A stretch of DNA of 64,000 nucleotides, from assembly GCF_005877055.1 (NCBI RefSeq), contig NZ_CP039424.1:1-64000 (forward strand), in the 5' to 3' direction. The DNA comes from Citricoccus sp. SGAir0253 (GTDB lineage Bacteria; Actinomycetota; Actinomycetes; Actinomycetales; Micrococcaceae). A program made the translations under genes and the position numbers. The notes under the pieces are model-generated. The model did no database searches, was not told the DNA's origin, and saw only the letters and a list, made by a program, of their open reading frames with translations. Positions 1 through 64,000 of the stretch are shown in pieces. Within the stretch, counting starts at the first letter, position 1; the number at the start of each line of letters is the position of its first letter.

Positions 1-1443
1 ATGGTTGCAGATGAGGCTGTCAGCAGCTCCTGGCGCAAGGTGGTGCGCACCCTGGAGGAGGACGACCGCGTCTCCCCACGCCAGCGCGGGCACGTGGGCC
101 TGGCCCAGGCCCAGGGACTCATCGGCAACACGCTCCTGCTGGCCGTCCCGAACGAGCTGACGCGCGAGGTGCTGCAGACCCAGCTGAAGGACCCGCTGGC
201 CGCCGCCCTGCAGGACGTGTTCCGCACCGAGATCCTCTGCGCCTACTCCATCGACTCCACCCTCGCCGCGCCCCGCGCGGAGGAGTCCCCGGTGCCCGTG
301 CGCGCCACCCCGGTCCGCGAGGTGCCCGCCGTCCGCTCGGCCGCCTCCCCGGTCCGCTCGGCGCCGCCCGCCCCCGCGCCCGGGCCGCCGTCGACCTCGG
401 ACGAGACGAGCCGGCTGAACCCGCGGTACCACTTCGAGACGTTCGTGATCGGGTCCTCGAACCGCTTCGCCCACGCCGCCGCCAACGCCGTGGCCGAGGC
501 TCCCGCCAAGGCCTACAACCCGCTGTTCATCTACGGCGAGTCCGGGCTCGGCAAGACCCACCTGCTGCACGCCATCGGGCACTACGCCCGGCACCTGTAC
601 CCCGGACTGCGGGTGCGCTACGTGAACTCGGAGGAGTTCACCAACGACTTCATCAACTCGATCCGCCACGACGAGGGCGCCAGCTTCAAGCAGGTGTACC
701 GCAACGTGGACATCCTGCTCATCGACGACATCCAGTTCCTGGCGGACAAGGAAGCCACCGTCGAGGAGTTCTTCCACACGTTCAACACGCTGTACAACAA
801 CAACAAGCAGGTCGTGATCACCTCCGACCTGCCGCCGAAGCAGCTCTCCGGCTTCGAGGAGCGGCTGCGCTCCCGCTTCGAGTGGGGTCTCATCACGGAC
901 ATCCAGCCGCCGGACCTGGAGACGCGCATCGCCATCCTGCGCAAGAAGGCCGAGGCCGAGGGGCTCACCGCGCCGCCAGAGGTGCTGGAGTACATCGGCT
1001 CGAACATCTCCACGAACATCCGCGAGCTCGAGGGCGCCCTGATCCGCGTGACCGCCTTCGCGTCCCTCAACAAGCAGCCCGTGGACACCCAGCTCGCCGA
1101 GCAGGTGCTGCGCGACCTCATCACGGACGAGGACGCCCACGAGATCACGGCGCCGGCGATCCTCAACGAGACGGCGGCGTACTTCAACCTGACGATGGAG
1201 GAGCTGACCTCCAAGTCCCGCACGCGCACCCTGGTGACCGCCCGGCAGATCGCCATGTACCTGCTGCGCGAGCTCACCGAGATGTCCCTGCCCAAGATCG
1301 GCCAGGAGCTCGGTGGCCGGGACCACACCACGGTCATCCACGCCGACCGGAAGATCCGCGAGCTCATGGCCGAGCGCCGGACGATCTACAACCAGGTCAC
1401 GGAACTCACGAACCGGATCAAGCAGAAGCAACGGGCCCGCTGA
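1..1443 (+). CDS. dnaA: Chromosomal replication initiator protein DnaA
   Basis: Initiator of chromosome replication; in its ATP form it binds DnaA boxes and opens oriC. The 480-residue product has the complete domain order: domain I (about 1-90), a Pro/Ala-rich variable linker (about 95-140), an AAA+ ATPase with Walker A GESGLGKT at 179-186 and Walker B LLIDD at 239-243, and a C-terminal helix-turn-helix with the DnaA signature GGRDHTTVIH at 438-447. The ATG is base 1 of the window, so promoter and ribosome binding site are out of view. It is followed by oriC and then dnaN, the usual arrangement. DnaA boxes downstream and elsewhere in the window are its expected targets. Identification is essentially certain. 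Confidence 0.99.
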   Translation: MVADEAVSSSWRKVVRTLEEDDRVSPRQRGHVGLAQAQGLIGNTLLLAVPNELTREVLQTQLKDPLAAALQDVFRTEILCAYSIDSTLAAPRAEESPVPVRATPVREVPAVRSAASPVRSAPPAPAPGPPSTSDETSRLNPRYHFETFVIGSSNRFAHAAANAVAEAPAKAYNPLFIYGESGLGKTHLLHAIGHYARHLYPGLRVRYVNSEEFTNDFINSIRHDEGASFKQVYRNVDILLIDDIQFLADKEATVEEFFHTFNTLYNNNKQVVITSDLPPKQLSGFEERLRSRFEWGLITDIQPPDLETRIAILRKKAEAEGLTAPPEVLEYIGSNISTNIRELEGALIRVTAFASLNKQPVDTQLAEQVLRDLITDEDAHEITAPAILNETAAYFNLTMEELTSKSRTRTLVTARQIAMYLLRELTEMSLPKIGQELGGRDHTTVIHADRKIRELMAERRTIYNQVTELTNRIKQKQRAR

Positions 1444-1850
1444 CCCCGGCCGGCGACCTTCATCCTTAACTCGAGGGTGGACCCACAGCCTTAACCCCGT
1501 GAACCCGGGCCCCGGGAGCACTTCTCCACAGTTGTCCACAGAATTCCACAGGCAGAACCGCGAGATCTCAAGGGTGGCACCCACAGCTGTGGACAACGCT
1601 GTGGATCGTTAAGTGGAGGACCGCCCCCAGGCTCTGGACAACTGCCGGGCGAGCTGTGGATCGGGTTGCGGGGCCGGCGGAGGTTGTGCACCGGCCGTGC
1701 ACAGGGACAACGGAGACCCTCCACCGCCCCATCCACAGGCTTAACCGCGTTCAGGCGCCGGGAAGAGGGGTTATCCACAGTTTCCACAGGGGTTATTAAC
1801 ACTACTCATCCCTGTTAAGAGAGAATCCCAAGAACATTCACCCTCCGTCC
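1444..1850. other. oriC: Replication origin oriC (DnaA-box cluster and AT-rich stretch)
   Basis: The whole 1444-2171 dnaA-dnaN interval is gene-free. Three perfect DnaA boxes are visible: TTGTCCACA at 1532-1540, its complement at 1588-1596, and TTATCCACA at 1771-1779. Relaxed boxes lie at 1522-1530, 1542-1550, 1600-1608, 1633-1641, 1655-1663 and 1780-1788, on both strands. The last strong box is followed by an AT-rich stretch at about 1790-1840 (GGTTATTAACAC, then CTGTTAAGAG), unusual in this GC-rich DNA and a candidate unwinding element. From about 1850 to 2060 I see only GC-rich DNA without clear motifs. Position between dnaA and dnaN matches known actinobacterial origins. Confidence 0.93.
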
Positions 1851-2060
1851 GTCGACCGCGACTCGTCCCACCGGCCCAGATCGGTCCCGACGCCCACCGT
1901 GGACCGGAGCCCACGCGGCCGGTGGCCTCCCCCGCCCGGGGCCGCACCCCGTTCCCCGACCCCGGGGCGGCCGAACTGCCCGGGAACACTCCCCCACCTC
2001 GGGCGCCTCAACCACAGGTCGGCCCGGTTTCCCGGCATTCGCGGCACCGGCGAGTCACGG

Positions 2061-2066
2061 TAAGCT
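2061..2066 (+). promoter_or_regulatory. Candidate -10 element for dnaN
   Basis: TAAGCT fits the TAnnnT actinobacterial -10. It would give a leader of roughly 100 nt before the GTG at 2172. No convincing -35 hexamer is seen. Confidence 0.4.
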
Positions 2067-2171
2067 GGCACAGCACCGGCCGTCGGTGTGCATGAGGGAC
2101 CCCAGGTGGGTGGACGTCCCGATGGAGCCGAACGACTAGACCTGCCGTCTGCGAGAAAGGCGGATACTTCT

Positions 2172-3302
2172 GTGAAGTTCACCGTTGAGCGAGACATCCT
2201 GACGGATGCCGTCTCCTGGACCGCACGCTCCCTGTCCCCTCGCCCTCCGGTGCCGGTGCTCTCGGGCCTGCTGATCACGGCCGAGAGCGGCCTGGTCTCC
2301 ATCGCGAGCTTCGACTACGAGACCTCCGCCCAGCTGGAGATCGAGGCCGAGATCGAGGCCCCCGGCAAGATCCTGGTCTCCGGCCGGCTGCTCAATGACA
2401 TCGTCCGGTCCCTGCCGGCCGCCCCGGTCACCGTGGAGACCGAGGGGTCAAAGGTGATCGTCACGTGCCGCAGCTCCCGCTTCGAGCTGGCCACCATGCC
2501 GGTCGAGGAGTACCCCGCCCTCCCGGAGATGCCGGAGTCGGCCGGCACCGTGGACGGCAGCGCCTTCGCGCACGCCGTCGCACAGGTCACCGTGGCCGCC
2601 TCCCGGGACGACACCCTCCCGATCCTCACCGCCGTGAAGCTCGAGATCGAGGGCGACCGGATCACCTTCCTGGCCACCGACCGCTACCGCCTGGCGATGA
2701 AGGAACTCCACTGGGCACCCGCGGACCCGTCCATCTCCACCTCCCTGCTCGTCAAGGCCCGCACCCTCACCGAGGTGGCGAAGTCCCTCGCCGGCGGCGG
2801 TGAGCTGCAGCTGCGGCTGCCCCGGGAGTCCTCGACCTCCGACCTCATCGGCTTCTCCTCCGGCGGCCGCCGGACCACCTCCGTCCTGGTGGACGGCGAG
2901 TACCCGAAGATCCGCGCACTCTTCCCGGAGTCCAGCCCCATCCACGCCGTCGTGGCCACGGGTCCCCTGGTCGAGGCCGTCAACCGCGTCAAGCTGGTGG
3001 CCGAGCGCAACACCGCCGTGCGCATGGTCTTCACCGACGGCCAGGTCTCCCTCGACGCGGGCACCGGCAACGACGCCTCCGCGAACGAGTCCCTGGACGC
3101 GGCGCTCGACGGCGACGAGATCACCGTGGCCTTCAACCCCTCCTACCTGGGCGAGGGGTTGAACGTGATCGACGCCCCCTACGTGCGGTTCTCCTTCACC
3201 ACCGCCCCGAAGCCCGCCCTCATGACCGCCCAGCAGGAGCCGGACTCGGCCGAGCAGGACGACTACCGGTACCTCGTCATGCCGGTGCGCCTGGCCAACT
3301 GA
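2172..3302 (+). CDS. dnaN: DNA polymerase III beta sliding clamp
   Basis: Ring-shaped processivity clamp that tethers DNA polymerase III and other repair factors to DNA. The product of about 376 residues matches the family's usual length and carries the three-fold repeated clamp fold, starting [16 protein letters not shown] and ending with the typical C-terminal motif YLVMPVRL. The frame stays open upstream to an ATG at 2088, but GTG 2172 is preferred: it follows a purine-rich ribosome binding site (GAGAAAGG, 2152-2159) and gives the conserved clamp N-terminus. It lies between oriC and recF in the standard replication cluster. Confidence 0.97.
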
Positions 3303-3322
3303 CGCCGCCGGTCGCGAGCGCC

Positions 3323-4489
3323 GTGCACCTGTCCCACCTGTCCCTCACCGACTACCGCTCGTACCGCCAGGCGGAGCTGGACCTCGTCCCCGGGCCCAAC
3401 GTCCTCGTGGGGTCCAACGGCGTGGGCAAGACGAACATCGTCGAGGCCATCGGGTACCTGGCCACCCAGGACTCCCACCGCGTGCCCCACGACACCCCCC
3501 TGGTGCGGTTCGGGGCCTCGCAGGCGATCATCCGCGGCCGCATCCACCGCGGCGAGCGGGCGGTCGCCGTCGAGATGGAGATCAACCCCGGCCGGTCCAA
3601 CCGGGCGGCCATCAACCGGGGCGCCCCCCAGCGGGCCCGCGAGGCGCTCGGGCTGCTGCGCTCGGTGCTCTTCGCCCCGGAGGACCTCGCCCTGGTCACC
3701 GGGGACCCCTCCGTCCGCCGTCGGTTCCTCGACGACCTCGTGGTCCAGCTGCGCCCCGCCCTCGGGGACGCGGGCAGCGACTACGAGCGGGTGCTGCGCC
3801 AGCGCAACGCGCTGCTGAAGAACGCCCGCGCCTCCCGGACGTGGACGGAGGAGCACGAGCACACGATCGCCGTGTGGGACGAGCACCTCTCCCGCGCCGG
3901 GGCCCGCGTCCTCCACGGCCGGCTCCACGTGCTGCGGATGCTCGCCGCGCCGCTGACCGAGTCGTACGCCGCCCTGGCCGGGAGCCGGAAGCCCGCCGGC
4001 TTCAGCTACGAGTCCACGGTCCCCGCCGCGGCGGGCCAGCACGGGACCGTCCCGGACGAGGAGGAGCTGTACGAGGCACTGCTCGCCGAGTTGGGCTCGC
4101 GCCGCCGGCAGGAGCGGGACCGCGGGGTCACCCTGGCCGGACCGCACCGGGACGACCTCGCACTGGCCCTGGGGCCCGCGCCGGCCAAGGGCTTCGCCTC
4201 CCACGGCGAGACCTGGTCCCTGGCCCTGGCCCTGAAGCTGGCGAGCTACCGCGTGCTGGTGGCCGACGACCCGGACCCGGACGCCCGCCCCGTGCTGATC
4301 CTCGACGACGTCTTCGCCGAGCTCGACGCCGGCCGCCGCACCCGCCTGGCCGCCCTGGTGTCCGACGCCGAACAGCTGCTGGTCACGGCCGCCGTGGCGG
4401 AGGACATCCCCGTGGAGCTGCGCGGGCCGCGCATCGGTGTCAGCCTCGGCGAGGAGGGCAGCACGCTCGATCCGGGGGTCCGGCCGTGA
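3323..4489 (+). CDS. recF: DNA replication and repair protein RecF
   Basis: SMC-like ATPase of the RecFOR pathway that helps load RecA at gaps and aids restart of stalled forks. The 388 residues match the family. Visible motifs are Walker A GSNGVGKT at 30-37, the ABC-type signature region LAGPHRDDL, and a Walker B-like [11 protein letters not shown] near the C-terminus. The GTG start at 3323 is 20 nt after the dnaN stop, giving [14 protein letters not shown], the expected RecF beginning. The stop TGA overlaps the GTG of the next gene (GTGA), so translation of the two is probably coupled. Confidence 0.97.
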
Positions 4490-5181
4490 CGCGTGCCGGC
4501 GAGGCGGGTCCGGCGGACGACCAATGGGCCCCGGACGACGCGGGGCGCGCGGGCGAGCCACGGGACGCCGGGACGCCGGGGACCGGACCGGACGCGGCCC
4601 CGGGGCCCGGCGCGCCGGCGCCGCAGGGACCCGCCGACCCCACCCCGCCGGGACCGGCGCCCGAGGAGCCGGACGCCGCCCTGGTCGCGCTCAACCGCGT
4701 CCGGCAGGCCGCGGAGGCCCGGGGCGAGGCCCGGCGCCGGTCCTCCACCCCGGCGCGCGGCACGGCCGGGACGCAGGGTGCCGGCCGGGCCGGTGGGGGC
4801 CGGCGTCGGGGCCCGGTGGCCGACGCCCGCGACCCGCGCATGCTCGGCGACGTGTTCGGCCGCCTGGTGACGGACCGCGGATGGTCCTCGCCGGTGGCCG
4901 TCGGCTCCGTGCTGTCCCGCTGGGACGAGCTGGTGGGGCCGGACATCGCCCTGCACTGCAGGCCGGAGAGCTTCGAGAACGAGGTGGTCACGGTGCGCTG
5001 TGACTCCACGGCGTGGGCCACCCAGCTCAAGCTCCTCACGCCCGCCCTGCTGCAGCGGTTCGAGGACGCCCTGGGACCGGGGATCGTCACGAGCCTGCGC
5101 GTGGCCGGCCCCGCGGCCCCGTCCTGGCGCAAGGGCCCGCGCGTGGTCCGGGGCAGGGGCCCGCGGGACACCTACGGATAG
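4486..5181 (+). CDS. DciA-type helicase-associated protein (DUF721)
   Basis: Small protein of the DUF721/DciA family, which in actinobacteria and many other bacteria lacking DnaC/DnaI helps load or operate the replicative helicase DnaB. The product of about 231 residues has a long Pro/Ala/Arg-rich disordered N-terminus (about 1-110) followed by the DUF721 domain, recognisable from [28 protein letters not shown] and [11 protein letters not shown]. The open frame extends upstream inside recF, but GTG 4486 overlaps the recF stop by 4 nt and gives the sensible start. It is the usual gene between recF and gyrB in actinobacteria. The family is clear; the helicase role is transferred from studied homologues. 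Confidence 0.9.
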
Positions 5182-5535
5182 GCCCGCTCCCTCCCGCCAA
5201 GCCCCGCCAAGCCCCGCCGGGTCCCGGCGCCCGGCCCGGACCCGCTGCCGCGACGCCGTCCGCCGAACCCGCCAACGGCGATCTGAGCCACTCACCCCCC
5301 GGTGGGCGGACGGGGACCGGGAGGGCGATCCCCGAGCGGGGCGGAAGGCCGGTTCTGCGCGTCTGGGGGCATGTCCTGGCCCGGCGCACCCCTCCGATGG
5401 GCGCTCCGGGCGCGTTCTGGAGTAGGATATGAAGGACGTCGTGCCGAACCTGGACGGGCCGTGCCCGCAGGTGTCCCCCTCGGGGCCGGCACGGTCCGCC
5501 GAGACTGTCCCCGAACCGAGGAGCCGTAGACGCCC
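5182..5535 (+). promoter_or_regulatory. Gene-free gyrB leader with candidate -10
   Basis: This 354-nt stretch contains no convincing ORF. TAGGAT at 5423-5428 is a good TAnnnT -10 element and would give a gyrB leader of about 100 nt. No clear -35, riboswitch or strong hairpin is seen. In many bacteria gyrB promoters respond to supercoiling, but nothing in the sequence shows that here. Confidence 0.5.
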
Positions 5536-7704
5536 GTGGCCGAAGAGAACAACGGCACTGACCAGAGCGGCCTGCCCCCGGAGACCGCCGCACCGGCACC
5601 GGAGGCGACCTCCTCCGAGATCTCCCAGGCCACCCGCAAGGTGGAGCACGAGTACGGCGCCGGTGACATCACGGTGCTCGAGGGCCTGGAGGCCGTGCGC
5701 AAGCGGCCGGGCATGTACATCGGCTCCACGGGCCCGCGCGGCCTGCACCACCTCGTCTACGAGGTCGTGGACAACTCGGTGGACGAGGCCCTCGCCGGGT
5801 ACTGCGACACCATCCGCGTCACGCTGCAGGCCGACGGCGGCGTCCGCGTGGAGGACAACGGCCGCGGCATCCCCGTGGACATGCACCCCACGGAGGGCCG
5901 GCCCACGGTCGAGGTCGTCATGACCATCCTGCACGCCGGCGGAAAGTTCGGCGGGGGCGGCTACGCCGTCTCCGGCGGCCTGCACGGCGTGGGCATCTCC
6001 GTGGTGAACGCGCTGTCCACGCGCGTGGAGACCGAGATCCGCCGCCAGGGCCACGTCTGGCGGATGTCCTTCGCGAACGGCGGCGTGCCCCAGGGCGAGC
6101 TCGTCCAGGGCGAGGAGACGGACGCGACCGGCACCACCCAGGTGTTCTACCCGGACCCGGAGATCTTCGAGACGACCGTCTTCGACTTCGAGACGCTGCG
6201 CGCGCGGTTCCAGCAGATGGCCTTCCTCAACAAGGGCCTGCGCATCACGCTGACGGACGAGCGCCCGATCGAGACCAACGAGGTCCAGCAGGACGAGATC
6301 GCCGGTGACCCGGAGGCCGAGGCCACGGCGGAGGCCCCGGAGGACGCGGCCACCGAGGAGACCCCGGCCCCGATCGGGCACGAGCTGGAGTCCCATCGCA
6401 AGCGGACCGTCGACTACAAGTACGACAACGGCCTGCTGGACTACGTGGAGCACCTGAACTCGAACAAGAAGGTCGAGATGGTGCACGACGACGTCATCGC
6501 CTTCGAGACCGAGGACACCGAGCGCAAGATGGCCGCCGAGGTGGCCATGCAGTGGACCACCGCCTACTCCGAGTCGGTCCACACCTACGCGAACACCATC
6601 AACACCCACGAGGGCGGCACCCACGAGGAGGGCTTCCGCGCGGCGCTGACCTCCCTCGTCAACCGGTATGCCCGGGACAAGGAACTGCTCAAGGCCAAGG
6701 ACGACAACCTCACCGGGGACGACGTCCGCGAGGGCCTGACCGCGGTGCTGTCCATCAAGCTCTCCGAGCCGCAGTTCGAGGGCCAGACGAAGACGAAGCT
6801 GGGCAACTCCGAGGCCAAGGGCTTCATCCAGAAGATCGTCTCGGACCAGCTCGGCGACTGGCTCGAGCGGAACCCGGGCCCGGCCAAGGACATCATCCGC
6901 AAGGCCCAGCTGGCCTCCCAGGCCCGCATGGCCGCCCGCAAGGCCCGGGACAACGCCCGGCGCAAGTCGCCCCTGGAGTCCTTCGGGATGCCCGGCAAGC
7001 TCGCCGACTGCTCCTCGAAGAACCCCGTCGAGTGCGAGGTCTACATCGTGGAGGGCGACTCGGCCGGCGGCTCGGCCAAGCAGGGCCGCAACCCCACCAC
7101 GCAGGCGATCCTGCCGCTGCGCGGCAAGATCCTCAACGTGGAGCGCGCCCGCCTGGACCGCGCCCTCTCCAACGCGGAGATCCAGTCGATGATCACCGCG
7201 TTCGGCACGGGCATCGGCGAGGAGTTCGACCTCACCAAGCTGCGGTACCACAAGATCGTCCTGATGGCGGACGCGGACGTGGACGGCCAGCACATCACCA
7301 CCCTGCTGCTGACGGTGCTGTTCCGCTACATGCGCCCGCTGATCGAGAACGGCTTCGTGTTCCTGGCGCAGCCCCCGCTGTACCGGATCAAGTGGTCCAA
7401 CGCCCCGCACGACTACGTGTTCTCGGACGAGGAGCGCGACCAGGCGATCGCCGCCGGCCTGGCCCGCGGCTGGCGCTACCCCAAGGACAACGGCATCCAG
7501 CGCTACAAGGGCCTGGGCGAGATGGACTACCAGGAGCTGTGGGACACCACCATGGACCCGGAGCACCGGACCCTGCTGCAGGTGACCATGGACGACGCGG
7601 CCGCGGCGGACGAGATCTTCTCCATGCTGATGGGCGAGGACGTGGAATCCCGCCGGTCCTTCATCCAGCAGAACGCCAAGGACGTCCGGTTCCTGGACAT
7701 CTGA
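5536..7704 (+). CDS. gyrB: DNA gyrase subunit B
   Basis: ATPase subunit of DNA gyrase, which introduces negative supercoils together with GyrA. The GHKL ATPase domain begins near residue 40 ([32 protein letters not shown]), the TOPRIM domain carries EGDSAGGSA and DADVDGQHI, and the C-terminus has [16 protein letters not shown]. At 722 residues it is somewhat longer than most actinobacterial GyrB: there is an acidic 35-residue low-complexity insertion around 250-285 ([11 protein letters not shown]), just before the transducer-region sequence [14 protein letters not shown] start at 5536. gyrA follows 113 nt downstream, the usual pair. Confidence 0.98.
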
Positions 7705-7817
7705 GTCCCTCCCGAGACACCTGACCCGGACCCCGCGGCCCGGGGCCGGGCCCGCCCAGCCGTGCGGTGCCCGCCCCGCCGGCGGACCACCCTGACGAGA
7801 CCCGAGGACCGAAGCGC

Positions 7818-10522
<2,705 letters not shown>

Positions 10523-10523
<1 letters not shown>

Positions 10524-11110
10524 TGAGCACATCCGGAACGCCCCGGTCCACGGGCCAGCGCCCGGCGGGCACGAACCCCGCCCGCGGGACCCAGCAGCGG
10601 ACCGCCGCCCAGCCGGCCCGGACGGCCGCCCAGCGCCCCCAGAACGGCCGCCCCTCGGGGCAGGCCCAGGGACGTCCGGCGTCCGGCCAGCGGCCCGCGC
10701 AGCGCCCGGCCCAGCAGGGCCTGGTCCGGCCGGCGCCCAAGGCCAAGGTCCGCAAGGCCCGGCTGCTCGTCTCCCGGATCGACCCCTGGTCGGTGCTCAA
10801 GATGGCGTTCCTGCTCTCCGTGGCCCTGGGCATCGTCACCGTGGTCGGCGCCGTGGTGCTGTGGACCGTCATGGACCTGACCGGGATCTTCGACCAGGTC
10901 AACGACCTGCTGGCGCAGGTGCTCGGCTCGGAGGGCGGCTCGTTCACCGTCCAGCAGATCATCTCCCTCGGCCAGGTGGCCTCGTTCGCCACCATCATCG
11001 CGGTGGTCAACGTGGTCCTGCTGACGGCGCTGAGCATGCTCGCGGCGGTCCTCTACAACATCTCGTCCACCCTCGTCGGCGGCATCGGCGTGACCCTCAC
11101 CGACGACTGA
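10523..11110 (+). CDS. DUF3566 membrane protein
   Basis: Actinobacterial membrane protein of unknown biochemical role that almost always sits directly after gyrA. The first 85 residues are a disordered Gln/Ala/Pro/Arg-rich cytoplasmic segment. The DUF3566 domain follows, starting at RIDPWSVLKMAFLLSVALG, with two hydrophobic segments (about 92-116 and 146-172) and the conserved end STLVGGIGVTLTDD. The GTG at 10523 uses the last base of the gyrA stop (TAGTG), with GGAGGA 7-12 nt upstream, so it is very probably translated in the same mRNA as gyrA. Function is unknown; the family assignment is firm. Confidence 0.93.
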
Positions 11111-11143
11111 CGGCTCCCGCGACCCGCGGCCGGACCGCCGATT

Positions 11144-11171
11144 TTGCCCGGCGGCCCGGCTGGGGTATCGT
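11144..11171 (+). promoter_or_regulatory. Candidate tRNA-Ile promoter
   Basis: TTGCCC (11144-11149) and TATCGT (11166-11171) are separated by 16 nt and sit about 40 nt upstream of the tRNA. A 9-bp hairpin (11179-11187 with 11196-11204) lies in the precursor leader just before the mature 5' end. Confidence 0.5.
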
Positions 11172-11208
11172 GGACTCTCGTTCCGGGGACGCGTTCCCGG
11201 AACGGTGA

Positions 11209-11282
11209 GGGCGTATAGCTCAGGCGGTTAGAGCGCTTCGCTGATAACGAAGAGGTCCCAAGTTCAAGTCTTGGTACGCCCA
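11209..11282 (+). tRNA. tRNA-Ile (anticodon GAT)
   Basis: The 74-nt cloverleaf has acceptor arm GGGCGTA (11209-11215) pairing with TACGCCC (11275-11281) and discriminator A. The anticodon arm is CTTCG-CTGATAA-CGAAG, giving anticodon GAT, and the T arm contains GTTCAAGTC. CCA is not encoded. It is the tRNA-Ile commonly found downstream of gyrA in actinobacteria, paired here with tRNA-Ala 220 nt further on. Confidence 0.97.
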
Positions 11283-11327
11283 CTCACGCAGTTCCCCCAC
11301 CGGCCCCGCGCCGGGGAAGGCGGCATC

Positions 11328-11495
11328 ATGAAGCCAGCGGCACGACTGGTCGCCGTGGCGGCCGGCGTGGCCGCCGTGCTCGGTGTCCGAGCCTGGCGCG
11401 AGAACGAGCGCGGCAAGCAGGTCTGGAGCTCGGCCACGGATTCCCTCGACACCACGGCGCAGGGCAGCCCGGAGCGGGACGCGCGGGACAACTGA
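11328..11495 (+). CDS. DLW-39 family micro-protein
   Basis: A 55-residue protein lying between tRNA-Ile and tRNA-Ala. It starts MKPAARLVAVAAGVAAVLGV, one hydrophobic helix, then a charged RAWRENERGKQVWSSATDSL segment that matches the actinobacterial DLW-39 small-protein family (single helix followed by an xxxLWxEATDS-like motif) known at this chromosomal spot. The frame is open from 11271, inside the tRNA, but ATG 11328 is the only sensible start. Function is unknown; a membrane location is inferred from the hydrophobic N-terminus. Confidence 0.85.
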   Translation: MKPAARLVAVAAGVAAVLGVRAWRENERGKQVWSSATDSLDTTAQGSPERDARDN

Positions 11496-11504
11496 ACACC
11501 CCTC

Positions 11505-11577
11505 GGGGGCATGGCGCAATTGGTAGCGCACCTGCTTTGCAAGCAGGGGGTTAGGGGTTCGAGTCCCCTTGCCTCCA
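11505..11577 (+). tRNA. tRNA-Ala (anticodon TGC)
   Basis: 73-nt cloverleaf with acceptor GGGGGCA (11505-11511) pairing with TGCCTCC (11570-11576), including one G-T pair. The anticodon arm CCTGC-TTTGCAA-GCAGG gives anticodon TGC, and the T arm contains GGTTCGAGTCC. CCA is not encoded. It starts 9 nt after the DLW-39 stop and is followed at once by a strong hairpin. Confidence 0.97.
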
Positions 11578-11580
11578 CCG

Positions 11581-11627
11581 ATGACGAAGGGCCCGGGATC
11601 CAGTGCGGATCCCGGGCCCTTCGTCAT
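11581..11627 (+). terminator. Perfect 21-bp hairpin after tRNA-Ala
   Basis: The arms 11581-11601 and 11607-11627 are perfectly complementary over 21 bp around a 5-nt loop (AGTGC). The stem begins ATGACGAAGGGCCCGGG. It starts 3 nt after the mature tRNA and has no clear T-run, which is normal for terminators in such GC-rich genomes. Its core resembles the hairpin after tRNA-Leu at 26723-26755. Confidence 0.8.
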
Positions 11628-11738
11628 GCCACGGGTCCCGGTCCGTCCCGGGGCGCCCCGTGCGCCCCGGCGGGCGCGACGGCGGCCCGGAGGGCCCGAG
11701 TGCCGGGCCGGACCCGTGCGGGGACCGGCCCGGCCGCC

Positions 11739-12623
11739 TCACTCGGCCGACTTCGGCGCGGGGACGCCCTCGACCTTCTCCTCGGCCGTGTCCACCACGG
11801 CGTCACCGGCGGCCACGGCCGGGGCGGGGGTGGTCCCGGCGCCCGGGGTCGCGGCGGGGAGCGTGGTGGTGGCGGTGCTCGCCGGGGTGGCGGCCGGCGT
11901 GGACGGCGCGCGCGTGGCCAGGTCCGGGTCGGCACCCGTGGTGGCGGCCGCGGCCGGCACGGTGGCACCGGCGGGGGCTCCGGTGCGCGGCAGCGGGGCC
12001 GGGGCCGGGGCCTTCCACGGGTCGTCGACCGGCTTGGTGAGCTGCCAGACGGCCACCGCGGCCGCGCCGGCGGCGACGACCATCCCGGCCACCAGCCAGC
12101 CGGTGTTGCCGGAGCCGCTCTTGCGGGCCTGCTTCTTCAGCTGCCTCTCCGCGGACTTCGCGTACTGCTCGGCGGCCCTGCGCAGCTTCTTCACGGCCTT
12201 CTTGTCCCCGGTGAGGCCGATGAGGGCGCTCTCCACGGCGGGGGAGACCTTGGCGTGGTGGGCGGCCCGGGAGGCCTGGCCCGCGACGCCGGCCAGCCGT
12301 CCGGAGGCGGCGGGGACGTACTCGTCCTGGACCTTGTGCCGAGCGGTCTCCACGACCGGGGCGACGCGCTCGGCGGCCCCCGCCAGGGCGGCGCCGGCCT
12401 GGCCCAGGCCGGCCTTGACCGGCGGCGTGAGGCGTTCGATGGTGTCGGCGACCTGGTGGGAGGCCTGCGCCCGGGCGGCCTTGCCGCGCACCTTGCCCTC
12501 GCCGAGCCCGCGCTCGGCCCAGGCCAGGGCGGCCTCCACCTTCGGGGCGGCCCAGAGCGCGGCCTGGTCCACTCCGGTGGTGAGCCGGTCCTCGAGAGTC
12601 GGGGCAGTCGTCTTCTTGCTCAT
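11739..12623 (-). CDS. Membrane-anchored helical protein of unknown function
   Basis: 294-residue protein that I do not recognise as an enzyme. Residues 1-160 are Ala-rich amphipathic helices of apolipoprotein- or hemagglutinin-repeat character (AALAWAERGLGEGKVRG, ERVAPVVETARHKVQDEYVP). A basic stretch (LKKQARKSGSGNTG) precedes a single membrane segment (LVAGMVVAAGAAAVAVWQL) and the motif TKPVDDPWKAP. The C-terminal 95 residues are a low-complexity Ala/Pro/Thr tail. The start ATG at 12623 has GGAGG six bases upstream and excludes the longer upstream frame. The central membrane motif appears conserved among Micrococcaceae by my recollection; function is unknown. Confidence 0.8.
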   Translation of the reverse strand: MSKKTTAPTLEDRLTTGVDQAALWAAPKVEAALAWAERGLGEGKVRGKAARAQASHQVADTIERLTPPVKAGLGQAGAALAGAAERVAPVVETARHKVQDEYVPAASGRLAGVAGQASRAAHHAKVSPAVESALIGLTGDKKAVKKLRRAAEQYAKSAERQLKKQARKSGSGNTGWLVAGMVVAAGAAAVAVWQLTKPVDDPWKAPAPAPLPRTGAPAGATVPAAAATTGADPDLATRAPSTPAATPASTATTTLPAATPGAGTTPAPAVAAGDAVVDTAEEKVEGVPAPKSAE

Positions 12624-12814
12624 TCGAACCTCCATGACGTGCGCTGGTGCACTCTGCTGTGCCGGCGGCAAACCGGTGCGCCGGGCCTGGGTACAGCCTA
12701 AGGGGTTCGGCGCGGCGGCGGCACGGCGGGGACGTTCGCCCCGGGTTCGGCCCTCGGCGAAGACGGGGCCCCGGTCAGGCCCAGGACCGGCCCCCACGCG
12801 CGGCAGGTGGAACA

Positions 12815-13369
12815 ATGGCGGACATGACTGCTATCGCGACCCACATCGCCACCATCAAGACCAACGCCGGGGACATCGTCGTCGAGCTCTACGGCAACCA
12901 CGCGCCGAAGACCGTGCGGAACTTCATCGGCCTGGCCACCGGGGACCAGGAGTGGACCCACCCGGCCACGGGCGAGACCCAGACGGGCACCCCGCTGTAC
13001 AACGGCACCATCTTCCACCGCATCATCAAGGACTTCATGATCCAGGGCGGTGACCCGCTCGGCCGTGGCATCGGCGGCCCGGGCTACCAGTTCGACGACG
13101 AGATCAACCCGGACCTCGACTTCACCACCCCCTACAAGCTGGCCATGGCCAACGCCGGCATCCAGGGCGGCCGCGGCACCAACGGCTCCCAGTTCTTCAT
13201 CACCTCCGTGCCCACCACCTGGCTGCAGGGCAAGCACACCATCTTCGGCGAGGTGAAGGACGAGGCCTCGCAGAAGGTCGTGGACGAGCTGAACTCCGTG
13301 CGCACCGGCCCCGGCGACAAGCCGGTCGAGGACGTGGTCATCGAGTCGATCGAGATCAAGGAAGCCTGA
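12815..13369 (+). CDS. ppiB: Cyclophilin-type peptidyl-prolyl isomerase
   Basis: Catalyses cis-trans isomerisation of proline peptide bonds; a cytoplasmic protein with no signal peptide. The 184 residues span one cyclophilin domain: TNAGDIVVELYGNHAPKTV, the active-site region FHRIIKDFMIQGGD, and GRGTNGSQFFIT. The length matches actinobacterial PpiA/PpiB. Two ATGs are possible, at 12815 (MADMTAIATH) and 12824. The former follows AGGTGG by only 4 nt, the latter by 13; 12815 is slightly favoured. A rhomboid protease gene starts 10 nt after the stop, so the two are probably co-transcribed. Confidence 0.95.
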   Translation: MADMTAIATHIATIKTNAGDIVVELYGNHAPKTVRNFIGLATGDQEWTHPATGETQTGTPLYNGTIFHRIIKDFMIQGGDPLGRGIGGPGYQFDDEINPDLDFTTPYKLAMANAGIQGGRGTNGSQFFITSVPTTWLQGKHTIFGEVKDEASQKVVDELNSVRTGPGDKPVEDVVIESIEIKEA

Positions 13370-13379
13370 GGCACCTCGA

Positions 13380-14318
13380 GTGTCCCACCTGGCCCCGGGC
13401 GGTCCGGAGGGCGCGGCAGGCCGGCCATTGCCGGTGTGCCCGCGCCATCCGGACCGCCCGTCCCTTATCCGCTGCCAGCGCTGCGGCCGGCCCGCCTGCC
13501 CCGAGTGCCAGCGCCCGGCCGCCGTCGGGGTGCACTGCGTGGACTGCGTGGTGGACCTCCGCGCCGGGACGCGGCCGGGGCGTGCGCTGGGCGGCCCGAC
13601 GCCGGCCCGGACGGGCCTCGCGGCGGCCCGGCGGCCGCGGAGCGCGGAGCGTCCCACGGTCACGTGGGTCCTGATCGGGCTGTGCGCGGTGGCCTACGTG
13701 CTGCAGTGGCTCACGGCCGGCCAGCGGCCCGGCGTCACCGAGCTCTTCTGGTACGCGGGCGTGCACACCTCCGCCTGGATGACGGAACCGTGGCGGATGC
13801 TCACCTCGGCGTTCCTGCACTCGCTGGGCAATCCGCTGCACATCCTGCTGAACCTCTTCACCCTGTGGATGATGGGCCGGATCCTCGAACCGGTCCTCGG
13901 CTGGGCCCGGTTCCTCACGCTGTACCTGGTCGCCGCCCTCGGCGGTTCCGTGGCCGTGCTGTGGCTCTCCCCGCCGGACGTGCCCGTCCTGGGCGCCTCG
14001 GGGGCCGTCTACGGGCTCTTCGCGGCCCTGTTCATCGTGCTGCGGCGCACCGGCGGGAACGTGACCTCGATCGTGGCGTTGATCGCCGTGAACCTCGTCG
14101 TGTCCTTCATGGGTGCCAACATCTCGTGGCAGGGGCACATCGGTGGCCTCGTGTCCGGGGCGGCCTGCGCCGCCGTCTTCGCCTACGTGCCCCACGCGCG
14201 CCGGGGACCGGCGCTGCGGCAGTGGCTGGGTACGGCGGCGGTCGCCGGGACGCTGGTGGTCCTGGCCGTGCTCGGTGCCGCCCGGCTGACCCCGACGGTG
14301 CTGCTCGGCCTCGCCTGA
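13380..14318 (+). CDS. Rhomboid intramembrane serine protease with N-terminal zinc-finger
   Basis: Integral membrane protease of the rhomboid family. The 312 residues begin with a B-box-like zinc-binding module (CPRHP, CQRCGRPACPEC, CVDC; about residues 20-57). A basic linker and at least six hydrophobic segments follow. The catalytic serine is S207 in GASGAVYG and the partner histidine is H253 in GHIGGLVSG, the canonical dyad. GTG 13380 is 10 nt after ppiB. The stop TGA is followed immediately by the first element of the DnaA-box cluster. The substrate is unknown. Zinc-finger rhomboids next to a cyclophilin are common in actinobacteria. Confidence 0.94.
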   Translation: MSHLAPGGPEGAAGRPLPVCPRHPDRPSLIRCQRCGRPACPECQRPAAVGVHCVDCVVDLRAGTRPGRALGGPTPARTGLAAARRPRSAERPTVTWVLIGLCAVAYVLQWLTAGQRPGVTELFWYAGVHTSAWMTEPWRMLTSAFLHSLGNPLHILLNLFTLWMMGRILEPVLGWARFLTLYLVAALGGSVAVLWLSPPDVPVLGASGAVYGLFAALFIVLRRTGGNVTSIVALIAVNLVVSFMGANISWQGHIGGLVSGAACAAVFAYVPHARRGPALRQWLGTAAVAGTLVVLAVLGAARLTPTVLLGLA

Positions 14319-14599
14319 TATCCACAAGGTTATCCACGGATGTGGACGGAATGACACGGGTGTGATTCACAAGGAGGGTTATCCACAGTCGTTATCCACA
14401 CTGTGGATGAATCACACCGGTGTCGTTCCCTCCACAGGGGCGGCTGTGGACAGCAAGATCCCTGTCCGCCGGGGAATCCGAGGCCCGTGGCGACAGTGTG
14501 GACAGGCCGGCCCCTCCGTGGGGAGAACGGCTCCACTCTTCCACAGGGCGTGGGGAGCAGGACGGGCAGGCCGGGCCGAATTCACCACCGTTGTCCACA
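14318..14599. other. Second DnaA-box cluster in a gene-free region
   Basis: The convergent gap 14319-14958 holds no supportable gene. Perfect DnaA boxes: TTATCCACA at 14379-14387 and 14392-14400, TTGTCCACA at 14591-14599. One-mismatch boxes lie at 14318-14326, 14330-14338, 14402-14410, 14445-14453 and 14497-14505, on both strands. A 29-bp inverted repeat (14341-14369 with 14408-14436, 26 of 29 matching) encloses the two perfect TTATCCACA boxes, and its outer ends are themselves box-like (TGTGGACGG). The density equals that of oriC, 12.5 kb away. It may titrate DnaA or regulate initiation. From 14600 to 14958 I see nothing notable. Confidence 0.85.
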
Positions 14600-14958
14600 G
14601 GTCTTCCAGCGGAGGGTGAGGGGCCGGTGGATATCACGAGGTCCGTGCCGCGATCGGGGCCGCCGTCGGGAGTCCGCGGCCGTGAGGGGGGTCGGGAGGG
14701 GCGGCGTCGAGAGGAGAGAGGCTTCGGGACGGCGACCCGGAGGGGACGGCCTGGAGGGTGGCGCTCCGGGAGGCGAGGGACCGGGGGGCGGTGAGCCGAC
14801 CCCGGATGCGCCGGCGGACGGTCCCTCCGGAGCCGGGCGACCGCCCGGTCACCCCTGCATGACGCACTGGTCGCTCAGGGGTGACGGCCCGCCCGACTCC
14901 GGACGACGGCCGGGTCAGCCCCGGGCGTCCGCCGGGAGTGCGCCGGGTCCGTGCCGGG

Positions 14959-15273
14959 TCAGCGCCAGCGGGTGGTCATGACGAAGCCGATGACCGCGAT
15001 GCCGAAGCCGATGCCGATGTTCCAGCCGCCCGCCTGCGGGAGGGGGGCCAGGCCCATGGTGATGTAGTAGACGATGATCCACAGCAGGCCGATGATCATC
15101 AGGCCGAACATGATCGCCTTGTACCAGACGGGCAGCGGCCCGGGCTCCTGGGCGGCGGCGCGTGCGGCGGCCCGGCGCTCGGCCCGCTCGGCGGAGACGT
15201 GGTTCTTACCGGTCCTGCGGGACTTCGACTCGGGCAAGGGATTCCTCTTCGACTCTTCGACGGGATCGGTCAC
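14959..15273 (-). CDS. crgA: Cell division protein CrgA
   Basis: Small actinobacterial membrane protein that joins the divisome at the septum; mycobacterial CrgA interacts with FtsZ, FtsQ, PBPs and CwsA. The 104 residues contain a basic cytoplasmic N-terminus (about 1-48), two membrane helices (about 52-72 and 81-100) and the conserved features PVWYK and a short TTRWR C-terminus. The start is GTG at 15273. It lies beside the pknB/pabA locus, exactly as in mycobacteria and streptomycetes. Identification is firm. Confidence 0.95.
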   Translation of the reverse strand: MTDPVEESKRNPLPESKSRRTGKNHVSAERAERRAAARAAAQEPGPLPVWYKAIMFGLMIIGLLWIIVYYITMGLAPLPQAGGWNIGIGFGIAVIGFVMTTRWR

Positions 15274-15328
15274 GGTGCCGGAGACGCCGGGGAGGCGTAT
15301 TCTGCTGCAGACGACTCCGGTCCCGATC

Positions 15329-15334
15329 AGTCTA
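15329..15334 (-). promoter_or_regulatory. Candidate -10 element for crgA
   Basis: On the minus strand this reads TAGACT, the commonest -10 form in this window, about 55 nt upstream of the crgA GTG. Confidence 0.45.
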
Positions 15335-15449
15335 GCGGCGACCGCCGCCGGCCTGCCCGGACCGCCGGGGCCGCCGGCAGGACCGCGTCCACCCGTGGTC
15401 CGGTCCGTCCCGGTCCCCGAACCACCGACTCGACGTTAGGCACCCCCGC

Positions 15450-16115
15450 ATGACCTCCCCGTCCCAGCGACCCGACGGCGCCCCGGCGCGCGTCCTCGTG
15501 GTCGACAACTACGACAGCTTCGTCTACACGCTCGTGGGATACCTGCGCGAGCTCGGGGCGGACACCCTCGTGGTGCGCAACGACGCCGTCACGGTGGGCG
15601 AGGCCATCGAACTGGCGGCCGAGCGCGACGGCGTCCTGCTCTCGCCCGGCCCGGGTACGCCCGCGGAGGCCGGCATCAGCATCGCCATGGTCCGCTGGGC
15701 GGCCGAGCACGCGGTGCCCCTGTACGGGGTGTGCCTGGGCCACCAGGCGATCTCGGAGGCCTTCGGGGCGACGGTGACCCACGCGGAGGAGCTCATGCAC
15801 GGCAAGACCTCCCGGCTGCGGCACGGCCGGCACCCGATGTTCGCCGGCGTCCCGGACCCGTTCTCCGCCACGCGGTACCACTCGCTCGCGGCCGTGCGTT
15901 CCACCGTCCCCGCGGAGCTGGAGATCACCGCCGAGACGGAGGGCGGCATCGTCATGGGCGTCGCCCACCGCACCGCGCCGTTGTGGGGCGTCCAGTTCCA
16001 CCCCGAGTCGGTCCTCACCGAGGGGGGCTACCGGATGCTCGCCAACTGGCTGGAGTCCCTCGGCATGGCCGGGGTGGCCGAGCGAGCGGACACGCTCTCC
16101 CCGCTCGTCGGCTGA
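15450..16115 (+). CDS. pabA: Glutamine amidotransferase component of anthranilate/aminodeoxychorismate synthase
   Basis: Class I glutamine amidotransferase subunit that delivers ammonia for chorismate amination. The 221 residues begin with RVLVVDNYDSFVYTL. The nucleophile is C95 in GVCLGHQ and the catalytic pair is H184/E186 in HPES. PabA (folate) and TrpG (tryptophan) cannot be told apart from this sequence. No chorismate-binding partner or trp gene is adjacent, and its neighbours are crgA and pknB, as in other actinobacteria, where it is annotated either way. ATG 15450 is used; the frame converges with pknB, the two stops being back to back (16113-16118). Confidence 0.93.
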   Translation: MTSPSQRPDGAPARVLVVDNYDSFVYTLVGYLRELGADTLVVRNDAVTVGEAIELAAERDGVLLSPGPGTPAEAGISIAMVRWAAEHAVPLYGVCLGHQAISEAFGATVTHAEELMHGKTSRLRHGRHPMFAGVPDPFSATRYHSLAAVRSTVPAELEITAETEGGIVMGVAHRTAPLWGVQFHPESVLTEGGYRMLANWLESLGMAGVAERADTLSPLVG

Positions 16116-18464
16116 TCAGCCGTCCTCGTCACCGCCCTCGTTCCCGCCGCCGTTCCCGCCGCCGTTGCCCCGGTTGTTCCCCGGCCCGGTGGGCGGGGGT
16201 GAGTCGGACGGCGCCGGGGACCCCGTCGCGCTGCCCGTCGGTGAGGGACTGGCGGACGAGGAGGTGCCCGACGGCGAGGGACTGGCCGAGGCGGAGGCCG
16301 ACGCGGACGGCGTCGCGCTCGGCGTGGGCGTGGGGGTCGGCGTCGCGCTCGGCGTGGGCGTCGGGGTGGGTGTGGGCCGCGGGGCGGGCCGCTGCGGCCG
16401 GACCGCGACCTCGACGGTGACGGAGGACCCCTGGGGCACCTCCGTGCCCTCGGCCTCCTCCTGGGCCACGACGGTGCCCTCGCGGACCACCTCGTTGGCC
16501 ACCTCCACGACCGTCATCCGCAGCCCCGCGTCCTCCAGCGCGGCCTGCGCCTCGGCGCGGCTGAGGTCCACCAGGGCCGGCACCTCGACCATGCCGGAGG
16601 AGACCTGCAGCTCCACGGACGCCCCGGAGCGCACGGTCGACCCCAGCTCCGGGGAGGTGCCCACCAGCCGGTCGCGCGGCACGTCCGCGGAGGGCACGTC
16701 CCGGACCGAGGAGATCGACAGCCCGAGTTCCTCGAGGACGTCCCGGGCGGTGGCCTCCGACTGGCCGGCGAGGCTCTCGGGGATCACCACCTGGTCCGGG
16801 CCCAGGGAGATGAGCAGGGCCACCTCCTGGCCCTTCTGCATGGTGGTGCCGGCCTCCGGCTCGGTGCCCACGGCGAGGTCTCGCGCCACCTCGTCGTCGT
16901 GGACCTCCTCCAGCATGGGGCGCAGTTCCGCCGCCGTCAGGGCGTTCTGGGCCTCGATCTGCGTGAGGTTGGCGACCTCCGGGACGGTGACCTGGTTGGC
17001 CTCGAGGTTCCGCCGGTTCAGCTCGTCCATGAGGAACCAGCCGCCGGCCACCGCGGCCAGGGCCAGGATGACGACGAGGACGGGGATCCACACCCGGTGA
17101 CGCCGCCGCGGTGCCGGCCGCCGGGCCGCCTCCTGGGGGTCGTGGGGCATCGCGGCGAAGGCGAGGGGGTGGCCCGTGTCCTCGGACAGCGGGGGCGTGG
17201 ACGCGCTGGGCGCCGGCCCGCGCTCCCCGGTCCCCGGGTAGCCGTCGGCCGCCGCGACGGGCGCGGCCGGGCCCGCGGCGCCGCCGCGGCCCTCCTCGGC
17301 AGGATCCCCACCGAGGGCGGGGATGGGCTCGGTGTCCTCGTGCACCGGCCCCCGCACCCCCGGCAGGGCCTCCGTGGCCGGTCCGGCGACCTGCCCGGTG
17401 CCCGGGCCCGGGACGACGGCGACGGCGGCCGTCGCGTCCGGATCGGCGTCGCGTCCGGACGGGGAGCCCGTCGCGGCGTGGGCACCGGCGGCGCCCACGG
17501 CCGCGACCGCCCCGGCCGTACCGAGAGCGCCCGGGGATGCGGCCCCGGCGGCCCCGCCCGTCCCGGCCCGCGCGGCACCGGACCCGCCCGCGGCAGCGGC
17601 CGGGCCGGCGTCGGCAGCCCGCAGGACCCGCTCCAGCGCGGCGCGGAACTCCAGGCCGGTCTGGAACCGCTCGTCCTTGTCCTTGGCCAGGGCCCGGGCG
17701 ACGACCGCGTCCAACGCGGGGGAGACCTGGGGGTTCAGCGTGGACGGGGCGGGCGGGTCCTCCCGCACGTGCTGGTAGGCCACCGCCACGGGGGAGTCGC
17801 CCACGAACGGCGGGCGGCCCGTGAGCAACTCGAACAGCAGGCAGCCGGCGGAGTACAGGTCGGACCGCGAGTCGACCGTCTCCCCGCGGGCCTGCTCGGG
17901 GGAGAGGTACTGGGCGGTGCCCACGACCGCCTGGGTCTGGGTCATGGTGGCGGCGGAGTCGGCCAGGGCCCGGGCGATGCCGAAGTCCATCACCTTCACC
18001 GCCCCGGAGCCGGTGACCATGACGTTGGCGGGCTTGATGTCCCGGTGGACGATGCCGGCCTCGTGGCTGAAGTGCAGGGCCGCCAGCACGCCGGAGGTCC
18101 ACTCCACCGCCTGGTCCACGGAGAGCTCGTCGTGGCGCAGCAGGTCCCGCAGGGTCCGGCCGTCCACGAACTCCATGATCATGAAGGGGCAGTCCACCCC
18201 GTGGTGCCCGGCATCCTCGAACGTCTCCTCGCCGGTGTCGTAGACGGAGACGATGTTCGGGTGGTTCAGCGCGGCCGAGGACTGCGCCTCCCGGCGGAAG
18301 CGCGACTGGAACTGCGGGTCCCGGGCGAGGTCCGGGCGCATCATCTTGATCGCCACCCGGCGCCCCAGGCGCAGGTCGCGGCCCTGGAACACGTCGGCCA
18401 TGCCGCCCCGGCCGATGAGGTCACCGACCTCGTACCGGCCGTTGAGGATGCGTTGGTGTGGCAC
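16116..18464 (-). CDS. pknB: PASTA-domain Ser/Thr protein kinase PknB
   Basis: Transmembrane eukaryotic-like kinase that senses cell-wall fragments and phosphorylates growth and division proteins. About 782 residues: the kinase domain (about 11-275) has the ATP lysine K40, catalytic loop HRDIKPAN with D142 and DFG with D160. An Ala/Gly-rich linker follows, then one membrane helix ([19 protein letters not shown]), at least three extracellular PASTA repeats, and a Pro/Thr/Ser tail ending in Gly/Asn. The chosen GTG 18464 gives [13 protein letters not shown], aligning with mycobacterial PknB. The upstream spacing sequence AGGACCTGCACA gives only a weak ribosome site. The pknA frame runs into this start without a stop (see the finding). 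Confidence 0.95.
16309..16368 (+). repeat. Two-copy 30-nt tandem repeat in the pknB tail
   Basis: Two nearly identical 30-nt units, each beginning GGCGTCGCGCTCGGCGTGGG, encode the (Pro-Thr)n-Ser-Ala-Thr repeat of the extracellular PknB tail. It could vary in copy number between strains. Confidence 0.75.
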
Positions 18465-18555
18465 TGTGCAGGTCCTGTTCCGTGGGGACTCGTCGGTGAC
18501 TGGTCGGGGGCTCGTCAGGGGGCTCGCGGCAGGGTGGCCCGGGTGGTCCCGGCGG

Positions 18556-20441
18556 TCAGCTCTCCTCGGCGGGCGCCGCGTCCAGCGAGGACGCTGCGCC
18601 GTCCCCCCGGGAGCCGGGGAGGCGGCGCCGGTCTCGGCGGTCGTGTCGGCGGTGGTGTCCGCCGTGGGCTCGTCCGTGGCGGGCGCGGTGCTCGTGGCCG
18701 GCGCGCTCGTCGACGGGGCTGCGGAGGTGGGGTCCTCGGTGGGCGCGGACGGGCTGGCCGGGGCGCTCGTCGAGGGCGGGGCGGTGGTCTCGGCGGGCGT
18801 CGAGCTCGCCGGGGCGCTCGTCTCCGGCGCGGAGGAGGACTCCGACGGCGGGGCCTGCGTGGTCGGCGGCGCCTCCGCGTACGTCACGGTGATGAGCCGG
18901 CCCAGGGGGACCTCGCCGGTGGGGTCGAGCCCGAGCACGAGGCCCGGCGTCACCTCGGAGCTCCGCTGGCCGGTCTGGGTGACCTGGAAGCCCAGGTCGC
19001 GCAGCTCGGCCGCCACCTCGTCCACGGGCCGCCCCAGGTAGGACGCCGCCGAGATGGTCACGGTCCGCGGCGCCTCGGTGGTCTCGCTCGCGGTCGGCGA
19101 CTCCGAGGCGCTGGCCGAGGTGGCCGAGGTGGCCGAGGTGGAGGGCGTGGCCGGCGCCGAGGAGGACTCCTCGGCGGGGCCCCGGGCGAGCAGCGGGCCC
19201 AGCCACATGCCCAGGAGCACGAACAGCACCAGCGCGAGCAGGCCGATCAGCGGCCAGGTCCACGGGCTGCGCCGGCGCGGCTCGGCCGTGCGGTCCAGGT
19301 CCTCGTCCCGCCCGTCGGCCGCGAGGTCGGCGGCCCCGGTGCCCGGGCCGGCGTCGGGCCCGCCCGTGGCCGAGATCCGGGGGGACCCGGCCGCCGCGGC
19401 GCCCGCGCCCACGGCCGCCCCGGCCGCGGCGGAGCCCGCGAGCGGCAGGGCCGAGGTCCCGGTGCCCCGGGATCCCGAGGCGCCCGCGGGCCGCTCGATC
19501 ACCTCGGTGGCGTGGGTCTGGGTCATCCCGGAGAAGTCCACCGGCTGGGTGACGGCCTCGGTCGGGGCCCCGGTGCTGAGGAACGGGAGCATCCCGGGCA
19601 CGGACGCCGCGGCGGAGGCGGTGTCCTGCCGGCGCAGGGCCTCGGCGGCCTCGGCCAGGGCGGTGGCGTTGGCCGGCCGGTCCCGCGCCTCCTTCGAGAG
19701 CATGGACATGATCAGCGCGCGCACCGGCTCGGGGATGGACTCCGGCAGCGGCGGCGGCGGGTCGTTGACCTGGGCCAGGGCGATGGCGATCTGGGACTCC
19801 CCGGAGAACGGGCGGTGCCCCACGAGGCACTCGTAGCCGATCACGCCGAGGGAGTAGATGTCCGAGGACCCGGTGGCCTGCTGGCCGGTGGCCTGCTCGG
19901 GCGCGAGGTACTGGGCGGTGCCCATCACCTGCCCGGTGGCCGTCAGCGGCACCTGGTCGGCCAGCCGGGCGATGCCGAAGTCCGTGACCTTGACGCGCCC
20001 GTGCGGCGTGATGAGCAGGTTGCCGGGCTTGATGTCCCGGTGCACGAGCCCCTGGGCGTGGGCGGCGGACAGCGCGCGCGCCGTCTGCGCCATGATGTTC
20101 AGGGTCCGGTCCGGGGACAGGACCTTCTCCTTGTCCAGGATGGCGGACAGCGGCGGGCCGGGCACCAGTTCCATCACGAGGTACCCGGAGCCGCCCTCCT
20201 CGCCGTAGTCGAAGACGTTGGCGACGCCGGGGTGGTTCAGCAGCGCGGTGTGCTGGGCCTCGGCCCGGAACCGGCGCAGGAAGTTGGCGTCCCCGGTGTA
20301 CTCCTCCTTGAGGATCTTCACCGCCGTGAGCCGCCCCAGGACCTTGTCCCGGGCCTTCCAGACCTCGCCCATGCCACCGATGGCGATGCGCTCGGTGAGC
20401 TGGTACCTGCCGCCCAGCGTGATACCCGATGTCGGCCTCAC
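18556..20441 (-). CDS. pknA: PASTA-domain Ser/Thr protein kinase PknA (apparent frameshift near the 3' end)
   Basis: Second eukaryotic-like kinase of the division locus. The kinase domain (about 13-275) has ATP lysine K42, HRDIKPGN and [10 protein letters not shown] low-complexity linker, a membrane helix ([19 protein letters not shown]), a single PASTA domain ([19 protein letters not shown]) and an Ala/Ser/Thr/Pro tail follow. GTG 20441 overlaps the pbpA stop (GTGA). As given, its frame has no stop before pknB. With one extra base in the C6 tract 18603-18608 the tail would read [17 protein letters not shown] and stop at 18556. Codon third positions favour that reading after the tract, so I end the gene there (about 628 residues). 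Confidence 0.85.
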
Positions 20442-21886
20442 TGTGTGACCACCGCCTCCATGATCTTCTTCAGGTTCGTCGACGTCAGCGCGCTGCCGGT
20501 GTCGAAGTCGATGTTCTGGTACACGAGGGTCACGGCCACCTGCGGGTCGTCCGCGGGGGCGAACCCGGTGATCCACGAGTGGACGTTGTCCGTCTCCGCG
20601 CTGATCTGCGCCGTGCCCGTCTTGGCGGCGATGTCCACCGTGCCGGACTCCGCGCGGTAGGCGGTGCCGCCGTCCACGACCCCGCGCATCATCTGGGTCA
20701 TCTGCTCGGCGACCTCCGGCGTGGTGGAGCGCTTGAACACCTCGGGCTCGGTCTCCTCCAGCAGCGTCAGGTCCGAGCCCCGGATGGAGTCGATCAGCTG
20801 CGGCTTCATCAGGGTCCCGTCGTTGGCGATGGCCGCGGCCACCATGTTCATCTGCAGCGCGGTGGCCTTGACGTCCCGCTGGCCCAGGGCCGACTGCGCC
20901 AGGGCGGCATCGTCCAGGTCCCCGGGGAACTGCGAGGCCGAGACCGTCAGCGGGATGTCGATCGACTCGTTGAACCCGAAGTTCTCCGCGGTGGTGCGGA
21001 TCCGGTCCTGGCCCAGCTGCATGGCGGCGTTGGCGAAGGGGGTGTTGCAGGACTGGGCGAAGACCTCGGCGAGCGTGGCCCGGTCGAAGCGCCCGCAGAT
21101 GCCGCCGCCGAAGTTGCCCAGCTGGGTGGAGGAGTTCGGCAGCGTGATCTTGTCCGGCACGTCCACGGTGGTGTCCGGCTCGAACTGGCCGGACTCGAGC
21201 ATCGCCACGGTGTCGATGAGCTTGAACGTGGAGCCGGGGGCGGCGAGCGAGGCGGTGGGCCGGTTCACGTACGGGCTCAGCCCCGGCACGGACTGCAGCT
21301 CCTCCATGTTCTGGGCGGCCTTGGCCCCGGAGTGGACGGCGAGCAGGTTGGTGTCGTAGCTCGGCTTGGAGGCCATGGCCAGGATGTCCCCGGTCTTCGG
21401 GTCGGTGATGACGGCCGAGGCGGTGGTGCCCTCCGGCAGGGCGTCGTAGGCCACCTGCTGCATCCTCGGGTCGATCGTCAGCTCGACCTGGGCGCCCTCC
21501 ATGGGGGTGCCGGAGAACAGCTCCACGATCCGGTCCACGAACTGCCCGTCCGAGGTGCCCGCGAGGTACCGGTTCATCTTGTCCTCGAGGCCGGTGGCGC
21601 CGTAGGACAGCGAGTAGAAGCCGGTCAGCCCGGAGTACAGCTCGGGCTGGTGGTACACGCGCTGGTAGTTGAAGTCGTCGTTGGACTCCACGGACTCGGC
21701 GATCGCGGTCCCGTCCACGAGGATGGGCCCGCGGGCGGAGCCGAACTCCTGGTAGAGCTGGCGCGAGTTGAAGTCGTTGTTCTTCAGCGCGTCGGCGGCG
21801 ACCACCTGGATGATCGAGATGGCCGCCACGAGCACCATGAACATGGCGACGACGACGACCCACGTGTTGCGGATGGCCTGGTTCAT
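20438..21886 (-). CDS. pbpA: Penicillin-binding protein PbpA (class B transpeptidase)
   Basis: Membrane-anchored peptidoglycan transpeptidase cross-linking the wall during growth or septation. The 482 residues contain one N-terminal membrane helix ([18 protein letters not shown]), a dimerisation/linker domain and the transpeptidase with SxxK in APGSTFKL, SxN in SCN and KTG in AAKTGTAQ. Length and sequence match mycobacterial PbpA. The ATG at 21886 overlaps the rodA stop by 4 nt and is preferred over the longer open frame. In homologous systems PbpA is phosphorylated by PknB. The stop overlaps pknA by 3 nt. Confidence 0.95.
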
Positions 21887-23328
21887 GGGGTCCTGCCTCC
21901 CGTGGTGGTCGCGGCGGCGGCCCCGGTGCCCGGCGTCCCGGTGCCCGCCGCGCCGGTGGCCGGGTCGTGGTGGCCGGAGCCGGTGCCGGAGGCGTTGACC
22001 ATGGGCCCGACGGCGACCGGCCGGCGCGCGGCCTGGGAGACCATGAGCACGAGGGCCACGATCAGCCAGTTCGACAGCAGCGAGGACCCGCCGGCGGCCA
22101 TGAACGGCGTGGTCAGGCCCGTCAGCGGGATCACCATGGTGACGCCGCCGATCACCACGAAGCACTGCAGGGCCATGGTGAAGGCCAGCCCCGCGGCGAG
22201 CAGCTTGCCGAAGGTGTCCCGCGTGCCCAGGGCCGCGCGCATCATGCGGGTCACCAGCAGCACGAAGAGCATGATGATCGCGGACAGGCCGATGAAGCCG
22301 AGCTCCTCGCCGAAGGAGGCGATGATCATGTCCGAGTTCGCGTAGGCCACGATGTCCGGGCGCCCCGAGCCCAGGCCCGTGCCGAGCAGGCCGCCGGAGG
22401 CCAGCCCGAACAGGCCCTGGACGATCTGGAAGCTGCCGGCGGCGCGGTTGTAGACCTCCGGGTCGAAGGCGTTGAGCCAGGCGTCCACGCGGAAGCCCAC
22501 GTGCGAGATGGTGTTGACGGCGATCACGCCGCCCACGGCCACGAGGGCCAGCCCCAGCAGGATCCAGGACGTCCGCGAGGTGGCGAGGTAGATCATCGCC
22601 ATGAACAGGCCGAAGAACAGGATCGCCGAGCCGAGGTCACGCTGGAAGACGAGCACGCCCATCGAGATGAGCCAGGCGACCACCAGCGGGCCCAGGTCCC
22701 GGAACCGGGGGAACGTGAGGCGGCCGACCTTCTTGCCGGCCAGCAGGATGAGGTCCCGGTTGGCGGAGAGGTAGCCGGCGAAGAAGATCGCCAGGGTGAC
22801 CTTGGCGACCTCGCCCGGCTGGAACGAGCCGACGCCCAGGTTGATCCAGATGCGCGCGCCGTTGATCTCCATGCCCAGTCCGGGGACGAGCGGCAGGAGC
22901 AGCAGCAGTCCCGAGGCGGCCAGGAACAGGTACGGCCAGCGCCGCAGGATCCGGTGGTCCCGCAGCAGCCACAGCAGCAGGATGGCCACGCCCATGGCCA
23001 GGATCGTCCACATCAGCTGGCGGGTGGCGGCGTCGTCCCCCTCGGCCACGTCGATGCGGTGGATCATCGCGATGCCCAGGCCGTTGAGCGTCACCACGAT
23101 GGGCAGGATGTAGGGATCCGCGTACCGGGCCCGCAGCCGGAGCACGAGGTGGAACACGAGGGCCATGATGGCCAGCACGGCGATCTGCACCCAGTACTCC
23201 GGGGTGATCTCGCGGTCCATGCCCAGCGCGCTGAGCAGGTTGGCCCCGCCGCCGATGCACAGGCCGAGCAGCAGCAGCACCAGCTCGGTGTTGCGGCGCG
23301 GGCGGGCCGGGGAGACGACCTCGGACAT
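21883..23328 (-). CDS. rodA: SEDS peptidoglycan glycosyltransferase RodA/FtsW
   Basis: Polytopic SEDS-family enzyme that polymerises lipid II together with a partner class B PBP, here presumably PbpA. The 481 residues have about ten to twelve hydrophobic segments and SEDS landmarks: [31 protein letters not shown] and the C-terminal [15 protein letters not shown] 45-residue Gly/Thr/Ala tail follows. The ATG at 23328 overlaps the pstP stop (ATGA). The neighbours and the family pattern point to the RodA member of this locus rather than the dcw-cluster FtsW. Confidence 0.94.
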
Positions 23329-24995
23329 CAGCGATCACTCCTCGGGGCGGTGGATCCGGACGGCGAGGGCGTCCCGGAGGGCGACGTCGTGGCCCGGGCC
23401 GTGCCACCGGTCGGGGACGGGGAGGCGGAGGGCCTCGGGGACGCCGAGGCGTCCGGGGAGGCGGTGGGACCGTCCGCGGGCGGGGAGGTGGTCGAGCCCT
23501 CGAGGTCCGCCACGATCTCCTGGGCGTGCTCCAGGTCCCGGGCCGGCAGCCCGGCCTCCACGCGCTGGCGCGAGTACGCGGGCAGGTCCTCGAGCCGCAC
23601 CTCGGTCTCGGAGTCCAGGTGGGACAGGGTGATGGGCCCCAGCCGCTGCGAGACGCCGTTGTAGATGGCGACCCGGCCCTCGTGGGCACCCACGTAGTAC
23701 TGGGTCTGCGTCCACAGGTAGCTCCACGTCAGCACCACGGCGAGGATCAGCGCCAGCAGCGCGGTGAACACGGGGAGGAACACCGAGCGACGGCGCCGGA
23801 CCGGTTCGTCCTCCTCGGGCGCCGGCGCCCCGGGCACCGGGGCGCCGGGCGGCGCGGCCCCGGGGTCCCGGCTGCCGTTGGAACCGTCGCCGCCGGGGCC
23901 CCCGGCGGGGCCGCCGTCGGCCTGTCCGGCACCGGCGGGTGCGGCGCGGTGCCGGCCCGCCGGCCGGCCGCCCTCGATGAGGTCCGAGGCGGCGCTGGCC
24001 GCGAGCGGGTCCAGCGGCGGTTCGGGGCGGCGCGCGGCGGCGTCGGTGCCGGAGAGCAGGGTGGCGGCGCGCTTCTGCGTGCTGCGCCGGGTGACGATCG
24101 GGATCTTGCCGGTCTGCGTGGCCTGGGCCGCGGCCCCCACGAGCACGTGCGGCCGGGACTCCAGGTCCTCGCGCAGCAGGGAGCCCGAGACCGGCCCGGC
24201 GCCGTCCGGGGTGGCGGCGGCCAGGGCCCGCTCGGAGAGCGGGACGGGCGCCGGCTCGGAGGTCTCCTCGGGAGTGGCCTCGGCCACCTCGAAGGCCACC
24301 ACCGTGACGTTGTCCGGCGCGCCGCCGGCCAGGGTCAGCTCCACCAGCTCGTCCGCCACCGCCTGCAGGTCGCGGCGGTGGCGCAGCTTGTGCTCGATCA
24401 CGGTGGACGGGACGACCGCGGTCAGCCCGTCCGAGCACAGCAGCCAGCGCTCGCCGGGGGCCGCGGCCAGGGCCATGAGGTCCAGCTCCGGGGAGGCGTC
24501 CACGTCCCCGAGCACGCGCATCAGCACGTTCTTGTGCGGGTGGTTCTCCGCCTCCGAGGGGTCCAGCCGGCCCTCGTCCACGAGCCGCTGGACGAAGGTG
24601 TGGTCCACGCTGACCTGCTCGAAGACGCCGTCCTTGAGGCGGTAGGCGCGGGAGTCGCCGATGTGGGCCACGTGCAGCGTCTCCCCGGCCAGCAGCACGG
24701 CGGTGCACGTGGTGCCCATCCCGGCCAGCTTGGGGGTCGCGTGGACCAGGTCGTTGAGGATGAGGTTGGCGTTCTGGATCTCGTCCGGCAGCACGGTGGC
24801 CGGGTCCTCGTAGCCCGTGGCGTCGAGCGCGGCGAGGTCCAGCACCGTGGAGGCGCTGGCCACGTCGCCGCCCACGTGGCCGCCCATGCCGTCGGCGACG
24901 ACGGCGAGGTGGCGTCCGGCGTAGGCGGAGTCGTCGTTCTTCGACCGGACCCTGCCCACGTCGGAGCGCGCGGCGAATCGGAGCACCAGTGGCAT
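23328..24995 (-). CDS. pstP: PP2C-type Ser/Thr phosphatase PstP
   Basis: Metal-dependent protein phosphatase that reverses PknA/PknB phosphorylation. The 555 residues comprise an N-terminal PP2C domain (about 1-240) with SKNDDSAYAG, VVADGMGGHVGGDVAS, HIGDSRAYRL, LLCSDGLT and GAPDNVTVVAFE. A long disordered linker, one membrane helix (VFLPVFTALLALILAVVLTW) and an extracellular domain ending in a Ser/Pro/Thr tail complete it. ATG at 24995; the fhaB stop lies 5 nt upstream. Typical of the actinobacterial locus. Confidence 0.96.
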   Translation of the reverse strand: MPLVLRFAARSDVGRVRSKNDDSAYAGRHLAVVADGMGGHVGGDVASASTVLDLAALDATGYEDPATVLPDEIQNANLILNDLVHATPKLAGMGTTCTAVLLAGETLHVAHIGDSRAYRLKDGVFEQVSVDHTFVQRLVDEGRLDPSEAENHPHKNVLMRVLGDVDASPELDLMALAAAPGERWLLCSDGLTAVVPSTVIEHKLRHRRDLQAVADELVELTLAGGAPDNVTVVAFEVAEATPEETSEPAPVPLSERALAAATPDGAGPVSGSLLREDLESRPHVLVGAAAQATQTGKIPIVTRRSTQKRAATLLSGTDAAARRPEPPLDPLAASAASDLIEGGRPAGRHRAAPAGAGQADGGPAGGPGGDGSNGSRDPGAAPPGAPVPGAPAPEEDEPVRRRRSVFLPVFTALLALILAVVLTWSYLWTQTQYYVGAHEGRVAIYNGVSQRLGPITLSHLDSETEVRLEDLPAYSRQRVEAGLPARDLEHAQEIVADLEGSTTSPPADGPTASPDASASPRPSASPSPTGGTARATTSPSGTPSPSGSTAPRSDR

Positions 24996-25000
24996 GCGGT

Positions 25001-25528
25001 TCAGGACCTCAGCTCCAGCACCGTCTTGCCGATGCGGATGGCCGTGCCCGGCTCGACCGCGACCGTGCGGGACAGCGGGCTGCCGCCCACGTAGGTGCCG
25101 TTGGTGGAGCCGAGGTCCTCGAGGAACCAGCGGGAGCCCTGGGGGAAGAGCCGGGCGTGCCTGCCGGAGACGTAGTCGTCGTCCAGGACGAGGTCGGCCT
25201 CCTGGGCGCGCCCCACGAGCAGGGGCGCGCCGTGCAGGGGCACCTCGGTGCCCTTGAGCGGTCCCTCCAGCACCACGAGGCGGCTCGCCCGCGTCCGGGA
25301 TGCGCCCTGCTGGCCGGTGGTGGGGCCGGCGTCGGCGGACGCGCCCCGGACCGGGGCGCCGGCCGCGGCCGTGGCGGCCACGGGCGCGCCGGCCCCGGCG
25401 CGGGACCGCACCTTGTTCCGGGCCCCCACCATCAGGTCACGCCCCTGGGAGGAGACGATCGAGATGATGAGGATCCACATCACGAGCAGCAGCCCCAGGC
25501 GCAGGGCCGCGACGGCGAGTTCGCTCAC
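25001..25528 (-). CDS. fhaB: FHA-domain protein FhaB (FipA)
   Basis: Phosphothreonine-binding adaptor. The 175 residues contain an N-terminal membrane helix (LRLGLLLVMWILIISIV), a variable linker and a C-terminal FHA domain with LLVGRAQEADLVLDD, SGRHARL and STNGTYVGG. In mycobacteria FhaB/FipA bridges FtsZ and FtsQ and is phosphorylated by PknA. The GTG at 25528 overlaps the fhaA stop (GTGA). Confidence 0.94.
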   Translation of the reverse strand: MSELAVAALRLGLLLVMWILIISIVSSQGRDLMVGARNKVRSRAGAGAPVAATAAAGAPVRGASADAGPTTGQQGASRTRASRLVVLEGPLKGTEVPLHGAPLLVGRAQEADLVLDDDYVSGRHARLFPQGSRWFLEDLGSTNGTYVGGSPLSRTVAVEPGTAIRIGKTVLELRS

Positions 25529-26424
25529 CGGGCATCACCGTTCCCCTCGTCGCGGCCGCCCCGGGCGGGCAGCGTGCGGAAGACCATGGACACCCGGCCC
25601 ATGGTGATCCGGTCCCCGTCCCGCAGCACGGTGGAGCCGTCCACCTTGCGGTCGTTGACGTAGAAGCCGTTCGTGGAGCCCAGGTCCACGGCCATCACGG
25701 TCCGGCCGCGGGTGATGATCTCCAGGTGGCGGCGGGACACGCCGGTGTCCTCCACCACGATGTCCGCGTCCGCGGAGCGGCCGAGCACGATCGAGTCCGC
25801 GTGCAGGCCGTACTTGCGCCCGTCGATCTCCAGGACCGGCTGCAACGGCACGTCCGGTCCCCGGCGCGGCTGGCGTGCCGGGGCGGCCGGGGGTGCCGCG
25901 GGCGCGACGGCGGCCGGCGGGGTGGGCGCCGGGCGCGGTTCCGCCGGCAGTTCCGCGTCGCGGGCCACCGGGGCGGACGGGGCGACCTCCGCGGAGCCGG
26001 TCGAGGTGGGCACGTCCCGGTCGCCGGTGGCCTCCGGCCGGTCGGCCCCGCCGGAGCGGTCGGCGACGGCGTCGATGGCGAGCTTGCCGGGGCGCAGGGC
26101 GTCGTCCTCGACGAAGGTGACGCGCACCGGGCCGTGCAGCGTGTAGCCCTGCTCGCGCGCGTGGCGGATGGCCTCGTCGCACAGCTCCTCGGCCAGGGCC
26201 GAGCCCCACTTGCGGGCCAGGTCGAAGTCCGGGGTGGAGAAGGACACGGTGAAGACATTGGGCGCGAACGTGCGGCCCTCGGAGAGGGCCATGGCCTCGT
26301 CGTCCATGGTCAGTCTCAGGGCATTGGCGATCTCGACCGGCTTCACCGCCCGGGCGCCACCGGCCGAGAAGGCCGACTGCACGGCCTTCTCCAGGCCGCG
26401 CTCGAGGTTGTCCAGAAGACCCAC
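25525..26424 (-). CDS. fhaA: DUF3662 and FHA-domain protein FhaA
   Basis: Soluble adaptor that in mycobacteria binds the phosphorylated pseudokinase domain of MviN and PknB substrates, linking kinase signalling to lipid II export. About 299 residues: an N-terminal DUF3662 domain (LLDNLERGLEKAVQSAFS, about 1-125), a Pro/Ala-rich linker, and a C-terminal FHA domain (SIVLGRSADADIVVED, SRRHLEI, STNGFYVNDRKVDG). The chosen GTG at 26424 has AAAGGAG about 8 nt upstream; the extra upstream frame is noncoding in character. It is the promoter-proximal gene of the operon. Confidence 0.95.
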   Translation of the reverse strand: MGLLDNLERGLEKAVQSAFSAGGARAVKPVEIANALRLTMDDEAMALSEGRTFAPNVFTVSFSTPDFDLARKWGSALAEELCDEAIRHAREQGYTLHGPVRVTFVEDDALRPGKLAIDAVADRSGGADRPEATGDRDVPTSTGSAEVAPSAPVARDAELPAEPRPAPTPPAAVAPAAPPAAPARQPRRGPDVPLQPVLEIDGRKYGLHADSIVLGRSADADIVVEDTGVSRRHLEIITRGRTVMAVDLGSTNGFYVNDRKVDGSTVLRDGDRITMGRVSMVFRTLPARGGRDEGNGDAR

Positions 26425-26458
26425 GCGGGGGTGCTCCTTTCCGCAGATGTCAGTTCCG

Positions 26459-26464
26459 ATAGTA
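26459..26464 (-). promoter_or_regulatory. Candidate -10 for the fhaA-pknB operon
   Basis: The minus strand reads TACTAT, about 35 nt upstream of the fhaA GTG. No clear -35 is seen. This is the only good hexamer before the seven-gene operon. Confidence 0.45.
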
Positions 26465-26526
26465 CGCGGAGAGGCTGGGGGTGCCCGAGCCAACAGGCCG
26501 GGGCCGGATTGCGATGAGGACTCGAT

Positions 26527-26556
26527 TTGGGGAATCGGCCCGGGTGTGCCTAAGAT
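26527..26556 (+). promoter_or_regulatory. Candidate tRNA-Leu promoter
   Basis: TTGGGG (26527-26532) and TAAGAT (26551-26556) spaced by 18 nt, about 75 nt upstream of the mature tRNA. Confidence 0.5.
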
Positions 26557-26628
26557 GTATCTCGCTGTTCTGACCGGTACGGAGGAATCCGCAAGGCCTT
26601 TCGACCGGGAAGACAGACCAGCAATCTC

Positions 26629-26712
26629 GCGCGAGTGGCGGAATTGGCAGACGCGCTGGCTTCAGGTGCCAGTGTCCTTACGGACGTGGGGGTTCAAGTC
26701 CCCCCTCGCGCA
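26629..26712 (+). tRNA. tRNA-Leu (anticodon CAG)
   Basis: 84-nt class II tRNA with acceptor GCGCGAG (26629-26635) pairing with CTCGCGC (26705-26711). The anticodon arm CTGGC-TTCAGGT-GCCAG gives anticodon CAG. A long variable arm (TGTCCTTACGGACG) and the T-loop GGTTCAAGTCC are present. CCA is not encoded. Confidence 0.97.
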
Positions 26713-26722
26713 CGCGAGTGGT

Positions 26723-26755
26723 CGAAGGCCCCGGATCATGGATCCGGGGCCTTCG
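26723..26755 (+). terminator. Hairpin after tRNA-Leu
   Basis: Perfect 15-bp stem (26723-26737 with 26741-26755), loop ATG, ten bases after the tRNA. The stem starts CGAAGGCCCCGGATC, close to that of the tRNA-Ala terminator. The remaining DNA up to 26922 has only short CTGCATCCC repeats. Confidence 0.8.
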
Positions 26756-26922
26756 TCGTTCCCGGATCCCCTCTCCCCCTGCATCCCTGCATCCCCTGCA
26801 TCTGGCGGTCGGAAGTGCCCCGGATCCGGGCGTTCCGGGCCCCCGAGCGGGGCGGAATCGACCGCTCGATGAGGGGGCGGGGGCGGGGGCGGAGCGGTCG
26901 AGGGGGCGGGTCCGGGGACGGG

Positions 26923-28125
26923 TCAGTCCAGGGGACGGGGCATCGGCCGGGCGAAGCGGTCCAGCAGCGGCCCGTCGAGCGCGCGGTGGTTGCGCCAGTG
27001 CGTGTCGATCGCCTGCTCGTAGAAGCCCACGAGGGCCTCCGTCGCGGCCCGCCAGGAGTGCCGTTCGGCCTCCTCCCGCGCGGCGCACCCCATCCGCCGC
27101 CGGAGCCCCGGGTCGGTGAGCAGGCGCTCGAGGCGGTCCACCCAGCACTCCGTGTCCCCGGGCTCGACGAGGAAGCCGGTGCGGCCGTCGTCGATCACGA
27201 AGGGGATCCCGCCCGCCCGCGCGCCCACCACGGGCACCCCGGAGGCCATGGACTCCAGCGCCACGAGGCCCAGGGTCTCGGTGGTGGAGGGGAAGGCGAA
27301 GGTGTCCGCGCTCGCGTAGGCCTGGGCCAGCTCGGCGCCGGACATGTACCCCGTGAAGACGGTCCACTCCGGGTCGAAGCGCCGGCGCAGGTCCTCCACG
27401 TGGGGACCGGAGCCGACCATGGCCAGCCGCGCCCCGGGCACGCGCTCGCGCAGCCGGCGCATCGGCTCGAGCAGCTGGTCCAGGTCCTTCTCCCGGCTCA
27501 TCCGGCCCACGTAGACCACGAGCGGGGCGTCCGGGTGCCCGTCCGTGAGGCGGGCGCGCATGGCCGCCGAGGCGTTGGACGGGTGGTAGCCGGCGGTGTC
27601 CACGGCCTTGGGCCACAGGCCCACCCGGTGGATGCCCACCTCGCGCGCCCGCTCCACCATGGGGCCGGAGGTGCACAGGTTCACCTCGGCCTTGTTGTGG
27701 ATGTACCGGATCCAGCTCTCCACGGGGTGCCGGGCCCAGCCGACCCGCAGCGACTCCGTGTACTGGGGGACGTCCGTGTGGAAGCTGGCCAGCTGGGGCA
27801 CGTCCCGCCGGCCGGCGGAGAGCACCCCGTAGGCGGCCAGCCACACCGGGTTGACGGTGTGGACCAGGTGCGGGCGGAACGCCTCCATCTTCCGGGCGAT
27901 CGCCGGGGTGGGCACGCCGACCTTCAGCTCCGGGTAGAGCAGGCGCAGGGAGAACCCGCGCACCCGCACCACCTCGTGCCCGGCGTACTCCGCCGGCGGC
28001 TCGCCCGGGGCGAACAGCAGGACCTCGTGGCCCATCTCCGCGAGCTGCTCCAGGGTGCGCACCACCCGGGTGACCACGCCGTCGATCTTCGGCAGGAACA
28101 CCTCGGTGAACATCGCGATGCGCAT
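26923..28125 (-). CDS. SqdX/MgtA-like family 4 glycosyltransferase
   Basis: GT-B fold glycosyltransferase of 400 residues. The N-terminus MRIAMFTEVFLPKIDGVVT and the stretch LLYPELKVG are typical of the SqdX/MgtA subgroup, which moves a sugar from a nucleotide donor to diacylglycerol. The C-terminal donor site shows VYVGRMSREKDLDQLL and FPSTTETLGLVALESMASG (E-x7-E type). It follows sqdB by 77 nt on the same strand, so transfer of sulfoquinovose from UDP-sulfoquinovose to diacylglycerol is the best inference. The alternative is a mannosyl/glucosyl transferase making glycosyl-diacylglycerol (MgtA), also common in Micrococcaceae. The ATG has GAGGAG 5 nt upstream. Confidence 0.85.
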   Translation of the reverse strand: MRIAMFTEVFLPKIDGVVTRVVRTLEQLAEMGHEVLLFAPGEPPAEYAGHEVVRVRGFSLRLLYPELKVGVPTPAIARKMEAFRPHLVHTVNPVWLAAYGVLSAGRRDVPQLASFHTDVPQYTESLRVGWARHPVESWIRYIHNKAEVNLCTSGPMVERAREVGIHRVGLWPKAVDTAGYHPSNASAAMRARLTDGHPDAPLVVYVGRMSREKDLDQLLEPMRRLRERVPGARLAMVGSGPHVEDLRRRFDPEWTVFTGYMSGAELAQAYASADTFAFPSTTETLGLVALESMASGVPVVGARAGGIPFVIDDGRTGFLVEPGDTECWVDRLERLLTDPGLRRRMGCAAREEAERHSWRAATEALVGFYEQAIDTHWRNHRALDGPLLDRFARPMPRPLD

Positions 28126-28148
28126 GGGACTCCTCGGGAGGGCGGGGC

Positions 28149-28190
28149 GGGGGCCGACGGCGGCGGGGCCGGCCGCCGTCGTCGGCCCCC
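28149..28190 (-). other. Strong hairpin between sqdB and the glycosyltransferase
   Basis: GGGGGCCGAC-GGCGGC (28149-28164) pairs with the complementary arm at 28172-28190 with a 3-nt bulge. It lies between the two minus-strand genes and could act as an attenuator, partial terminator or mRNA-stability element. Confidence 0.5.
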
Positions 28191-28202
28191 ACCCGCGTCA
28201 GG

Positions 28203-29519
28203 TCACTGGGCGACGGGTGCCGGCTCGGCCGGCGCGACGGGGGCCGCGGCCGACGGTGCGGCGGGCGTGGCCGTCCCGTCCGCGCCGCGCGCCGGACGCG
28301 CGGGCAGGTGCTGGGGGACGCCGGCCTGCTGGCGCGCAGTCCACAGCGAGGTGGCGGGGACCTTGGACAGGTCCGCGCGGTCCCGGTAGCGCTCGGCGAT
28401 GTGCTCGACCTCCAGCAGCAGCCCCTCGGAGAGCGTGGTGGGCTGCAGGCCGAGGTCGAGGAACGCGTCGTTGACCACGTGCAGCTCGTTCTCGGCCGAC
28501 TCGTTGCGCGGGTTCGGCACCATCTCCACCTCGGCGCCGGTGATCCGCGCCACCAGCTCGGCGAGGTCGCGCACGCGGTGGGTCTCGGTCATCTGGTTGA
28601 AGATCTTGACCCGGTCCCCCGCGGCCGGGGGGTTCTCGAGGGCGATCTGCACGCAGCGGACCATGTCCTGCATGTGGATGAAGGCCCGGGTCTGGCCGCC
28701 GGTGCCGTGCACGGTCAGCGGGTAGCCCACGGCGGCCTGCATGAGGAAGCGGTTCAGCACCGTGCCGTAGTCGCCGTCGTAGTCGAAGCGGTTGATGAGC
28801 CGCTCGTCCCGCTGGGTCTGCTCGGTGTGCGTGCCCCAGATGATGCCCTGGTGCAGGTCGGTGATCCGCAGCGAGTCGTTCTTCACGTAGTAGGCGAAGA
28901 GGTGCTGGTCCAGGACCTTGGTCATGTGGTAGATCGAGCCCGGGTTGGTCGGGTAGAGGATCTGCTGCGGGATCCGGTGCGGCTCCACCGGGTTGCCCTC
29001 GGCGTCCTCGTGCGCGGTGACCTCCACGTCCAGGTAGCCCTCGGGGATCTTCATGCCCGCGGTGCCGTAGCCGTAGACGCCCATCGTGCCCAGGTGCACC
29101 AGGTGGATGTCCCGGCCGGACTCCACGATCGCGCACAGCACGTTGTGCGTGGCGTTGACGTTGTTGTCCACCGTGTAGCGCTTGTTCCGGGGGGACTTCA
29201 TGGAGTACGGCGCGGCCCGCTGCTCGGCGAAGTGCACGACGGCGTCCGGGGCCTCGGTGCGGAAGAACTCCACGAGGCCCTCGTAGTCCTGGGCCACGTC
29301 GAGGAAGGCGAAGCCGATCTCCTTGCCGGAGACCTCCTTCCAGGCCGCCCGGCGCTCGGACAGGGCCCGGATGGGGGTCAGGGACTGCGCGCCGAGCTCC
29401 TCGTCGATCACGCGGCGGGAGAAGTTGTCCACGATGATGACCTCGTGGCCCAGGTCGGACAGGTGCAGCGAGGCGGGCCAGCCGCAGAAGCCGTCGCCGC
29501 CGAGGATCGCAATCTTCAC
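28203..29519 (-). CDS. sqdB: UDP-sulfoquinovose synthase (SqdB/SQD1 family)
   Basis: Short-chain dehydrogenase-type enzyme that converts UDP-glucose and sulfite to UDP-sulfoquinovose, the head-group donor for sulfolipids or sulfoglycans. The 438 residues contain the NAD site GGDGFCGW at 7-14, the SQD1-specific stretches FAEQRAAPYSMK, HLGTMGVYGYG (T145), a YxxxK pair at Y197/K201, and GIIWGTHTEQT. A 40-residue Ala/Pro tail is not part of the usual fold. GTG start at 29519. Distinctive SQD1 motifs make this much more specific than a generic epimerase. Rare in Micrococcaceae as far as I know; base composition does not differ visibly from its neighbours. Confidence 0.9.
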   Translation of the reverse strand: MKIAILGGDGFCGWPASLHLSDLGHEVIIVDNFSRRVIDEELGAQSLTPIRALSERRAAWKEVSGKEIGFAFLDVAQDYEGLVEFFRTEAPDAVVHFAEQRAAPYSMKSPRNKRYTVDNNVNATHNVLCAIVESGRDIHLVHLGTMGVYGYGTAGMKIPEGYLDVEVTAHEDAEGNPVEPHRIPQQILYPTNPGSIYHMTKVLDQHLFAYYVKNDSLRITDLHQGIIWGTHTEQTQRDERLINRFDYDGDYGTVLNRFLMQAAVGYPLTVHGTGGQTRAFIHMQDMVRCVQIALENPPAAGDRVKIFNQMTETHRVRDLAELVARITGAEVEMVPNPRNESAENELHVVNDAFLDLGLQPTTLSEGLLLEVEHIAERYRDRADLSKVPATSLWTARQQAGVPQHLPARPARGADGTATPAAPSAAAPVAPAEPAPVAQ

Positions 29520-29620
29520 GTAGAACTCCCAATACAGGTCGAAGGTGGCCCGGCCGCCGTGTGCCGGCCGGTCGGCGCGGGGCGTGGCGGCGGCAGTCGG
29601 GCGGGTCGTCCGGTGGGTCG

Positions 29621-29626
29621 AGCCTA
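29621..29626 (-). promoter_or_regulatory. Candidate -10 for sqdB
   Basis: The minus strand reads TAGGCT (preceded by GGA), giving a leader of about 95 nt before the sqdB GTG. The DNA between this and the repeats at 29855 is GC-rich and shows no gene. Confidence 0.45.
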
Positions 29627-29854
29627 TCCAACGCCCGTGGCGGACCGGTCCGCGCGGGTCCCGGGATGACGCGTGCCGTGGCCGCGGAGCCGCGGCCCCC
29701 GACTGCCGGGCCGGCGCGCGGTGCCCGCCGGCCGACGTCGGTCCTCCCGGCCCCGGGCCCCTCCCGCCCCGGGGATCCGGGGCTGACGGACGGGGCGCGG
29801 ATGCGGTAGGTGTGGAGGAGGCCGCCGGGCTCCCGCTGACGTGGACGCTCGATG

Positions 29855-29876
29855 GTTCACCGGAAGTTCACCGCGG
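29855..29876 (+). promoter_or_regulatory. Candidate PHO box (two 11-bp direct repeats)
   Basis: GTTCACCGGAA followed directly by GTTCACCGCGG. Actinobacterial PhoP binds pairs of 11-nt direct-repeat units with the core GTTCACC, best studied in Streptomyces, and this pair fits closely. It lies in the sqdB-yceI divergent region, 35 bp upstream of the yceI -35 and about 230 bp from the sqdB -10. No phoRP genes are in the window. Confidence 0.55.
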
Positions 29877-29910
29877 GGCGGGGAATAGTTCCTCCCCGCC
29901 CATCGTTCCC

Positions 29911-29938
29911 TTGAATGTTCAATCAAAATTTGTGGGAT
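29911..29938 (+). promoter_or_regulatory. yceI promoter with overlapping palindrome
   Basis: TTGAAT (29911-29916) as -35 and TGGGAT (29933-29938) as -10, spaced 16 nt. The -35 is part of the inverted repeat TTGAA-TG-TTCAA (29911-29922), of the size and type often bound by MarR-family repressors, inside an AT-rich patch that stands out from the surrounding DNA. Confidence 0.5.
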
Positions 29939-29986
29939 CGTCCGGCCTCGTCCGGGCATCACCACTGCGACACAGAGGAGACCCGC

Positions 29987-30556
29987 ATGACCGCCCTGAC
30001 CCCCGGTACCTGGAACCTGGACCCGACCCACACCGACGTCGACTTCACCGTGCGCCACGCCGGCATCTCCAAGGTCCGCGGCACCTTCAAGGCCGTCGAG
30101 GGCACCCTCGTGGTCGGCGAGGACGCGCAGGCCCACAACGTCAACGTCACCATCGCCGCCGGCTCCATCGACACCGGCCAGCCGGACCGCGACGCCCACA
30201 TCACCTCGGCCGACTTCTTCGAGACCGAGACCCACCCGAACATCACCTTCGTCTCCACCGAGGTGCGCCCCCAGGGTAACGACCTCCAGGAGTTCACCCT
30301 CGTGGGCGACCTGACCATCAAGGGCGTCACCCAGCGCGTGGAGCTGGAGGCCGAGTTCGGCGGCCAGACCGTGGACGCCTTCGGCATGACCCGCGCCGGC
30401 TTCGAGGCCAAGGGCGAGATCTCCCGCAAGGAGTTCGGCATCACCTGGAACGCCCCGCTGCAGGCCGCCGCCGGCGGCGTGCTCGTCTCCGACGCCGTCA
30501 AGATCCAGATCGACGCCTCCTTCGTGCTGCCGTCCGAGGAGGGCGCCCAGGCCTGA
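29987..30556 (+). CDS. yceI: YceI family lipid-binding protein
   Basis: Member of the YceI family of lipocalin-like beta-barrels that bind isoprenoid or other amphiphilic lipids. The 189 residues begin GTWNLDPTHTDVDFTVRHAG, the family hallmark, with later motifs ITSADFFETETHPNITF and LTIKGVTQRVELE. No signal peptide is seen, so this is the cytoplasmic form typical of actinobacteria. ATG 29987 has GAGGAG 6 nt upstream. It is divergent from sqdB and has its own promoter. The physiological ligand is unknown. Confidence 0.93.
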   Translation: MTALTPGTWNLDPTHTDVDFTVRHAGISKVRGTFKAVEGTLVVGEDAQAHNVNVTIAAGSIDTGQPDRDAHITSADFFETETHPNITFVSTEVRPQGNDLQEFTLVGDLTIKGVTQRVELEAEFGGQTVDAFGMTRAGFEAKGEISRKEFGITWNAPLQAAAGGVLVSDAVKIQIDASFVLPSEEGAQA

Positions 30557-30574
30557 GCCTGGCACCCCGGTCGA

Positions 30575-30611
30575 GGGGGCCGGTCCCGCGCGCGGCGCGG
30601 GTCCGGCCCCC
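30575..30611 (+). terminator. Terminator hairpin after yceI
   Basis: 17-bp stem with a single mismatch (30575-30591 with 30595-30611), loop GCG, starting GGGGGCCGG. It lies 18 nt after the yceI stop and is followed by TTCGCC. Confidence 0.75.
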
Positions 30612-30683
30612 TTCGCCTGTCCGGCCGTCGTCGCCGGCCCTGCCGCTCCCGCCCACCGCCCTTGCCGCCGCGCGGGCCACCCC

Positions 30684-30689
30684 TAGACT
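30684..30689 (+). promoter_or_regulatory. Candidate -10 for the dienelactone hydrolase operon
   Basis: TAGACT, about 80 nt upstream of the ATG at 30774. Confidence 0.45.
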
Positions 30690-30773
30690 GGCCGTGGACC
30701 GGGTCCCGGCACCGGCGCCCCGGTGGGGCGCCGCCGTGCCGGGCACGCACGACGAGACCGACGGAGGATCCGC

Positions 30774-31496
30774 ATGGCAGTCAAGACCCCGCACCAGAAC
30801 ACCACCTTCCCCCTGCCGGACAAGGACCCGGGACAGGACGGCGACCGGCTCGGCCACGGCTACCTCGCCACCCCGGAGTCCGGCTCCGGTCCCGGCGTCA
30901 TCGTCATCCAGGAGTGGTGGGGGCTGACCGACCACGTGCGGGACGTGTGCGACCGGCTGGCCGCCGAGGGCTTCACCGCGCTCGCCCCGGACCTGTTCGG
31001 TGGCTGGATCACCCACGACGGCGAGGAGGCCGGGGAGATGATGTCGAAGCTGCCGGCCGAGGAGGGCGCCCGCCAGCTCGCCGGGGCCGTGGACCACCTG
31101 CTGTCCCTGGACTCCGTCACCTCGAGCACCGTGGGCACGATCGGCTTCTGCATGGGCGGCGGCTTCGTGCTGGCCCTGGCCGCGCAGCAGGGCGAGAGGG
31201 TCTCGGCCGCCGTGCCGTTCTACGGCGTGGGCCAGGCCGTGCCGGAGGCCTACACGGGCGTGAAGGCCGCCATCCAGGGCCACTACGCCCTCCAGGACCG
31301 CATGTTCCCGCCCGAGGAGGCCCGGAAGCAGGAGCAGCAGATCCGCGAGGAGTCCGGCACCGAGGTGGAGTACTTCTTCTACGACGCCCCGCACGCCTTC
31401 CACAACGACGAGAACCCGCAGGGCAACTACCGCCCCGAGCAGGCGGGGCTGGCCTGGTCCCGCGCGGTGCAGTTCCTCAAGGACAAGGTCAAGTAA
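30774..31496 (+). CDS. Dienelactone hydrolase family protein
   Basis: Alpha/beta-hydrolase of the dienelactone hydrolase family, with a cysteine nucleophile. The 240 residues show the oxyanion region VIVIQEWWGLTDHV, the nucleophile elbow GFCMGGG with C126, and the catalytic histidine H207 in APHAFHND. True carboxymethylenebutenolidases act on protocatechuate/chlorocatechol intermediates, but no aromatic-degradation genes are nearby, so the substrate is unknown. ATG 30774 follows GGAGGA. The next gene begins 6 nt after the stop and is probably translated from the same mRNA. Confidence 0.92.
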   Translation: MAVKTPHQNTTFPLPDKDPGQDGDRLGHGYLATPESGSGPGVIVIQEWWGLTDHVRDVCDRLAAEGFTALAPDLFGGWITHDGEEAGEMMSKLPAEEGARQLAGAVDHLLSLDSVTSSTVGTIGFCMGGGFVLALAAQQGERVSAAVPFYGVGQAVPEAYTGVKAAIQGHYALQDRMFPPEEARKQEQQIREESGTEVEYFFYDAPHAFHNDENPQGNYRPEQAGLAWSRAVQFLKDKVK

Positions 31497-31502
31497 CCGC
31501 CC

Positions 31503-32411
31503 GTGCCCCGCGCCAGCAGCCCCGAGCCCGCCCCGGCGGCGGTCCCGGAGACCCTCTTCCTGTCCACCGTCCCGGGCGCCTCGCCCTCCAAGTGGGTGGA
31601 CCGCTTCACCTCGCGCGAGCGCCGGGTCCAGCTGGTGAACCACGACGCCGGCGGCCAGCTGGCCTTCCTGGCCCCGGGGCCCGGGGGCGCGGCCCCGCGG
31701 GGCCTGCCCCAGCTCGGGTACCTGCGCTGGGACCGCGACGCCGGCCCGGAGGCGCTGCTGCGCTCCGGCGGGATCGACCCCGCGGACGTGCACGTGGTCC
31801 GGTTCTACGAGGAGCAGCCCGTGGTCTGCGTGGGCCGCGAGCACCTGCTGGCCGCGTGGGACCCCGAGGCGGACGGCCCCGTCCCGCTGGCCGAGCTGGA
31901 CCCCGCCGGCCTCGTGGACCCGGCCGCCTTCGCCCCGGAACCGCCCGCCGACCCGCTCGACGCCCCCGAGGTCCCCGGCTCCGGGGAGCGGATGGCCGTG
32001 GAGGTCGTGGCCGCCGGGGCGGGGCACACGATCCTCCCGGCCTCGGTGGCCCGGATGTTCGGCCGCAAGGACGTCGTCGTGCTGCCGCTCGCCGGCCATC
32101 CCGGCTGGGGCGTGGGGCTGGCGTGGCTGCGGTCGGTGGACTCGCAGCTCGTGCAGGACTTCATCGGGGCCGCCAAGGGGCGGCGGCCGGGGTCCTCGCG
32201 CTCCGAGGCCGGCCGGTCCGGGGCGTCCGCCGGTGGCGCTGCCGGGGGCGGCGGGAGTACCGGTGGGGCCTCGGGCGCGGCTTCGGGAGGCCGGCCGGCC
32301 GCCCGGACGGCGTCCGGGGGCCGCTCGGGGCGGGCATCGTCGTCCCCGGGCTCCGGGGGCGGGTCCTCGCGGTCCGCGGGCCGGTCCGGGAGGCCGCGCA
32401 AGCGCCGCTGA
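31503..32411 (+). CDS. LysR-type substrate-binding domain protein without DNA-binding domain
   Basis: 302-residue protein whose first 215 residues resemble the effector-binding half of LysR regulators (FLSTVPGASPSKWVDRF, MAVEVVAAGAGHTILPASVARMF, WGVGLAWLRSVDSQLVQDF). The N-terminal helix-turn-helix is absent, and the gene start leaves no room for one. The last 85 residues are a Gly/Ser/Arg-rich basic tail ending SGRPRKRR that could bind nucleic acid non-specifically. GTG 31503 lacks a clear ribosome site and is probably coupled to the hydrolase gene 6 nt upstream. Function unknown. Confidence 0.8.
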   Translation: MPRASSPEPAPAAVPETLFLSTVPGASPSKWVDRFTSRERRVQLVNHDAGGQLAFLAPGPGGAAPRGLPQLGYLRWDRDAGPEALLRSGGIDPADVHVVRFYEEQPVVCVGREHLLAAWDPEADGPVPLAELDPAGLVDPAAFAPEPPADPLDAPEVPGSGERMAVEVVAAGAGHTILPASVARMFGRKDVVVLPLAGHPGWGVGLAWLRSVDSQLVQDFIGAAKGRRPGSSRSEAGRSGASAGGAAGGGGSTGGASGAASGGRPAARTASGGRSGRASSSPGSGGGSSRSAGRSGRPRKRR

Positions 32412-32464
32412 GCGGGGGCACGCGCCGTCGCGCAGGCCCGCACGCCGGTCCCGGTCGGTCCTGG

Positions 32465-33034
32465 TCAGTCCCAGGAGAGCACGAAGCCCAGCTCGTCCAG
32501 CACGGCCCGGGCCGTGGCCTGCGGGTCCTCCGCCGAGGGGACGGCGATCCCGTCCTCGTCCTCGTGCAGGGGCTCCATGAGGGCCACCTGCCCCGCCACG
32601 AGCGAGGCCGGCATGAAGTGCGCGTGGCGCGCGGCCACCCGGGCCGCCAGGTCCTCCGGGGAGACGAGGATCTGCACCACCGTCACGGGGTAGCCGCACG
32701 AGCGCAGCACGTCCCGGTAGGAGCGCTTCAGGGCCGAGCAGGCCAGCACGGCGGGCAGGCCGAGATCGCCGAGCCGGTGCAGCTCGCCGGCGAGCCGGTC
32801 GAGCCAGGGGGCCCGGTCGTCGTCGTCCAGGGGGATCCCGGCGGCCATCTTGTCGCGGTTGGCCACCGGGTGGAAGGCGTCGCCCTCCACCCAGACCCGG
32901 CCCAGGGCGGTCGCCACGAGCCGGCCGACGGTCGACTTGCCGGACCCCGAGGGGCCGGACAGCACGAGGTGGGCGGCCCCGACGGGCCAGCGGGCCGGCG
33001 TCGGGGGCGGTGCGGGGTGCGTGCTCTCGGCCAC
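32465..33034 (-). CDS. gntK: Gluconate kinase (gluconokinase)
   Basis: P-loop kinase phosphorylating gluconate to 6-phosphogluconate for entry into the pentose-phosphate route. The 189 residues have Walker A GPSGSGKS at 27-34 followed by the GntK-specific VWVEGDAFHPVANRDKMAAGIPLDDDDR, here abbreviated by its parts DAFHP and MAAGIPL, then ACSALKRSYRD and the lid HFMPASLVAGQ. GTG start. It converges with the upstream LysR-like gene. No gnt permease is adjacent; the next gene upstream on the same strand region is a uracil/xanthine permease. Confidence 0.93.
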   Translation of the reverse strand: MAESTHPAPPPTPARWPVGAAHLVLSGPSGSGKSTVGRLVATALGRVWVEGDAFHPVANRDKMAAGIPLDDDDRAPWLDRLAGELHRLGDLGLPAVLACSALKRSYRDVLRSCGYPVTVVQILVSPEDLAARVAARHAHFMPASLVAGQVALMEPLHEDEDGIAVPSAEDPQATARAVLDELGFVLSWD

Positions 33035-33142
33035 GGTCCCAGCGTACGGGTGACCGCGCCGGAGCGCCCCAGCCGCGCGCCGTCGTCGCCCGCGCCCCGC
33101 GCCCCGCTCGGCCGCGTCCGTCCCCGCCCCGCCGGGCCGGCG

Positions 33143-34540
33143 TCAGCCGAGCCGGCCCGGCTCGGGGGACTCGAAGGGTTCCTCGCCCGGATCGGCCGGC
33201 ACGGGCTCGGTGCCGCGCGCCCGCGCGATGGACCGCATGAGGTGGAAGACCACGAGCGCGGCCGCGGTGCCCAGGGCGATGCCGCCGAACTGCATGCCGC
33301 CCACCTCCAGCACCGGGTCGGCGATCGCGATGATCAGCCCGGCACCGGCGGACATGAGGTTCACGGCGTTGGAGAAGTCCACCCGGTTCTGCACCCAGAT
33401 GCGCACGCCCATCACGCCGATCATGCCGTAGAGGATGATCCCGGCGCCCCCGGCCACCCCCGGCGGGATGGTGTTGACCAGCGCGCCGAACTTCGGCAGG
33501 AACGCCAGCGCCAGCGCCGTCAGCCCGGCCACCCAGTAGGCCGCGGTGGAGTAGACGCGCGAGGAGGCCATGACCCCGATGTTCTCGGCGTAGGTGGTGG
33601 TGCCCACGCCGCCGCCGAGCCCGGACAGGGTGGTGGAGAGCCCATCGCCCATGAGCGCGCGGCCGTAGGAGGGCTCCAGGTCCTGGCCGGTCATCAGGCC
33701 CACCGTCCGCACGTGCCCGATGTTCTCGGCGACCAGCACGAGCACGACCGGCAGGAACAGGAACAGCACGTTCCAGTGGAACTCCGGGGCGTGGAACGGC
33801 GGCAGGCCCACCCACGCGGCCTCCCCGACCGGGCCGAAGTCGACCTGCCCCTGGGCGAGGGCCACGAGGTAGCCCACCACGATGCCCACGAGGATGGACA
33901 GCCGGCCCAGCAGGCCCCGGAACAGCACCGCGCTCACCACGATCGCCAGGGACGTGGCGAACGTGGTCAGGGGGACCTCCGTCATGGCCTGCGTGGTGGC
34001 ACCGGCCAGGTTCAGGCCGATGAGGGCCACGATCGTGCCCATCACCACGGGCGGCATCAGCGCGTGGATCCAGCCCGTGCCGGCCCGCTGGACCACGAGC
34101 CCCACGAGGAACAGCGCCACGCCGGTGACCAGGATGCCGCCGAGGGCGCCGCCGATGCCGTGCTGGTTCATGGCCGCGGAGATCGGGGCGATGAACGCGA
34201 AGGAGCTGCCGAGGTAGGACGGCACGCGGCCGGCGGTGATGACGAGGAACAGCAGGGTGCCCACGCCGGAGAAGAACAGCGAGGCGGTCACCGGGAAACC
34301 GGTGATCGTGGGGACCAGGACGGTCGCGCCGAACATCGCCATGACGTGCTGCACGCCCACGCCGATGGTCTGCGGCCAGGCCAGCCGCTCCTGGGGGGCG
34401 ACCACCTCGCCCGGGGTGATGTGCCGGCCGTCGCCGTGGACGGTCCAGCCGAGGCCGAGGCGCCCGACGGCGGCCGGGCGCCCGGGGCGGCGGGCGGCCC
34501 GGTCCCGGGGCGCTGGGTCGGGGGATTCCTTCGAGGTCAC
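33143..34540 (-). CDS. Uracil/xanthine permease (NCS2 family)
   Basis: Proton-coupled nucleobase transporter of the NCS2 family, 465 residues with about 14 hydrophobic segments. Signature parts are GVQHVMAMFGATVLVPTITG near the N-terminus and VLVAENIGHVRTV and TTTYAENIGVMA in the middle; Glu and Asn there form the substrate site in UraA. This reads closer to uracil permease (UraA/PyrP) than to xanthine/uric acid carriers, but specificity is not proven. GTG start at 34540 with AAAGG close upstream. The gene is monocistronic and divergent from a PfkB kinase. Confidence 0.92.
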   Translation of the reverse strand: MTSKESPDPAPRDRAARRPGRPAAVGRLGLGWTVHGDGRHITPGEVVAPQERLAWPQTIGVGVQHVMAMFGATVLVPTITGFPVTASLFFSGVGTLLFLVITAGRVPSYLGSSFAFIAPISAAMNQHGIGGALGGILVTGVALFLVGLVVQRAGTGWIHALMPPVVMGTIVALIGLNLAGATTQAMTEVPLTTFATSLAIVVSAVLFRGLLGRLSILVGIVVGYLVALAQGQVDFGPVGEAAWVGLPPFHAPEFHWNVLFLFLPVVLVLVAENIGHVRTVGLMTGQDLEPSYGRALMGDGLSTTLSGLGGGVGTTTYAENIGVMASSRVYSTAAYWVAGLTALALAFLPKFGALVNTIPPGVAGGAGIILYGMIGVMGVRIWVQNRVDFSNAVNLMSAGAGLIIAIADPVLEVGGMQFGGIALGTAAALVVFHLMRSIARARGTEPVPADPGEEPFESPEPGRLG

Positions 34541-34694
34541 GGTGGCCTTTCGGTCGGTGCCGGCCGCCGGCGCGGGGCCGGTCGGCGGAGCGGCGGCGCG
34601 GACGGTGGTCGGGCGGTGGCGGGGGTGCTGGTGGACGGCCCCGGGACGGGCCGCGGAGGGCGGCCGCTCCCGGGACGGTGACTGACCCGTAGGG

Positions 34695-34700
34695 TACCGT
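34695..34700 (+). promoter_or_regulatory. -10 of a likely leaderless mRNA
   Basis: TACCGT ends 6 nt before the GTG at 34707, the spacing expected when transcription starts on the start codon. TAGGGT overlaps just upstream (34690-34695). Confidence 0.6.
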
Positions 34701-34706
34701 TGAATC

Positions 34707-35657
34707 GTGACTGACTACGTGGGTGTGATCGGCGAGGCGCTCGTCGACGTCGTCGTCTCCGACACCGCGACCCCCCGGGCGCACGTGGGCGGCAGCCCGC
34801 TCAACGTGGCCGTCGGCCTGGCCCGGCTGGGCGAGAACGTGCTGTTCACCGGGCGGCACGGGCGGGACGGGTACGGGGACATGGTCCGCGACCACCTGGC
34901 CCGCAACGGCGTGGACTGCGTCCTCGGCGCGGATGACGCCCCCACCTCCGTGGCCACCGCCCGCCTGGACCCCACCGGGGCGGCCAGCTACTCCTTCGAC
35001 CTCGACTGGACCCTGCCGCCGGCCCCCGAGCTGAGCCGGCTGGTGCAGGAGGCCCTCGTGCGCGACGGCCGGGAGCGCACCCTCACGCACGTGCACACCG
35101 GCTCGATCGCCACCATGCTCGAGCCCGGCGCGAGCACCGTCATGGAGCTGCTCACCCACCTCGAGCCCGAGGTCACCCTCAGCTACGACCCGAACTGCCG
35201 GCCCTCGATCGTCCCCGACCGCGCCCTGGCCCGCCGCCGCGCCGAGGAGTCCGTGGCGCTCGCGGACATCGTCCACGCCTCGGACGAGGACCTCGAGTGG
35301 CTCTACCCGGACCGCTCCCTCGAGGACACGATCGTGACGTGGCAGCGGATCGAGCCCGCCATGGTGGTCGTCACCCGCGGGGCCACCTCCATCCTGTGCG
35401 CCACCGCGGAGGGGGTCACCGAGCACCCCATCCACCCCGTGGAGGTGGCGGACACCGTGGGCGCGGGGGACTCCTTCACCGCCGCCCTGCTGATCGCGCT
35501 GAAGGACCGCGGCCTGCTCGGGGCGCGCCACCGCGAGGCACTGCGCCGGATCAGCGCCGAGGACACGACGGCGGTGCTCGCCTACGCCGCGCGGGCGGCG
35601 GCCATCACCGCCTCCCGTCCGGGGGCGGACCCGCCCACGCGCGCCGAGCTGGGCTGA
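34707..35657 (+). CDS. PfkB-family carbohydrate kinase (fructokinase-like)
   Basis: Ribokinase-type sugar kinase of 316 residues. It has the N-terminal GGSPLNVAVGLARLG substrate motif, the SYDPNCRPS strand, and the C-terminal ATP/catalytic signature DTVGAGDSFTAALL with the catalytic aspartate in GAGD. Sequence type is closest to bacterial fructokinases (2-dehydro-3-deoxygluconokinase is another option). GTG start without a ribosome site, consistent with the leaderless promoter just upstream. Neighbours are unrelated metabolic genes, so the substrate stays open. Confidence 0.9.
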   Translation: MTDYVGVIGEALVDVVVSDTATPRAHVGGSPLNVAVGLARLGENVLFTGRHGRDGYGDMVRDHLARNGVDCVLGADDAPTSVATARLDPTGAASYSFDLDWTLPPAPELSRLVQEALVRDGRERTLTHVHTGSIATMLEPGASTVMELLTHLEPEVTLSYDPNCRPSIVPDRALARRRAEESVALADIVHASDEDLEWLYPDRSLEDTIVTWQRIEPAMVVVTRGATSILCATAEGVTEHPIHPVEVADTVGAGDSFTAALLIALKDRGLLGARHREALRRISAEDTTAVLAYAARAAAITASRPGADPPTRAELG

Positions 35658-35725
35658 CCCGGACGGGCCGGCTCGGCCGGACCGGGGCGGGCGGACCGGC
35701 CCCGTCGGGGCGCGCCGGCCCCGCC

Positions 35726-35731
35726 TAGAAT
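35726..35731 (+). promoter_or_regulatory. -10 of a likely leaderless mRNA
   Basis: TAGAAT followed by 6 nt and the ATG at 35738. Confidence 0.65.
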
Positions 35732-35737
35732 GGCTCC

Positions 35738-36643
35738 ATGTCCCTTCCCGACCCGGCCCTCGACCCGGCCCCGCCGGTTCCCCCGGGCGGGGGGCGCGGG
35801 GCCCTGCGGCGTCCCCGGCTGATCGCGAGCGACCTGGACGGGACGATCATCGGCTACGACCACAGCCGCACCGGCTGGGTCTCGCCCCGCACCGTGGCGG
35901 CCTTCCGGGCCGCCCACGACGCCGGCATCCACGTGGTCTTCGTGACCGGCCGCCCGATCCGCTGGCTCTCCCCCGTGACCGAGGCTCTCGGGCACGCCGG
36001 CCCGGTGATCTGCTCCAACGGTGCCGTGGTCTACGACCTCGTCACGCACACGGTGCTCGAGTCCCGCCCGATGGACCTGGCGACGGTGCTCGAGGCCCGG
36101 GACATGATCGCCGCCCTGGATCCCTCCGCCTCGTTCGGCGTGGAGACCCTCGACGGCTTCCACCTGGAGGCCGCCTTCCTCGACGACCCCACCGCGGAGC
36201 GGCCGCCCGAGGTGGCCCGCGACATCCACGTGGGCCGCTCGCTCGAGGACTCGCTGCCCGCGGCGCCCCGCGTGGTCAAGTTCCTCGCCAAGACCCGCAG
36301 CCGCGAACCGGACGCCTTCCTCGCCGAGGTGCGCGTGCTGCTCGGCGAGCTGCTCGCCGTCACCCACTCCGCCCCCGGCGTCGCCCTGCTGGAGATGTCC
36401 CGCCCGGACGTCAACAAGGCCAGCACGCTGGCCGACGTCGCCGCCCGCCACGGGATCGCCGCGCACGAGGTGGTCGCCTTCGGGGACATGCCCAACGACC
36501 TGGAGATGATCCACTGGGCCGGCACCGGCTACGCCGTGGCCTCCGGGCACCCCGTGCTGCTGCAGGCGGCCGACGCCACGGCCGGGGCCTGCGACGACGA
36601 CGGCGTGGCCGCCGTGATCGAGGACCTGCTCCGCCTCCCCTGA
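35738..36643 (+). CDS. Cof-type HAD hydrolase
   Basis: Haloacid-dehalogenase superfamily phosphatase, class IIB (Cof type), 301 residues. Motif I is IASDLDGTI (nucleophile Asp), motif II VFVTGRP, and motif IV AFGDMPNDLEMI with the C2B cap between. Such enzymes act on sugar phosphates, FMN or pyridoxal phosphate; the substrate is not predictable. The start ATG lies 6 nt after a TAGAAT hexamer, so the mRNA is probably leaderless. Confidence 0.93.
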   Translation: MSLPDPALDPAPPVPPGGGRGALRRPRLIASDLDGTIIGYDHSRTGWVSPRTVAAFRAAHDAGIHVVFVTGRPIRWLSPVTEALGHAGPVICSNGAVVYDLVTHTVLESRPMDLATVLEARDMIAALDPSASFGVETLDGFHLEAAFLDDPTAERPPEVARDIHVGRSLEDSLPAAPRVVKFLAKTRSREPDAFLAEVRVLLGELLAVTHSAPGVALLEMSRPDVNKASTLADVAARHGIAAHEVVAFGDMPNDLEMIHWAGTGYAVASGHPVLLQAADATAGACDDDGVAAVIEDLLRLP

Positions 36644-36666
36644 GCCCCGCCTCGTCGCCATCCCGC

Positions 36667-36723
36667 TCCCGGGTCGCGAACCGGGGGTCGCGGCGCCCGG
36701 GACCCGTGGTTCGCGACCCGGGA
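36667..36723 (+). terminator. 16-bp inverted repeat between co-oriented genes
   Basis: TCCCGGGTCGCGAACC (36667-36682) and its exact complement (36708-36723) flank a 25-nt GC-rich loop. Located 24 nt after the HAD stop; probably a terminator, but the long loop and perfect arms are also seen in dispersed intergenic palindromes. Confidence 0.55.
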
Positions 36724-36751
36724 ACCGGCGGGGTGGGTGCCCGGCGGCCGC

Positions 36752-36757
36752 TAGGGT
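36752..36757 (+). promoter_or_regulatory. -10 of a likely leaderless mRNA
   Basis: TAGGGT, 7 nt before GTG 36765. This spacing is why I prefer that GTG over the in-frame GTG at 36756, which lies inside the hexamer. Confidence 0.6.
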
Positions 36758-36764
36758 GAGGTCC

Positions 36765-37724
36765 GTGACGCGTCCCAGCCTGCCGCCGTACCTGGAGGAC
36801 TCGCTGCCCGGGCGCCGGGGCTGGCCCCTGGCCTTCGCGCACCGCGGGGCGGACACGGCCCGCGAGAACACCCTCGCCGCCTTCCGCACCGCCGTGGAGC
36901 GCGGCTACGGCTACCTCGAGCTGGACGTGCGCACCTCCCGCGACGGCGTGCTCATGGTCTTCCACGACGAGTACCTGGACCGCGTCACCACCGGCAGCGG
37001 CCGGCTGTCCGACCACACGTGGGAGGAGCTGACCCGGCTGCGCGTCATCGACCCCGCCCGGGACCGGAGGGCCGGGATCGGCACGGGCGTCCCGACGGCG
37101 TCGGGGTGGTCGATCGCGGCCCGGACCCGGGCCCGCGGGGGCGCCGGCGTTCCGGGCACCGCGGCCAGGGGTCCCGCCGCTCCGGCGGGGGCCGCCGTCG
37201 GGACGCCGGCGGGGGAGCACCTGCTGCGCTTCGAGGACCTGCTCACCGAGTGGGAGGACGTCCGGCTCAACGTGGACCTCAAGGACGACGCGGCGGCGGA
37301 GGCGATGGCGCGCATCGTCGCCCGGCACGGGGCGTGGGACCGCGTGCTGGTGGCCTCCTTCCGGGACACCCGACGGCGGCGCTTCGGCCGCGTGGCCGGG
37401 CGGCGGGTCGCGATGTCCGGCGGCGCACTGGCCATCGCCGCGCTCGTGCTCGCCGCCCCGCTGGGCCTGGTCCGCGTCGTGGCGGGCCGGCTGGCGCACG
37501 TCGACTGCGTCCAGGTCCCCGTGCGCCAGGGTCCCGTCCGCGTGGTGACCCGGGCATTCGTGGCGCGCTGCCAGGCCGCCGGGCTGCAGGTCCACGTGTG
37601 GGTGGTGGACGATCCCGCGGAGATGGAGCGACTGCTGGCCCTGGGCGTGGACGGGATCATGACCGACGACGCCGAGGCGCTCGCCGCCGTGCTCCAGGCC
37701 CGCGGCCAGTGGCCGCAGCGGTAG
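36765..37724 (+). CDS. Glycerophosphodiester phosphodiesterase
   Basis: Hydrolyses glycerophosphodiesters to glycerol-3-phosphate and an alcohol. The 319 residues have the GDPD signature: AHRGADTARENTLAAF with the catalytic His/Arg, ELDVRTSRDGVLMVFHDE with the metal and catalytic residues, and LNVDLKDD and VWVVDDPAEMERLLALG towards the end. A 45-residue Gly/Ala/Arg-rich insertion around 100-150 (ARGPAAPAGAAVG) departs from the usual fold. No signal peptide, so probably cytoplasmic. Likely leaderless. Confidence 0.92.
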   Translation: MTRPSLPPYLEDSLPGRRGWPLAFAHRGADTARENTLAAFRTAVERGYGYLELDVRTSRDGVLMVFHDEYLDRVTTGSGRLSDHTWEELTRLRVIDPARDRRAGIGTGVPTASGWSIAARTRARGGAGVPGTAARGPAAPAGAAVGTPAGEHLLRFEDLLTEWEDVRLNVDLKDDAAAEAMARIVARHGAWDRVLVASFRDTRRRRFGRVAGRRVAMSGGALAIAALVLAAPLGLVRVVAGRLAHVDCVQVPVRQGPVRVVTRAFVARCQAAGLQVHVWVVDDPAEMERLLALGVDGIMTDDAEALAAVLQARGQWPQR

Positions 37725-37729
37725 GCCGC

Positions 37730-37735
37730 TACCGT
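37730..37735 (+). promoter_or_regulatory. -10 of a likely leaderless mRNA
   Basis: TACCGT, 7 nt before ATG 37743. It supports that ATG over the in-frame GTG at 37734, which overlaps the hexamer. Confidence 0.6.
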
Positions 37736-37742
37736 GGGATCC

Positions 37743-39287
37743 ATGGCTGAGATCCCCGACTTCATCAAGGACCAGACGCTCTCGCTGGCGCCCGGGGCCG
37801 ACGGGCCCGGACGCGAGGAGACCGCCCCCGAGCCGGGGGCGGGGCTGCCCGTGCCCGCCGGCCCGGCCGTGGCGACCGGCACGGAGGACCCGGCCACCGC
37901 CGTCGGGCGCATGCGCCAGGCCGCGACCCTGCGGCTGCCGCACCCGCGCCGGTTCCGCGCCGCCCAGCTCAAGGGGATCCGCCGGATGCTGGAGGAGGAG
38001 TCCGAGGCGATCTGCGCCGCCCTGGCGAGCGACGTGGGCAAGTCCCGCACGGAGGCGCTGATCACGGAGATCCAGTCCGTGCGCTCCGAGGTGGACCACG
38101 CCCTGCTGTACCTGACCGACTGGATGGAGCCGCAGGCCGTCAAGGTGCCGCTGGCGCTGCAGCCGGCCAGCGCGAAGGTGGAGGCCCGGCCGCTGGGCAC
38201 GGTGCTCGTCATCGCCCCGTGGAACTACCCGTTCCAGCTGCTGCTCGCGCCCCTCGTGGCGGCCGTGGCGGCGGGGAACTCCGTGGTGCTCAAGCCCAGC
38301 GAGAAGGCCCCGGCCACCTCGGAGCTGGTCGGCCGGCTCATCCCGCAGTACCTCGACCCGCGGGCCGTGGCGGTGGTCCAGGGCGGCGCCGAGACCGTGC
38401 AGGGGCTGCTGGCCGAGAGGTTCGACCACGTGTTCTACACCGGCGGGGAGCGGGTGGGCCGGATCGTCTACGAGGCCGCCGCCCGGCAGCTGACCCCGGT
38501 GACGCTCGAGCTGGGCGGGAAGTCGCCGTGCGTGGTGGCCGACGGCCGCAACTGGCCCGCGATCGCCCGGCGGATCGCCTTCGGCAAGTTCATCAACGCC
38601 GGGCAGACGTGCGTGGCCCCGGACTACGTCCTGGCGGTCGGCGAGGAGACCCAGCGCCAGCTGGAGCGGCACCTGCCGCGGGCCATCCGCGAGTTCTACG
38701 GCGAGGACCCCGCGACCTCCCCGGACTACGGCCGGATGATCGACGCCGCGCACGCCGAGCGCGTGGGCGGGCTGCTGCGCGACGCCCTGGAGCCGGGCGA
38801 GGGGCGGGCCCCCGCCCGGCTCGTGCACGGCGGCCGGGTGGACGCGGCGGAGCGCTACGTGGAGCCGACCGTGGTGGCGGACGTGGCCCCGGACAGCCCG
38901 CTGATGGCCGAGGAGATCTTCGGCCCGGTCCTGCCGATCCTGCGCGTGGACACCTTCGAGGAGGCCGTGGAGTTCATCACCGCCCGGCCCCACCCGCTGG
39001 CCGCCTACCTGTTCACGGACCGGCACCGCTACCACCGGGCCTTCGAGGAGCGGGTCACCGCCGGGGCCCTGGCCTTCGACGTCGCCCTCATCCAGGCGGG
39101 GCTGCCCACGCTGCCGTTCGGCGGCGTGGGGCCCTCCGGGATGGGCGCCTACCACGGCCGGGCCGGGTTCGAGACGTTCTCCCAGCTGCGCCCGGCGCTG
39201 ACCAAGACGGACCAGGTGGACACCCTCAAGGCCGTCTACCCGCCCTACACGTGGGCCAAGCGCCAGGCGATCCGGCGCATCCTCTGA
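37743..39287 (+). CDS. Aldehyde dehydrogenase (ALDH3 type)
   Basis: NAD(P)-dependent aldehyde oxidation to carboxylate. The 514 residues are slightly longer than class 3 enzymes because of a 60-residue Pro/Gly/Ala N-terminal extension. Catalytic C290 lies in NAGQTCVAPDY, the general base E256 in LELGGKSP, and the C-terminal EIFGPVLPIL and LPFGGVGPSGMGAYHG are typical of the fatty-aldehyde/coniferyl-aldehyde group. The substrate is unknown. It converges with pgm, 45 nt away. Confidence 0.93.
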   Translation: MAEIPDFIKDQTLSLAPGADGPGREETAPEPGAGLPVPAGPAVATGTEDPATAVGRMRQAATLRLPHPRRFRAAQLKGIRRMLEEESEAICAALASDVGKSRTEALITEIQSVRSEVDHALLYLTDWMEPQAVKVPLALQPASAKVEARPLGTVLVIAPWNYPFQLLLAPLVAAVAAGNSVVLKPSEKAPATSELVGRLIPQYLDPRAVAVVQGGAETVQGLLAERFDHVFYTGGERVGRIVYEAAARQLTPVTLELGGKSPCVVADGRNWPAIARRIAFGKFINAGQTCVAPDYVLAVGEETQRQLERHLPRAIREFYGEDPATSPDYGRMIDAAHAERVGGLLRDALEPGEGRAPARLVHGGRVDAAERYVEPTVVADVAPDSPLMAEEIFGPVLPILRVDTFEEAVEFITARPHPLAAYLFTDRHRYHRAFEERVTAGALAFDVALIQAGLPTLPFGGVGPSGMGAYHGRAGFETFSQLRPALTKTDQVDTLKAVYPPYTWAKRQAIRRIL

Positions 39288-39331
39288 CGCCCGGCCCGGC
39301 GGGTCCCGGCCGGTGGCCCGCCGGCCCCGGG

Positions 39332-41152
39332 TCAGGCGATGACGGCGTCCACGATCGCCTTGGCCTCGGCCTGCACCTGCGCCAGGTGCTCGGCCGAGAC
39401 GAAGGACTCCGCGTAGATCTTGTACACGTCCTCGGTGCCGGAGGGCCGCGCGGCGAACCAGGCGTTCTCCGTGGTGACCTTCAGCCCGCCGATGGCCGCC
39501 CCGTTGCCGGGGGCCTCGGTCATCCGGGCGGTGATCGGCTCGCCGGCCAGGGTGTCCGCGGTGACGTCCGCCGGGGACATCCGCTTGAGCCGGGCCTTCT
39601 GCTCCGCGGTGGCCGGCGCGTCGACGCGCGCGTACACCGGGTCGCCGTACCGGGCCACCAGTTCGGCGTAGTACTCCGAGGGGGACTTCCCCGTCACCGC
39701 GCGGATCTCCGCGGCCAGCAGGCACAGCAGGATGCCGTCCTTGTCCGTGGACCACGGCGAGCCGTCGAGGCACACGAAGGACGCCCCGGCCGACTCCTCG
39801 CCGCCGAAAACCCCCGTGCCGTCCAGCAGCCCGGGCACGAACCACTTGAAGCCCACCGGCACCTCCACGAGGTCCCGGCCCAGCCCCGCGGCCACCCGGT
39901 CGATCATCGAGGAGGAGACGAGGGTCTTCCCGACGCCGGCCCCGGCCGGCCAGCCGTGCCGGTGGCGGTAGAGGTAGTCGATCGCCACGGACAGGAAGTG
40001 GTTCGGGTTCATCAGCCCGCCGTCCGGGGTGACGATGCCGTGCCGGTCGGCGTCGGCGTCGTTGCCCGTGGCGATGTCGAAGGGCGTCCCGGCCGCGGGC
40101 GCCCCCGCGGCGTCCGGCCTCGGGGCACCCGCCGGTGCCGCGCCGTCGGGCCGCATCCGGCCGATGAGCGAGGCCATGGCGTGGGGGGAGGAGCAGTCCA
40201 TCCGGATCTTCCCGTCCCAGTCCAGGGTCATGAACGGCCACCGGGGATCGACCTGGGGGTTCACCACGGTCAGGTCCAGGCCGTGGCGCTCGCCGATCTC
40301 GCCCCAGTAGCCCACGGACGCCCCGCCCATGGGATCGGCGCCGATGCGCACGCCGGCCGCGCGGATGGCGTCCAGGTCGATGACCCTCGGCAGGTCCGAG
40401 ACGTAGCGGTCCAGGAAGTCGAACGTGCCCAGGGCCGGGTGCCCCTCGACCTCGGCCGCCGGGACGCGCCTCACCCCGGCCAGGCCGTCCGCGAGCAGCT
40501 CGTTGGCGCGGGCGGCGATCCAGTCGGTCGCGTCCGTGTCCGCCGGGCCGCCGTGGGGCGGGTTGTACTTGAACCCGCCGTCGGCCGGGGGGTTGTGGGA
40601 GGGCGTGATGACGATGCCGTCCGCCAGCCCGGGGGCGGGAACGCCCGCCTCGCTGCCCGCCGGGGCCGGCGCCGTGTCCGGGGCCGCTGCGGGCTCGGTG
40701 GGCCCGGCGGGATCGGTGGCGGCACCGCCCAGCCGGCCCGCGTTGAGCACCAGGATCGCGTGCGAGACCGCCGGGGTGGGCGTGTAGCCGCCGCGCGAGT
40801 CGACCAGCGTGCGCACCCCGTTGCCGAGCAGCACCTCGAGCGCGGTGTCCTGCGCCGGCCCGGACAGGGCGTGGGTGTCCCGGCCGATCAGCAGCGGGCC
40901 GGTGATGCCCTGGGCCGCGCGGTACTCCACGATCGCCTGCGTGATCGCCGCGATGTGGTCCTCGTTGAAGGACGTCCGCAGCGAGGACCCGCGGTGGCCG
41001 GAGGTGCCGAAGGAGACCCGCTGCGCCGGGTCAGCGGGGTCCGGGTGGCGCTCGGTGTAGGCCGCCAGCAGGGCGTCCAGGTCGACGAGGTCTTCGGGGA
41101 GGGCCACGGTGCCCGCCCGCTCGGCCGCGGGCGCAGGAGTCTGAGCGTTCAT
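39332..41152 (-). CDS. pgm: Phosphoglucomutase
   Basis: Interconverts glucose-1- and glucose-6-phosphate, feeding UDP-glucose supply. About 606 residues, longer than the usual 545-560 because of two Ala/Pro/Gly insertions (around 135-160 and 310-330). Motifs: [11 protein letters not shown] near the N-terminus, phosphoserine loop [12 protein letters not shown], metal site [10 protein letters not shown], sugar-binding [10 protein letters not shown] and phosphate-binding [16 protein letters not shown] 41152 is chosen; a longer open frame upstream is non-coding in character. UDP-glucose made through this route would serve both SqdB and GpgS in this window. Confidence 0.94.
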
Positions 41153-41472
41153 GGGACCACTGTTCCACGAACGGGAAACGCCGGGGTAGCAGGGCGGTGA
41201 ACATGACCGAGGACGGCGGCCCGTCCCGCCGGCGCCCGCGGGCGACTGGTTGAATGGGGGACGGGTTTGCCGCGGTGGCCGCACAGGTGCCACCGGCCGC
41301 ACGAGGGTCGTGACCCCGGCGCGCACCGACGGGCGGACGCCGGGCGGCTTCGCGGGGTCCATCCGGCGCCTCGCCCCGGACGAGGACTGACCCCACCGAC
41401 CGGGATCCCGCCGAGCGGGACGCGGACGGTGCCGGGGCTGTGGACGAACGGTGCGCCGTCCCGTCCGGCGCC
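41153..41472. other. Gene-free stretch between pgm and the DUF4190 gene
   Basis: 320 nt without a convincing gene. A 26-codon GTG frame at 41310-41390 exists but has no promoter or ribosome site. A single relaxed DnaA-like box (TGTGGACGA) lies near 41440. I see nothing else. Confidence 0.5.
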
Positions 41473-41478
41473 TAGACT
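41473..41478 (+). promoter_or_regulatory. -10 of a likely leaderless mRNA
   Basis: TAGACT followed by 6 nt and ATG 41485. Confidence 0.65.
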
Positions 41479-41484
41479 GGGGCC

Positions 41485-41997
41485 ATGGCCGACCCGAACG
41501 CACGCGACCGGGGTGGACAGGGGCACGACCCGGACCGGTACCGCCCGTTCGACGACCCCCACCACCCCTCCTGGTACACGGACGCCGGCGCCCGCCCGGA
41601 CGCCGGCCCGGCACCGGGCGCGTCCCCGCAGGACCCCTACGCCGACCAGCCGTACGCCGGACTCCCGGGCGGTCCGGGGCCGTACCCGCTCCACGGCGGA
41701 TACCCCGGCGCCGGCGGCCCCGGGGGCCGGGCGACCTGGACGCCCCGGCCGGTGGACGGGCGCCGGACCACGGCGCTGGGACTCACGGCCCTGGTCCTGG
41801 GCATCTCCGGGGTGGCGACCTTCGGCACGCTGCTGGTCCCGCAGCTGCTGGCCATCGTGTTCGGCCACCTGAGCCTGCGCCGGGAGCCGGACGCGCGCGG
41901 CCTCGCGCTCGCGGGGCTCATCATGGGGTACGTCGTCAGCGGGCTGTGGGTGCTGATGATCCTGGGCCTGGTCGCCTTCGGGATCCTCCTGGCCTAG
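41485..41997 (+). CDS. DUF4190-type membrane protein
   Basis: 170-residue protein with a Pro/Gly/Asp/Tyr-rich disordered cytoplasmic half (about 1-90) and two membrane helices (about 95-120 and 143-168) separated by [23 protein letters not shown], here the DUF4190 signature (GHLSLRR, GLALAG). Small proteins of this type are common in actinobacteria and have no known biochemical function. The stop TAG shares a CTAG tetranucleotide with the stop of the converging phosphatase gene. Confidence 0.88.
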
Positions 41998-42704
41998 GGC
42001 GTTCCCGGACCCGGGACGGCGCCCCGGTGCGGCGGCATCTCGTCCGCCAGCGCCGAGCCTGCGTGGGGCACGGTGCGGGCGTTGTAGTCCGCGATCTGCC
42101 ACCCCCGCTCGGCGTGTTCCTCGAGCACCGTCCAGGCGCAGTTCTCGAGGGGGGCGAGCATGTTCCGCAACCGGAAGGGGGCCTCGAAGAAGGCCAGGAC
42201 GCCGCTGCGCAACGCCGCCCCGTGGCCCACGAGGACGGCCGTCGACCCGGGTCCCAGTGCCCCGGCGGCATCGCGCAGCACGGCCGTCATCCGCGCCTCG
42301 ACCTCCGCCGGAAGCTCGGCACCGGGCACCCGGTAGTCGGCCTCGGCGAGGAACCTCGCGTAGACCTCGGGGTGGCTGCGGCGGAACTCGGCGAACGTGG
42401 TCCCCTGGCGGATGCCGACGTGGTACTCGCGCAGCCGGGCATCCTCGACCACCTCCAGGCCGGTGAGCGCCGCCAGTTCGCGCGCGGTGCCGCGCGCCCG
42501 CTGGAGGTCACTGGACCAGATGAAGGCGGGGGCCAGGGTGGCCAGTGCCCGGGCGGCCCGCCGCGCCTGCTCGCGGCCGACCGGGTCGAGGGGGATGTCG
42601 GCGTGCCCCTGGGCCCGGTCCTGGACGTTCCACTCCGTGCGGCCGTGGCGCCACAGCACCAGTCGGCGCCGGTCCGCCCGGAGGGGTCCTGGGGCGTGGT
42701 GCAT
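41994..42704 (-). CDS. Histidine phosphatase, probable glucosyl-3-phosphoglycerate phosphatase
   Basis: Phosphoglycerate-mutase-like phosphatase of 236 residues. The phosphohistidine is H20 in LVLWRHGRTEWN, and the second histidine is in VLVGHGAALRSG. Other motifs: QGHADIPLDPVGREQA, WSSDLQRARGTA, RLREYHVG. The pattern, including the aromatic C-terminal part (NCAWTVLEEH, WQIADYNA), resembles mycobacterial GpgP. Because it is divergent from gpgS, dephosphorylation of glucosyl-3-phosphoglycerate to glucosylglycerate is the best inference. A general sugar or cobalamin-type phosphatase is the alternative. ATG at 42704. Confidence 0.85.
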   Translation of the reverse strand: MHHAPGPLRADRRRLVLWRHGRTEWNVQDRAQGHADIPLDPVGREQARRAARALATLAPAFIWSSDLQRARGTARELAALTGLEVVEDARLREYHVGIRQGTTFAEFRRSHPEVYARFLAEADYRVPGAELPAEVEARMTAVLRDAAGALGPGSTAVLVGHGAALRSGVLAFFEAPFRLRNMLAPLENCAWTVLEEHAERGWQIADYNARTVPHAGSALADEMPPHRGAVPGPGTP

Positions 42705-42743
42705 CCGTTCGTCCTGTCTCCTCGTCCGGTGGTCCTCGGATCG

Positions 42744-42749
42744 ATCCTA
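42744..42749 (-). promoter_or_regulatory. Candidate -10 for the gpgP-like gene
   Basis: The minus strand reads TAGGAT, about 40 nt upstream of the ATG at 42704. Confidence 0.5.
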
Positions 42750-42848
42750 GGGGTCACCCCCTCCTGCTCCGCGTCCCGGACCCCGGGGCCGACCGCCACC
42801 GGGCCCCTCGCCACGGACGAGCCCCTTCCCTCGGGCGGGTGGGCTCGG

Positions 42849-42854
42849 TACTGT
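42849..42854 (+). promoter_or_regulatory. Candidate -10 for the gpgS operon
   Basis: TACTGT, about 55 nt upstream of the gpgS start; no clear -35. Confidence 0.4.
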
Positions 42855-42910
42855 GCGGGCACCTGCAGTTCCCCCGGCGGGAGGGGAGCCCACCGTCGGA
42901 GGAGGTCATG

Positions 42911-43879
42911 ATGCGACAGGACGTGAGCGACTGGTTCGCCGCCCGCAGCCACCGTGCGGGCGAGTGGTCACCGCAGGACCTGCTGGAGGCCAAGGGGGAC
43001 TGCACGATCAGCGTGGTGCTGCCGGCCCGCAACGAGGCGAGGACCGTCGGCCAGATCGTGGGCGCCCTGCGGGCGGAGCTCATGGAGGCCGTGCCCCTGG
43101 TCGACGAGCTGGTCGTGGTCGACTCCGACTCCGACGACGACACGGCCGAGGTCGCGCGCGCGGCCGGTGCGCAGGTGTTCCGCCAGGACGGCATCCTGCC
43201 GGGGCACGGCAACGTCCCCGGCAAGGGCGAGGCCCTGTGGAAGTCCCTGGCGGTGACGTCCGGGGACGTGGTGGCGTTCATCGACTCCGACCTGAGGGAC
43301 TTCGAGACGGCCTTCGCCGTCGGGTTGCTCGGGCCGCTGCTGGGCGATCCGGCGGTCCAGTTCGTCAAGGGCTGCTACGACCGCCCGCTCCACGACGGGC
43401 AGACGGTCCACCCGGCCGGCGGCGGACGGGTGACCGAGCTCGTCGCCCGCCCGCTGCTGAACCTGTTCTGGCCCCGGCTGGCGGGCTTCGTCCAGCCGCT
43501 GGCCGGGGAGTACGCGGGACGCCGGGCCCTGCTGGAGGCGATCCCGTTCGTCTCCGGGTACGGCGTGGAGATCGCCATGCTGATCGACGTCCTGGAGGCG
43601 GTCGGCCTGGACGCCATGGCCCAGGTGGACCTGGGCGTGCGCACCCACCGGAACTCCTCCGACGCGGCCCTGGCCCGGATGGCCGCCCAGATCCAGCTCA
43701 CGGTGCACGCCCGCCTGTGGGGGGAGGGGTCCATGGCCGAGGACTCCGCGGACCTGACCCAGTTCATGCGCCGCGGGGACCGGTTCATCGCCGAGTCCCA
43801 CGAGATCGCGGTCCGGGAACGCCCGCCCATGGCCGAGATCCCCGAGTACGCCCCCGCTCCGGCCGAACGGGTGGCATGA
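42911..43879 (+). CDS. gpgS: Glucosyl-3-phosphoglycerate synthase
   Basis: GT81-family (GT-A fold) enzyme joining glucose from a nucleotide donor to 3-phosphoglycerate, the first step to glucosylglycerate and, in mycobacteria, methylglucose lipopolysaccharides. The 322 residues match GpgS length. Motifs: SVVLPARNEARTVGQIV, VVDSDSDDDTAEVA, the metal-binding VAFIDSDLRDF, GKGEALWKS, and YGVEIAMLIDV with QVDLGVRTHRNSS. Tandem ATGs lie at 42908 and 42911; the second is 5 nt from GGAGGAGG and is preferred. First gene of a four-gene operon with 4-nt overlaps. Confidence 0.93.
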   Translation: MRQDVSDWFAARSHRAGEWSPQDLLEAKGDCTISVVLPARNEARTVGQIVGALRAELMEAVPLVDELVVVDSDSDDDTAEVARAAGAQVFRQDGILPGHGNVPGKGEALWKSLAVTSGDVVAFIDSDLRDFETAFAVGLLGPLLGDPAVQFVKGCYDRPLHDGQTVHPAGGGRVTELVARPLLNLFWPRLAGFVQPLAGEYAGRRALLEAIPFVSGYGVEIAMLIDVLEAVGLDAMAQVDLGVRTHRNSSDAALARMAAQIQLTVHARLWGEGSMAEDSADLTQFMRRGDRFIAESHEIAVRERPPMAEIPEYAPAPAERVA

Positions 43880-45015
43880 GCGGCCTGCGCGTCCTCGTCA
43901 ACGCCGGCCCCTGGCTCCCCGTCCCGCCGCAGGGCTACGGGGGGATCGAGACGGTGGTGGCCACGCTCGTCCCGGAGCTCCGCCGGGCGGGCGCGCACGT
44001 CACCCTGGCTACCGTGGGCCCCTCCACGCTCGAGGCCGACGACCACCTGCGGGTGCTGGACGAGCCGGCCCTCCCCTCCATCGCGATGCCCTACAACCGG
44101 GTCTCCGGCATCGCCCACGCCCACATGCAGGGCATCGTCGAGGCGTTGCGGGACGGGGGCCGGTGGGACGTGGTCCACGACCACCTGGAGGTCGTGGGCC
44201 CCTCCGTGCTGGGGGCCATGGGGCGGTCGGCGCCGCCGACGCTGCAGACCCTGCACTGGGACCTGCGCAAGCACCCGGAGTTCTACTCCCGCTTCCGCGG
44301 ACACGGCCGGGTGTGCTTCGCCGCCGTCTCCGCCTCCCAGCTCGAGCGGGCGCCGCGGAACCTGCGGGACCAGACGCTCGGGGTCGTGCCCCTGGCGGCC
44401 CCCGCGGGCACGGAGGTGGACGTGGCCCCGGGGGACCACGCCCTGGTGCTGGCCCGCATCACCGCGGACAAGGGCCAGGACCTGGCCGCCCGTGCCTGCC
44501 GCCGGGCGGGGGTGCCGCTGGTGCTGGCCGGACCGGTGGCCGGCGTCGGGGACCCGGCGGAACTCGAGCGCCGGCTGGCGGACGGCGACGAGGCCCTCAC
44601 CGGCCACCCGGACGTGCGGTACTGGCTGGAGGCGGTCCGGCCGCTGGTGGACGGGACGGCGGTGCGGTGGATCGGCGGCGTCGCGGGCGAGGAGAAGGAG
44701 CGGGTCCTGCGCTCGGCCCGCGTCCTGCTGGCGCCGAACCGGTGGGCCGAGCCGGGTGCCACCGGCGTCGTCGAGGCCCTGTCCCGGGGGGTGCCGGTGG
44801 TCGGGACGCCCCTGGGCGTGTTGCCCTCGCTCGTGCAGGACGGGCGCACGGGCTTCCTCGCCGCCGACGAGGACGGGCTGGCCGCCGCGCTGGAACGCAC
44901 CGGCGAGCTCGACCCCCAGGCCTGCCGGGACGCCGCCCGCCAGTGGACGCCGGCCGGGATGGCCCGTCGGTACCTGGACCTGTACGAGCGGCTCCTGGAG
45001 GCGAACCGGCCATGA
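43876..45015 (+). CDS. Family 4 glycosyltransferase in the gpgS operon
   Basis: GT-B glycosyltransferase, 379 residues. The N-terminal acceptor domain begins LRVLVNAGPWLPVPPQGYGGIETVV. The C-terminal donor domain has LVLARITADKGQDLAARA and NRWAEPGATGVVEALSRGVPVVGTP, the GT4 nucleotide-sugar signature with a conserved Glu. It starts in an ATGA overlap with gpgS, so it probably acts on the GpgS product or a related carrier, for example to extend glucosyl(phospho)glycerate. This is inference from context; acceptor and donor are unknown. Confidence 0.88.
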   Translation: MSGLRVLVNAGPWLPVPPQGYGGIETVVATLVPELRRAGAHVTLATVGPSTLEADDHLRVLDEPALPSIAMPYNRVSGIAHAHMQGIVEALRDGGRWDVVHDHLEVVGPSVLGAMGRSAPPTLQTLHWDLRKHPEFYSRFRGHGRVCFAAVSASQLERAPRNLRDQTLGVVPLAAPAGTEVDVAPGDHALVLARITADKGQDLAARACRRAGVPLVLAGPVAGVGDPAELERRLADGDEALTGHPDVRYWLEAVRPLVDGTAVRWIGGVAGEEKERVLRSARVLLAPNRWAEPGATGVVEALSRGVPVVGTPLGVLPSLVQDGRTGFLAADEDGLAAALERTGELDPQACRDAARQWTPAGMARRYLDLYERLLEANRP

Positions 45016-45989
45016 CCGTCCGCATCGCCCTGGTCGGGGCCGGCTCGGTGGGCCGGCGCCACGTCGACGTGCTGCACCGCCTGGGCGGCGCCCGCGTCGT
45101 GAGCGTCACGGACGCGCACGCGCCCGCCGCCGAGGCGCTCGCGTCCGAGCTCGGGGCCGCGGCCTTCGCCGACGCCGAGGAGGCCCTCGACGCCGTGGCG
45201 GTGGACGCCGTCTACGTCTGCGTTCCCCCGTTCGCCCACGGCCCGGCCGAGCACGCCGCCCTGGACCGCGGCAGGCCGCTGTTCGTGGAGAAGCCCGTGG
45301 GCCTGGGCCTGGAGGTGGCCGAGCAGGTCGCGGCCCGGGTGGAGGCCACCGGCGTGGTCACGGGCACGGGGTACCACTGGCGCTGCCTGGACACGGCCCG
45401 GCGGGCCCGGCGGCTGCTGGAGGACGCGCCGCCGCTGCTGGCCAACGGGTACTGGCTGGACAAGCGCCCCCCGGTGCCGTGGTGGGGACGGACCGACCGC
45501 TCCGGCGGGCAGATCATCGAGCAGGCCACGCACGTGCTCGACACCGCCCGGTACCTCCTGGGCGAGGTCGAGGAGGTCTACGCCGCCGGCGTGAACGTCC
45601 CGCCGGCGGACGCGGACGACGCCTGGGGTGACGTCGACGACGCCACGGCGACCACCCTCCGCTTCCGGTCCGGGGCCGTGGCGACCCTGGCCGCCACCTC
45701 CGCGCTGCCGGGCCGTCACCGGGCCGCCCTGCACGTGGTCAGCCGCGGGCGCTACCTCGAGGTCTCCGAGGAGTCGCTGACCGTCCATGCCGGGATCGAG
45801 CGGCACGAGCACGTCCGCAGCGAGGACCCGCGGCTCGTGGTGGACCGGGAGTTCCTCGAGGCCGTGCGCGGGGAACGCGAGTCCACGCGGGTGCCCTACG
45901 GCGAGGCCCTGCGCACCCACCGCCTCGCCTGCGCCATCGCCGAGTCGGCCCGGACCGGTGTCCCCGTGCGGTTGGGACTGCGGGCGTGA
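45012..45989 (+). CDS. Gfo/Idh/MocA family oxidoreductase
   Basis: NAD(P)-dependent sugar or cyclitol dehydrogenase, 325 residues. The Rossmann site is VALVGAGSVGRRHVDVL-like (IALVGAGSVGRRH near residue 5), the nicotinamide-binding EKP motif is in LFVEKPVG, and the C-terminal alpha/beta domain has GGQIIEQATHVLDTARYLLG with the catalytic-region histidine. Coupled by ATGA to the preceding glycosyltransferase and by GTGA to the following dehydrogenase. Substrate unknown; context suggests a sugar, glycerate glycoside or nucleotide sugar. Confidence 0.9.
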   Translation: MTVRIALVGAGSVGRRHVDVLHRLGGARVVSVTDAHAPAAEALASELGAAAFADAEEALDAVAVDAVYVCVPPFAHGPAEHAALDRGRPLFVEKPVGLGLEVAEQVAARVEATGVVTGTGYHWRCLDTARRARRLLEDAPPLLANGYWLDKRPPVPWWGRTDRSGGQIIEQATHVLDTARYLLGEVEEVYAAGVNVPPADADDAWGDVDDATATTLRFRSGAVATLAATSALPGRHRAALHVVSRGRYLEVSEESLTVHAGIERHEHVRSEDPRLVVDREFLEAVRGERESTRVPYGEALRTHRLACAIAESARTGVPVRLGLRA

Positions 45990-47083
45990 GCACGCGCCGC
46001 AACCTCATCGTCCCGGCCCGGGGGCGGATCGAGATCGTCGACGAGGAGGTCCCGGCGGTCCCGGAGGGTGGCCTGCTGCTCGAGACGGTCGCCACCGGCC
46101 TGTCCGCCGGCACGGAGCTCGCCTTCGTCAAGGGCGACCATCCCGGCCTGCACTCACGGCTCGACCCGGAGCTGGGCCTGTTCCACCGCGGCGTGCCCGA
46201 GCAGGGCTACCCGGTGCGCCGGCTCGGCTACATGGAGGTCGCCCGCGTGGTGCGGTCGTGCACGCCCGCCTTCCGGGACGGTGACGTCCTGGCCGCCGCC
46301 TATGGCCACGCGACCGCGCACGTGGCGGACCCCGTGACGGAGCACCTCGTGCCGCTGCCCGGGGACCTCGACCCGCTGCTGGGCGTGTTCGTGGCCCACT
46401 TCGGGCCGATCTGCGCCAACGGGCTGCTGCACGCCGCCGCGGACGCCGGGCCGGTGACGGCCCTCGGGGACGGGGTGGCGGGGCGGCTCGTGCTCGTCAC
46501 GGGAGCGGGCCCGATCGGCCTGCTCACCGCCCTGTTCGCACGCTTCCTCGGGGCCCGGGAGGTGGCCGTGGCCGACGCCGACCCGCGGCGCCGCGCCCTG
46601 GCGGAGCGGCTCGGCTTCCTGCCGCTGGACCTGGAGGACGACCCGGGGCGGACGCTGAAGACCCGGTGGCGGCACGGAACGGGCGACCACGGGGCGGACG
46701 TGGTGTTCCAGTGCCGCGGCAAGCCCCGGGCCCTGCAGGCGGCGCTGCGCTCGGTGCGGCCGCAGGGCACCGTGGTGGACCTGGCGTTCTATACCGAGGG
46801 AGCCGACGCCGTGCGGCTGGGGGAGGAGTTCCACCACAACGGCCTGAGCCTGCGGTGCGCCCAGATCGGGCGGGTGCCGCGGGGGCTGGCCCACGACTGG
46901 GACCGGCACCGGCTCTCGGCCGAGACCCTCCGGCTGCTGGATGCCCACGCGCCCGAGGTGCGCGAGCACCTCATCACGGACGTGGAGGACTTCGAGGAGG
47001 CACCCGCGCTCATGGGGGAGGTCGCGGCGCGGCGGCGGCACGTGCTCACCGCCGTCTTCCTCACCGGGGCGGGGAGCCGGTGA
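45986..47083 (+). CDS. Atypical zinc-binding-type MDR dehydrogenase
   Basis: Medium-chain dehydrogenase/reductase family protein, 365 residues. The nucleotide site is VLVTGAGPIGLLTALFARFLGA, here seen as the GAGPIGLL core. In the catalytic half the usual zinc-ligand motif GxCGTD is replaced by TGLSAGTEL, and the GHE motif by GYMEVARVV, so the catalytic zinc is probably missing. The same SAGTEL form occurs in a poorly studied MDR group found with Gfo/Idh proteins and glycosyltransferases. GTG start overlaps the previous stop. The 3' end overlaps the converging amidase gene by 23 nt. Confidence 0.85.
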   Translation: MSTRRNLIVPARGRIEIVDEEVPAVPEGGLLLETVATGLSAGTELAFVKGDHPGLHSRLDPELGLFHRGVPEQGYPVRRLGYMEVARVVRSCTPAFRDGDVLAAAYGHATAHVADPVTEHLVPLPGDLDPLLGVFVAHFGPICANGLLHAAADAGPVTALGDGVAGRLVLVTGAGPIGLLTALFARFLGAREVAVADADPRRRALAERLGFLPLDLEDDPGRTLKTRWRHGTGDHGADVVFQCRGKPRALQAALRSVRPQGTVVDLAFYTEGADAVRLGEEFHHNGLSLRCAQIGRVPRGLAHDWDRHRLSAETLRLLDAHAPEVREHLITDVEDFEEAPALMGEVAARRRHVLTAVFLTGAGSR

Positions 47084-48485
47084 CGAGTCCCGCCCGGCCC
47101 AGCAGGTGCTCCATCCGCGCGGCCAGGGCCAGCAGGGGTCCCTCCGTGCCGGGCCGGCCGATCGCCTGCACGGACCAGCTCAGTCCGTCGTCGTCCACGA
47201 GCACCGGCACCGCGACGGCCGGCAGCCCCATGACGTTGACCATGGACGTGTACGGCGTGAACCGGCACTGCAGCTCGTAGTCCTGCGCCGGCGGCAGCGC
47301 GGTGAACGTGCCGATCCGCGGCGGGGCGAAGGCCAGCACGGGCGTCAGCACCACGTCGTGCGCGGCGAGCTGCCGGCGCGCGTCCGCCGCCCAGGCGGTC
47401 AGCCGCTGCACGGCCGCCGCCAGCTCCTCGGCGGGGCGTCGCCGGGCCAACTCCAGGAAGTAGGCCGCGAGCGGGCCCATCCGCTGCTCCGCCCCCTCGG
47501 GCAGCGGCGCCTCCAGGAGCCCGGCGGTCCACACCGCGCGGAAGTCCGCGTGGTAGCCGGGCGCCAGGCGCAGGGCCGCCTCCGCCACCTCGTGGCCGTC
47601 GCGGTCCAGCGCGGCGGCGGCCGCGGTGAGGGCGTCGACGGCGGGCCGGGCCAGGGTGATCTCCAGGTCGGGGGAGAACGGGGAGGCGGTGGAGACGCCG
47701 ATCCGCAGCCGGTCCGGCTCCGCCCGCAGCGCCCGGGCCAGGCTGCGGCCCTCCCCGCGGGGGCCGCCGAGCATCGCGTCGTAGAGCAGCGCGGCGTCCG
47801 CGGCGGTGCGCGCCAGGGGGCCGGACACGGACAGGTTGCGCACCGAGTCCTCCTGCCGGTCGGTCGGCACCGCGCCCCGGCCGGGCTTCAGGCCGACCAG
47901 CCCGCACGCCGCGGCGGGGATGCGGACGGACCCGCCGCCGTCGTTGCCGGGGGCGAAGGGCAGCATCCCGGCGGCGACGGCGGCCGCGCCGCCGCCCGTG
48001 GACCCGCCCGCGGTGCGCTCGGGGTCCAGGGGGTTGCGGGCGGGCGCCGAGATGAGGTTCTCGGAGTGGCAGGGCAGGCCGAACTCGGGCACGGTCGTCT
48101 TGCCCGTGGACACCGCCCCCGCGGCGTGCACCGTGGCGGCCAGCGGGTCGTCCTCGGTGGCCGGCGCCGCGTCCACGGCCACCCGGGAACCGAAGGTGGT
48201 GCGCATCCCGGCCACGTCCACGAGGTCCTTGAAGGCCAGCGGCACGCCGTGCAGGGCGCCCACCGGGCCCCGCCGCGCGAAGTGCTCGTCCAGTTCCGCG
48301 GCACGGGCCAGGGCCGCCTCCGGGGCCACGGAGATGAAGGCCCCCAGCTGGGGGTTGCGCCGTTCGGTGACCTCCAGGAAGTGCCGCGTGGCCTCCGTGG
48401 CCGAGAGCTCCCCGGCGGCCAGGGCGTCGCGCAGCCGCAGGGCGCTCCACCGGGTCAACGCGGGGGTGCGGGCCGGGTCGTCCAT
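47061..48485 (-). CDS. Amidase (amidase signature family)
   Basis: Ser-cisSer-Lys amide hydrolase of 474 residues. The catalytic lysine is in LAFKDLVDVAG, the cis-serine in TAGGSTGGGAAAVAAG and the nucleophile serine in GNDGGGSVRIPA. The substrate is unknown; the sequence does not show the GatA-specific context (no gatB/gatC nearby). ATG 48485 is selected because TACAGT lies 7 nt upstream; the frame is also open to GTG 48503. The C-terminal codons overlap the converging MDR gene. Confidence 0.9.
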   Translation of the reverse strand: MDDPARTPALTRWSALRLRDALAAGELSATEATRHFLEVTERRNPQLGAFISVAPEAALARAAELDEHFARRGPVGALHGVPLAFKDLVDVAGMRTTFGSRVAVDAAPATEDDPLAATVHAAGAVSTGKTTVPEFGLPCHSENLISAPARNPLDPERTAGGSTGGGAAAVAAGMLPFAPGNDGGGSVRIPAAACGLVGLKPGRGAVPTDRQEDSVRNLSVSGPLARTAADAALLYDAMLGGPRGEGRSLARALRAEPDRLRIGVSTASPFSPDLEITLARPAVDALTAAAAALDRDGHEVAEAALRLAPGYHADFRAVWTAGLLEAPLPEGAEQRMGPLAAYFLELARRRPAEELAAAVQRLTAWAADARRQLAAHDVVLTPVLAFAPPRIGTFTALPPAQDYELQCRFTPYTSMVNVMGLPAVAVPVLVDDDGLSWSVQAIGRPGTEGPLLALAARMEHLLGRAGLVTGSPPR

Positions 48486-48492
48486 GCCCTCC

Positions 48493-48498
48493 ACTGTA
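48493..48498 (-). promoter_or_regulatory. -10 of a likely leaderless mRNA
   Basis: Minus strand TACAGT, 7 nt before the amidase ATG at 48485. Confidence 0.55.
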
Positions 48499-48575
48499 GC
48501 CACGGGGCCCGGCCGGCCCGGGCGCGCGCCGCCGTCGGGGTCCCCGGCCGGGCTCCCGCCCTCCGGGTCCCCGGC

Positions 48576-50636
48576 CTACTCCGGGGTCTCCTCGGGGCCG
48601 GGGCGCTGCATCACGAGGGCCACGGTGCGCAGGGACAGCACGAACCCGGCGAACAGCACGATGTAGCCGAACGCGGTGTGCCACGTCATGTAGGTCGTCA
48701 TGGCGGGGCCGCCCTCGCCGAAGGCGAGCAGCACGATCCCGCCGAGCACGCAGAACCCGGCGAGGATGGACACGACCACCTGCTGGAACAGCCACGTGAC
48801 GTAGCGGCGGTCGTCCCGGTCGCCCAGCAGCCGGACGTTGACGGACAGCCGCCCGGCCTGCAGGTCGTCGGCGATCCGGTTGACCCGGCGGGGCAGCTGG
48901 GCGGCGATCGGCAGCACGTCCAGCAGGGCCGTCGTCGCCGTGTCCTTGAGCGAGCCGGGGGAGAACCGGTCCCGGAGCATCTCCGCGCCCAGCTCGCGGG
49001 CGGCCTCCACGACCTCCAGCTCCGGGTCGATGAGCTTCAGGGTGCCCTCCATGCCGCCGAGCGAGCGCAGGGCCGCCGCCACCTCCTTGGGCACGGCGAA
49101 GCGGTGGTCCAGGATCAGCCGCATCAGCGAGCCGAACAGCCGGGAGGCCGAGCCGCCGCGCAGCCCGCCGCGGTAGCGCACCAGCAGCTCGCCCACCTCG
49201 CGCTCGAGGTGCCGGTCGTCGAGCTGGTCCGGGCGGCCGAGCAGCTCCACGAGCGCGTCGGAGAGCAGGCGGGCGTCGTTGCGCTCGATCGAGGCGAAGA
49301 CCATGACGAGCTGCTGCTGGGAGCGGGGGTCGAGCCGGCCGACCGAGCCGAAGTCCAGCAGCCCCAGCCGCGTGTACTGCGCCTCGCCCAACAGCATGAC
49401 GTTGCCCGGGTGCAGGTCGGCGTGGAAGATGCCGTCGTCCATGATCTGGCGCATCACGGAGGTGGCCAGCTCGCGGGCCAGCCGGCGCCGCACGGAGGGG
49501 CCGAGGGCGTCCAGTCGCGGGCCGGCGCGGCCCACGGGCGTTCCGGGCAGGTAGTCCATGACGAGCAGCCGGCGCGAGGAGTACTCGGGGTACACGGCCG
49601 GCACGGCGATGTTGTGGCCGGACAGGGCCGCGGCCATGTCCCGCATGTTCGCCGCCTCCCCGTGGTAGTCCAGCTCCTCGGCCAGGGAGCGGGTGAAGCC
49701 GCGGCCCAGGTCCAGGATCCTCAGGGACTTGCCCCACGTGGTGTTGTGCTGCAGCCAGCGGCAGATCCGCACCACGATGTCCGTGTCCCGCGTGACCTCC
49801 TCGACCGCGCCGGGGCGCTGGACCTTGAGGACCACCTCCGTGCCGTCCCGCAGCCGCGCCCGGTGCACCTGGGCCACGGACGCGGCGGCCAACGGCTGCT
49901 CGTCCACCCAGTCGAACACCTCCAGGGGGTCCCGGCCCAGCGAGCGCGACAGGGCCCCGCGGATGGACCCCCACGGCTCGGGGGCCACCTCGGACTGCAG
50001 CCGGGACAGCTCCCGGATGACCTCCTCCGGCAGCAGGTCCGAGCGCGCCGAGAGGTTCTGGCCGAGCTTGACGAAGGTGATGCCGGAATCCTCCAGGGCC
50101 CGGCGCAGCGCGCGGGCGGTGGTGGCCCAGGAGCCCTGGTCGTCCGCGCGCCGGCCGAGCCCGCGCAGGTTCGCCCCGAGGCCGTGGCGCAGGAACACGC
50201 CGACCACCTGGCGGTAGCGCCGGTTGCGGGCCCAGCCGCTGCGCAAGCCGGCGGCCCACGTGACGGGGTTGGGCAGCATGCCGGTGGGGACCACCATCTC
50301 CAGGATCATCAGCAGGGCCGTGCCGAGGCCGAAGATCCACAGCAGCGCGATGAGCACGAGCACCAGGGCCGCCGGGACGGAGGACTCGGACAGCACCCCC
50401 CGGTCCCCGCCCGTGACCTGGCGGATCACCGTGTCGAAGACCACGTTGGTGCTCAGCACCATGAGCAGGGCCACGAGCACCGAGCGGAACCAGCCGACGG
50501 GCACGCCGAGGACGCGGCGCACCGCGGTGGCGATCAGCCACGCCATCGCCACCAGCAGGACGAGACCCACGAGCGCGCCGAGGACGGAGCCCAGCCAGTG
50601 ACCCACGGTCCCCAACTCTCCGAGAAACGTCTCCAC
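48576..50636 (-). CDS. ABC1/UbiB-family atypical kinase
   Basis: Atypical kinase-like membrane protein of 686 residues. The N-terminus has three to four hydrophobic segments (about 10-115), and the UbiB domain shows the KxGQ motif FVKLGQNLSARSDLLP, the Ala-rich loop LAAASVAQVHRA, lysine in VVLKVQRPG, HADLHPGNV and LLDFGSVG. Two further membrane helices lie at the C-terminus (WLFQQVVVSILAGFCVLGGI, GYIVLFAGFVLSL). In other bacteria such proteins assist ubiquinone synthesis or lipid transport; actinobacteria use menaquinone, so the role here is open. GTG start, divergent from the rhodanese gene with only 26 nt between them. Confidence 0.91.
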   Translation of the reverse strand: METFLGELGTVGHWLGSVLGALVGLVLLVAMAWLIATAVRRVLGVPVGWFRSVLVALLMVLSTNVVFDTVIRQVTGGDRGVLSESSVPAALVLVLIALLWIFGLGTALLMILEMVVPTGMLPNPVTWAAGLRSGWARNRRYRQVVGVFLRHGLGANLRGLGRRADDQGSWATTARALRRALEDSGITFVKLGQNLSARSDLLPEEVIRELSRLQSEVAPEPWGSIRGALSRSLGRDPLEVFDWVDEQPLAAASVAQVHRARLRDGTEVVLKVQRPGAVEEVTRDTDIVVRICRWLQHNTTWGKSLRILDLGRGFTRSLAEELDYHGEAANMRDMAAALSGHNIAVPAVYPEYSSRRLLVMDYLPGTPVGRAGPRLDALGPSVRRRLARELATSVMRQIMDDGIFHADLHPGNVMLLGEAQYTRLGLLDFGSVGRLDPRSQQQLVMVFASIERNDARLLSDALVELLGRPDQLDDRHLEREVGELLVRYRGGLRGGSASRLFGSLMRLILDHRFAVPKEVAAALRSLGGMEGTLKLIDPELEVVEAARELGAEMLRDRFSPGSLKDTATTALLDVLPIAAQLPRRVNRIADDLQAGRLSVNVRLLGDRDDRRYVTWLFQQVVVSILAGFCVLGGIVLLAFGEGGPAMTTYMTWHTAFGYIVLFAGFVLSLRTVALVMQRPGPEETPE

Positions 50637-50662
50637 GCGGCCAGCCTATTAGGCTGGGTGCC
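50637..50662. promoter_or_regulatory. 26-bp divergent region with symmetric -10 elements
   Basis: AGCCTA-T-TAGGCT at 50643-50655 is a palindrome giving TAGGCT on each strand. It is 6 nt from the ubiB GTG on the minus strand and 7 nt from the rhodanese ATG on the plus strand. Both mRNAs would be leaderless and the two polymerase sites mutually exclusive. Confidence 0.7.
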
Positions 50663-50989
50663 ATGAGCATGTTCGAAACCGTGGGTGTCCGCGACGTCCC
50701 CGAGGACGCCGCCATCCTGGACGTCCGGGAGGACGACGAGTTCACCCTCGGCCGCGCCGCCGGGGCCCTCCACATCCCGCTCGGCCAGCTGCCGGACCGG
50801 ATCGAGGAGCTCGACCCGGACACCGACTACTACGTCATCTGCCGCACGGGCGGGCGCTCGATGCGCGCCGCCGACTTCCTCGTCGCGCGCGGCTACTCCG
50901 CCGTCAACGTGGCCGGCGGGTCCGGGGCGTGGCTGGAGTCCGGCCGTCCCATGGAGGCCGACGGCGGCGCCGAGCCGACCGTCAAGTGA
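50663..50989 (+). CDS. Rhodanese-like domain protein
   Basis: Single rhodanese domain, 108 residues, carrying the active-site cysteine in YVICRTGGRS (CRxGxR loop), typical of small sulfur-transfer or thiol-relay proteins such as GlpE/PspE. Upstream motif AILDVREDDEFTLG is also standard. Cytoplasmic, no signal peptide. ATG 50663 lies 7 nt after TAGGCT, so probably leaderless. The stop overlaps the pheA GTG (GTGA), although no functional link to phenylalanine synthesis is obvious. Confidence 0.93.
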   Translation: MSMFETVGVRDVPEDAAILDVREDDEFTLGRAAGALHIPLGQLPDRIEELDPDTDYYVICRTGGRSMRAADFLVARGYSAVNVAGGSGAWLESGRPMEADGGAEPTVK

Positions 50990-51957
50990 GCGCGACCGAC
51001 GCCGGCCCGGCCGCCGGGGGCGGACGCCCCCGGTACGTCTTCCTGGGTCCCGAGGGAACCTTCACCGAGGCGGCGCTGCGCCAGGTCCCGGGCGTCGACG
51101 GCGCCCGGTGCGAGCCCGTGGGCTCGGTCATCACCGCGCTCGGCCGGGTCCGCGACGGCTCGGCCGACTTCGCGGTGGTGCCGATCGAGAACTCGGTGGA
51201 GGGTGGCGTGACGGCCACGCTCGACGACATCGCCGGCGGGGACCCCCTGCAGATCCGCCGGGAGATCCTCGTGCCCATCAGCTTCGTGCTGGTGGGGCGC
51301 CGGGACATGGAGCTGTCCGCGGTCCGGTCCGTGGCCACCCACAGCCACGGCTGGGCGCAGGTGCGCAACTGGGCCGCCGCGCACATCCCGCAGGCCGAGT
51401 TCATCCCCGCCTCCTCCACGGCGGCCGGCGCGCGCGGGCTGCTGGACCCGGAGACGGGCTACGACGCCGCGGTCTGCGCCCCGCTCGTGGCCGCGCAGAC
51501 GGGGCTGCCCGTGCTGGCCTCCGCGATCGAGGACACCGCCGGGGCCGTGACCCGGTTCGTGCTCGTCTCCCGGCCCGGGACGCTGCCGGCGCCGACGGGC
51601 TCGGACAAGACCACCGTCGTCGTGCCCCTGCCGGACGACCACCCCGGCGCCCTGATGGACATCCTCGAGCAGTTCGCCGCCCGCGGGATCAACCTCTCCC
51701 GCATCGAGTCCCGGCCCACGGGCGCGGGCCTGGGCAGCTACTTCTTCTCGATCGACCTCGAGGGCCACCTCGCCGAGGAGCGGGTCTCCGCCGCGCTCGC
51801 GGCGCTGTACCGGATCATCCCGCAGATCCGGTTCCTCGGCTCCTACCCGCGCGCCGACCACCGCCGGTACGTGGTGCGCCCGGACGTCACGGACGAGGCC
51901 TACCGCACCGGCCAGCGGTGGGTGCAGGGACTGCTGGGGCGCGCGGACGCCTCCTGA
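50986..51957 (+). CDS. pheA: Prephenate dehydratase
   Basis: Converts prephenate to phenylpyruvate in phenylalanine synthesis. The 323 residues begin with a short linker and then [15 protein letters not shown]. The catalytic domain includes [12 protein letters not shown] and a TRF motif (VTRFVLVSR). The C-terminal ACT regulatory domain has [10 protein letters not shown] and the phenylalanine-binding ESRP motif (SRIESRPT), so feedback inhibition is likely. It is a monofunctional enzyme without chorismate mutase. GTG start coupled to the rhodanese gene. Confidence 0.96.
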
Positions 51958-51979
51958 CCGGCCGCCGGCGGCCCCGGCC

Positions 51980-53212
51980 TCAGGCGTGCTCCTCCGGGAC
52001 GGCCTCGGGCTTCATGGCCGGCGCGGCCGCGGAGTCCGGCACGTCGGCGGCCGGGACCAGGATCCGCAGCGAGTCGGGGCGGACCCGGGCGTCGATCGAG
52101 CGGACCTCGCCGATCGGGTCCCCGTCCAGCTGCGCGGCCATCGGCTCGTGCAGCACCACGCGGCAGCGGGTGGCCTGGTGGGTCTCCATGACGGGGATCT
52201 CGTGGCGGGACTTCGTCAGCGTCTTGGCGGCGATGCGGATCCAGTCGCCCACGTGCCGGGGGGAGAGCATGACCACGTCCAGCAGCCCGTCGTCGAACCG
52301 GGCCTCCGGGACGAAGTCCATGCCCGCGGTCAGCTCGCCGCAGTTGGCGACCATCACGGACCGCACCTTCCGGCGCCGGGGGGCGCCGCCGTCGAGGGAC
52401 ACGGAGATCTCCTTGCGGGAGCCCGGCAGGTGGCGCATCCCGGCCTCGCCGTAGGCCAGCCAGCCGGCCTTGACCTTGAGGTCGTCGCGCGTGTCCCCCA
52501 TGACCTCGGCGTCCACGCCGGCGCCGGCGATCACCAGGAAGGTGTTGCGCACGGTGGTCCCGTCCGTGGTCTCCACCTTGATGTCGATCGAGTCGATCTG
52601 CCGGGCGGTGCCGTGCAGGGCGGTGTTGATGCAGGCGTCGAGGTCCTCGAGGGGGAACCTGAGGTTGCGGGCCAGGAGGTTGCCGGTGCCGAGCGGGACG
52701 ACCCCCAGGGAGGTCTCCGTCCCGGCCAGCTCCTCGGCCACGAAGCGCACCGTGCCGTCCCCGCCCGCGGCGATCACGACGTCGGCCCCGCCGGCCACCG
52801 CGTCCCGGGTCATCTGCTGGCCGGGGTCCTCCACGGTGGTCTCGTAGACCTCCAGCTCCGGCAGCCCGGCCTCCCGCACGGCGGCGGCCACCCGCTCGCG
52901 CACGGTGTCCGCCTCGGCCTTGATGGGGTTGAGCACGAGGGCCACCCGCCGCGGGTGCACCAGCGCGCGGGCGATCAGCGGGGCCTCGGCCATCTCGCTG
53001 ACCTGGCCGTCCAGGGCCTCCACGTGCCCGGTGAGCTCCGCCATGCGGTCCGGCAGGGTGCCCACGTCCCCGCGCAGCGAGACCACCCGGCCGTGCAGCT
53101 CCTCCATCCGGCCGCGCAGCCTGCGGTGCCCGGTCCACAGCCCGACGACGAAGGCCAGGGCGGCGAGGACGAGGACGAGAGCCACGACGGCCACGGTCAA
53201 TTCAGGGGGCAT
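51980..53212 (-). CDS. Diacylglycerol/lipid kinase
   Basis: DAGK-catalytic-domain lipid kinase, 410 residues. An N-terminal membrane helix ([21 protein letters not shown]) and a coiled-coil segment ([18 protein letters not shown]) precede the kinase domain with [18 protein letters not shown] and [13 protein letters not shown], and the C-terminal half with LDGDPIGEV. Family members phosphorylate diacylglycerol or related lipids in phospholipid turnover. The membrane anchor with coiled coil is not present in the soluble DgkB type and looks lineage-specific. Leaderless start probable. Confidence 0.92.
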
Positions 53213-53260
53213 GGCCGCAGTCTACGGGGCGCGCGGGGCGCGGCCGCTAGGCTGGGGCAC
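53213..53260. promoter_or_regulatory. Divergent leaderless promoters of the lipid kinase and serS
   Basis: Minus-strand TAGACT (53219-53224) is 6 nt before the kinase ATG at 53212; plus-strand TAGGCT (53248-53253) is 7 nt before the serS GTG at 53261. The whole intergenic region is 48 nt, so there is no room for a T-box leader on serS. Confidence 0.65.
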
Positions 53261-54547
53261 GTGATCGACGTCAAGCACCTCACCGAGAACCCGGACCTCT
53301 ACAGGGCCTCGCAGCGCGCCCGCGGCGCCGACGAGTCCCTCGTGGACCAGATGCTGTCCGCCGATGCCACCCGCCGGTCCTCGATCGCCGCGTTCGAGGA
53401 GCTGCGCGCCGAGCAGAAGGCCTTCGGCAAGCGCGTGGCCGCCGCCCAGGGCGAGGAGAAGCAGGCGCTGCTGGCCGAGGTCAAGGACCTGGCCGCCCGG
53501 GTCAAGGCCGCCGAGGCCGAGTCCGGCCGGGCGCAGGCCGAGCTGGACCGGCTCCAGCGGGTCTTCCCGAACCTCGTCGAGGACGGCGTGCCCGCCGGCG
53601 GCGAGGACGACTTCGCGGTGCTCAAGACCGTGGGCTCCGCCCGCGACTTCGCCGCGGAGGGCTTCACCCCGCGCGACCACCTGGAGATCGGCGAGCTGAT
53701 CGGCGCGATCGACATGGAGCGCGGCGCCAAGGTGTCCGGCTCCCGGTTCTACTTCCTCAAGGGCGTGGGGGCCCGGCTCGAGATCGCCCTCCTGCAGATG
53801 GGCCTGGACCTGGCCGTGCAGGCCGGGTTCATCCCGATGATCACCCCCACGCTCGTGCGCCCGGAGACGATGCAGGGCACTGGCTTCGACGTGGAGCACG
53901 ACGACGAGATCTACAAGCTCGAGCGGGACGACATGTACCTGGTGGGCACCTCCGAGGTGGCCCTGGCCGGCTACCACGCGGACGAGATCCTCGAGCTCGG
54001 CGCGGAGCCGGTGCGCTACGCCGGGTGGTCCACGTGCTACCGCCGCGAGGCCGGGGCCGCCGGCAAGGACACCCGCGGGATCATCCGCGTGCACCAGTTC
54101 AACAAGCTGGAGATGTTCATCTACGCCACCCAGGACCAGGCCGTGGCGGAGCACCGCCGGCTGCTGGACTGGGAGGAGCAGATGCTGGCCAAGGTGGAGC
54201 TGCCCTACCGGGTCATCGACACCGCCGCCGGGGACCTCGGCATGAGCGCCGCCCGCAAGTTCGACTGCGAGGCGTGGGTGCCCACCCAGGGGACCTACCG
54301 CGAGCTGACCTCCACCTCGAACTGCACCACCTTCCAGGCCCGCCGGCTCAACATCCGCGAACGCCTGGTCAACGACGACGGCTCGAAGGCCGGCACGCGC
54401 ATGGTCGCCACCCTCAACGGGACCCTGGCGACCACGCGCTGGCTCGTGGCCATCCTGGAGAACCACCAGAACCCGGACGGCTCCGTGACGGTCCCCGCCG
54501 CGCTGCGCCCCTACCTCGGCGGCCTCGAGGTGCTGCCCGTCCTCTGA
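53261..54547 (+). CDS. serS: Seryl-tRNA synthetase
   Basis: Class II aminoacyl-tRNA synthetase charging tRNA-Ser. The 428 residues comprise the N-terminal antiparallel coiled-coil arm (about 25-105), then motif 2 ([21 protein letters not shown], shown by its parts YRREAG and IRVHQF) and motif 3 ([18 protein letters not shown]). Serine-binding TSEVAL is also present. GTG 53261 is the only start fitting the family N-terminus ([16 protein letters not shown]), and it lies directly after a TAGGCT promoter. The large open frame upstream is not used. Confidence 0.97.
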
Positions 54548-54695
54548 CGGGTCCCGCGGGGCGCCCGCCGGGAGGCGGCGCCGCGGCCCACCGGCCCCGG
54601 CCGCCCCGTCCCGCGCCGCCCCGCCCGACCGGCACTGTTCACCCGGCGGCCACCGGCCGTCGGGGGCGGGTCTACTGGCCGTCCGCGGCATCTGC

Positions 54696-54701
54696 TTGAC
54701 T
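54696..54701 (+). promoter_or_regulatory. -10-like hexamer before a HAD gene
   Basis: TTGACT preceded by TGC (extended -10 type), 6 nt before ATG 54708; weaker than the TAnnnT examples. Confidence 0.4.
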
Positions 54702-54707
54702 GGTGCC

Positions 54708-55631
54708 ATGTTGAACCAGGGCAGGGCCGGCACCGAGGACCGGCACGAGAAGGGGGATCCGGGGACCGGATCGCTGCGCACCAGCTACCGGCCGCCGTCG
54801 GACATGACGGCCTCCGGCCGCCGGGCGGACGGGAACGGGCGGCGCAGGATGGTGTGCCTGGACGTGGACGGCACGCTCGTGGACCACGACGGGCACATGC
54901 ACCCGGAGGTGCGGGAGGCGGCCAGCGCCGTCGTCGCCGCCGGGCACCACGTGCTCATCGCCACCGGCCGGTCGCTGGGGGCCACGCTGCCCGTCGTCGA
55001 GCTGATCGGCCTGGAGTCCGGCTACAGCGTCTGCAGCAACGGCGGGGTGACCCTCCGGCTGTCCGCGGACCTCGAGGAGGGGTTCGAGGTCATCGACCGC
55101 CGGACCTTCGACCCGGCGCCGGCGCTGCGCGCGCTGCGGCACCGGCTGCCGAACGCCAAGTACGCCGTGGAGGACGACCAGGGCCGGTTCCTGTCCACCG
55201 AGCGCTTCCAGGACATGAGCTTCGGCGTGGTGGCGGAGGGCGTGACCTTCGAGGAGATGATGGAGGCCACGGCCACGCGGCTCGTGGTGTTCTCCACGGA
55301 CGCCTCCGCCGAGGAGTTCGGCGAGGCCGTGGAGTCCATCGGCCTGCAGGGCGTCACCTACTCGGTGGGCTGGTCCGCGTGGCTGGACATCGCCGCGGCC
55401 GGGGTGTCCAAGGCCTCCGGGCTCGAGGCGGTGCGGGACCGGCTCGGCGTGCACATCGACGACACGGTGGCCGTGGGCGACGGCCGCAACGACATCGAGA
55501 TGCTGGCCTGGGCCGGGCGCGGCGTGGCGATGGGCCAGGCCCCGCCCGAGGTGGTCAGGGTGGCCGACGAGGTCACCGGCACGGTGGAGGAGAACGGCGC
55601 GGCGGCCGTGCTGCGCTCACTGCTCGACTGA
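54708..55631 (+). CDS. HAD family hydrolase (Cof type)
   Basis: Second Cof-type phosphatase in the window, 307 residues. The nucleophile motif is VCLDVDGTLVDHDG, motif II LIATGRS, and the metal-binding motif IV AVGDGRNDIEMLAWAG. A 45-residue basic/disordered extension precedes the fold. It is unlike the HAD protein at 35738 outside the motifs. Substrate unknown. The last 15 nt overlap the converging HTH gene. Confidence 0.92.
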   Translation: MLNQGRAGTEDRHEKGDPGTGSLRTSYRPPSDMTASGRRADGNGRRRMVCLDVDGTLVDHDGHMHPEVREAASAVVAAGHHVLIATGRSLGATLPVVELIGLESGYSVCSNGGVTLRLSADLEEGFEVIDRRTFDPAPALRALRHRLPNAKYAVEDDQGRFLSTERFQDMSFGVVAEGVTFEEMMEATATRLVVFSTDASAEEFGEAVESIGLQGVTYSVGWSAWLDIAAAGVSKASGLEAVRDRLGVHIDDTVAVGDGRNDIEMLAWAGRGVAMGQAPPEVVRVADEVTGTVEENGAAAVLRSLLD

Positions 55632-56273
55632 GGGCGGCGCCCCGGCGGCGTCCACGAGGCCGAGCAGCCGCGCGGCCGCGGGCCGGCAGGCGTGCTCCTC
55701 GGCCCAGAACGAGCGCTGCACCGCCTTGGACACGGCCTGGACCGTGATGCCCAGCTCCGCGGCCACGGGCTTCTGCTGGCCGCGCACGCCCGGGACCATG
55801 AGGTCCAGCACGGCCCACTCGGCGGCCGTGCGGGTCAGCACGAGCTGGCCGACCAGGCGCAGGACGGCCTCCGCCTGCGCGGCGGCCTCGGCGTCCGGGC
55901 CGTCCACGGCCACGGGCACGCGCACGCCCGTGGCGGCGGCGCGCTCCACGGCCCGGCGCGCGTGGACGAGTCCCGGGCCGCCGACGTCGCGGAGGTCCTG
56001 GGTGTCCGGCACCGGCCCGGGCGTCCACGCCCCGTCCGGTCCCGCCGCGCCGAACGGGCCGACGCCGATCCCCACGTTCCAGCGCCGCTCCCGCAGGGCC
56101 CGGAGGGCCGCGTCCACGGCGGCGGCGGGGTCGGCGACGACGCCGATCGCCTCGTCGCCCACCGAGCGCTGGAACGGCAGGACGGTCGGCACGGGCCGCA
56201 GCGACCGCAGCAGGCCGTCCACCAGGTCCCCGACCTCCCGCGAGTCCCGCTGGTTGATCGTCAGGACGTACAT
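55617..56273 (-). CDS. SatD-like protein with C-terminal helix-turn-helix
   Basis: 218-residue protein that resembles the SatD family seen in Gram-positive bacteria (N-terminal YVLTINQRDSREVGDLV, central VGIGVGPFG) and ends in a helix-turn-helix (KPVAAELGITVQAVSKAVQRSFW), so it is probably a DNA-binding regulator. The biological role of the family is not established. ATG 56273 is 7 nt from a CAGGAT hexamer and is preferred over the in-frame ATG at 56282. It overlaps the converging HAD gene by 15 nt. Confidence 0.75.
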   Translation of the reverse strand: MYVLTINQRDSREVGDLVDGLLRSLRPVPTVLPFQRSVGDEAIGVVADPAAAVDAALRALRERRWNVGIGVGPFGAAGPDGAWTPGPVPDTQDLRDVGGPGLVHARRAVERAAATGVRVPVAVDGPDAEAAAQAEAVLRLVGQLVLTRTAAEWAVLDLMVPGVRGQQKPVAAELGITVQAVSKAVQRSFWAEEHACRPAAARLLGLVDAAGAPPSVEQ

Positions 56274-56280
56274 GGACCCC

Positions 56281-56286
56281 ATCCTG
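56281..56286 (-). promoter_or_regulatory. -10-like hexamer of a likely leaderless mRNA
   Basis: Minus strand CAGGAT, 7 nt before ATG 56273. The first base deviates from TAnnnT. Confidence 0.45.
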
Positions 56287-56338
56287 CCAGTGCGGCCCCC
56301 GCCGGCCCCGGAACCGCCCGTGGAGGACGCCCCGGACG

Positions 56339-56380
56339 ACTTTGCGGGCAGAAGCGACCGGTCGCTTCTGCCCGCAAAGT
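56339..56380. terminator. Perfect 42-bp palindrome downstream of ppa
   Basis: Both 21-nt arms are exact complements with no spacer; each arm reads ACTTTGCGGGCAGAAGCGAC plus one base. It lies 27 nt after the ppa stop and probably terminates ppa, but no T-run follows on either strand. The perfection and the ACTTTGCGGGCAG core are unusual. Confidence 0.6.
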
Positions 56381-56407
56381 GTGGGGGCGTGGGGAAGGCG
56401 CGAGGGG

Positions 56408-56998
56408 TCAGCCGCGGCCCTGCGGCACGTCGGCCTCGGGGCCCTCCTCGGCGGCCGGCTCCGGCTCCACGGTCTCGACGTCACGGCCCTGCGGCTCGTC
56501 GGTGGGGGTGTGCTCACCGGCGGCCTCGAAGCGCTCGATCGAGGCGGCCAGCTCGGCCTCGGCGGCTTCGCGGCCCTCCCACGCCTCGGCCTTGACCCAC
56601 TTGCCCGGCTCCAGGTCCTTGTAGCGGGTGAAGAAGTGCTCGATCTCCTTGCGCAGCCACTCGTCGATGTCCTCGAGCTCCTGGATGTGGTCGAAGCGCT
56701 TGTCCGAGGGGACGCAGATGAGCTTGGCGTCGCCGCCGCCGTCGTCGGTCATGTTGAACACGCCGACCGGGCGGGACTCCACGATCACGCCGGGCACCAG
56801 GTCGAACCCGGGCAGGTAGACGAGTGCGTCCAGCGGGTCGCCGTCCTCGCCGAGGGTGTTCTCGAAGTAGCCGTAGTGGGTCGGGTACTGCATCGAGGTG
56901 AACAGCACCCGGTCCAGGCGCAGCCGGCCCGTCTCGTGGTCGAACTCGTACTTGACCCGGGAGGCGGCCGGGATCTCGATGGTCACGTCATGGTTCAT
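56408..56998 (-). CDS. ppa: Inorganic pyrophosphatase
   Basis: Family I soluble pyrophosphatase, which hydrolyses PPi and pulls biosynthetic reactions forward. The conserved core spans about 1-160: IPAASRVKYEFDHETG, YPTHYGYFENTLGEDGDPLDALVY with the metal-binding aspartates (GEDGDPLD), and VPSDKRFDHI. The last 35 residues are an acidic tail (EPEPAAEEGPEAD) not needed for the fold. ATG 56998 has AAGGAG about 9 nt upstream. Monocistronic; divergent from dacB. Confidence 0.97.
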   Translation of the reverse strand: MNHDVTIEIPAASRVKYEFDHETGRLRLDRVLFTSMQYPTHYGYFENTLGEDGDPLDALVYLPGFDLVPGVIVESRPVGVFNMTDDGGGDAKLICVPSDKRFDHIQELEDIDEWLRKEIEHFFTRYKDLEPGKWVKAEAWEGREAAEAELAASIERFEAAGEHTPTDEPQGRDVETVEPEPAAEEGPEADVPQGRG

Positions 56999-57062
56999 GG
57001 ATTCAGGCTCCTTGGCGATGCGTGGAGGTCAGGGGGTCGCCACCGCGCCGGGGCGCGGCATC

Positions 57063-57068
57063 TAGACT
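57063..57068 (+). promoter_or_regulatory. Candidate -10 for dacB
   Basis: TAGACT, about 90 nt upstream of the dacB GTG, in the ppa-dacB divergent region. Confidence 0.4.
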
Positions 57069-57165
57069 CAAGGGTAGCCCCCGGCCAGGCGCCTCCCGGC
57101 TCCCGTCCGCCCGCGGTCCGCCGCGTGACGCCCGGCCCGTTCCGCTCCGTCCAGGAAGCCCTGCC

Positions 57166-58836
57166 GTGACCCCTCGAGACCCCCGACGCCGGCCCGCCGC
57201 GCGCGCCTCCCGGCGCGCCCTCGGCGCCGTGCTGGCCCTGCTCCTGGCCGGTGCCACCGCCGGCTGTGACGTGCAGGGACTGCTTCCCGGCGCCGAGCCC
57301 AGCCGGGACGCGACGCCGGCCCCCTTCCCGGACTCCTCGCTCACCTCGGTCGGCGCGTGGCTGCCCGGGCCGGAGGCCGGGCGCGCCGCGGACGGCGCGG
57401 AGGCCTCGTCCGCCGCGCCGGGCCCGTCGGCCAGGGAGTCCGCGTCCCCCTCGGCCGCCCCCTCGTCCTCGCGCCCGGCCTCGGGGGAACCGTCCCCGTC
57501 CTCCGCGGCACCGACGGGCGCGGCGGCGCCCCGGGACCCGGAGGAGGCGGCCGCCTTCGCGGAGCTGGCCGGCCTGCCGGACCTGACCCCCCTGCTGGTC
57601 CCGTCGCCGGAGCCCGCGGTCCTCGGGCCCGCCCTGGACGAGGCCCTGGACCTGGCCGACGGGGAGATGTCCGCGGCCGTCGTAGACGCCCTGACCGGCG
57701 AGGTCCTCTACGACCGGGATGCTGACGAGCCCGCGGCGCCGGCCTCCGCGGTCAAGATCCTCACGGCCATCGCCGCCCTCGAGGTGCTCGGCCCGGAGCA
57801 CCGCTACACGACCTCGGCCGTGGCCCTGCCCGGGCACGTGGGGGCCAAGGAGGTCACCCACGTGGTCCTGGATGCCGGTGGCGACGTGCTGCTGGGCACG
57901 GGCGGCAACGGCGAGGAGGCCAGCGGCCGCGCCGGGCTCGGGACGCTGGCCCGGCGCGCGGCGGACCGGCTGGCCGAGGAGGGCACCACGGGGACCGTGA
58001 CGGTGCGCGTGGACGACACGGGGTACGCCGGCCCGCGCGCCTCCCCGGACTGGAGCCCGGACATCGTCACCTCGGGCAACGCCTCCGTGGTCCAGCCGAT
58101 CGCCACCTACGGCGGCCGGGCGTGGCCGAGCACGGCCACCGACCGGCTGAACGACCCGGCGCTCTACGCGGCCGAGGTCTTCCGCGACCGGCTCGCGGTC
58201 CACGCGGCCCGGAAGGGCCTGGACGTGGTGGTGGACGACGGCGTGGAGCGGCTGGCGCTCAAGGGGCGCGGGACGGAGCTGGCCGGCGTGGAGTCGGCGC
58301 GGGTCGCCGAGCAGGTGCAGTACATGCTCAAGGCCTCGGACAACCAGGTCGCCGAGGCCACCGGCCGCAACGTGGCCCTCGCCGAGGGCGGCCGGGGCAG
58401 CTTCGAGGGCGCCGCCGCGGCGATCGAGCGGGCGGTGGCCCGCCTCGGCGTGGACACGGAGGGCCTGCGCCTCGTGGACGCGTCCGGGCTGTCCGGGGAG
58501 AACCGGGTCACCGCGCTGCAGCTGACCGGGGCGCTGCAGGCCGCGGCCACGGACCCGGACCTGGACACGGCGGCCACGGGACTGCCCGTGGCCGGCCGGG
58601 ACGGCACCCTGGAGCAGCGGATGGTCGGCACCCCCGCCGAGGGCGTGGTGCACGCCAAGACCGGCACGCTCAGCGAGGTGGCGTCCCTGACGGGCACGGT
58701 GGAGACCGGGGACGGTCGGCAGCTGCTGTTCAGCTTCATCGCCCGGGACCAGCCGGGCGTGCTCACGGACGCACGGCTCGCCGTGGACCGCGGCGCGGTG
58801 CTGCTGGCCGAGTGCGGATGCCGTCGGGACGAGTGA
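57166..58836 (+). CDS. dacB: D-alanyl-D-alanine carboxypeptidase/endopeptidase (PBP4 type)
   Basis: Class C penicillin-binding protein of the S13 family that trims peptidoglycan stem peptides. The 556 residues start with a signal sequence (RRALGAVLALLLAGATAGC, C34 as an imperfect lipobox cysteine), so it is probably exported and may be a lipoprotein. A 110-residue Ser/Pro/Ala linker precedes the enzyme. SxxK is S194-K197 (PASAVKIL), SxN is in KASDNQVAEA and KTG in VHAKTGTLSE. GTG 57166 is preferred over the longer frame. The order ppa-dacB-metalloprotease-tilS-hpt-ftsH is conserved in actinobacteria. Confidence 0.93.
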   Translation: MTPRDPRRRPAARASRRALGAVLALLLAGATAGCDVQGLLPGAEPSRDATPAPFPDSSLTSVGAWLPGPEAGRAADGAEASSAAPGPSARESASPSAAPSSSRPASGEPSPSSAAPTGAAAPRDPEEAAAFAELAGLPDLTPLLVPSPEPAVLGPALDEALDLADGEMSAAVVDALTGEVLYDRDADEPAAPASAVKILTAIAALEVLGPEHRYTTSAVALPGHVGAKEVTHVVLDAGGDVLLGTGGNGEEASGRAGLGTLARRAADRLAEEGTTGTVTVRVDDTGYAGPRASPDWSPDIVTSGNASVVQPIATYGGRAWPSTATDRLNDPALYAAEVFRDRLAVHAARKGLDVVVDDGVERLALKGRGTELAGVESARVAEQVQYMLKASDNQVAEATGRNVALAEGGRGSFEGAAAAIERAVARLGVDTEGLRLVDASGLSGENRVTALQLTGALQAAATDPDLDTAATGLPVAGRDGTLEQRMVGTPAEGVVHAKTGTLSEVASLTGTVETGDGRQLLFSFIARDQPGVLTDARLAVDRGAVLLAECGCRRDE

Positions 58837-58852
58837 TCCGTCCGGCCCTGTC

Positions 58853-58880
58853 TTTGCCTTCGCAAACCAGCGGGTAGGAT
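58853..58880 (+). promoter_or_regulatory. Promoter and candidate operator of the HTH gene
   Basis: TAGGAT (58875-58880) is 7 nt before ATG 58888. The inverted repeat TTTGC-CTTC-GCAAA (58853-58866) covers the -35 position, as expected for an autoregulatory operator of the HTH protein encoded just downstream. Confidence 0.55.
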
Positions 58881-58887
58881 CGTGGCC

Positions 58888-59364
58888 ATGTCCCTGCCCG
58901 TGACCGAACACCGACTGTCCCAGCAGCGGGCCATCTACGGCAGCCCCCTCGCCGAGCGCTTCGGGGCCGTGATGGCGGCCTACGGGCTCAGCCAGCGGTC
59001 CCTCGCCCGCGTGCTCGGGCTGTCCGCGCCCATGCTCTCCCAGTTGATCAACGCCCAGCGCATCAAGATCGGCAACCCGGCCGTCTACGAGCGCCTCGTG
59101 CTGCTCGAGGAGCTGCAGGACCAGCCCGATCCCGAGCACGTCCTCGCCGAGGTGCAGGCCTCCGAGCCGGTGCTGACCACGCACGCCTCGCGGGCCCGTG
59201 TGCCGGACACGGGCCGGCGCCCGGGCGGGGAGGTCGTCGTGCCCCTGTCCCGGCTGGCCGGGCGCGCCCCCCTGCTCGCCGCCGCCGAGGCCGCCCGGCA
59301 GGCCGGCTCCGAGGGCCTGGCCCTCGCGCTCGAGCAGGCCGCCGCGCTCAGCCGCGTGGACTGA
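58888..59364 (+). CDS. XRE-type helix-turn-helix regulator
   Basis: 158-residue DNA-binding protein. The HTH lies at about 20-55 (RFGAVMAAYGLSQRSLARVLGLSAPMLSQLIN, seen in its parts YGLSQRSLARVLGLS and PMLSQLIN). The remainder is an Ala/Arg/Leu-rich helical region of unknown use. ATG 58888 is favoured over the in-frame GTG 58882 by the 7-nt distance to TAGGAT. It sits between dacB and the metalloprotease gene, a conserved actinobacterial position. Targets unknown; autoregulation is suggested by the inverted repeat in its promoter. Confidence 0.88.
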   Translation: MSLPVTEHRLSQQRAIYGSPLAERFGAVMAAYGLSQRSLARVLGLSAPMLSQLINAQRIKIGNPAVYERLVLLEELQDQPDPEHVLAEVQASEPVLTTHASRARVPDTGRRPGGEVVVPLSRLAGRAPLLAAAEAARQAGSEGLALALEQAAALSRVD

Positions 59365-59505
59365 GCCCCGCGGGCCCCTCCGCGGACACCGGGGCCCTCC
59401 GGCGCCGCGCCCTCCGCGGCGACCTCCCACCGGGGACCCGGCCCGGTCCCCGCGCCGGGCGCCCCGCGCCGTGCCGCCCCCCTGTGGCGGGGTGGGCGGG
59501 TGTGG

Positions 59506-59511
59506 TGGGAT
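59506..59511 (+). promoter_or_regulatory. -10-like hexamer of a likely leaderless mRNA
   Basis: TGGGAT, 6 nt before ATG 59518. The gap 59365-59517 otherwise holds only GC-rich DNA. Confidence 0.45.
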
Positions 59512-59517
59512 GGGTCC

Positions 59518-60711
59518 ATGGACTCCACCGTCTCGGACCCCGCCGCCCCCACCCCGCAGGGCGTCACCCCGCCCATCGACTGGGACGTGGCCGCCGCCAC
59601 GGCCGCCCGGCTGTGCGCGGCCGGCCCCCGCTTCACCCGGCGCCAGGCCGAGCGCGAGGCCGAGGGGCTGCGGCGCGCCGCCGAGGCCTCCGTGGACCAC
59701 GTCCACCGGCTCACCCGGCTCGAGGCCGCCCGGGACCTGCGCGACTCCGACGTGCTGGTGGTGGACCGCCCCACGTGGATCCGCGCCAACACCCAGGCCT
59801 TCTCCACGCTGCTTGCCCCCGCGTTCGAGCACATCCGCGCGGCCCGGCCGGCCGAGTACGCCCGGACCACGAGCGGGCTCGCCCCGTCCGCCACGGGCGT
59901 GGAGACCGGTGCCGTGCTGGCGTTCCTGTCCTCGAAGGTCCTGGGCCAGTACGAGCCCTTCTGCGCCCTGCCCGGCCCGGACGGCACGCCGGCGGGCCCC
60001 CACGGCGGGCGGCTGCTGCTGGTGGCCCCCAACATCGCCGAGGTCCGCGTGGAGCTCAACGTGGACCCGGAGGACTTCCGGCTGTGGGTGTGCCTGCACG
60101 AGCAGACCCACCGCGTGCAGTTCGCCGCCGCCCCGTGGCTGCGCGGGTACCTGCAGGACAACATCATCACGATGGTCTCGGGCATGTTCGACAAGGTGGA
60201 CACCCTGCCCGAGCGGCTCTCCACCCGCGTCCGGGCGCTGCTGCGCGGCCCCGAGGCGGACGAGCGTTCCGTGGCCGGGGGCGAGGGCTCGCCCGAGCTC
60301 GGCACCGACACCCACCCGGCCTCGATGGGCCTGCTCGAGCTGATCCAGGACCCCGAGGACAAGGCCAGGCTGGCCCAGCTCACCGCCGTGATGTCCCTGC
60401 TGGAGGGGCACGCCAACGTCATCATGGACGGCATCGACGCGTCCGTGGTGCCCACCGTCAAGACCATCCGCCAGCGCTTCGACCACCGGGACGCCACCCG
60501 GTCCTCCCTGGACCGGTGGGTCCGCCGCTTCCTCGGCATGGACGCCAAGATGCAGCAGTACCGGGACGGCCAGCGCTTCGTGAAGCGGGTCGTGCGCGAC
60601 CTCGGCATGGACGGGTTCAACGCGGTGTGGGAGGCCCCCGGGCACCTGCCCACCGAGCGCGAGCTGCACCACCCCGAGGAGTGGATCGAGCGGATGCGGG
60701 GGCGCAGCTGA
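59518..60711 (+). CDS. Zinc-dependent metalloprotease family protein
   Basis: Actinobacterial family of putative zinc metalloproteases with uncertain function (in databases also described as F420-biosynthesis-associated, without proof). The 397 residues start DWDVAAATAARLCAAGP. The zinc site HExxH is at H194-H198 in CLHEQTHRVQFAAAPWL, and a downstream EGHANVIMDG supplies the likely third ligand region. No signal peptide, so a cytoplasmic protein. The 3' end overlaps tilS by 31 nt under the start chosen for tilS. The pair is conserved in actinobacteria. Confidence 0.88.
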   Translation: MDSTVSDPAAPTPQGVTPPIDWDVAAATAARLCAAGPRFTRRQAEREAEGLRRAAEASVDHVHRLTRLEAARDLRDSDVLVVDRPTWIRANTQAFSTLLAPAFEHIRAARPAEYARTTSGLAPSATGVETGAVLAFLSSKVLGQYEPFCALPGPDGTPAGPHGGRLLLVAPNIAEVRVELNVDPEDFRLWVCLHEQTHRVQFAAAPWLRGYLQDNIITMVSGMFDKVDTLPERLSTRVRALLRGPEADERSVAGGEGSPELGTDTHPASMGLLELIQDPEDKARLAQLTAVMSLLEGHANVIMDGIDASVVPTVKTIRQRFDHRDATRSSLDRWVRRFLGMDAKMQQYRDGQRFVKRVVRDLGMDGFNAVWEAPGHLPTERELHHPEEWIERMRGRS

Positions 60712-61913
60712 GCGCACACCCCGGCCCGACGGCGCCCGCCGGGCCCCCGGACTGGCCGCCTCGGTCCCGCTGGCCCGAGCCGCTGCACCGCGCGGTCGCG
60801 GCGGTGCGCGCCGCCGTCGCGGGCCGCGCGCTGCCCCTGGTCGCCCTCTCCGGCGGTGCGGACTCCGCGGCCCTCGCCGTCGCCGTCGCCGAGGCCCTGC
60901 GGACCGGGCCGGGACTGCCCGGCGGGGCCGGCGCCGTCGTGGTGGACCACGGCCTGCAGGCCGGCTCGGCCCGGGTGGCGCGCGACGCCGCGGCCCTGGC
61001 CCGGCGGCTCGGACTGGACCCCGTGACCGTGGAGACCGTGGAGGTGACCGTCTCCGGGTCCGGTCCGGAGGCCGACGCCCGCGCCGCCCGCCACGCCGCG
61101 CTCGCCGCGGCCGCGGCCCGGGCCGGTTCGCAGGCGGTGCTGCTGGCCCACACGCGCGACGACCAGGCCGAGCAGGTCCTGCTCGGGCTGGCCCGCGGCT
61201 CCGGGACCCGCTCGCTGGCCGGGATGCCGCCCGGGCGCGGGCTCCTGGTGCGCCCCCTGCTCGGGCTGGGCCGCCGGGACACGGAGGCCATCTGCCGCTG
61301 GGCCGGGATCCGCTGGTGGGAGGACCCCGCCAACGCCGACCCGGCCTTCCTGCGCTCGCGGGTCCGCACGCTCGTCCTGCCCCTGCTCGAGGATCCCCGG
61401 CGCGGACTGGGCCCCGGGGTGGCCGCCGCGCTCGCGCGCAGCGCCGAGATGGCCGCCGAGGACGCGGACGCCCTGGACCAGTGGGCGGCGGCCGAGTACA
61501 CCCGGCTGGCGGCCGGAGGTCCGGGGGGCGGTGGCCCGAGGGCTGGCGGCGGGGACGGCGGGCCGCTGGCGGGCGACGCGCGGGACGCCGTCGCGGGGGC
61601 GGCCGCCGGGGCCGCGGTGGCCCTGCCGCTCGAGGACCTCGCGGCCCTGCCGGACGCGGTCCGGCGCCGCGTCATCGGCCGCGCGGTGGTCTCGGCGGGC
61701 GGGGAACGGCCCAGCCGGGAGCGCGTGCTGGCGGTCGACGCCCTGGTGGGGACGCGCTCGACGGGGGGCGGATCGGCGGGCCCGGTCGAGCTGGCCGGCG
61801 GGGTCACCGTGCGCCGTCGGCGCCGGGCCGGGTATGCGAGACTGGTCTTCTACGCCGGCCGGCCGTCACCCCCCACCTCGGGGCCGGACCGCCCGCCGGC
61901 GTCATCCCGGTAG
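60681..61913 (+). CDS. tilS: tRNA(Ile)-lysidine synthetase
   Basis: ATP-pyrophosphatase that converts the wobble C of tRNA-Ile(CAU) to lysidine so that AUA codons are read as Ile. The PP-loop SGGADSAAL is present, followed by VVVDHGLQAGSA, AHTRDDQAEQVLLGLARGSG and RPLLGLGR. About 410 residues, with an Ala/Gly-rich insertion near 275-315. The start is uncertain: GTG 60681 overlaps the metalloprotease gene by 31 nt and has GAGGA directly before it; the next usable starts would remove part of the N-terminal helix. hpt follows 24 nt downstream. Confidence 0.9.
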   Translation: MDRADAGAQLSAHPGPTAPAGPPDWPPRSRWPEPLHRAVAAVRAAVAGRALPLVALSGGADSAALAVAVAEALRTGPGLPGGAGAVVVDHGLQAGSARVARDAAALARRLGLDPVTVETVEVTVSGSGPEADARAARHAALAAAAARAGSQAVLLAHTRDDQAEQVLLGLARGSGTRSLAGMPPGRGLLVRPLLGLGRRDTEAICRWAGIRWWEDPANADPAFLRSRVRTLVLPLLEDPRRGLGPGVAAALARSAEMAAEDADALDQWAAAEYTRLAAGGPGGGGPRAGGGDGGPLAGDARDAVAGAAAGAAVALPLEDLAALPDAVRRRVIGRAVVSAGGERPSRERVLAVDALVGTRSTGGGSAGPVELAGGVTVRRRRRAGYARLVFYAGRPSPPTSGPDRPPASSR

Positions 61914-61937
61914 CAGAACTCAGCAGGAGCAGCCCGC

Positions 61938-62489
61938 ATGGAAGCACAGGACGTGCACGGCGACCTGGATCACGTGCTCATGACCACGGAGCAGATCCAG
62001 GAGACCATCAAGGATCTCGCAGCGCAGATCGACCGCGACTACGAGGACAAGGACGTCCTGCTGGTGGCCGTGCTCAAGGGCGCGGTCATGGTCATGGCCG
62101 ACCTCTCGCGTGCCCTGCGCTCGCACGTGACCCTCGACTTCATGGCCGTCTCCTCCTACGGCTCCGGCACCCAGTCCTCCGGCGTGGTGCGCATCCTCAA
62201 GGACCTCGACGCCGACCTCATGGGCCGCCACGTGCTGATCGTCGAGGACATCATCGACTCGGGCCTGACCCTGTCCTGGCTCAAGACCAACCTGGAGTCC
62301 CGCGGCCCGGCCTCCGTGGAGATCTGCGCCTTCCTGCGCAAGCCCGAGGCCATGAAGGTGGACATCGACGTCAAGTACGTCGGCAAGGACATCCCCAACG
62401 AGTTCGTGGTCGGCTACGGCCTCGACTTCGACGAGCGGTACCGCAACCTGGACTTCATCGGCACGCTCGCCCCGCACGTCTACTCCTGA
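61938..62489 (+). CDS. hpt: Hypoxanthine phosphoribosyltransferase
   Basis: Purine salvage enzyme making IMP (or GMP) from hypoxanthine (guanine) and PRPP. The 183 residues have the PRPP-binding loop [17 protein letters not shown], the [16 protein letters not shown] motif and the C-terminal [19 protein letters not shown] 61938 follows CAGGAGC. It lies between tilS and ftsH, the common actinobacterial order. Confidence 0.97.
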
Positions 62490-62496
62490 GCCGCCT

Positions 62497-62546
62497 CCAC
62501 AGGTTGTCCACAGCGTGATTAACAGCTGTGGGCAACCTGTGGACAA
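62497..62546. other. DnaA-box hairpin between hpt and ftsH
   Basis: An 18-bp inverted repeat with one mismatch (62497-62514 with 62525-62542) and a 10-nt AT-rich loop (GTGATTAACA). It contains a perfect TTGTCCACA at 62504-62512, its complement at 62538-62546, and TTGCCCACA (complement) at 62527-62535. It could be an hpt terminator, a DnaA-binding regulatory site for ftsH, or both. Confidence 0.65.
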
Positions 62547-62650
62547 CGTGCCGGACGCCGATCCCCCGGCGCGCGGGCGTCCCGGCCGCGGCCCCCGGTG
62601 GCCCCGGGCATTCCACCGCTCGCGAACGGCGGGCTCCCAGCACCGCGCCG

Positions 62651-62671
62651 TAGACTCGCGCCCGGTACCGT
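62651..62671 (+). promoter_or_regulatory. Candidate ftsH -10 elements
   Basis: TAGACT (62651-62656) and TACCGT (62666-62671), 75-90 nt upstream of the ftsH start. Confidence 0.4.
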
Positions 62672-62747
62672 TGACGGGTACGGCAGGACCGTGTCCCGCC
62701 GCCGGTGGACGGATCGTCCGCGCCGCAGGCCGAGGTCAGGAGAGTTG

Positions 62748-64000
62748 TTGAACGCCAAGAAGGTCTTCAAGGGCCCGATCATCTGGATCGTCCTGGCCGC
62801 GTTGTTCCTCGTCCTGCTCGTCCCCGCCCTCACGCAGGGCTCGAGCGCCCGCGTGGACACCAACGTCGGCCTGGCGCTGCTCCAGGAGGACAAGGCCGAG
62901 CAGGCCCGCATCCAGGACGGCGAGCAGCGCGTGGACCTGACGCTGCGGGACCCCTACGTCCAGGACGGCCGGGAGCTCGGCGAGGAGGTCTACTTCTACT
63001 ACTCCACGGCCCGCGCGGAGAAGGTGGTCGAGGCCATCGACGACTCCTCGCTGGACGGCTTCACGGACCAGCCGGTGCAGAACAACTGGCTGCTGTCCCT
63101 GCTCGGGTTCATGGTCCCGTTCATCCTGATCGCCCTCGTGTTCTGGTTCCTGATGTCCCGGGTCCAGGGCGGCGGCGGAAAGGTCATGCAGTTCGGCAAG
63201 TCCAAGGCCAAGCTGATCACCAAGGACATGCCGCAGGTGACGTTCGCGGACGTCGCCGGGGCGGACGAGGCGGTCGAGGAGCTCCACGAGATCAAGGAGT
63301 TCCTCTCCGAGCCCACCAAGTTCCAGGCCGTGGGCGCCAAGATCCCCAAGGGCGTGCTGCTCTACGGCCCGCCCGGGACCGGCAAGACGCTGCTGGCCAA
63401 GGCCGTCGCCGGCGAGGCGGGCGTGCCGTTCTACTCGATCTCCGGCTCGGACTTCGTGGAGATGTTCGTCGGCGTCGGCGCCTCCCGCGTGCGCGACCTC
63501 TTCGAGCAGGCCAAGAACAACTCGCCGGCCATCATCTTCGTGGACGAGATCGACGCCGTCGGGCGCCACCGCGGCGCCGGCGTGGGCGGCGGCAACGACG
63601 AGCGCGAGCAGACCCTGAACCAGCTGCTCGTGGAGATGGACGGCTTCGACGCCACCACCAACGTCATCCTCATCGCCGCCACCAACCGGCCGGACGTGCT
63701 GGACCCGGCCCTGCTGCGCCCGGGCCGCTTCGACCGCCAGATCCCGGTGGAGGCCCCCGACCTCGAGGGCCGGCACCGGATCCTGCAGGTGCACGCGCAG
63801 GGCAAGCCCATGGCGCCGGGCGTGGACCTGCACGCCCTGGCCAAGCGCACCCCGGGCTTCACGGGCGCGGACCTGGCCAACGTGCTCAACGAGGCCGCGC
63901 TGCTCACCGCGCGCTCCAACGCCCAGCTGATCGACGACCGGGCGCTGGACGAGGCGGTGGACCGCGTCATGGCCGGCCCGCAGAAGCGCTCGCGCCTCAT
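62748..64000 (+). CDS. ftsH: ATP-dependent membrane zinc metalloprotease FtsH (partial)
   Basis: Membrane AAA+ protease that degrades misfolded or regulatory membrane and soluble proteins. The visible 417 residues include membrane helix 1 ([18 protein letters not shown]), an external domain, helix 2 ([19 protein letters not shown]), and the AAA+ module with Walker A GPPGTGKT at 207-214, Walker [12 protein letters not shown] and arginine-finger region [19 protein letters not shown]. The HExxH protease domain is beyond the window end. The start is TTG: no ATG or GTG precedes the first helix, and TTG 62748 lies 5 nt after AGGAG. A second TTG directly before it (62745) is less well spaced. Confidence 0.95.

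Follow-up and report, generated by a model that had tools for sequence, protein, structure and literature searches.

A mobile gpgS-GT4-Gfo/Idh-MDR gene block in actinobacteria as a candidate pathway building on glucosylglycerate

Glucosylglycerate is a stress solute and a polymer starter, and mycobacteria, among others, make it through the GpgS/GpgP pathway. In the mannosylglucosylglycerate (MGG; MggA/MggB/MggS) and diglucosylglycerate pathways, GpgS is followed by a second glycosyltransferase. Thermotoga, in turn, has an inositol route that proceeds by IolG, IolM and IolO. MGG occurs in Rhodopirellula, according to the accessible portion of PMC3694870, in which none of the gene terms looked for appears. 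We analysed a window of 64,000 nucleotides from Citricoccus sp. SGAir0253, in which five intact ORFs (41994-47083) encode a histidine phosphatase (HisP), GpgS, a GT4 glycosyltransferase, a Gfo/Idh/MocA oxidoreductase (Gfo) and a medium-chain dehydrogenase (MDR). By curated model, the locus has the same first enzyme as the GpgS/GpgP pathway, and the best solved relative of its phosphatase is GpgP, but it differs in its GT4, Gfo and MDR partners, which accompany GpgS in 73 of the 80 best loci, and in a separate GpgS lineage. Compared by description rather than by transferase sequence, it departs from the MGG and diglucosylglycerate pathways in having two extra oxidoreductases. In our searches of the open-licence literature, the titles and abstract openings of the papers listed contained no description of a gpgS-GT4-Gfo/Idh-MDR cluster.

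The layout given in the initial annotation was borne out. The four codirectional genes are joined by 4-nt overlaps (ATGA at 43876-43879 and 45012-45015, GTGA at 45986-45989), with the phosphatase gene divergent from them (Table 1). Two ATG codons, at 42908 and 42911, are available at the start of gpgS, the second being the one annotated initially. The divergent intergenic region is presumed to be a two-way promoter, and the corresponding gap measures 155-260 nt in the nine loci with HisP among the best 80 MDR-orthologue loci.

Table 1. Features of the gpgS-GT4-Gfo-MDR locus in the Citricoccus sp. SGAir0253 window
Feature	Position	Strand	Evidence
HisP, GpgP-like histidine phosphatase	41994..42704	-	PF00300, 165.6 bits; best solved relatives GpgP 6s2q/4pz9
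Divergent intergenic region, 203 nt	42705..42907	.	Sequence
gpgS, glucosyl-3-phosphoglycerate synthase	42908..43879	+	NF010496, 434 bits
GT4 retaining glycosyltransferase, TeGSS-like	43876..45015	+	Pfam GT4/GT1 domains; 7fg9/8x3q by sequence, tll1591 by fold
Gfo/Idh/MocA oxidoreductase	45012..45989	+	PF01408 and C-terminal domains; K94 and H174 invariant
Zinc-free medium-chain dehydrogenase, SAGTEL/GEEFHHN subfamily	45986..47083 (GTG start)	+	PF00107; zinc ligands absent; AlphaFold2 ADH/TDH fold

Conservation was assessed in the best 80 MDR-orthologue loci from named genomes, in which Gfo lies beside MDR in 78, GT4 in 77 and GpgS in 73. All four genes are adjacent in 73 loci, with GT4-GpgS divergent from Gfo-MDR in 54, as an operon in 15 and convergent in four. 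The possibility that the genes stand together in this strain alone is thereby dismissed, and chance or strain-specific neighbours are ruled out. As for the fifth gene, HisP travels in the same cassette in the Citricoccus genome, and an orthologue divergent from gpgS does so in nine of the 80 loci; it was not found in the other 71, a few of which end at contig edges. The GpgS, GT4, Gfo and MDR distances are correlated (Mantel r 0.89-0.93, a value reached by none of 500 permutations), and Gfo-MDR fusions occur in three loci, two of Arthrobacter and one of Pseudonocardia (739, 739 and 737 aa). The cluster was found in Micromonosporaceae, Streptosporangiaceae, Geodermatophilaceae, Nocardioidaceae, Micrococcaceae and other families. 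In a phylum sample of 396 genomes, MDR was detected in six, all of them with GpgS, which was present in 194 genomes overall. Also in favour of a link to GpgS, three genomes whose cluster is without it (Mycobacterium sp., Pseudonocardia and Amycolatopsis) encode it elsewhere. Against the link, two genomes, G217 (76% complete) and the MAG G423, have GT4-Gfo-MDR or Gfo-MDR and no GpgS match.

The cassette is absent at this site in the seven genus relatives searched, where the site spans at most 72 nt in six and 613 nt in the seventh. In Kocuria dechangensis and Kocuria sp. RL58, the homologous region extends over HisP-MDR and no further. Base composition bears no sign of transfer, the GC content being 0.759 in the cassette and 0.758 and 0.755 in its flanks. 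Among the sampled genomes of the genus and family, GpgS is confined to Citricoccus sp. SGAir0253, with a single match in that genome (E<=1e-20), and in the named Micrococcaceae found to carry GpgS (loci L072-L076, L078 and L079), gpgS lies inside this cluster. Cluster and stand-alone GpgS sequences are separate (two label changes versus 22.4 in shuffles; 33 rows of each), the cluster proteins standing apart from the stand-alone type of Mycobacterium, Pseudonocardia and Amycolatopsis, the last of which has two copies, one of them cluster-type. Taken together, the adjacency in three arrangements, the correlated distances, the fusions, the distinct GpgS lineage and the near-empty site in genus relatives lead us to conclude that the gpgS-GT4-Gfo-MDR block is a mobile functional unit.

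The link of this cassette to the glucosylglycerate pathway is well supported. GpgS passes the NCBIfam equivalog model well above its cut-off of 262 bits, and its segments, including FIDSDL and GGGRVTELVARPLL, align with those of the solved GpgS structures 7p5l, 3ckj and 3e25. Its best solved match, at 276.6 bits, is 3f1y, followed by GpgS 7p5l and 4y6n, with GpgS chains at 259 bits. Because 3f1y bears a mannosyl-3-phosphoglycerate synthase label, the first product may be the mannosyl rather than the glucosyl version. The phosphatase, originally described as GpgP-like, is a His_Phos_1 protein matching its best solved relatives, glucosyl-3-phosphoglycerate phosphatases, at 89 bits with the catalytic RHG, RLRE and HG segments aligned, and it is expected to act as such a phosphatase. 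Of the NCBIfam models listed for HisP, none scored above its own cut-off.

The GT4 domain assignment was confirmed, and the top solved match is the alpha-1,2-glucosyltransferase TeGSS of Thermosynechococcus, both by sequence and by fold, with 26-27% identity over the fold. TeGSS Trp10, Tyr18, Arg179 and Lys184 correspond to W13, Y21, R194 and K199, which are invariant in 44 chosen GT4 sequences; the accessible part of PMC9909042 gives Tyr18 and Arg179 as catalytic in TeGSS. The two systems differ in context, since tll1591 adjoins a sucrose-phosphate synthase gene, as far as the available excerpt describes it, whereas GT4 adjoins gpgS and its acceptor is presumably glucosylglycerate. That the enzyme makes an alpha-1,2-glucose link is a guess, because of the low identity to TeGSS. 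The suggestion that GT4 extends glucosylglycerate thus gains from a nearest solved relative that itself extends a small alpha-glucoside, but the acceptor stays a prediction.

The Rossmann and C-terminal domains of Gfo were confirmed, and the residues K94 and H174, which we take to be the catalytic Lys and His of the Gfo/Idh/MocA superfamily, are invariant in 37 chosen sequences. For MDR, Pfam matched just PF00107 and, below its cut-off, PF16912; the N-terminal ADH domain gave no match. The AlphaFold2 model has an ADH/TDH fold (pLDDT 92, with low confidence in the GEEFHHN loop), and a Foldseek search with it returned generic ADH/TDH-type folds among the 50 matches listed. The reported lack of the usual zinc-ligand motif was confirmed by alignment: all ligands are replaced, with SAGTEL, GYM and GP in place of the CGTD/CGSD, GHE and EP found in three of four comparison MDRs. 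The fourth comparison MDR is also without zinc ligands. No variation was found at S40, G42, T43, Y82, M83 or G140 across 45 selected orthologues. As for the accompanying idea that SAGTEL suggests non-standard chemistry, the motif, judging from the alignments, marks a wider zinc-free MDR subfamily and is not by itself new chemistry. Because Gfo and MDR occur together in 78 of the 80 best loci, and sometimes fused, we propose that they act as a pair.

An uptake island adjoins the cluster in 25 of the 80 best loci, comprising an import-type ABC transporter, a GH63 hydrolase, a sugar epimerase and a paralogous MDR (MDR2). Like Thermus MgH and MhGgH, the island GH63 has the catalytic pair (Asp182/Glu419, kept in all 15 sequences aligned of the 25) and the glycerate subsite, and in these sequences it keeps every compared MhGgH glucose/glycerate contact except Q434, replaced by Phe. 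We discarded this replacement as a sign of a modified sugar, as Phe is also present in Thermus MgH and in MhGgH chain 6g3n. The island protein differs from these hydrolases in falling under the NCBIfam GgH cut-off (L090, the one sequence tested, scored 299.7 bits against 550 for NF047898). No GH63 match was found in the window's own genome, nor in 9 of 16 genomes tested (E<=1e-15); therefore, the recycling part is not universal. Where present, this glycosylglycerate-hydrolase-type neighbour points to a small soluble glycoside as the product. A group of MDRs of about 40% identity in the order (10 of 13 genomes matched) was rejected as orthologous, its 11 loci being without the other four proteins (E<=1e-3); 10 of the 11 are nearer to MDR2 (50-60% identity; three were aligned). 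By eye, MDR2 kin were also seen in other sugar operons, once by a GH36-like gene, so this kind of MDR is not tied to glycerate. Two further recurrent neighbours were set aside: the conserved ORF X49, an artefact antisense to the MDR2/epimerase genes, and the ABC-ATPases of cluster 15, which look like unrelated transporters.

We give roughly an even chance to the reading of the block as a biosynthetic cassette that is self-contained, moves horizontally and leads to a soluble glycoside derived from glucosylglycerate. At the family level, GpgS would couple UDP-glucose with 3-phosphoglycerate. HisP, as its best solved relative and its place at the cassette boundary suggest, would then dephosphorylate the product to 2-O-alpha-glucosyl-D-glycerate; where HisP is missing, another phosphatase would be needed. 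GT4 could attach one more hexose, the likeliest being glucose in alpha-1,2 linkage with UDP-glucose as donor, in the manner of TeGSS on sucrose. Gfo might next oxidise a ring hydroxyl to a ketone, which the zinc-free MDR may reduce from the other face, for a net epimerisation; alternatively, MDR may oxidise a neighbouring carbon. The most likely product is, thus, a lengthened, oxidised or epimerised glucosylglycerate, and where the island is present it would allow re-uptake and breakdown of the compound. From the compound class, a role as compatible solute or carbon store is likely. As for the glucosylglycerate-derived pathway originally put forward, the GpgS-based unit is conserved far beyond the strain, but the identity of the product and of the oxidoreductase substrates stays inferred. 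The fuller proposal, that of an undescribed, widespread actinobacterial pathway to a modified di-glycosyl glycerate, with a dedicated alpha-glucosyltransferase, coupled Gfo/zinc-free-MDR redox on a ring carbon and an uptake/hydrolysis island in some carriers, is tentative, and we would put it at about one chance in three.

Other orders of events deserve consideration. Gfo and MDR could act before GT4, as an IolG/IolM-like oxidation pair preparing a cyclitol, or an uncommon sugar in keto or epimerised form, as donor precursor or acceptor for GT4, with the other half of the product coming from GpgS. The cassette and island together hold the same trio of Gfo, MDR and epimerase as the Thermotoga-type system, and the names retrieved agree: iolG is the best NCBIfam name of Gfo (120.6 bits; cut-off 355 for the inositol 2-dehydrogenase equivalog), IolM is among the weak names of MDR (42.6 bits; cut-off 450), and the epimerase of the island is IolO-like (105 bits; cut-off 300). 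The cassette differs from the Thermotoga-type system in that its MDR is without zinc ligands. We hold this order unlikely: all three names fall far under their cut-offs, and neither a nucleotidyl-transferase nor an inositol-phosphate synthase was seen in the nine annotated recurrent neighbour clusters. It is also quite improbable that GpgS and the phosphatase yield plain glucosylglycerate as a solute while GT4-Gfo-MDR is an independent glycoside route, merely co-inherited. GpgS does lie elsewhere in three genomes with a GpgS-less cluster (Mycobacterium sp., Pseudonocardia and Amycolatopsis), and among the six phylum-sample genomes with MDR, three (G435, G450 and G464) have it listed on another contig, but the adjacency in 73 of the 80 best loci across three arrangements, the cluster-specific GpgS lineage and the glycosylglycerate-type GH63 joined to the unit in 25 of the 80 speak against mere co-inheritance.

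Two further fates of the product appear very unlikely to us. The initial annotation had entertained a lipid head group or a polysaccharide primer, and priming of a glycolipid or of a polymer resembling methylglucose lipopolysaccharide (MGLP) would fit glucosylglycerate as an early mycobacterial MGLP intermediate, as the accessible part of PMC4555173 describes it. Neither reading gained support: no acyl- or methyltransferase was seen in the nine annotated recurrent neighbour clusters, the cluster GpgS falls outside the clade of the stand-alone Mycobacterium copy, with Amycolatopsis holding both types, and the GH63 partner suggests a small glycoside. Equally, the patchy distribution and the mobility of the cassette would suit a secondary-metabolite (pseudo-oligosaccharide) pathway, its product meant for export rather than use as a solute. 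Yet neither an exporter nor a resistance gene turned up in those nine clusters, save for the unrelated-looking ABC-ATPase cluster, and in 25 of the 80 best loci the block is partnered by ABC genes of the import type together with a hydrolase.

Being small and self-contained, and having cassette-free relatives, the glucosylglycerate-derived cassette is directly testable. Should the proposed pathway be true, the zinc-free MDR subfamily would gain a function. A conserved four-enzyme unit that apparently builds on glucosylglycerate would mean that many actinobacteria make an unknown metabolite.

The five genes of the cassette are intact (table), and the initial annotation's account of four genes joined by 4-nt overlaps and divergent from a histidine phosphatase was confirmed, the consecutive overlaps from GpgS to MDR being ATGA, ATGA and GTGA. 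GpgS (glucosyl-3-phosphoglycerate synthase) scored 434 bits against the curated model (cut-off 262) and was the sole match of its kind in the window's genome. Its top solved match was 3f1y, labelled mannosyl-3-phosphoglycerate synthase (276.6 bits), with GpgS chains scoring 259 bits or less. For the histidine phosphatase (HisP), glucosyl-3-phosphoglycerate phosphatase (GpgP) was nearest among solved structures. The medium-chain dehydrogenase (MDR) indeed lacks the usual zinc ligands, every zinc position being replaced. Near the cassette lies a phosphoglucomutase-like gene (39332-41614, minus strand, named by eye), whose product could contribute to UDP-glucose supply.

Genes of the cassette, with their positions in the window
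Gene	Position	Strand	Observation
HisP (nearest solved relatives GpgP)	41994-42704	-	intact ORF, divergent from GpgS
GpgS	42908-43879	+	intact ORF, curated model passed
GT4	43876-45015	+	intact ORF
Gfo	45012-45989	+	intact ORF
MDR	45986-47083	+	intact ORF

Genome contigs were scanned with three MDR orthologues, giving at least 594 pattern matches, 565 relatives among them. In the best 80 loci of these at least 565 relatives, matches at E≤1e-10 were found for MDR in 80, Gfo in 78, GT4 in 77, GpgS in 73 and HisP in 9. The suggested co-occurrence outside the strain was seen for the four genes in 73 of the 80 best loci, and for all five, HisP included, in nine. Of the seven loci without GpgS, L120 and L147 are cut just upstream of MDR, and a contig end truncates L114. 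The remaining four genuinely lack it: L093 (Amycolatopsis), L132 (Mycobacterium sp.), L133 (Pseudonocardia) and L140, from a MAG labelled Methylococcaceae. The genomes of the first three carry GpgS elsewhere, and neither the L140 MAG nor G217, a genome 76% complete, yielded a GpgS match when searched. The L140 contig (CADDYU010000037.1) lacks both GT4 and GpgS, and its Gfo-MDR pair (46% and 56% identity) looks actinobacterial; the presence of this pair in a proteobacterial MAG is possibly a binning error.

Among the 73 full loci, 15 have the four-gene operon, 54 have GT4-GpgS divergent from Gfo-MDR, and four are convergent. Nine of the 15 operons have HisP in divergent orientation; among the other six, the L084 locus ends immediately upstream of gpgS. 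None of the remaining loci among the best 80 gave a HisP match, even at E≤1e-3.

Across 74 sets, made up of the window and the 73 loci, the distances of the four proteins are correlated (0.89-0.93), a level reached in 0 of 500 permutations; species history common to the four contributes to this correlation. Gfo and MDR form a single reading frame in L074, L075 and L133. In a GpgS tree of 33 cluster rows (32 selected among the 73 loci, plus the window) and 33 stand-alone rows (GpgS matches in the 59 relatives, in the order sample and in individual genomes such as Amycolatopsis), there were 2 label changes, compared with 22.4 in shuffles. The lone stand-alone row on the cluster side is one of two Amycolatopsis GpgS, and the cluster there lacks GpgS. 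Although L107 (from Rhodococcus rhodnii) and L113 (from Kibdelosporangium aridum) belong to different families, their regions are near-identical and share one gene order (GpgS branch tips 0.019 and 0.017; GH63 92%), which may reflect a recent transfer or a contaminated assembly.

Among 59 sampled relatives, own genome included, the MDR orthologue occurred only in the window's genome, the others having generic MDRs save for a 40% match in G049. GpgS (E≤1e-25) was found in five of the 59, within the genus or family only in the own genome; this sample is not the whole family, as named Kocuria (L072, L073) and Arthrobacter (L074-L076, L078, L079) carry the cluster. In 396 genomes of the order, MDR (E≤1e-18) was found in 13, three of them close (own, 71% in G368, and 56%), and GpgS (E≤1e-40) in 36. 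In 396 genomes of the phylum, the six with MDR (E≤1e-60) all fell within the 194 with GpgS (E≤1e-50), an overlap with a chance of about 0.013 (reckoned by hand), but three of the six come from one family and the own genome is among the six. Within the 1.5 kb seen of the five new loci, Gfo was beside MDR in five and GT4 in four; GpgS was on another contig in three.

At the DNA level, Kocuria dechangensis (L072) and Kocuria sp. RL58 (L073) resemble the window only from HisP to MDR (about 80-82% identity) and not in the flanks. The flanking genes, a small membrane-protein gene (DUF4190) and an amidase (both by eye), lie 6, 6, 16, 27, 27, 72 and 613 nt apart in seven other genomes of the genus, in which neither the MDR orthologue nor GpgS was found. 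The 613-nt gap belongs to L199, with the lowest amidase identity of the seven; the other six span 6-72 nt. A segment of about 5.1 kb carrying the five genes, among them HisP, was thus either acquired here in one piece or lost by the others. The GC content of the cassette gave no hint of transfer.

The best solved relative of GT4, both by profile (190 bits) and for its AlphaFold2 model (pLDDT 95; 26-27% identity), was the glucosylsucrose synthase tll1591 (TeGSS). Its Trp10, Tyr18, Arg179, Lys184 and Trp254, as named in PMC9909042, align with W13, Y21, R194, K199 and W290 of GT4 (deposited chain +3), invariant in 44 sequences. Since few GT4 enzymes have solved structures, this likeness is a lead rather than an assignment. 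A second TeGSS-like GT4 of the own genome (L046:7751-8956, at about 2.476 Mb), 37-38% identical to that of the cassette over two pieces, adjoins a biotin-carboxylase-like gene (by eye).

K94 and H174 of Gfo were kept in 37 of 37 sequences, and the MDR model was confident except at and around residues 281-284 and at the C-terminus. Against named families, both oxidoreductases matched only generic or distant ones, all below cut-off. Their pairing in 78 of the 80 best loci and fusion in some suggest that they take consecutive steps on one substrate, which would be epimerisation via a keto intermediate or a double oxidation.

An island adjoins the unit in 25 of the 80 best loci (Nonomuraea, Sphaerisporangium, Spongiactinospora, Streptosporangium, Rhodococcus rhodnii, Kibdelosporangium and others), comprising GH63, a TIM-barrel epimerase, a second zinc-free MDR (MDR2) and, named partly by eye, a sugar-binding protein, two permeases and a ROK regulator. 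By profile, its GH63 scored 346 bits to Thermus 2z07 and 280 and 275 to M. hassiacum glucosylglycerate hydrolase (GgH) chains, which places it with mannosyl-/glucosylglycerate hydrolases. Of the GgH residues named in PMC6608630 (deposited chain +2), Y36, W40, W42, D43, Y88, F89, Q115, W177, G180, D182, R216, Y222, Y375, W376, W381, E419 and W436 were invariant in all 15 of the 25 GH63s aligned, and the Q434 position is Phe, as in 2z07. Because a single sequence compared with the GgH equivalog model scored 299.7 bits, below the cut-off of 550, we call the protein only a glycosylglycerate-hydrolase-like GH63. GH63 was present in seven of 16 cluster-bearing genomes searched, three of the seven being island-type by similarity (48-62%) outside the locus seen; the window's own genome gave no match. 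MDR2-type proteins recur in L045 and L062-L070 next to genes for sugar ABC transporters, some of these loci also having a ROK regulator or the epimerase; in L064 the neighbours, named by eye, are a Gfo gene and a GH36-like one. These loci point to a wider sugar-breakdown module.

No published description of this pathway unit was found in the open-licence literature searched. Of the glucosylglycerate-derived pathway initially proposed, the link to a glycosylglycerate found support; what is made, and in which sequence the last three steps run, we can only infer. We conclude that the unit is real, that it is mobile and that it is widely conserved. Its connection to a glycosylglycerate is supported by the curated GpgS match and the separate GH63 line.
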